IMG/VR virus record: IMGVR_UViG_3300046005_000838
Coordinates: 1 to 22,157 of that record
Length of the DNA stretch: 22,157 nucleotides
Reading direction: 5' to 3' (one strand)
Source: a virus
The notes below the pieces were generated by a model, which saw only the letters and a list, made by a program, of their open reading frames with translations, did no database searches and had not been told where the DNA came from. A program made the translations under genes and the position numbers. Of the stretch, positions 1 through 22,157 are shown piece by piece. The first letter of the stretch is position 1; each line of letters starts with the position of its first letter.

Positions 1-2
1 CA

Positions 3-695
3 GGCAAAAAGATTACAAAATGGACGCATTATTTTCCCGTTTATGAGAAACATTTTAAACATCTAACTGATAGGCCTATCAAGATACTAGAAATTGGTGT
101 ATTGAATGGTGGTTCATTACAAATGTGGAAAAAATATTTTCATCCAGATTCTATTTTGGTGGGAATTGATATTGATCAAAAATGTAAACTACATGAAGAT
201 TTGGATTCAGGCATAAACATTCGTATTGGTGATCAATCAAACCCAATATTTTTACAAAAATTGATTGATGAATTTGGTGAATTTGATCTGGTCATTGATG
301 ATGGCTCTCATCATGTAGATCATGTACATAAAACATTTGAATTCTTATATCCAAAAATTGCAGATAATGGCACATATTTCATTGAGGATACTCATGCTGC
401 ATATTGGTCATCACATGGTGGTAGTTTGACAGAACCAAAATCAATAATTAATGTTTCTAAAAAATTAATTGATAAACTTAATGCAGACCACACTAAAGGT
501 CAAGTTGAACCAGATTCATTTACTAAATCAACACAATGCATTACTTTCTATGATAGCATCATTGTATTTGAAAGAGGTGATGTTGGTGAGAAGAAGCCTA
601 TGGAAACTGGCAATTCATTTTTAATTTTTGATCCTAAAAAAGAATATCGTGATAGTGTTAATTCTAATGTGTTTTATATTAGAACTGAAGAATAA
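3..695 (+). CDS. Class I SAM-dependent methyltransferase, sugar O-methyltransferase type (5' truncated)
   Basis: The reading frame is open from the left edge, so the true start lies outside the window. A TTG at 102 falls inside the SAM-binding motif and cannot be the start. The SAM-binding loop reads LEIGVLNGGS, followed by an acidic strand end (GIDID). Next comes a metal-binding type motif, VIDDGSHHVDH, then an ENGTYFIEDTH-like strand (here DNGTYFIEDTHAAYW). This layout is that of the CmcI/MycE/rhamnosyl O-methyltransferase group, which methylates sugar hydroxyls using SAM and a divalent metal. It overlaps the next gene by one base (TAATG), and that gene looks like a glycosyltransferase, so the pair probably modifies a glycan. 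The glycan could be on the virion or on the host surface; the sequence does not say which. The family call is firm, the substrate unknown. Confidence 0.8.
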   Translation, partial: GKKITKWTHYFPVYEKHFKHLTDRPIKILEIGVLNGGSLQMWKKYFHPDSILVGIDIDQKCKLHEDLDSGINIRIGDQSNPIFLQKLIDEFGEFDLVIDDGSHHVDHVHKTFEFLYPKIADNGTYFIEDTHAAYWSSHGGSLTEPKSIINVSKKLIDKLNADHTKGQVEPDSFTKSTQCITFYDSIIVFERGDVGEKKPMETGNSFLIFDPKKEYRDSVNSNVFYIRTEE

Positions 696-1504
696 TGTCA
701 ATTTTAGTATACAACCATTTCCATAAACATTTCCCCTTTAATAATGAATCTAGCTGGGTCAAAGCCACATATGCTGGCGATCCACCTGGTGGATTAAACA
801 CTTACATAGATGTTTGTGCCGCAGATAAAAACATTTTAGAATATAAAAAATATTATAATTCTTATAATTTAAGTGATAATGATTTTTTGAAAGCTATGGG
901 CATTTTAGCAACTGAATATTGGGCTCTAAAAAACCCTCCACCAAGTGAATATGTTGGTTGTGGGTCATATAGAAGATATCTTTATATGAGCACACATGTA
1001 AATGCAGATAAAATTGTTATGCCGGCATCTCAAGATGTTTGTAATAAAATGACCGATGATCGTCAATTGCAATATGCCATGAATCATCTTGGCCACTCTG
1101 AAGTTATTACAAATAGGTCTATTATATTATCAGGTTCCGTTGAACAACAATATTTACAGTCACAACCTGTGCAATATTGGAATTTATTTAAAGAAGCTCT
1201 TGTAAATTTGTTTCCAACTTATGCTGGAAAAGTAAATTGGTTTACGGATAATGGTACTTCCATACACTTTGAAACCACATATATTATGCGTAAAGATTGT
1301 TTTCAACAATATGCAGATGAATTTTTCAGAATTCTTGAATACATTTGGGAAAGATGTGATGAGGTTTATCCTCAAAATAGAGGTGGTTTTTCAGAGCCTT
1401 TGCCATGGCGATATCCAGGCTTCATAGGAGAAAGGTTTTTTCCATTCTTCTTACATGCAAATTCTATTAGAAAAACTCAAGTACCCTTGATGTTTTTAAG
1501 TTAA
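695..1504 (+). CDS. DUF4422-like glycosyltransferase
   Basis: This 269-residue protein shows the conserved blocks of DUF4422 capsule/LPS glycosyltransferases. The middle has an ATEYWALKN segment (family pattern: ELTALYWAWKN) followed by EYVGCGSYRRYLY (family pattern: YIGLCHYRRYF). Near the C-terminus RYPGFIGERFFPFFL matches the family's GF.GER block. The DUF4422 fold is a GT-A-type transferase that uses sugar nucleotides. It has no signal peptide or membrane segment, so it should act in the cytoplasm. Translation is probably coupled to the methyltransferase upstream, as the ATG overlaps the stop by one base. It is the last gene before a late promoter at 1511. A role in decorating tail fibres or altering host surface glycans is inference. 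Confidence 0.6.
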   Translation: MSILVYNHFHKHFPFNNESSWVKATYAGDPPGGLNTYIDVCAADKNILEYKKYYNSYNLSDNDFLKAMGILATEYWALKNPPPSEYVGCGSYRRYLYMSTHVNADKIVMPASQDVCNKMTDDRQLQYAMNHLGHSEVITNRSIILSGSVEQQYLQSQPVQYWNLFKEALVNLFPTYAGKVNWFTDNGTSIHFETTYIMRKDCFQQYADEFFRILEYIWERCDEVYPQNRGGFSEPLPWRYPGFIGERFFPFFLHANSIRKTQVPLMFLS

Positions 1505-1510
1505 AAATTA

Positions 1511-1518
1511 TATAAATA
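1511..1518 (+). promoter_or_regulatory. T4-type late promoter, exact TATAAATA
   Basis: The octamer TATAAATA is the full T4 late promoter consensus recognised by the phage sigma gp55. It lies in the 52-base gap before the nucleotidyltransferase gene, with its 5' end 46 bases upstream of that ATG. No -35 element is needed for this class. It is followed by ATAAGTAGTAA, which also occurs just after the late motif at 20313. Confidence 0.7.
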
Positions 1519-1556
1519 AGTAGTAAAATATAATTATCGCTGTAGAGGCGGAGAGA

Positions 1557-3704
1557 ATGAAGTTCATACAATTTATTGAAGAATCTAAAGAAAACCATGC
1601 CGTATTGGCATTTGGTCGTATGTCTCCGCCAACATCAGGCCATGCCAAGTTGGTTGATAAAGTTAAAGATATAGCCAAAGAAGTTGGTGGTTCTCACCAT
1701 GTGGTTTTATCACATACACAAGATTCTAAAAAGAACCCACTCCCCGCTGATAAAAAATTAAAACACGCCAAAAGATTCTTTCCGAAAACCAATCTATCGG
1801 TATCGGATAAAGAACATCCAACTTTCCTACACCACGCAGCAAAACTTCATAAACAAGGTGTTACACACCTGCATATGATCGCTGGTTCTGACCGTGTAGA
1901 TGAATACAAAAAGAAACTATCACAATACAATGGCACACACAAAGATGCCTTGTATAATTTCAAAAAGATTACTGTACATTCCGCCGGCGAAAGAGATCCT
2001 GATGCTGAAGGTGTTGAAGGCATGTCAGCATCAAAAATGCGAGGCCACGCCTCTGGTGGAAATTTCAAAGAATTTAAAAAAGGTGTGCCTAGCCATGTGC
2101 CTGAACATCATGCAAAAGAATTGTATAATGATGTGCGGCACCACATGGGTGTTAAAGAAGATTTAGACACCAAATTTGAACAGTTGTTGTTTGAAGGTGT
2201 GCATGATAAGGCTATATTCAAAGCTGTGTTCTTAGCAGGTGGTCCAGGTTCAGGTAAAGACTATGTACTAGACAACACTTTGGCTGGCCATGGTCTAACA
2301 GAAATCAATTCAGATAAAGCACTTGAATATCTGATGGATAAAAAAGGTTTGACTAAGACCATGCCTGCATCCGAAAAGATTGAACGTGATATTGCTAGAG
2401 GTCGTGCTAAAAGTATGACTGAACTCAAAGAGCGTTTAGCTCTTTATGGTCGCAATGGTGTCATCATCAATGGTACAGGTGATGATGCTGAAAAGATTAA
2501 GAGAATCAAAGAAAGATTGGAAGAATTAGGTTACGATACTTCCATGATTATGGTCAACACCAAAGATGAAGTATCTGCCATGCGAAATGTTGAGCGTGGT
2601 CAACGTGGTGGCCGTACAGTACCAGAGACCATTCGTAAACAAAAATGGCAGTCTGTACAAAATGCAAGACCGGATTTAGGTAAACTATTTGGTGACAAGT
2701 ATGTTGAATTTGATAACTCCGAAGATTTACGCTCTGCACATCCAGAGATTGTTAAAGCTAAGAAACAAGAAATGTTGGATATTTACAAACAGGTACAAAA
2801 GTTTGTAAATTCACCACCAAAAAGTAAACAGGCTAAAGAGTGGGTTGCTGCTGAATTGGAAAAGAAAGACAGTCTTACCGTATCTAAGAAAGATATGGGT
2901 GCTTCACCACATCCAGATTCAAAGGCATCAGAAGAAGCAAGACAACTTGGTTTGGATTATTATGGTTTTGGTCGATATGGTAAAGAAAATAAAGTCACAC
3001 ACCGTTCAGTGCATGATAAACTACAACCAGTGCAGGCACCCGTGGCTAAGAAAGTTAATGAAGAATTTGAAAACTTCTTAAATGAAAAAGAAGTTAATTT
3101 AGATCACAAGAAATTATTAAAAGATAAAAATGGCAAAGTGAGAACATTTATTCTCCGCCGTAGTGCTGCAAAAGAAGCCCATACACATGATGGTGTTGTT
3201 CATCAATTGGGTAAAGGTTATGTTATTAAAATTAAGGAGAATGAAAATGTTGAAGAAACTATTAAATCTATTCAAGAAGAAAGAAACGGTGATACGCATA
3301 ACCTCATCACCGACCGTTTCAGAAGTACAGGTGCCAGTATCCGTGGCACCAGTGGTAGAAGCGCCAGTGGTGCCAGTGATTCCCGTAGTGGAAGCGAAAC
3401 CATTACTGAAGAAGTCGCCGAGTCCAAAACCAAAATCACCCTCGCACAAATCCGGGCCAAGAAAGAAAAAGCCTTTGCCGAAAGTATAGACAAAGGTATT
3501 GAGCCAGGTCTTTCAATGGCACAATCCGGTGAAAGTCTTGGTCGTGGCGGTGGTGATAAAATCAATAAAAAAGGTATGATAACACCTATTGGAGAATTAA
3601 CAGGTGATGAAACAACCGCTTCAATTGGTGATCAAAAAGAAGATGAATTGAAAAAAATAGGCATCAACCTATTGTCATTTAGAAAAAGGAATTACGCAGC
3701 ATGA
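1557..3704 (+). CDS. Nucleotidyltransferase / P-loop kinase-like fusion with capsid-targeting-like N-terminus
   Basis: This 715-residue multidomain protein begins MKFIQFIEES, like the capsid-targeting peptide of T4 internal proteins. Residues about 14-200 form an HxGH-type nucleotidyltransferase (FGRMSPPTSGH at 19-29 and GMSASKMR near 155-162, matching the usual ISSTxxR block). A P-loop domain follows, with Walker A AGGPGSGKD at about 227-235, resembling small-molecule or polynucleotide kinases. Residues about 520-570 hold a small module with HTHDG. The C-terminus (SMAQSGESLGRGG onward, ending SFRKRNYAA) resembles tails seen in aquatic T4-like phage structural proteins. IxE/LxE sites lie near residues 7-9, 211-213 and 516-518, about where modules meet. 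It sits first behind a late promoter in the structural block, suggesting a virion-packaged protein. The substrates are unknown. Residues about 580-640 are a low-complexity Ser/Gly linker with raised GC. Confidence 0.72.
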   Translation: MKFIQFIEESKENHAVLAFGRMSPPTSGHAKLVDKVKDIAKEVGGSHHVVLSHTQDSKKNPLPADKKLKHAKRFFPKTNLSVSDKEHPTFLHHAAKLHKQGVTHLHMIAGSDRVDEYKKKLSQYNGTHKDALYNFKKITVHSAGERDPDAEGVEGMSASKMRGHASGGNFKEFKKGVPSHVPEHHAKELYNDVRHHMGVKEDLDTKFEQLLFEGVHDKAIFKAVFLAGGPGSGKDYVLDNTLAGHGLTEINSDKALEYLMDKKGLTKTMPASEKIERDIARGRAKSMTELKERLALYGRNGVIINGTGDDAEKIKRIKERLEELGYDTSMIMVNTKDEVSAMRNVERGQRGGRTVPETIRKQKWQSVQNARPDLGKLFGDKYVEFDNSEDLRSAHPEIVKAKKQEMLDIYKQVQKFVNSPPKSKQAKEWVAAELEKKDSLTVSKKDMGASPHPDSKASEEARQLGLDYYGFGRYGKENKVTHRSVHDKLQPVQAPVAKKVNEEFENFLNEKEVNLDHKKLLKDKNGKVRTFILRRSAAKEAHTHDGVVHQLGKGYVIKIKENENVEETIKSIQEERNGDTHNLITDRFRSTGASIRGTSGRSASGASDSRSGSETITEEVAESKTKITLAQIRAKKEKAFAESIDKGIEPGLSMAQSGESLGRGGGDKINKKGMITPIGELTGDETTASIGDQKEDELKKIGINLLSFRKRNYAA

Positions 3705-4090
3705 AAACATTTAAAAATTTCATGGCGGAAAGATGCTGGGCCGGGTACAAAGAAACTCCAGGTAAAAAAGCCTATTCAAAAGGTTCTTGTGTTAAAGAAG
3801 AGGAACAAATTGAAGAAGTAGCTGCATGGCAGCGTAAAGAAGGTAAAAATCCTGAAGGTGGATTGAACCGTAAAGGTATTGAATCATACCGCCGTGAAAA
3901 CCCCGGCTCAAAACTTTCAATGGCAGTTACAACTAAACCATCAAAATTAAAACCTGGATCAAAGGCAGCCAATCGCCGCAAATCATTTTGTGCCAGAATG
4001 GGTGGCATGAAGAAGCGTTTAACTTCTGCTAAAACTGCAAATGATCCAGATAGCCGTATTAATAAAGCATTAAGAAAATGGAACTGTTAA
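3701..4090 (+). CDS. Small basic modular protein with DUF6321-like domain, probable internal virion protein
   Basis: The gene overlaps its upstream neighbour by four bases (ATGA). The 129-residue product opens with MKTFKNFMAER, very close to the T4 internal-protein targeting peptide (MKTYxEFIxEA). A CWAGYKETPGKK...GSCVK module follows at 12-32. An acidic QIEEV hinge at 36-40 leads to a basic block, AAWQRKEGKNPEGGLNRKG at 41-59, continuing through RRKSFCARMGGM to NKALRKWNC at the end. I recognise this block as the DUF6321 type found in many phages and some bacteria; the function is unknown. The strongly positive mature part would suit binding of packaged DNA. Cleavage after MAE or IEE by a prohead protease is an inference from the motifs. 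Confidence 0.65.
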   Translation: MKTFKNFMAERCWAGYKETPGKKAYSKGSCVKEEEQIEEVAAWQRKEGKNPEGGLNRKGIESYRRENPGSKLSMAVTTKPSKLKPGSKAANRRKSFCARMGGMKKRLTSAKTANDPDSRINKALRKWNC

Positions 4091-4105
4091 ACAAAAGGAA
4101 TAGAC

Positions 4106-5314
4106 ATGAATAACATTAGTAATAAAAACATTAGAAATGTAGCTGATATTGCGGCTCGTATTATGATGGGTGAAAAAGTTGTACATCCAAATCAACAAAA
4201 ACTGGACGTGCATGAACCAGAGAAAGATGAATTGACTGCCAAAGATTTTGAAATGCTTCGTGCAGGTAAAAAAGCCGATGTGAAGAAAGAAGAAGTTGAT
4301 TTGGATGAAGGTAAAATGGGACAATTAGATGCTGACTTGAAAGATTTGAGTCATGGTGATTTCCAAAAAGAATATGGTAAACCTAAATCTCATTATGACC
4401 CAAGCAAATTTAAGAAACCAGTTCAGAAAGGTCAAGAAATGAATCGTGCTAGAGCTTTAGCACAAAGAGCCATGGCTTCAATGAAGAAAGAAGAAGTAGA
4501 AGAGATTGAAGAGGGTGAGGAAAAAATAAAATATGTATCCGCTCAGGGTCGAGGTCCAGGTAGAGTACAAGTTACTACCAACAAAGGTAGAAAAATGATG
4601 ATTAAACATCCTGTCGCTAAAGATAGTAACAGTTATAGTGGACCGCAAGTTGGACATAAAATGTCTGATTGGGAACACATGAAAGAAGAAGTAGAACAGA
4701 TTGATGAATACAAATCTGTTGATGGTGTTTACAAACATCAAGGTACATACGGTAAAGAAAAGTCTGTAGAAGCTGGATATACAGATTATGATAAAGAAAA
4801 TGAGATGGCCAAAAAACTAGTTAAGCCTAAAAAACCTGTTACAAAAGGTGCTAGGCAAAATCGCAACTTTAATACTAAATTGTATAAAGAAGGATTTACA
4901 GAACTGGTTTCTACATATTCAGAAAATGGCCTAAAAGGTTTGTTTGAGTCACTGAAGAAAGAAGAAGTTATCGTAGAAGAACCAACAAGTGCTGAGTTTG
5001 ATGCTGAAATTAAAAAGGCTCAGGCTAAATCAGAAGGCAAAGAGAAAGCTGATGTTGCCAAAGGTGCTGTTCAGGCTGTTCAGAATGAACAAACTCACAC
5101 AACCGTTGAGGTATTAGATTTTGATTCGGTAAATGGTATTCAACGATCTGAAATTGATTTAGAAGAACGCAAAATGTCTGAACCAGAAATGAAAAAGAAA
5201 GAAGAAATTGTTAAGGGTATGAAAAAAGGTTTATCTGGTTTCAAAGAGCGTTACGGTGACCGTGCAAAAGAAGTAATGCATGCCACAGCCACCAAACAGG
5301 CTATGAAAGACTAA
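4106..5314 (+). CDS. Lys/Glu-rich repeat-bearing modular structural protein
   Basis: This 402-residue, highly charged protein has no hydrophobic core of a classic enzyme. An acidic peptide of the form KKEEV-x(1-2)-(L/I)-x-E recurs near residues 60-68, 127-136, 193-201 and 284-292. The gene shows the matching repeated core GAAGAAAGAAGAAGT at 4282, 4483 and 4954, and a shorter form at 4681. Between the acidic peptides lie basic modules, for example GRGPGRVQVTTNKGRKMMIKH near 148-168. The C-terminal block (KGMKKGLSGFKERYGDRAKEV...ATATK, about 370-397) recurs in structural proteins of aquatic T4-like phages. The N-terminus lacks the MKxFxxF targeting pattern of its neighbours. A scaffold/internal-head role is inferred from neighbours, charge and protease-like sites; no enzymatic motif is visible. 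Confidence 0.6.
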   Translation: MNNISNKNIRNVADIAARIMMGEKVVHPNQQKLDVHEPEKDELTAKDFEMLRAGKKADVKKEEVDLDEGKMGQLDADLKDLSHGDFQKEYGKPKSHYDPSKFKKPVQKGQEMNRARALAQRAMASMKKEEVEEIEEGEEKIKYVSAQGRGPGRVQVTTNKGRKMMIKHPVAKDSNSYSGPQVGHKMSDWEHMKEEVEQIDEYKSVDGVYKHQGTYGKEKSVEAGYTDYDKENEMAKKLVKPKKPVTKGARQNRNFNTKLYKEGFTELVSTYSENGLKGLFESLKKEEVIVEEPTSAEFDAEIKKAQAKSEGKEKADVAKGAVQAVQNEQTHTTVEVLDFDSVNGIQRSEIDLEERKMSEPEMKKKEEIVKGMKKGLSGFKERYGDRAKEVMHATATKQAMKD

Positions 5315-5315
5315 T

Positions 5316-6665
5316 ATGAAATCCTTTTCTTCATTACAAGAGGACTTGCGTAAATGGTTTAGTAAAACAGACCCTGCTGGAGATTGGAAAAGAATCAACA
5401 GCAAGGGTGAGGCAATCGGTCCTTGTGCTAGAGAACCTGGAGAACCTAAACCTAAATGTATGTCTAGGGCAAAACGAGAATCTCTTACTAAAAAAGAGAG
5501 AGCTTCTGCTGTTCGTGCTAAACGGAAGCATGACCCAAATCCAGAAAGAAAAGGCGAACCAATCAATGTTTCCAATTTTGGAAAAGGAAAGATAAGTGAG
5601 AACATGGAAAATTTAAACGAAAAAAATGTACCAACTAATCCATCCTTATGGTCGCAAGCAAAGTCTTTAGCTCGATCTAAGTTTGATGTGTACCCTTCTG
5701 CATATGCAAATGGTTGGGCATCAAAATGGTATAAAAGTAAAGGTGGTAGTTGGAAATCTGTTTCAGAGGCTGTCAAAGACAAGTATGATGAAGGTGAATA
5801 TGACCAAGAGGGTGATATGGCCAAATCAGATTTACGTTCTATCATTGCTAATGCACAGAAAATGCATGATATGATTGATGATGCAGATAACCTTCCAGAA
5901 TGGGTACAATCAAAAATTACATTAGCAGAAGATTATATTTCAACAGTTGCTAACTACATGATGAGTGAGTTGGATGAGGAAGTTGAATCTTTAAGGGAAA
6001 CAAGAGGTGCTCAAGCAATGAAATCTTCTGGTGTAAAACAATCACAAGATAAGTTGCTTGCTCGTACCGGTATGAACTTGCCTCATAAGTTTCCTAGAAC
6101 AGGACAAACCAATTTAGGTAATATTCCAGGAATCAACACACCGAATGTTAGTAAAGACACGGCTGATTATGCTGAAAAACGCCGTGGTGACAGAGCAAAG
6201 CAACTTAAGCCAGCTATCAAAGCGGCTTTAGGTACACACGGTCCTAAAGGTAAATTACCAGAAGAAGTTGAACCAATCACCGAGTTATCAGCTGATACCT
6301 TAGATAGATACAAAGAGAAGGCTAAGAAATCTTCGGATTCATTAACCAGCCAAGGTAAATATCGTCAGGCTAATGATAGAACTATGAATGTGATGAAGGC
6401 AACAGGTAAACAAATTGATAAAACTGTAGCGAACATTCGTAAATCATTGAATAATGACGCTACTCCAGCTCAACGATCATTGCAACCTAATAATAAAACT
6501 ATGGTTAGGGAATCTCGTAGATTAGAAATTGTCCGTGAGGCAATGACTGATGCAAAAAAGAAAGATCAAAAGAAAAAAATTGAAAAAAAAGTTGAGATGA
6601 ATGGTTCAGACAAATTCCAATCGGATCCTGAGTTATCAAGTCAAGTTATTAAGAATAATGTTTAA
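5316..6665 (+). CDS. Multi-module basic protein, probable internal virion protein
   Basis: The ATG lies one base after the preceding stop. The 449-residue product starts MKSFSSLQED, a targeting-like peptide with an LxE site. Modules that recur in phage structural proteins follow: DLRKWFSK...GPCAREPGEPKPKC at about 10-48; PTNPSLW...VYPSAYANGWASKWYK near 107-140; a helical EWVQSKITLAEDYISTVANYM block at 195-215; and LSADTLDRYKEKA near 324-336, running into YRQANDRTMNVMKATGK. Acidic LDEEVESL and LPEEVEPITEL peptides separate them. The N-terminal half has three cysteines (37, 48 and neighbourhood) that may bind metal. The tail is lysine-rich. The modules are recognisable but none has an established reaction. 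Its place after two similar genes and before a virion gene supports a capsid-internal or assembly role. Confidence 0.6.
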   Translation: MKSFSSLQEDLRKWFSKTDPAGDWKRINSKGEAIGPCAREPGEPKPKCMSRAKRESLTKKERASAVRAKRKHDPNPERKGEPINVSNFGKGKISENMENLNEKNVPTNPSLWSQAKSLARSKFDVYPSAYANGWASKWYKSKGGSWKSVSEAVKDKYDEGEYDQEGDMAKSDLRSIIANAQKMHDMIDDADNLPEWVQSKITLAEDYISTVANYMMSELDEEVESLRETRGAQAMKSSGVKQSQDKLLARTGMNLPHKFPRTGQTNLGNIPGINTPNVSKDTADYAEKRRGDRAKQLKPAIKAALGTHGPKGKLPEEVEPITELSADTLDRYKEKAKKSSDSLTSQGKYRQANDRTMNVMKATGKQIDKTVANIRKSLNNDATPAQRSLQPNNKTMVRESRRLEIVREAMTDAKKKDQKKKIEKKVEMNGSDKFQSDPELSSQVIKNNV

Positions 6666-6673
6666 CATAAATA
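6666..6673 (+). promoter_or_regulatory. T4-type late promoter, CATAAATA variant
   Basis: CATAAATA fits the NATAAATA late motif described for marine T4-like phages and differs from the T4 consensus only at its first base. It sits in the 37-base gap after the modular protein gene. A strong ribosome binding site (TTAGGAGAATTAAA) and the ATG at 6703 follow, so this virion gene likely has its own strong late start. Confidence 0.6.
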
Positions 6674-6702
6674 GAACATAAACAAATTTTAGGAGAATTA
6701 AA

Positions 6703-7302
6703 ATGGCACTATGGGGAAACTTAGACGCAGCTAACAATGCGCCAAAACAAACTGACACTTCAGGTTATGGTGGCAGCACACCGCAAGTAACTGCTAATGG
6801 TCAAGTTTACTATGCAAATACGAAACTTGGATCGTTCATCACAAATGCCGGCATTGGTGTTTTTGGTGTTACAGCTGCAGAGCAAGCAAACTCAAGTTCT
6901 GGAAGCTCAACACAATCAACTGGTATTCCACAACACGCTGGTTGGGTTATTCGTAAAGTTGGTATGGGCCCGATTCTGACAATAACAGCAAATAGTGGTG
7001 CTGTTGGTGCGAATAGCACTTTAGTTGTTAGAGCTAACAGTGGTTTTGGTAACACAGGATCTAACGGATTAACCAGCATCGTTCAAGCCAACGTATATGT
7101 TATTGTTAATTCAGCAGGATATGTTCAAAACTCACAGATACAAATTGTTAATCCTGGTTTCTATGCTAATACTCCAGTTTTAACTCCAGCCAGTGGTAAT
7201 GCTGTATACACCATAACAATGGGTGGCCGTGCTAATCGTGTAGAAACAGAAACTATTGTTGCTATGGGTTCCATGACTGGTGATGGCGAAAACGTATTCT
7301 GA
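6703..7302 (+). CDS. Virion structural protein of the MALWGN type
   Basis: The 199-residue product begins MALWGNLDAANN, an N-terminus typical of abundant structural proteins in aquatic T4-like phages. The rest is rich in Gly, Ser, Thr, Asn and Val with short beta-prone repeats (for example LTITANSGAVGANSTLVVRANSG) and no Cys, as in beta-rich capsid or tail components. It ends with a GGRANRVETETIVAMGSMTGDGENVF tail, a pattern seen in the same family. The gene has both a late promoter motif (6666) and the clearest Shine-Dalgarno sequence in this region (AGGAG), pointing to high late expression. The exact position in the particle cannot be read from the sequence. Confidence 0.65.
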   Translation: MALWGNLDAANNAPKQTDTSGYGGSTPQVTANGQVYYANTKLGSFITNAGIGVFGVTAAEQANSSSGSSTQSTGIPQHAGWVIRKVGMGPILTITANSGAVGANSTLVVRANSGFGNTGSNGLTSIVQANVYVIVNSAGYVQNSQIQIVNPGFYANTPVLTPASGNAVYTITMGGRANRVETETIVAMGSMTGDGENVF

Positions 7303-7673
7303 TGAGATTTAAAGATTTTCTATCTGAGTTGGCTATGCCAGTTGATCCCTCATTAGCTATTGATGTAGTTAATGAGGAATTAATTAATGAACAACTAGCT
7401 AAAGAACTTTCAAGTACAATATTATCACCTCAAATTGGTTTTTATAAAATTCGTAAGGTATTGCGTAGTTTTGGATATGATATGTCCACATCTTACGAAA
7501 TTGAAACTGATGGTGATGAAGTAATATTGAATATTGTTGGTACTAATTCACTACTTTATGTTTTATATTATATCTCTGATAGTGGCTCTTATGATTTTTA
7601 TGCTTTGATAGATGATGAAGAAGGCATAGAAGAATTAATATCCGCAGATGAGGATTTAGAAGAAGAAGATTAA
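7302..7673 (+). CDS. Conserved acidic protein with capsid-targeting-like N-terminus
   Basis: The start overlaps the previous stop by one base (TGATG), so translation is probably coupled to the virion gene. The 123-residue product opens MRFKDFLSEL, which again matches the MKxFxxFxxE pattern and contains an LSE site. The middle (about 45-105) looks like a small alpha/beta domain (QIGFYKIRKVLRSFGYDM, then beta strands). The C-terminus is strongly acidic (DDEEGIEELISADEDLEEED). I do not recognise a named family. Capsid-internal location is inferred from the leader and neighbours. Confidence 0.6.
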   Translation: MRFKDFLSELAMPVDPSLAIDVVNEELINEQLAKELSSTILSPQIGFYKIRKVLRSFGYDMSTSYEIETDGDEVILNIVGTNSLLYVLYYISDSGSYDFYALIDDEEGIEELISADEDLEEED

Positions 7674-8065
7674 TGTCGTTTGATGATTTGTGTAGTGAAA
7701 ATGTAATGCTTTATGCTATAAAAGTTTACGATAAACCTAATTGCATAATGAGTGAATTTAAAGATGATATGAAACGATTTAATTATTTGAAGCGTTTATT
7801 TTATCGTCATCGTAAAACTGGTGAAATTAAAGAAAGATTAATTTTAAACCATATTGTTGTTCTCTATAATGTGTTTGGTCCTGAAGCTGCAACAAGGCTT
7901 TTATTTTACAAAATAGAAAAAGAAGATTATCCAGCATTAAAAACATATTTAATTTTCCTTAGTTGTATGCCAGATGTTGTGAGAGGTATTAAAAGTAAAG
8001 ATATAGTATCATCGGAGATACCAGTTGATACTAGTGTTGCAAATTCACTAAGAGAAATTAAATGA
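7673..8065 (+). CDS. Conserved T4-like phage protein of unknown function (DUF7207-like)
   Basis: The 130-residue protein overlaps its neighbours by one base (TAATG) and four bases (ATGA). It is mostly helical and carries NVMLYAIKVYD, a basic FNYLKRLFYRHRKTGEIKERLILNHIVVLYNVFG stretch (two runs of fewer than 20 residues joined at GEIK), and EAATRLLFYKI. I know this pattern as a conserved small protein found beside structural and lysis genes in T4-like aquatic phages (DUF7207-like). No reaction is assigned to the family that I can name. It is cytoplasmic by appearance, with no signal peptide or membrane segment. The context suggests a late role. Confidence 0.6.
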   Translation: MSFDDLCSENVMLYAIKVYDKPNCIMSEFKDDMKRFNYLKRLFYRHRKTGEIKERLILNHIVVLYNVFGPEAATRLLFYKIEKEDYPALKTYLIFLSCMPDVVRGIKSKDIVSSEIPVDTSVANSLREIK

Positions 8066-8616
8066 TTATTGGTTCAGGCATTACAATTGGTTCTGGTGTC
8101 AGTATCAAACCAGATATTACCTATACTGCGGGTTTATTTAAAACTACATATGCAGGATATTTTAGTAATGTACCCAGTTTCTTTGCAACGGCTACACCGA
8201 CAACATATGGTACTAATCCAGCAACATCGGTTCAGACTACTGCAATTTCTGAAGCGGCTAGTAATGATGGGTCGAACTTTAGTTGTGAATGGTTAGGTTA
8301 TTTTTTACCTTCTACAACAGAAACTTATACGTTTTTTACAGCAAGTGATGATGCTTCTTATGTTTGGGTTGGTTCAAATGCAGTATCAGGTTTTACAACT
8401 GGGAATGCAACAGTAAATAACGGTGGTGAACATGCTGTTCAAGAAAGAAGTGGAACTATTTCTCTTACATCCGGTGTATATTATCCAATAAGAATACAGT
8501 TTGGTGAAGCTGGCGGTGGTGATGCAATGACATTTAATTATTCTACACCAACGATATCTAAAACGACCGATGTTACAGGCAGAGTGTTTTACAATGCAGC
8601 AACCAACGGATTCTAA
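8062..8616 (+). CDS. PA14/GLEYA-like carbohydrate-binding domain protein
   Basis: The 184-residue protein begins with a glycine-rich beta-like repeat, MIIGSGITIGSGVSI, typical of phage fibre/adhesin tips. Most of the rest matches the PA14/GLEYA beta-sandwich pattern. FSCEWLGYFLPSTTETYTF (73-91) corresponds to the strand with the G.l.a...g.YtF signature. ASDDASYVWVG (94-104) is the metal/sugar-binding DD loop, and SGVYYPIRIQFGEAGGG (137-153) is the strand before the C-terminus. PA14 domains in adhesins bind glycans through a calcium-DD site. A role as a tail or capsid decoration that binds host sugars is plausible. It shares a four-base overlap with the gene before it and ends in a double stop (TAATAA). 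Confidence 0.65.
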   Translation: MIIGSGITIGSGVSIKPDITYTAGLFKTTYAGYFSNVPSFFATATPTTYGTNPATSVQTTAISEAASNDGSNFSCEWLGYFLPSTTETYTFFTASDDASYVWVGSNAVSGFTTGNATVNNGGEHAVQERSGTISLTSGVYYPIRIQFGEAGGGDAMTFNYSTPTISKTTDVTGRVFYNAATNGF

Positions 8617-8619
8617 TAA

Positions 8620-9288
8620 ATGAGCGAAAGAATACCAAGGAAACCTGGTCAACCTGCTAAATCGGATAAACATTCTGATTTATATACAGACGAAGATCCA
8701 AAAGGCACAATACATGGCCTTAAATTTGCCACACCTGAAGATGCCAAAGCGAGTGTAAGTAAAATTAAGTCAAGTGGTCGCTCACACGCACATAAAATAC
8801 AAGCAGCAGTTGCAATGGAACAAAGAGCAAAAGAAATGGGTAAAGCAAGTTCTGCAGCTGTGTATCGTAGTTTTATTAATTCAATGAAAGATAAAACAAA
8901 AGAAATGCAAGAAGATTGGTCAAATAAATACAAGAAAAGTATTGATTGTAACAACCCAAAAGGATTTTCACAGAAAGCACATTGTCAGGCTCGTAAATTA
9001 AGGCAGTCTGGCAAAGAAACTAAATCTCAACCTGTAAATGAAACGATGAAAAAAGAAATGCGGTTTTGCCCTAAATGTGAAAAAATGGAAACTAAATCCG
9101 AATGCGTTTATGGGCCAAATTATTGGGAAAAATATGCTACCCCAATGAAACAAGAAGATGTACCAGTTAACAATGTTGGTGGCGGCCAAATTGCAGGTGT
9201 TGGTGTCGGCGCTCAAGGTGAACCTGGAATAACAAAGAAAAAAAGACAAATGTTGTTTGGTGATTTTATTCGTAGGAAAATGAATTAA
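8620..9288 (+). CDS. Basic modular phage protein with cysteine motifs
   Basis: This 222-residue protein starts right after the double stop of the previous gene. Residues about 20-95 form a recurrent phage module: LYTDEDPKGTIHGLKF, then SGRSHAHKIQAAVAMEQRA and an arginine-rich helix. A KKSIDCNNPKGFSQKAHCQAR block at 105-125 follows, which recurs in other basic phage structural proteins. Residues 150-162 hold a C-x2-C-x8-C zinc-ribbon-like motif (FCPKCEKMETKSEC). Glycine-rich sequence (VNNVGGGQIAGVGVGAQGEPG) and a basic tail complete it. It lacks the MKxFxxF leader of related proteins upstream. The function is unknown; its charge and module sharing link it to the structural set rather than to lysis. 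Confidence 0.6.
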   Translation: MSERIPRKPGQPAKSDKHSDLYTDEDPKGTIHGLKFATPEDAKASVSKIKSSGRSHAHKIQAAVAMEQRAKEMGKASSAAVYRSFINSMKDKTKEMQEDWSNKYKKSIDCNNPKGFSQKAHCQARKLRQSGKETKSQPVNETMKKEMRFCPKCEKMETKSECVYGPNYWEKYATPMKQEDVPVNNVGGGQIAGVGVGAQGEPGITKKKRQMLFGDFIRRKMN

Positions 9289-9728
9289 TGTGGTTCCTTT
9301 CTTTTGTTCCAACATCATTTTTAGAATTTTTAGTCCATGCAATACTTTTGATTGGAATAATTGGTTACTTAGCAAACATATTTCTTAAAGCTATACCATT
9401 TGTTAGTCAATATAGTGTACCATTAAAAATAATCTCAAGTGTTTTAATTGTTTTTGGAATTTTCTTTGAAGGCAGTTTAATAACAGAGAAAGTATGGCGA
9501 GCGAAAGTTGAGGATCTTGAGCAAAAAGTTGCTATTGCTGAAGCAAAATCAAATGAAACCAATGTTAAAATAGAAACTGTTTATATTGATAGAGTGAAAA
9601 CAGTTAAAGAAATACAATATGTTACAAGAAAAAATATTAAAGCAAATGCATCAACCATAGATAAGGTTTGTAAAATTGAACCAAATGTTATTGATTTATT
9701 AAACACATCAGCTCGTGGCGTGAAATGA
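9288..9728 (+). CDS. Membrane/coiled-coil protein, inner-membrane spanin candidate
   Basis: The 146-residue product has two hydrophobic segments (about 12-33 and 45-62). A charged coiled-coil-like stretch (about 64-118, rich in K/E heptads) and a C-terminal KVCKIEPNVIDLLNTSA block follow. It overlaps the previous stop by one base and the next start by four. The next gene encodes a lipoprotein, the usual layout of an inner/outer spanin pair, which fuses the two host membranes at lysis. Two membrane segments instead of one is unusual for an i-spanin, so a holin-like role is an alternative. Confidence 0.5.
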   Translation: MWFLSFVPTSFLEFLVHAILLIGIIGYLANIFLKAIPFVSQYSVPLKIISSVLIVFGIFFEGSLITEKVWRAKVEDLEQKVAIAEAKSNETNVKIETVYIDRVKTVKEIQYVTRKNIKANASTIDKVCKIEPNVIDLLNTSARGVK

Positions 9729-9985
9729 AAAAATTATTGATTTTACCTATTGTATTTTTATTTGGATGCACGACTGTACCTGTTGCTCGTAATTTTCCAA
9801 GTATTCCTGATTCTCTACAAAAATCGTGTGTTGAATTGGAAGAAGTAGAAAAAACATCAAAGCTAAGTGATGTATTGGTGGTTGTTACAAATAATTACAC
9901 TTTATATCACGAATGTAAAATAAAAGTTGAAACATGGCAAGAATGGTACAAACAACAGAAAGAAATATTTGAGAGCGTAAAATGA
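9725..9985 (+). CDS. Lipoprotein, outer-membrane spanin (Rz1/LysC-like) candidate
   Basis: The 86-residue product has a classic lipoprotein signal: a KK start, a hydrophobic core and lipobox LFGC with the lipidated Cys at residue 15. The +2 residue is Thr, not Asp, which favours the outer membrane. The mature part begins with a proline-containing segment (TTVPVARNFPSIPDSL). A conserved-looking KSCVELEE...NYTLYHECK...WQEWYKQQK pattern, shared by Rz1/LysC-type phage lysis lipoproteins, follows. It overlaps the upstream and downstream genes by ATGA. The lipoprotein call is firm, the spanin role likely from context. Confidence 0.6.
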   Translation: MKKLLILPIVFLFGCTTVPVARNFPSIPDSLQKSCVELEEVEKTSKLSDVLVVVTNNYTLYHECKIKVETWQEWYKQQKEIFESVK

Positions 9986-10338
9986 GAAAACTAGTTATCT
10001 TATCTGTAATGTTATTGTCTGGATGCTCATTGTTCATGGCGAATTATGATACAACGGAATATGCATTAGTAAATAAACTTAGAACACAAGCTATTGTTGG
10101 TGATTGTTCAAAAGAATCTGTAAAAACATTATATACTATATCGTTAGAATTTAAAAATTTTGCTGAGTATATCCCACAGAACAAGGCCACTATTGACCTA
10201 TCAGATAAGTTATATGTCATGGTAGATGAACTTTATAAAAGAGAAAATCCTAGTCCAGTATATTGTAAAGCTAAATTAAATACTATTGCCAAATCGGCAG
10301 AAGAAATACAACGAGTTGTCGGGAGTAAACCAAGATGA
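9982..10338 (+). CDS. Second lipoprotein of the lysis cassette
   Basis: This 118-residue protein has its own lipoprotein signal with lipobox LSGC (Cys15), followed by Ser at +2, consistent with outer-membrane sorting. The mature part is mainly helical, with two cysteines (in GDCSKE and VYCKAK) that could form a disulfide in the periplasm. I do not recognise a named family. ATGA overlaps on both sides tie it to the spanin candidate upstream and the small protein downstream. It might be an extra spanin component or an outer-membrane protein acting in superinfection exclusion; the sequence does not decide. Confidence 0.6.
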   Translation: MRKLVILSVMLLSGCSLFMANYDTTEYALVNKLRTQAIVGDCSKESVKTLYTISLEFKNFAEYIPQNKATIDLSDKLYVMVDELYKRENPSPVYCKAKLNTIAKSAEEIQRVVGSKPR

Positions 10339-10550
10339 AAGCATTAGAGCAATTAGCCGCACAGGCACAAGACTATCAACATCTTTACGCAACAGGTCAA
10401 ATAACGGCTTCAGAATTCAAAGAACTTTCTAACAATTTAAAAGTTGTTGAGCAAATTCAAAATGACGCAAATGATTTTGAAAGAGATCAACAACTTCGTG
10501 AAGTTATTGTTGCAATTCTTACCGTAGCTAGTGCTGTTGTTCCAGTTTAG
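10335..10550 (+). CDS. Small lysis-cassette protein with hydrophobic C-terminus
   Basis: The 71-residue protein is an amphipathic helical domain (about 1-55, with alternating charged and hydrophobic residues) ending in a hydrophobic tail (EVIVAILTVASAVVPV) that could insert into the membrane. It overlaps the preceding lipoprotein gene by four bases and is followed after ten bases by the endolysin gene, which has its own GGAG site. No family is recognised. Position and tail suggest a lysis accessory or a small antiholin-like protein, but this is only context. Confidence 0.5.
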   Translation: MKALEQLAAQAQDYQHLYATGQITASEFKELSNNLKVVEQIQNDANDFERDQQLREVIVAILTVASAVVPV

Positions 10551-10559
10551 GAGATTAAA

Positions 10560-11171
10560 ATGCAATTAACATTAGAACAATTAAAACAATTATTACCAAC
10601 TAATCCTTATGTCGAGCAATGGCATGGGGCTCTCTCTAAGTTATTTCCAGACTACGAGATCAATACACCTCAACGCATGGCTGCATTTATCGCTCAGTGT
10701 GCTCATGAATCGGCTGGGTTTACTGCTCTAAAAGAAAACTTGAACTACTCGGCTGCATCATTATCAAGAGTTTGGCCTTCTAGATTTCCACCAGAAATCG
10801 CAGCTCAATATGCTGGTCAACAAGAAAGAATTGCCAATCGTGCATACTGTGATAGAATGGGCAATGGACCAGAATCGTCAGGTGATGGTTGGAAATATGC
10901 AGGTAAAGGTTTAATTCAGTTAACAGGTAAAGATAATTACACTAGGTTTGCTGAAAGTGTTGAAATGAATGTTGAAGATGTTCCTGAATACCTTGCTACA
11001 TTTGAAGGTGCTGCACAATCGGCTTGTTGGTTCTGGGAATCTAATAACCTAAACAGATTTGCTGATGTTGGTGATATTAAAGGTCTAACTAAAGCTATTA
11101 ACGGTGGTTACATTGGTCTTGAAGATAGAGTTAAACATTATGAACACGCTCTTCATGTTTTTGGTGCTTAA
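10560..11171 (+). CDS. GH19 chitinase-type endolysin
   Basis: The 203-residue enzyme matches glycoside hydrolase family 19 endolysins, which cut peptidoglycan (or chitin) glycan chains. The first catalytic glutamate lies in AAFIAQCAHESAGF (E50 in QCAHES), with the second acidic cluster in ALKENLNYSA (E59). The typical blocks ANRAYCDRMGNG and SSGDGWKYAGKGLIQLTGKDNY follow. There is no signal peptide, so it depends on the holin encoded next to it to reach the wall. The ribosome site GGAGATTAAA precedes the ATG. Full length for a phage GH19 lysin without a wall-binding domain; a separate PG-binding protein is encoded downstream. Confidence 0.88.
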   Translation: MQLTLEQLKQLLPTNPYVEQWHGALSKLFPDYEINTPQRMAAFIAQCAHESAGFTALKENLNYSAASLSRVWPSRFPPEIAAQYAGQQERIANRAYCDRMGNGPESSGDGWKYAGKGLIQLTGKDNYTRFAESVEMNVEDVPEYLATFEGAAQSACWFWESNNLNRFADVGDIKGLTKAINGGYIGLEDRVKHYEHALHVFGA

Positions 11172-11186
11172 CATAGGAATATATAA

Positions 11187-11591
11187 ATGTCTGACATAGA
11201 ACAAAAAGAAATGAGTGCCAGCGAGAAAAAGAAAGAAGATTGGATGAATTCAAAATGGCGTCCAATGATGGGTTGGATGTACATGATTGTGTGTATTACC
11301 GATTTTGTTTTATTTCCTGTTCTATGGAGTATGGTACAGGCCATCCACGGCGGTAATGTCACAAGTCAATGGAATCCGATCACACTAGCCGGTGCTGGCT
11401 TGTTCCATTTGGCCATGGGTGCTGTGTTGGGTATTGCTGCATTTGGCCGGACACAAGAAAAAATGGCTGGTGCAAACAATGGTGGACTAACTTCATCTAT
11501 GCCAATGCCAATAACGCCATCCTCTGTGATGCCGACTCCAACACCTTTTTCAGCTAAAGCACCTCCGCCTGCTCCAACTCCACAACTATAG
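11187..11591 (+). CDS. Holin of the 3TM superfamily type
   Basis: The 134-residue protein has a charged cytoplasmic N-terminus, then KWRPMMGWMYMIVCITDFV. That run of a basic WRP motif into the first membrane helix is characteristic of the 3TM holin family (GTA_holin_3TM-like). A second membrane segment (about 66-86, ITLAGAGLFHLAMGAVLGIAAF) ends in GRTQEK, also typical. A proline-rich tail (MPMPITPSSVMPTPTPF and on) completes it. Holins form membrane pores that release or trigger the endolysin. It sits directly after the GH19 gene, with AGGA 8-10 bases before the ATG. TATAAATG just upstream is one base off the late motif and overlaps the start codon, so I do not call it a promoter. Confidence 0.75.
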   Translation: MSDIEQKEMSASEKKKEDWMNSKWRPMMGWMYMIVCITDFVLFPVLWSMVQAIHGGNVTSQWNPITLAGAGLFHLAMGAVLGIAAFGRTQEKMAGANNGGLTSSMPMPITPSSVMPTPTPFSAKAPPPAPTPQL

Positions 11592-11599
11592 GACAAAAA

Positions 11600-11959
11600 A
11601 TGAAAAAATATATATTTGCCACTATTACATCGTTTTTCATGTTATCATATGCATATGCTGCAGCTGAAACTAAAACGATATGTAAAGATGTTGTTGGAAA
11701 AGATGGTAAAGTTGTTTTATCGCAAGATGGTAAACCAAAACAAACTTGCAGAACAATCAAAGTACATAAGAAACTTGAGGGCACACCTGTTCCAACAAAA
11801 GTACCAGCAACGGCTTCTAAACCAGCTGGATTTGATGCTACTGTGCAAAAAAGACAACAACAACTAATATCAGTTGGAGCTAAAATAAAGGCTGACGGCA
11901 TTACTGGTCCAGGCACACGCAAGGCTGAAGCTGAATTTGGTCACCTAATACCAAAATAG
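11600..11959 (+). CDS. Exported peptidoglycan-binding-like protein
   Basis: The 119-residue product has a Sec signal peptide (MKKYIFATITSFFMLSYAYA, cleavage expected after AYA at residue 20). A small region with two cysteines (28 and 50) follows, then a Pro/Lys linker. Residues about 80-114 resemble a PG_binding_1 repeat: V-Q..QQQLISVGAKIKADGITGPGTRKAEAEF, given here in shortened form, has the DGIxGPxTRxAxxxF signature. The domain is usually fused to wall hydrolases. Here it is separate and follows a lysin without such a domain, so it may help lysis or bind the wall during exit. No catalytic domain is visible. Confidence 0.6.
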   Translation: MKKYIFATITSFFMLSYAYAAAETKTICKDVVGKDGKVVLSQDGKPKQTCRTIKVHKKLEGTPVPTKVPATASKPAGFDATVQKRQQQLISVGAKIKADGITGPGTRKAEAEFGHLIPK

Positions 11960-11965
11960 AAGAAC

Positions 11966-12277
11966 ATGAAAATGCCAACACAAACAGAAAGAATAGGTAT
12001 TGTTGAAACACGAATTGAGAATCTGACTGAAAAAATTGACGATTTGAAAGTAGATGTTAAGGATGTACATGATTGCCTTGATAAAACAAGAGATGACTTG
12101 ACTTCTCAGCTAGAAAAGATGTATAATACATCATGTTCACAACATGCAGAAATGGCAAATAAAATAACATCTTTAGAAAAATCTAGAGATAAATGGATTT
12201 GGACTATTGCTGGTGCAATTGCTGTTATTGGTTGGGTTTCAGGGCATACCGAAATAATATTTAAAATATTTGGGTAA
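11966..12277 (+). CDS. XhlA-like coiled-coil protein with C-terminal membrane anchor
   Basis: The 103-residue protein is coiled-coil through most of its length (heptads in RIENLTEKIDDLKVDVKDV). It ends with a single membrane segment (KWIWTIAGAIAVIGWVSG, about 76-93) preceded by the basic/aromatic SLEKSRDKW motif. This resembles haemolysin XhlA and related holin partners, which are membrane-bound and act with a holin in lysis. ATG codons at 11966 and 11972 are both possible starts; neither has a strong ribosome site. It closes the lysis cassette, followed by 27 mostly T-rich bases before the primase gene. Confidence 0.55.
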   Translation: MKMPTQTERIGIVETRIENLTEKIDDLKVDVKDVHDCLDKTRDDLTSQLEKMYNTSCSQHAEMANKITSLEKSRDKWIWTIAGAIAVIGWVSGHTEIIFKIFG

Positions 12278-12304
12278 TTTTATTTTTTAGTTTTTTTTTA
12301 TATT

Positions 12305-13336
12305 ATGACACTATCAGTTGAAATCAAGTATATTGGTTTAATATCTCATCGTCTCCGTAATTTCAAGCGTAAGAATGACTATGTTTGGAATTTTAGTTGT
12401 CCTTTATGTGGAGACTCAAAGAAAAATCCCCTGAAGGCTCGTGGTTATGTGTATAAGAAAGGCAACAACCTTTTTTATTCATGTAAAAACTGCGGAGCCG
12501 GCACAAGCATTGGTAAATTAATTGAGAGTATGGATGGTTCTCTATATAAAGAATATATTCTTGAGAGATATAAAAATGGTGAATCAGGACACACCAATAT
12601 TGCAAAACCAACATTTATTATACCATCACCTAGGTTTGACAAGTTAGATAAAGAAAAGGTATTTGAGCATGCCGAGTGGTGTGATAAGTTGCCTGATGAA
12701 CATTTTTGTAAAGTATATTTGACAAAAAGGCAAATACCAAATAACATCTACGACAAACTCCTTTTCACACAGCACTATAAGAAATTTATTGATGCACTGG
12801 TACCAAATCACGGTAAGAAATTAGTTGATGATGCTCGCCTAATCATACCATTTTATGATGAGTACAACAATCTGATTGCTGTGTCTGGCCGTGCATTGGA
12901 GACTTCAGACAAGACTTTACGATACATTACTATACGAACTAACGATAGTGAAGAAAAGTTGGTCTACGGTATGGATAGATTGAATATACATGATACGGTA
13001 AAGATTGTGGAGGGACCGATAGATAGTTTATTCCTAAAGAATTGTGTTGCAGCTGCCGATGCAAACCTAATACAAGTAGCAGATAAAATTTCTGCTGTAA
13101 ATAAAGTTTTGATATATGACAATGAAAGTCGCAATAAGGATATCGTGAAGATGATGCAAGATGCAATCAAATCAGAACATAACATAGTAATTTGGCCTGA
13201 TACGATGCAAGGAAAAGATATTAATGAAATGGTCATGTCTGGAATTTCACCGGATGAAATAGAAAGTATTATAAGTAGTAACACCTTCAAAGGGTTGCAG
13301 GCTCAAGTAAAATTCAATATGTGGAAAAGATTATGA
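12305..13336 (+). CDS. DNA primase, T4 gp61-like (zinc finger plus TOPRIM)
   Basis: The 343-residue protein has an N-terminal zinc ribbon with cysteine pairs CPLCGDSKKNPLKARGY (C32, C35) and YSCKNCGAG (C60, C63). This is the T4 gp61 pattern for recognising priming sites. A catalytic core follows, with the TOPRIM glutamate in KIVEGPIDS (236-240), the acidic IYDNES (271-275) and GKDINEM (303-309). The enzyme makes RNA primers for lagging-strand replication and works with the phage helicase (not in the window). Length agrees with gp61 (342 in T4). No clear Shine-Dalgarno site is seen before the ATG; the upstream bases are T-rich. The stop overlaps the thyX start by four bases. Confidence 0.85.
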   Translation: MTLSVEIKYIGLISHRLRNFKRKNDYVWNFSCPLCGDSKKNPLKARGYVYKKGNNLFYSCKNCGAGTSIGKLIESMDGSLYKEYILERYKNGESGHTNIAKPTFIIPSPRFDKLDKEKVFEHAEWCDKLPDEHFCKVYLTKRQIPNNIYDKLLFTQHYKKFIDALVPNHGKKLVDDARLIIPFYDEYNNLIAVSGRALETSDKTLRYITIRTNDSEEKLVYGMDRLNIHDTVKIVEGPIDSLFLKNCVAAADANLIQVADKISAVNKVLIYDNESRNKDIVKMMQDAIKSEHNIVIWPDTMQGKDINEMVMSGISPDEIESIISSNTFKGLQAQVKFNMWKRL

Positions 13337-14013
13337 AAGTAAAATTAATTAGCTATAGTAAACCGTCCGACGAAATGTTGGATTCTAATCTAGAAGATTT
13401 ACAAGACCTGATTGCCTTTTGTGCTCGTGTATCAAATCCTAGTAACCAACTCAATACACAAACTTCAGAAAAACTTATCAAATATTTGGTAAAAAATGCC
13501 CATTGGTCGCCACTTGAAATGGTTAGTGTGTGTCTGGAGATTGAAACGACAAGAGATATTGCAAGGCAGATGTTACGTCATCGTTCGTTTTCATTTCAGG
13601 AGTTTAGTCAACGATATGCTGACCCAACCAAAGATTTGGATTTTGTATTAAGAGAAGCAAGGTTGCAAGATACTAAGAATCGTCAGAATAGTGTTGAACT
13701 TGAGGATAACTTGTTTGCAGAGAATCTTAGAGAGCAATGGAAATGGATGCAACAAGATGTTATTCTAGCATCAACTAAAGCTTATGAATGGGCAGTAAAA
13801 AACGGTATCGCAAAAGAACAGGCTCGTGCTGTATTACCAGAAGGTTTAACAGTATCACGCCTATACATGAATGGAACATTACGCAGTTGGATTCATTTCA
13901 TTCAAGTGCGTTCAGGTAACGGTACACAAAAAGAACATATGCAGGTCGCATTGGCCTGTGCTGAAGTAATCGCCAAAGTATTCCCGATGGCATCAGAATT
14001 TATAACAGAATAA
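13333..14013 (+). CDS. thyX: Flavin-dependent thymidylate synthase ThyX
   Basis: The 226-residue enzyme makes dTMP from dUMP using methylene-tetrahydrofolate, with FAD and NADPH. The ThyX signature RHR-x7-S is exact: RHRSFSFQEFSQRY, with RHR at 82-84 and Ser92. The block ARAVLPEGLTVSRLYMNGTLRSWIHFI is also conserved in the family and holds the dUMP-binding arginine region. I take the ATG at 13333, which overlaps the primase stop (ATGA), rather than the GTG at 13321. ThyX followed by nrdA and nrdB forms a dNTP-supply operon typical of T4-like aquatic phages. No substitution of a key residue is visible. Confidence 0.95.
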   Translation: MKVKLISYSKPSDEMLDSNLEDLQDLIAFCARVSNPSNQLNTQTSEKLIKYLVKNAHWSPLEMVSVCLEIETTRDIARQMLRHRSFSFQEFSQRYADPTKDLDFVLREARLQDTKNRQNSVELEDNLFAENLREQWKWMQQDVILASTKAYEWAVKNGIAKEQARAVLPEGLTVSRLYMNGTLRSWIHFIQVRSGNGTQKEHMQVALACAEVIAKVFPMASEFITE

Positions 14014-14031
14014 TAATAATTGGAGTTTTTA

Positions 14032-15819
14032 ATGCAAGATATCGTACATGATATTAGGGTAGAATATTCTCGTGATGGTTTGTTTGATGAGTTAGGCATT
14101 AAACGATTGCAAGAATCGTACATGAAAGAAGATGAAAAATCACCACAGGAGAGATTTGCATATGTTTCAAAAGCGTTCGGGTCAAACTTGGAACATTCGC
14201 AAAGATTATATGACTACAGCAGTAAGCATTGGCTCAGTTATTCTACTCCCATTCTTTCTTTTGGGCGTTCTAAGCGTGGCCTTCCTATATCATGCTTCTT
14301 ACCTTATCTACACGATAGCGCAGAAGGTTTGGTTGATTGTCTTTCGGAAGTAAATTGGTTATCAATGCTAGGTGGTGGTGTTGGTATTGGCCTAGGAATT
14401 CGTAGTGCTGATGACAAATCAACAGGTATTATGCCACACTTAAAAACCTATGATGCAAGCTCATTAGCATATCGCCAAGGCCGCACACGCCGTGGAAGTT
14501 ACGCAGCATATCTTGATATTAGTCATCCGGATATCCGTATGTTTTTAGAGATGCGTAAGCCAACTGGCGATCAAAACATGAGGTGTTTGAATTTACATCA
14601 CGGTATTAATATTACTGATGAATTTATGAATTTGGTTGAACAATCTATGTTGGACAATCAAATGGATGATACATGGGAACTGAAAGATCCCGCTTCAGGT
14701 GTTGTTCGTGACACTGTATCAGCTCGTGAACTTTGGCAAAGCATACTTGAAACCCGTATGCTAACTGGTGAACCATACATCCACTATATTGATACAAGTA
14801 ATCATGCCATGCCTGAGTTTCAAAAGAAACTAGGTCTATCAATCAAACAATCTAATTTGTGTTCGGAGATTATTTTACCAACAGATAAAGACCGTACAGC
14901 TGTATGTTGTTTATCTTCTCTTAATTTGGAGTTTTATGATGACTGGAAAAATGATAAATTATTTTTACGGGACGTGGCAGAGATGCTTGATAACGTCTTG
15001 CAGTATTTTATTGATAATGCTCCTGATGGGATTAAAAGAGCAAAATATAGTGCTATGCGTGAGCGCAGTATCGGGATTGGTGCTCTGGGTTTCCATGCAT
15101 ATCTACAGAAAAAAAATGTTGCTTTTGAAGGAGCAGTCGCAAAAAGTATAAACATGTCAGTATTTAAATATATCAGGGGTAAATTAGATGAAGCGAATTT
15201 ACAATTGGGTAGTGAGAGAGGTGAAGCTCCTGATGCAGCTGGTACTGGTCGCCGTTTCAGTCACGTTATGGCTATTGCTCCCAATGCATCTTCAAGCATT
15301 ATTATGGGAAATACCAGTCCTTCAATTGAGCCTTATCGGGCTAACGCTTACCGCCAGGATACATTGAGTGGTTCGCATTTGAATAAGAATAAATTTCTTG
15401 ATGTATTACTCCGCAGTAAAGGTTTAACAGAAGAACAAATGGAAGATACATGGTCATCTATTATTGCAAATGATGGCTCTGTGCAACATTTGGATATTTT
15501 AGATGATTATGAGAAAGATATATACAAAACTGGCATGGAGATTGATCAGCGTTGGATAATTGAACATGCAGCTGACCGTCAACAAGATATTGATCAGGCA
15601 CAATCACTGAATTTATTTTTTAGACCAGATGCAAATATCAAGTATTTACATATATGCCACTTTATGGCATGGAAAAAAGGATTAAAAACACTTTACTATT
15701 GCCGTAGTGAAAAACTTGCTAAAGCAGATAAAATATCAAAACGAATTGAGAGAGAAATCATCAAAGAATTGGATATGAGTGCTGTGATTGGCGGTGATGA
15801 GTGCTTGGCTTGTCAGTAG
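14032..15819 (+). CDS. nrdA: Class Ia ribonucleotide reductase large subunit NrdA
   Basis: The 595-residue alpha subunit reduces ribonucleoside diphosphates to deoxyribonucleotides. Its catalytic residues are in place: Cys88 (PISCFLP), the NLCSE block with Asn275, the thiyl-radical Cys277 and Glu279, and the second reducing cysteine at 292 (CCLSSLNL). The radical-path tyrosine pair is in LKTLYYCRS, and the C-terminal thiol pair is in ECLACQ. The protein is much shorter than E. coli NrdA (761 residues) and begins almost directly with the catalytic body. The N-terminal ATP-cone for allosteric overall control is therefore missing. I chose ATG 14032 with GGAG 7-10 bases before it, rather than TTG 14020. 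The beta subunit is encoded two genes downstream. Confidence 0.95.
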   Translation: MQDIVHDIRVEYSRDGLFDELGIKRLQESYMKEDEKSPQERFAYVSKAFGSNLEHSQRLYDYSSKHWLSYSTPILSFGRSKRGLPISCFLPYLHDSAEGLVDCLSEVNWLSMLGGGVGIGLGIRSADDKSTGIMPHLKTYDASSLAYRQGRTRRGSYAAYLDISHPDIRMFLEMRKPTGDQNMRCLNLHHGINITDEFMNLVEQSMLDNQMDDTWELKDPASGVVRDTVSARELWQSILETRMLTGEPYIHYIDTSNHAMPEFQKKLGLSIKQSNLCSEIILPTDKDRTAVCCLSSLNLEFYDDWKNDKLFLRDVAEMLDNVLQYFIDNAPDGIKRAKYSAMRERSIGIGALGFHAYLQKKNVAFEGAVAKSINMSVFKYIRGKLDEANLQLGSERGEAPDAAGTGRRFSHVMAIAPNASSSIIMGNTSPSIEPYRANAYRQDTLSGSHLNKNKFLDVLLRSKGLTEEQMEDTWSSIIANDGSVQHLDILDDYEKDIYKTGMEIDQRWIIEHAADRQQDIDQAQSLNLFFRPDANIKYLHICHFMAWKKGLKTLYYCRSEKLAKADKISKRIEREIIKELDMSAVIGGDECLACQ

Positions 15820-15822
15820 TAT

Positions 15823-15972
15823 ATGTGGAAATTGTGGGCAAAAGCACTAGGCGAAAAATCCGGCTCATGTGATTTAGAGTCGGATAAAATTGCAATTATT
15901 AGGACAGTTATTGTAGTTTGTTATATAATAACAAACTTATTCATCGTAGCAGGTATCATAAGGCATTGGTAA
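15823..15972 (+). CDS. Small single-pass membrane protein in the nrd operon
   Basis: The ATG at 15823 opens a 49-residue reading frame that fills the gap between nrdA and the next gene exactly; its TAA is followed at once by the next ATG. It begins MWKLWAKALGEKSGSCD, then has a hydrophobic helix (about 26-45, TVIVVCYIITNLFIVAG) and ends IRHW. I recall similar WKLWAKALGEK...IRHW proteins beside RNR genes in related aquatic phages, but cannot verify this here. The function is unknown. Confidence 0.65.
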   Translation: MWKLWAKALGEKSGSCDLESDKIAIIRTVIVVCYIITNLFIVAGIIRHW

Positions 15973-16626
15973 ATGGCGCATATTATAGCAAACCTTCCTC
16001 CTGTAGGTTGTTTTATTCGTAAAGAATTCTTATATGATTTTGAAAAAGGACACGGCGAATTAGTTCCTTGTTGGTGGGTATCAATCAAATCATTAAGAGG
16101 TCAGGCGTTTCGTATTGAAGCCTATCTAAATGAATATGGTGCATTGTATGATAAGTTACCACTTCATGCTTTTTGTTGGAAGCCTATTGAAGGTGAACCA
16201 TACCCACTAGACTATTTACAATTGTGGGACTGTTTATCTTATGATATCACCGTGTTAAAGAAAGCACAATTACAGTCTATGAAGTGTAAGATTAAATTGA
16301 AGAATGGTCAATGGGCATTTGGAGAATATATGTTTACTGTTGATTCGGCTCATCCGGATTTCAACATATTAGACACCGGTTTTAGTGAAGATGTTCCTGA
16401 TCACAAATCATACAATTTTATTAAACTAGATAATGGTCAGTACGCAGCACAACCAAACAATCGTATGCTAGTATTAGAACCGAGTAGTAATCCTAAAGAG
16501 TTAAAGATGCCAGATTTTAGAGTGGCAACCAAACGGTGGTCAGTTGAAACAGATTCAAAATGGGCGTTAGGCGACACAAACACAGTCATGTACGAGAGAG
16601 AAAATGATCAAGAAAACAGAAAGTAA
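15973..16626 (+). CDS. Conserved protein of unknown function between nrdA and nrdB
   Basis: The 217-residue protein follows the small membrane protein without any gap and overlaps nrdB by 23 bases. It is rich in aromatic residues (Trp, Tyr, Phe) and beta-prone segments, for example PCWWVSIKSLRGQAFRIEAY and LDYLQLWDCLSYDI. No signal peptide, membrane helix, nucleotide-binding loop or metal cluster is visible. The overlap with nrdB and its place between the two RNR subunits suggest a role linked to dNTP synthesis or simply co-expression. I do not recognise a named family with known activity. Confidence 0.7.
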   Translation: MAHIIANLPPVGCFIRKEFLYDFEKGHGELVPCWWVSIKSLRGQAFRIEAYLNEYGALYDKLPLHAFCWKPIEGEPYPLDYLQLWDCLSYDITVLKKAQLQSMKCKIKLKNGQWAFGEYMFTVDSAHPDFNILDTGFSEDVPDHKSYNFIKLDNGQYAAQPNNRMLVLEPSSNPKELKMPDFRVATKRWSVETDSKWALGDTNTVMYERENDQENRK

Positions 16627-17596
16627 GTTAACAGACACAAGAAACAGCTTTAAACCTTTTAATTATCCATGGGCTTATGACGCATGGTTAAAACACGAAC
16701 AAAGCCATTGGATTCATTCAGAAGTACCTATGCTTGAAGATGTTAAAGATTGGAAAAAGAAATTGACCAATGAAGAAAAACAATTTCTGACCCATATCTT
16801 CCGTTTCTTCACACAAGGTGATATTGATGTGGCAGGTGGTTATGTAAAAAATTATCTACCATATTTTCCACAACCAGAGGTGCGTATGATGTTATTGGGA
16901 TTTGCAGCTCGTGAGGCATTACATATTGCTGCATATTCACATTTGATTGAAACACTAGGGTTGCCCGATTCAACGTATAATGAATTTTTATCATATCAAG
17001 AAATGAAAGATAAACACGATTATGTTTTGGATATTTCAGATAAGAATGGAACCAAAGAAAATACTGCAAAGCATATTGCTGTGTTCTCAGCATTTACAGA
17101 AGGTATGCAGTTGTTTAGTTCTTTTGTGATGTTATTAAACTTTCCCCGCCAAGGCAAGATGAAAGGTATGGGTCAAATTATTACTTGGTCTATCGTTGAT
17201 GAAACAATGCACGCTGAAAATATGATTAAGTTGTTTAAAACATACATCAATGAAAATATTGAAATTTGGAATGATGAATTAAAATCTAGTATCTACACCA
17301 TTGCAGAGAGAATGGTTGAACTTGAAGATAGATTCATTGATCTAGCATTTGGTGTTAGTCAACATGAAGGTTTAACAGCCGATGAGTTGAAAAAATATAT
17401 TAGATATATAGCTGATAGGAGATTGATTAGTCTTGGTATGAAAGGCATATTTAAAGTTAAACGCAATCCATTACCTTGGGTTGAAACAATGATTAATGCT
17501 CCAACTCATACAAATTTCTTTGAAAATAGATCAACCGATTATTCAAAAGGCACATTATCAGGAACATGGAACGATGTTTGGGGTAAGGCTGCATAA
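16604..17596 (+). CDS. nrdB: Class Ia ribonucleotide reductase small subunit NrdB
   Basis: The 330-residue beta subunit carries the di-iron centre and tyrosyl radical that drive NrdA. The ligand set is complete: Asp73 (TQGDID), Glu104 and His107 (REALHIAAYSH), Glu166 (FTEGMQ), Glu200 and His203 (DETMH). The radical tyrosine, equal to E. coli Tyr122, is Tyr111, four residues after His107. This makes it a standard Fe/Tyr class Ia enzyme and not one of the tyrosine-less types. The C-terminus (GTWNDVWGKAA) would bind NrdA. The start overlaps the upstream gene by 23 bases, and GAGAG lies just before the ATG. Confidence 0.95.
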   Translation: MIKKTESKLTDTRNSFKPFNYPWAYDAWLKHEQSHWIHSEVPMLEDVKDWKKKLTNEEKQFLTHIFRFFTQGDIDVAGGYVKNYLPYFPQPEVRMMLLGFAAREALHIAAYSHLIETLGLPDSTYNEFLSYQEMKDKHDYVLDISDKNGTKENTAKHIAVFSAFTEGMQLFSSFVMLLNFPRQGKMKGMGQIITWSIVDETMHAENMIKLFKTYINENIEIWNDELKSSIYTIAERMVELEDRFIDLAFGVSQHEGLTADELKKYIRYIADRRLISLGMKGIFKVKRNPLPWVETMINAPTHTNFFENRSTDYSKGTLSGTWNDVWGKAA

Positions 17597-17603
17597 GGAA
17601 GTT

Positions 17604-18038
17604 ATGAAAAAACTATTAGTAATTTTGATGCTGATGCCTGTAATGGCATTGGCACAAAAACAACCTAAGGCTGTAACCTATGAATTTCCATTAACCCGTG
17701 TGGTTGATGGTGATACTGTAGAGTTTCAGGCCACATTTTTACCTGCACCTTTGAAACCTGTTCTATCTGTCCGTGTCTATGGTGTTGATACACCAGAGAA
17801 AGGATTTAGAGCTCAATGCCCTTCTGAAGCAGAACGTGGTTTAGCTGCAAGCGAATTCACCAAGAAAGTAATCAATGCAAGTAAACAAAGATTGGTTACT
17901 ATTATGTCATGGGACAAATATGGTGGCCGTGTGTTGGGTGATATTATATTGGATGGCCAATCACTCAGAGCATTACTAATTCAAAATGGTTATGCTCGTG
18001 AATACTATGGTGAAGCTAAACAATCTTGGTGCCAATGA
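17604..18038 (+). CDS. Secreted thermonuclease (SNase-like)
   Basis: The 144-residue protein has a Sec signal peptide (MKKLLVILMLMPVMALAQ, cleavage expected after ALA) and a staphylococcal nuclease domain. Ca-binding and catalytic residues are visible: VVDGDTV (Asp35), RVYGVDTPE (Arg57, Asp62, Glu65, equal to SNase Arg35, Asp40, Glu43) and DKYGGRVLGDI (Arg109, equal to Arg87). It therefore should cut DNA and RNA in the periplasm. I use the ATG at 17604 with AAGGAAG before it, not an upstream frame that overlaps nrdB. Only a two-base gap separates its stop (TGA) from the IscA start. Possible jobs are salvage of extracellular DNA or destruction of competing phage DNA at entry; neither is proven. 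Confidence 0.85.
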   Translation: MKKLLVILMLMPVMALAQKQPKAVTYEFPLTRVVDGDTVEFQATFLPAPLKPVLSVRVYGVDTPEKGFRAQCPSEAERGLAASEFTKKVINASKQRLVTIMSWDKYGGRVLGDIILDGQSLRALLIQNGYAREYYGEAKQSWCQ

Positions 18039-18039
18039 T

Positions 18040-18369
18040 ATGATAACAATAGACCAATCAGCTAAAGATAAAATTACTGATTTATATATTGATGAGAACA
18101 ACATGAGCCTCAAAGGATTGAGGGTGTTTGTGCAAGGCGGCGGGTGTTCTGGTTTTCAGTATGGCTTTACTTGGGATACAGAAGAAAGTGATGATGACTT
18201 TAGTTTTTCTGTTAATGATAATATTCATTTAATAGTTGATGCCATGTCTATGCAATACCTAACGGGTTCTGTAATTAAGTTTAAGAAAGAAATAAGTGGT
18301 TCTAATTTTGTGATTGAAAATCCGAATTCAACCAATAAATGTGGTTGTGGTTCATCTTTTGCAGTATAA
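18040..18369 (+). CDS. iscA: A-type iron-sulphur carrier (IscA/ErpA-like)
   Basis: The 109-residue protein has all three cysteines of A-type carriers: Cys36 in GGGCSGFQYGF and Cys101 and Cys103 in NKCGCGSSF. The family receives Fe-S clusters from a scaffold and passes them to target apoproteins. I chose the ATG at 18040, as MITIDQSAKDKI is the usual family N-terminus; a start further upstream would extend into the thermonuclease gene. It is complete in length. An IscU gene follows 180 bases downstream, with two tiny genes between, making a compact phage Fe-S cassette. No cysteine desulphurase is in the window, so sulphur would have to come from the host enzyme. Confidence 0.92.
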   Translation: MITIDQSAKDKITDLYIDENNMSLKGLRVFVQGGGCSGFQYGFTWDTEESDDDFSFSVNDNIHLIVDAMSMQYLTGSVIKFKKEISGSNFVIENPNSTNKCGCGSSFAV

Positions 18370-18382
18370 CAAGGAGATTTAA

Positions 18383-18496
18383 ATGCTAGAAATTCTATTT
18401 TGGGTTGCAGTTGGTGCCGTTGTTGGTTGGAATTTTCCACAACCATTTTGGGCTGTAGCTGCACAGGCAAAAGTTAAATCATATTTTAGTAAATAA
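18383..18496 (+). CDS. 37-residue membrane protein in the Fe-S cassette
   Basis: A strong ribosome site (AAGGAG, 7 bases before the ATG) and a clean frame support this tiny gene. The product begins MLEILFWVAVGAVVGWNFP, a single membrane helix, and ends with a short polar tail (QAKVKSYFSK). It lies between iscA and the 18-residue CPxCG frame. The Shine-Dalgarno strength suggests it is really translated, and well. The function is unknown; it could be a membrane anchor or regulator of the nearby Fe-S proteins, but nothing proves this. Confidence 0.65.
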   Translation: MLEILFWVAVGAVVGWNFPQPFWAVAAQAKVKSYFSK

Positions 18497-18497
18497 T

Positions 18498-18554
18498 ATG
18501 AAAAATACAGACGAAGGTTGTCCAGTTTGCGGTGGAAAACACCCTAAAAATTAA
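18498..18554 (+). CDS. 18-residue CPxCG microprotein or leader peptide
   Basis: The frame begins one base after the preceding stop and its TAA overlaps the iscU ATG (TAATG), so translation would be coupled to iscU. The peptide contains GCPVCGGKH, a CPxCG zinc- or metal-binding knuckle. At 18 residues it could be a real microprotein, or only a leader whose translation sets iscU output. There is no independent codon evidence at this length. Confidence 0.45.
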   Translation: MKNTDEGCPVCGGKHPKN

Positions 18555-18940
18555 TGGCATATTCTGAAAAAGTATTGGATCACTATGAGAATCCACGGAA
18601 TGTGGGTTCATTTGCGAAAGATGAGTTGAACATCGGCACAGGGATGGTTGGTGCACCTGCTTGCGGTGATGTAATGAAATTGCAAATAAAGGTTGAAAAT
18701 GACATCATTACAGATGCTAAATTTAAAACTTATGGTTGTGGATCAGCAATCGCAAGCTCCTCGTTGGTCACTGAGTGGGTCAAAGGAAAATCTCTTGAAG
18801 ATGCTGGACGAATTAGAAATACAGACATTGCCACCGAATTGGCACTTCCTCCCGTTAAGATACACTGTTCTATTTTAGCTGAAGATGCAATTAAGGCAGC
18901 AATAGCAAATTATAGAACAATGAACATGGAGAATAAATGA
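18554..18940 (+). CDS. iscU: Iron-sulphur cluster scaffold IscU
   Basis: The 128-residue protein equals E. coli IscU in length and has every expected residue. The cluster-ligand cysteines are Cys37 (APACGDVMK), Cys62 (TYGCGSAIASSS) and Cys105 (IHCSILAEDAI), with Asp39 present. The motif LPPVK at 98-102 is the peptide recognised by the chaperone HscA. IscU builds 2Fe-2S clusters with the cysteine desulphurase IscS; HscA/HscB help release them. No IscS, HscA or HscB is seen here, so the phage scaffold would have to plug into host partners. The start overlaps the CPxCG frame and its stop overlaps the zinc ribbon gene by four bases (ATGA). Confidence 0.95.
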   Translation: MAYSEKVLDHYENPRNVGSFAKDELNIGTGMVGAPACGDVMKLQIKVENDIITDAKFKTYGCGSAIASSSLVTEWVKGKSLEDAGRIRNTDIATELALPPVKIHCSILAEDAIKAAIANYRTMNMENK

Positions 18941-19086
18941 CGGTAGTTAAACATCAATGCTCTAATTGTGATTCTGTTTTTACTTTGTCATACGATGAAT
19001 TGAACTGTGAAGATACACCTAGATTTTGTCCTTTTTGTGCGGAACATATTTTAGAAGATGATCTTGAGCAGGATGAGGATTATTGA
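18937..19086 (+). CDS. 49-residue zinc-ribbon protein
   Basis: This frame overlaps the iscU stop (ATGA) and runs to a TGA that directly touches the next gene's TTG start. It has two C-x2-C knuckles, QCSNC (8 and 11) and FCPFC (31 and 34), about 20 residues apart, the layout of a rubredoxin/zinc-ribbon fold. The C-terminus is very acidic (LEDDLEQDEDY). It could bind zinc or iron; in this cassette an iron-binding rubredoxin-like role is possible but not shown. No family is recognised with certainty. Confidence 0.65.
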   Translation: MTVVKHQCSNCDSVFTLSYDELNCEDTPRFCPFCAEHILEDDLEQDEDY

Positions 19087-19530
19087 TTGACTTGGTATTA
19101 TCATAATACAGCAGAAGAATTCAAAGAAGAACACATAGCCGATAATGTAGGTTATGTTTACTTAATCACACACCATCAAACAGGTAAAAAGTATATTGGT
19201 AAAAAACTATTTACCAAGGCTGGTTATCGTCAAATCAAAGGTAAAAAGAAAAAGATACGGAAGGCCAGTGATTGGCTAAATTACTGGGGAAGTAATGAGG
19301 AGTTACAGAAAGAAGTTATTAAAAACGGAGAGGATCAATATACGAGAGAGATATTATATTTGTGTAAAACTAGATCAGCTTGCAATTACTGGGAAACTTG
19401 GGAAATATTCAATCGTCATGCTTTATTAAGTGAACAATATTGGAACTCTTGGGTAACCTGTAAAATCCACAAAACTCATGTATTAGGAAAAATCAATGGC
19501 TCGCAAACAAGCAACCAACTTAGCTCATGA
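19087..19530 (+). CDS. GIY-YIG-like endonuclease
   Basis: The 147-residue protein matches the short GIY-YIG nuclease family seen in T4-like phages (segE-like). The first motif reads VGYVYLITHHQTGKKYIGKK (GYVYLI and KKYIGK carry the two halves). Then come DWLNYWGSNEELQKE, EILYLCKTR with an ACNYWETWEIF helix, and a closing LLSEQYWNSWV. The start is TTG immediately after the previous TGA; no ATG is available upstream in this frame. It overlaps the phoH start by 35 bases. The protein may be a stand-alone homing-type nuclease or a DNA-repair/resolvase-like enzyme; there is no intron or intein boundary visible beside it. Confidence 0.7.
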   Translation: MTWYYHNTAEEFKEEHIADNVGYVYLITHHQTGKKYIGKKLFTKAGYRQIKGKKKKIRKASDWLNYWGSNEELQKEVIKNGEDQYTREILYLCKTRSACNYWETWEIFNRHALLSEQYWNSWVTCKIHKTHVLGKINGSQTSNQLSS

Positions 19531-20263
19531 AAATGTTGTAGAACTTAAACAACCAGCACCAAAACCATCCAATCAATTAAAGTTAAGATTGGATGATTTA
19601 AAAACATTTGATCCTCTAACACAAAATCAGAAACTATTCTTTGATGCCTACAAAAGAGGTGATTACTTTGTAGCATTACATGGTGTGGCTGGTACTGGTA
19701 AAACCTTCTGTGCATTATATAAAGCCATTGAAGAGGTGATGGACAAATCTAACCCATTTAATAAAATCATCGTTGTCCGTTCTGCTGTACAATCAAGAGA
19801 AATTGGGCATTTGCCTGGTGATGTGAATGAAAAGATGGATATCTATCAGCAACCGTATCGTCAGATATGCGAGACATTATTTGGTCGCAAGGACGCATGG
19901 GATCGTCTTGAGGAACAAGGCCACATTCAGTTTATATCTACATCATTTATCCGTGGAATGTCATTTGATAATGCTATTATTATTGTGGATGAAATGCAGA
20001 ACCTTACCTATGAAGAAATTGATACCGTTATGACCCGTGTTGGGCATATGTCCAAAATTATATGGTGTGGTGATTATAGACAAACTGACCTGAATAAGAA
20101 AAAGAATGATATGTCAGGCATTCTAAAATTCTTTGATATTGCCATGCATATGTCAGCCTTTACTCGTATTGAATTTACCGCCGATGATATCGTGAGGTCA
20201 TCATTAGTTAAAGATTATATTCTGGCGAAAATGAAATATGAAGATTACCAAGAAAATAAGTAA
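19496..20263 (+). CDS. phoH: PhoH-like ATPase
   Basis: The 255-residue protein is a PhoH family P-loop ATPase. Walker A is GVAGTGKT at 63-70 and Walker B IIIVDEMQN at 161-169. The family blocks VVRSAVQSREIGHLPGD and IIWCGDYRQTDL are also present. PhoH is one of the commonest phage auxiliary genes. It was first linked to phosphate starvation and has been proposed to act in RNA metabolism, but its phage role is not settled. Translation starts inside the end of the GIY-YIG gene, so the two are probably co-transcribed. A 114-base non-coding segment with a late promoter follows. Confidence 0.93.
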   Translation: MARKQATNLAHENVVELKQPAPKPSNQLKLRLDDLKTFDPLTQNQKLFFDAYKRGDYFVALHGVAGTGKTFCALYKAIEEVMDKSNPFNKIIVVRSAVQSREIGHLPGDVNEKMDIYQQPYRQICETLFGRKDAWDRLEEQGHIQFISTSFIRGMSFDNAIIIVDEMQNLTYEEIDTVMTRVGHMSKIIWCGDYRQTDLNKKKNDMSGILKFFDIAMHMSAFTRIEFTADDIVRSSLVKDYILAKMKYEDYQENK

Positions 20264-20309
20264 TTTATACCTGAAAAATTGTGCGCTTGCAACATAAATA
20301 AATGTGATT

Positions 20310-20370
20310 CCTTATAAATACTAATATAAGTAGTAACACTAATATCAAAAAACTTAGTATTTGTATAAGG
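20310..20370 (+). promoter_or_regulatory. Inverted repeat that can mask the ribosome binding site of the next gene
   Basis: Left arm CCTTATAAATACTAA (20310-20324) pairs with right arm TTAGTATTTGTATAAGG (20354-20370): 15 base pairs with a two-base bulge around 20362-20363 and a 29-base loop. The right arm's AAGG, with the A at 20371, is the Shine-Dalgarno site (AAGGA, 6 bases before ATG 20378). RNA that reads through from phoH would hold this site in the stem. RNA started at the late promoter would lack the left arm. It could alternatively act as a DNA dyad for a binding protein. Confidence 0.6.
20313..20320 (+). promoter_or_regulatory. T4-type late promoter, exact TATAAATA, inside an inverted repeat
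   Basis: The full TATAAATA consensus lies in the only sizable gap of this region, 58 bases before the ATG at 20378. Transcription from such a motif would begin near 20326. A weaker CATAAATA occurs at 20293-20300, also in the gap. The promoter overlaps the left arm of the inverted repeat at 20310-20370. Confidence 0.65.
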
Positions 20371-20377
20371 AATAATC

Positions 20378-20479
20378 ATGCAAACAATCATAAACTTTTT
20401 TAAAATATTCTTCGGCGCAGTCATTGAAGCAAGAATGAAACGAGCTGAATACATCAGAACAGGAAAATACCATGTTTAA
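20378..20479 (+). CDS. 33-residue small protein under late/hairpin control
   Basis: The frame begins at ATG 20378 with AAGGA six bases before it. The product opens MQTIINFFKIFFGAVIEAR, an amphipathic helix that may touch the membrane, and ends in a basic tail (RTGKYHV). It overlaps the next gene by eight bases. Such short helical proteins are frequent in T4-like aquatic phages, but I do not recognise this one. The elaborate upstream control region supports its being expressed. Confidence 0.55.
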   Translation: MQTIINFFKIFFGAVIEARMKRAEYIRTGKYHV

Positions 20480-20729
20480 TATGTTTAACCCACAATCAAT
20501 GGTCACAGAATTTGATTCTAAGACCAAAGAGTATGCTTCAACTTTTTTAGATACAATTGAAGCTTTTCAAGTATCCAGCGTTAAAGCATTTGATCAATTT
20601 ACGAATAACACATTTAATATATACACCAGTAAGGTTATTGATACTGTTAAAGATATGAATGTTAATGCAAAAGAAATCGTTAAATCCGGAAAGTTTAAGG
20701 TCGTTACTGCTACAGGACATAAAGAGTAG
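20472..20729 (+). CDS. 85-residue helical protein, weakly phasin-like
   Basis: The start lies within the previous gene (eight-base overlap), with GGAAAA before it. The protein is almost wholly amphipathic helix, with evenly spaced Phe, Ser and Thr (FDSKTKEYASTFLDTIEAF, then a VKAFDQFTNNTF repeat-like stretch). This resembles phasins, which coat polyhydroxyalkanoate granules, but the likeness is only of composition and helix pattern. It ends just before a strong intrinsic terminator, so it is the last gene of its transcript. A structural or regulatory coiled-coil role is equally possible. Confidence 0.5.
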   Translation: MFNMFNPQSMVTEFDSKTKEYASTFLDTIEAFQVSSVKAFDQFTNNTFNIYTSKVIDTVKDMNVNAKEIVKSGKFKVVTATGHKE

Positions 20730-20741
20730 TTCCCGGAGCTT

Positions 20742-20784
20742 TAGCCCAATCATACGCAATGGTTGGGCTATTAAGTTTTCTTTG
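20742..20784 (+). terminator. Intrinsic terminator after the phasin-like gene
   Basis: A 12-base-pair stem (TAGCCCAATCAT with ATGGTTGGGCTA, one G-T wobble) closes a five-base ACGCA loop at 20742-20770. It is followed by a T-rich run (TTAAGTTTTCTTTG). It begins 12 bases after the stop at 20729. Confidence 0.8.
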
Positions 20785-20814
20785 TATTTGGATGTTAATA
20801 TACTTTTAGTGTTT

Positions 20815-20928
20815 ATGAGTATGCACACAGCCCAAACAATTATTAAATATTATGATAATGAAAATGATGCGATTAAGTATATTAATTATGTTATATCAAA
20901 AGACGCACAGGAAACGATTGAGGCATGA
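20815..20928 (+). CDS. 37-residue ORF between two terminators
   Basis: The frame starts at ATG 20815 (a second ATG at 20821 is also possible) and ends at TGA 20926-20928. The product, with HTAQTIIKYYDNENDA in the middle, is charged and probably helical. The ribosome site is weak. A loose promoter (TATACT with TTTTCT 17 bases upstream) lies in the 44 bases before it. It is flanked by terminators, so it forms its own short transcription unit. The stretch could instead be a small RNA gene. The same frame stays open further upstream, but that part crosses the first terminator and overlaps the phasin-like gene. Confidence 0.4.
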   Translation: MSMHTAQTIIKYYDNENDAIKYINYVISKDAQETIEA

Positions 20929-20931
20929 ATG

Positions 20932-20952
20932 ACCACCTACGGGTGGTTTTTT
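20932..20952 (+). terminator. Intrinsic terminator with UACG tetraloop
   Basis: A perfect six-base-pair stem (ACCACC/GGTGGT) with a TACG loop closed by C-G is followed by six T residues. C(UACG)G is one of the extra-stable RNA tetraloops. It starts four bases after the stop of the 37-residue ORF. Confidence 0.88.
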
Positions 20953-20981
20953 GCATTATTGCCACACAAAACTGAAAAGTA

Positions 20982-20990
20982 TGATATAAT
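20982..20990 (+). promoter_or_regulatory. Extended -10 promoter, sigma-70-like
   Basis: TGATATAAT gives an extended -10 (TGN plus perfect TATAAT). No good -35 lies at 16-18 bases; TTGCCA is 20 bases upstream, too far. It follows directly on the UACG terminator and precedes the oxygenase gene at 21009, so it likely restarts transcription by host polymerase, probably early. Confidence 0.6.
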
Positions 20991-21008
20991 GATTGAAAAA
21001 GGAATATT

Positions 21009-21629
21009 ATGAAGCAACCTATTATACATGGCCTATTTCCCACACCTGTTATGTTTGGTGAAATGGGTAGACCATATACAAAGGAAGAATTGGCCTTTGT
21101 TAAGAAGCACCAATCCAAGACTGTAAAGAATAACGGCAATGTTCATACTGCCGATAATTACATATTGAATCAACCTGAATTGGCTGATATCAAAAAATTA
21201 TTGGAAGAATATGTCAATGAATTCTACTTCAATATTCTTTGTGTAAAGGATAAGGTCAAGCCTTATATCACACAATCATGGATTAACTATACAAAATCTG
21301 GTGAGTTTCACCATCGCCATGCACACCCAAATAGTTTGGTCTCTGGTGTATTGTACCTTGATTCTGATATTGATAAGGACAAGATTATGTTTTATAGTTC
21401 CGATGCATACAAGAGAATCAAACCTGATATAGCCACATGGAATCTATATAATTCAGAATCATGGTGGTTCCCTGTCGGCACAGGCGCCCTTGTTATGTTT
21501 CCGTCTGAGCTGCAGCATATGGTTGAGCAGAAGCAAGGCAAGAACCTTAGAACCAGCCTATCGTTTAATACTTTTATTCGTGGTGATATTGGTGTTAATG
21601 GAGAACTCACTGAACTCAAACTGGAGTAA
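21009..21629 (+). CDS. 2OG-Fe(II) oxygenase, TIGR02466/2OG-FeII_Oxy_5 type
   Basis: The 206-residue protein fits the short phage/cyanobacterial 2-oxoglutarate and Fe(II)-dependent oxygenase family. Iron and substrate residues are visible: FHHRHAHPNSLVSGVLYL (His104/His106 with the SGVxYL strand), the distal His170 in FPSELQHMVE, and Arg181 in KNLRTSLSFN, which binds 2-oxoglutarate. The N-terminal GLFPTPVMF is also typical. Members hydroxylate unknown targets; protein or nucleobase hydroxylation has been suggested. It has AAGGA seven bases before the ATG and its own promoter at 20982. With NrdB it adds to the iron-using proteins of this phage. Confidence 0.85.
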   Translation: MKQPIIHGLFPTPVMFGEMGRPYTKEELAFVKKHQSKTVKNNGNVHTADNYILNQPELADIKKLLEEYVNEFYFNILCVKDKVKPYITQSWINYTKSGEFHHRHAHPNSLVSGVLYLDSDIDKDKIMFYSSDAYKRIKPDIATWNLYNSESWWFPVGTGALVMFPSELQHMVEQKQGKNLRTSLSFNTFIRGDIGVNGELTELKLE

Positions 21630-21631
21630 AT

Positions 21632-21907
21632 ATGTCTACAGAGAATGATAAACTCAAGCATTCAGAGCGTATACAACAAAAGACCAAGAAGGTTGTAAGA
21701 AAGGTCAAGATAGCAAAGGTATTTGGTTTTGAAGATGTAACCAATAATCCCCACAAATATGCCAAGAGGTCTATGTTTGGTTGTGGTAATAAGAATTGTC
21801 TAGTTTGTATGAACCCTCGCAAGGCCTGGGGTGAAAAGACTATGCAAGAGCAGAAGTTTGAGCAGCGTGAGCATATAAAATGCATAGAGGATAAAGATGA
21901 AGTATAA
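21632..21907 (+). CDS. Small conserved cysteine-motif protein (unknown function)
   Basis: The 91-residue protein is very basic at the N-terminus. It then has a recognisable pattern, NNPHKYAKRSMFGCGNKNCLVCMNPRK, whose second half (CGNKNCLVCMNPRK) is shared with short proteins in many bacteria and phages. The three cysteines (C-x4-C-x2-C) suggest metal binding. It ends with GEKTMQEQKFEQ, also conserved in these proteins. No activity is known to me. It begins two bases after the oxygenase stop and overlaps the next gene by 11 bases, so the three genes form one unit. Confidence 0.65.
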   Translation: MSTENDKLKHSERIQQKTKKVVRKVKIAKVFGFEDVTNNPHKYAKRSMFGCGNKNCLVCMNPRKAWGEKTMQEQKFEQREHIKCIEDKDEV

Positions 21908-22067
21908 TATCATAGAAAAGAATTTAGGACCAATATTATTGCTTGATAACATGGAGAACACTGACCCTGATTATGGAGAGCTAATGAGCATACAGATACA
22001 GATGTTCCAGTTATATCATAAGTTACAGAGAAAGTTAAGGGAAGAATATGTTAGAAACGATTTGTGA
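21897..22067 (+). CDS. 56-residue helical protein
   Basis: This frame overlaps the preceding gene by 11 bases and the next by 20. The product is mainly helical and charged, with a hydrophobic GPILLLDN stretch near the start and a basic C-terminal helix (LYHKLQRKLREEYVRNDL). I do not recognise a family. Its fit between two overlapping genes, and the lack of other coding options there, support it. Confidence 0.5.
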   Translation: MKYNIIEKNLGPILLLDNMENTDPDYGELMSIQIQMFQLYHKLQRKLREEYVRNDL

Positions 22068-22157
22068 TATAATGATAGACGCTTACAAGCGTAACTGGAT
22101 CACTAGTCGTGATGGCAATGTCAGTATTCGTCACTCCCTCTTCCTTTTCCCTCTCTC
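22048..22157 (+). CDS. Probable class II aldolase/adducin-like protein (3' truncated)
   Basis: The frame starts at ATG 22048, with AGGGAAGAA about 10 bases before it, and stays open to the window edge. The visible part, MLETICDIMIDAYKRNWIT followed by SRDGNVSIRH, matches the N-terminal helix and the S-x-GN-x-S phosphate-binding loop of class II aldolase/adducin (fuculose-phosphate aldolase-like) enzymes. The zinc-binding histidines would lie beyond the edge. The last 26 bases are nearly all pyrimidine and encode an odd LFLFPLS, so they may be a low-quality contig end. Confidence 0.5.
   Translation, partial: MLETICDIMIDAYKRNWITSRDGNVSIRHSLFLFPL

Follow-up and report, generated by a model that had tools for sequence, protein, structure and literature searches.

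Results

The leader downstream of phoH

The window analysed here is a 22,157-nt stretch of viral DNA (IMG/VR record IMGVR_UViG_3300046005_000838, positions 1 to 22,157). The segment under study begins with phoH, which is preceded by a SegE-like GIY-YIG ORF (19087-19530), and comprises the following features:

19496-20263, + strand: phoH (Pfam PhoH, E 1e-45), putative source of the read-through RNA
20282-20291, + strand: TGC-N4-GCA dyad resembling PhaR/PhbF operators (conserved at the locus; published consensus)
20293-20300, + strand: second late-type box, CATAAATA (scans)
20307-20324, + strand: left arm of the hairpin, ATTCCTTATAAATACTAA (sequence and folds; inner 12 bp found by a repeat finder)
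20313-20320, + strand: TATAAATA, candidate T4-type late promoter box in the left arm (exact match; enriched at gene starts in the relative G001; as described for T4)
20354-20373, + strand: right arm of the hairpin, TTAGTATTTGTATAAGGAAT (sequence and folds)
20367-20371, + strand: Shine-Dalgarno (SD) sequence AAGGA, inside the right arm (sequence; predicted accessibility)
20378-20479, + strand: 33-aa ORF with the masked start site, conserved in relatives (ORF list; relatives)
20472-20729, + strand: 85-aa ORF, conserved two-helix protein, loosely phasin-like (ORF list; relatives; model)
20742-20770, + strand: intrinsic-terminator-like hairpin (terminator scan)

The two arms form 18 base pairs, interrupted by a 2-nt GT bulge and closed by a 29-nt loop; the ATG of the masked gene, at 20378, lies just 3' of the right arm. 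The first-pass annotation had recognized the same element as a 15-bp inverted repeat (20310-20324 with 20354-20370), which is real but slightly short, and had correctly placed both the exact TATAAATA within the left arm and the SD sequence of ATG 20378 within the right arm. The leader RNA from 20264 to 20400 has a predicted folding energy of -20.8 kcal/mol (z -2.5), equalled or bettered by 3 of 200 shuffles; for an RNA beginning at 20326 the value is -2.8 kcal/mol. When the 67-nt hairpin segment is folded alone, z is -3.6 and 7 of 2000 dinucleotide shuffles are as good; the segment was picked post hoc, and this fraction is not a clean p-value.

An intrinsic terminator after phoH was considered as an identity for the hairpin and rejected: the terminator scan finds no T run 3' of it and no terminator-like site at 20307-20380. 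The scan likewise returned no such site between phoH and the hairpin, the nearest ones being at 20742-20770 and 20931-20948. No Rfam match was obtained in the window or in four relatives, and no tRNA was found.

The last 8 nt of the 33-aa ORF are shared with the 85-aa ORF. The product of the latter is modelled as two helices (pLDDT 80), with no significant fold match in the PDB and no family hit in Pfam, PHROG or NCBIfam. One relative of this protein hits the phasin family TIGR01841 at E 0.017, below the cutoff. A search of phage records found no relatives of the protein, and none was confirmed in bacterial genomes.

Predicted exposure of the ribosome binding site

Accessibility was calculated as the mean predicted unpaired probability of the AAGGA sequence, and the late start was placed at 20326 following T4 practice, with the box at -13 to -6. 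For RNAs whose 5' ends range from 20001 to 20307, accessibility is 0.06-0.07. The value rises with stepwise loss of the left arm and reaches 0.70-0.79 from 20326, depending on the 3' end chosen; at 20 and 10 C, RNA from 20326 still gives 0.54-0.58. Thus, the comparison of the two folds suggested in the first-pass annotation yields a masked read-through RNA (0.07) and an open late RNA in silico. The start codon is mostly paired in the late RNA (0.13 unpaired). The identical computation applied to gene e of T4 gives an SD accessibility of 0.00 in the long RNA and 0.69 in the late RNA. A second positive control, T4 soc, shows no switch at the SD (0.84 to 0.85), the predicted helix covering the start codon region and leaving the SD uncovered; because of this result, the SD metric must be taken as informative but incomplete, missing some known cases.

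The effect does not extend to the second gene. The 85-aa ORF has its own SD sequence (AGGA at 20461), whose accessibility is 0.29 and 0.28 in the two RNAs, that is, unchanged. Of the two genes, the hairpin is thus predicted to mask just the first. The earlier proposal that it controls both the 33- and the 85-residue genes stands for the start of the former; since the SD of the latter is equally accessible in both RNAs, its control would need translational coupling.

Late-type promoter boxes and the gp55 system

The window contains two exact copies of TATAAATA against 2.7 expected. This count is not unusual; the weight of the leader copy comes from its position and conservation. The other copy, at 1511-1518, lies 46 nt 5' of the start of a 715-aa ORF, where SD accessibility changes partially, from 0.20 to 0.55. 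Among exact TATAAATA sites with an SD sequence in the window and in the relatives G001 and G003, only the window leader and one HNH endonuclease gene go from below 0.1 to above 0.7. At the latter (in G001; L094, minus strand, near 4071), TATAAATA lies in a 13-bp hairpin over the SD, and accessibility changes from 0.02 to 0.74; such a layout is in keeping with the homing endonuclease genes of T4.

G001 is a near-complete 162-kb relative carrying the same genes as the window. TATAAATA ranks among its two most gene-start-enriched 8-mers: 10 of 15 sites fall 12-90 nt upstream of called genes as compared to 0.78 expected, the underlying gene calls being crude. Boxes of the TAAATA type in relatives precede several long ORFs that are likely virion genes, including one sheath-like and one tube-like ORF identified by eye. 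A search with T4 gp55 detected homologues in G001 and G003 (E 2e-21 and 2e-23); the gp55 evidence comes from these relatives, the window being a 22-kb fragment without a gp55 of its own. The single G001 record holds two different gp55 homologues (G001:C1 2694-3050 and 160328-160678). Both the gp55 search and the box positions point to a late promoter system of the gp55 type in the closest relatives, as a late-promoter reading of the leader requires.

The second late-type box, CATAAATA, was absent from the first-pass annotation. RNA from this box is predicted to start at about 20306 and to keep the whole hairpin; if used, CATAAATA would give a late RNA that is still masked. Because its RNA still carries the hairpin, some of the possible late RNAs would stay masked.

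Conservation of the layout in relatives

Loci with the same leader were collected through relatives of the 85-aa protein and of PhoH. The combination of a late-type box and a hairpin recurs in five further divergent sequences at the locus, with differing arms. In L004, L019, L008, L021, L010, L009 and L020, the box is part of a hairpin that overlaps the SD sequence, the start codon or both with its right arm; the box reads TCTAAATA in L010, L016 and L021, as against TATAAATA in the rest of the window clade. The window pairs ATTCC with GGAAT, L021 and L010 pair ATTGTC with GACAAT, and L009 pairs CATTGC with GCAATG. Strong changes in SD accessibility between long and late RNA are predicted for L004 (0.15 to 0.79), L021 (0.21 to 0.79) and L008 (0.03 to 0.6), and a moderate one for L019 (0.30 to 0.61). 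In L009 and L020 it is the start codon that becomes free (0.02 to 0.56-0.80), the SD being hardly affected. The effect is weak in L010 and L016 (SD 0.34-0.40 to 0.41). Finally, L119 keeps the TATAAATA box and shows no masking; here, an antisense gene sits between phoH and the leader. Compensating arm differences, which the first-pass annotation had named as something to look for, are thus present together with a late box kept in a hairpin over the SD or start codon, L010/L016 and L119 being the exceptions.

Paired columns were out of register in a MAFFT alignment of the leaders, and an arm-swap test was therefore used instead of column-wise pair counts. Native arm combinations average -13.5 kcal/mol versus -8.4 kcal/mol for between-clade swaps, and 16 of 720 permutations of the six sequences are as good as the native arrangement; with so few relatives, which are moreover related to one another, the test is a modest one. 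In the window, L019, L020 and L119, the 33-aa ORF comes first; in L008, L009, L010 and L021, a different 43-aa ORF takes this place. Since the same device precedes different first genes, it belongs to the leader and not to one particular gene. In the window the predicted target is the 33-aa ORF, as had been proposed; this does not carry over to the relatives with the 43-aa gene, nor to L119.

A scan of viral contigs for TCCTTATAAATA-N20-50-ATAAGGA returned 41 stretches, many before start codons. These were set aside as evidence, AAGGA preceding genes anyway. In L144 (2754-2800), the SD sequence and the TATAAATA box of divergent genes overlap on opposite strands, producing a symmetric inverted repeat. 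A divergent layout of this type is a route to such repeats without a switch.

An operator-like dyad and more distant leaders

A TGC-N3/4-GCA dyad lies upstream of the box in 28 of 29 leaders, which are related sequences, against 4-7% expected per leader. Leaders with the dyad include L049, L058, L061 and L086, and the dyad precedes small phasin-like genes. Many of the leader dyads match the PhbF motif of Herbaspirillum, TG-N-TGC-N3-GCAA (PMC3206438), and the PhaR consensus of Ralstonia (PMC12849132). A TG-N-TGC-N3-GCAA sequence or a TGCRNYGCA palindrome at the promoter is clear in many relatives; the window dyad, with a 4-nt spacer and 5 mismatches to the 17-nt consensus, scores poorly. We take the likeness to an operator of PHB-storing bacteria, which is one of sequence, as a lead and not a result.

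In distant relatives, the box of the leader following phoH is TATATAAT or TATATACT, and it marks the start of a strong hairpin. In a sister group (L023, L027, L031 and L048), the SD sequence GGAG pairs with a CTCC adjoining TATATACT; its predicted accessibility is 0.00-0.01 in the long RNA versus 0.40-0.69 in the truncated one. In most other distant leaders the hairpin leaves the SD uncovered. The genes that follow encode small proteins, one group being the loosely phasin-like one with the sub-cutoff TIGR01841 hit and another belonging to DUF3563.

Discussion

A probable translational timing switch

The features of this leader suggest a translational timing switch of the T4 type, early-off and late-on, a reading to which we assign a probability of roughly 0.77 from sequence and folding. 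Transcripts that enter the leader from phoH and the nucleotide-metabolism genes before it would carry both arms. In such RNA the hairpin, folded in silico, buries the SD sequence, so that the 33-aa ORF would go untranslated; hence the small gene is probably silent in early read-through RNA. After the onset of replication, a gp55-type late RNA polymerase would start at about 20326 from TATAAATA. Lacking the left arm, the late RNA would have its SD open and would allow translation of the 33-aa and overlapping 85-aa ORFs. The late promoter thus probably removes the hairpin and turns the gene on late. The terminator-like hairpin at 20742-20770 would close a late unit extending from 20326 to about 20780. 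By analogy, this uncultured T4-like phage probably has the trick of T4 lysozyme in a new place. The first-pass annotation had already put forward this interpretation; the tests that could be made at the sequence level all came out in its favour, and it holds with the corrections given above.

Chance is the least troublesome of the other explanations. AT-rich sequence with an SD complement beside a TATA box could make a fortuitous hairpin, AAGGA pairs easily with TCCTT, and the number of TATAAATA copies in the window equals expectation. Yet few shuffles reach the same stability, other exact TATAAATA sites seldom show such a switch, and the structure is kept in divergent relatives with compensating arms. 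This explanation is already disfavoured, and we consider it very improbable. The hairpin might instead stabilize an mRNA end or a 5' leader, or serve as a protein or RNase site, with the cover over the SD being incidental. Many distant relatives (L049, L054, L058 and L086) indeed have a strong hairpin here that leaves the SD uncovered; however, cover of the SD or start codon recurs in the window clade with differing arms, and both a U tract and an Rfam match are absent. We consider a role of this kind quite unlikely.

A related view, which we rate as improbable though less so, is that the hairpin provides insulation rather than timing: it would only block translation of the unit from phoH transcripts, leaving RNA from an internal promoter, late or not, as the sole translatable species. 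The sister group speaks for it, having TATATACT and not a late box in the left arm, with CTCC masking the SD; because this group uses TATATACT, the layout at the locus can do without a late promoter. What weighs against it is the identity of the box in the window clade, TATAAATA or, in L010, L016 and L021, TCTAAATA, given that in relatives TATAAATA-type boxes stand upstream of likely virion genes. Besides, the two readings overlap, as insulation combined with a late promoter amounts to timing.

Relation to known systems

The promoter-in-hairpin principle is established for T4 genes e, soc, 49 and I-TevI, and so is repression of gene e by such a structure (PMC3014915); the first-pass annotation had cited e, soc and I-TevI correctly. 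Hairpin control has also been reported for I-TevII, I-TevIII, segB and Aeh1 mobE (PMC2988022). The window leader shares with T4 gene e the late promoter in the 5' arm, the SD in the 3' arm and the open truncated late RNA (PMC3014915), as well as the accessibility switch obtained by the same computation. It differs from gene e in preceding a 33-aa ORF after phoH, in belonging to another phage group, in its longer 29-nt loop and in having one box able to unmask and one that would not. The same promoter-in-hairpin logic is common to the homing endonuclease genes I-TevI, I-TevII, I-TevIII, segB and Aeh1 mobE (PMC2988022), whereas the gene masked in the window does not encode an endonuclease. As had been supposed for this gene pair, no report of such a switch for a gene downstream of phoH was found in the open-access literature searched, T4 reviews included.

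The phoH-downstream leaders L023-L086 resemble that of the window in their locus, in the overlap of promoter box and hairpin, in the small helical protein genes and in the TGC-N3/4-GCA dyad. They differ in having mostly TATATAAT or TATATACT instead of TATAAATA and in a hairpin that is usually off the SD. A tentative scenario, which we regard as possible yet doubtful, would place a unit of host-type genes for small proteins (phasin-like, DUF3563-like and 33-aa) after phoH in many T4-like phages, with control at two levels, by a dyad like the operator of the host PHB regulator PhaR/PhbF and by a promoter in a hairpin; the window clade would have swapped the host-type promoter for a phage late promoter, giving rise to the early-off, late-on switch.

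Under the timing reading, a mechanism proven in T4 would also operate in uncultured aquatic T4-like phages and at a new locus, and gene timing would become readable from sequence in phages that cannot be grown. The occurrence of the same layout with other promoter boxes at the locus makes the order of events testable, that is, whether the hairpin or the late promoter came first.
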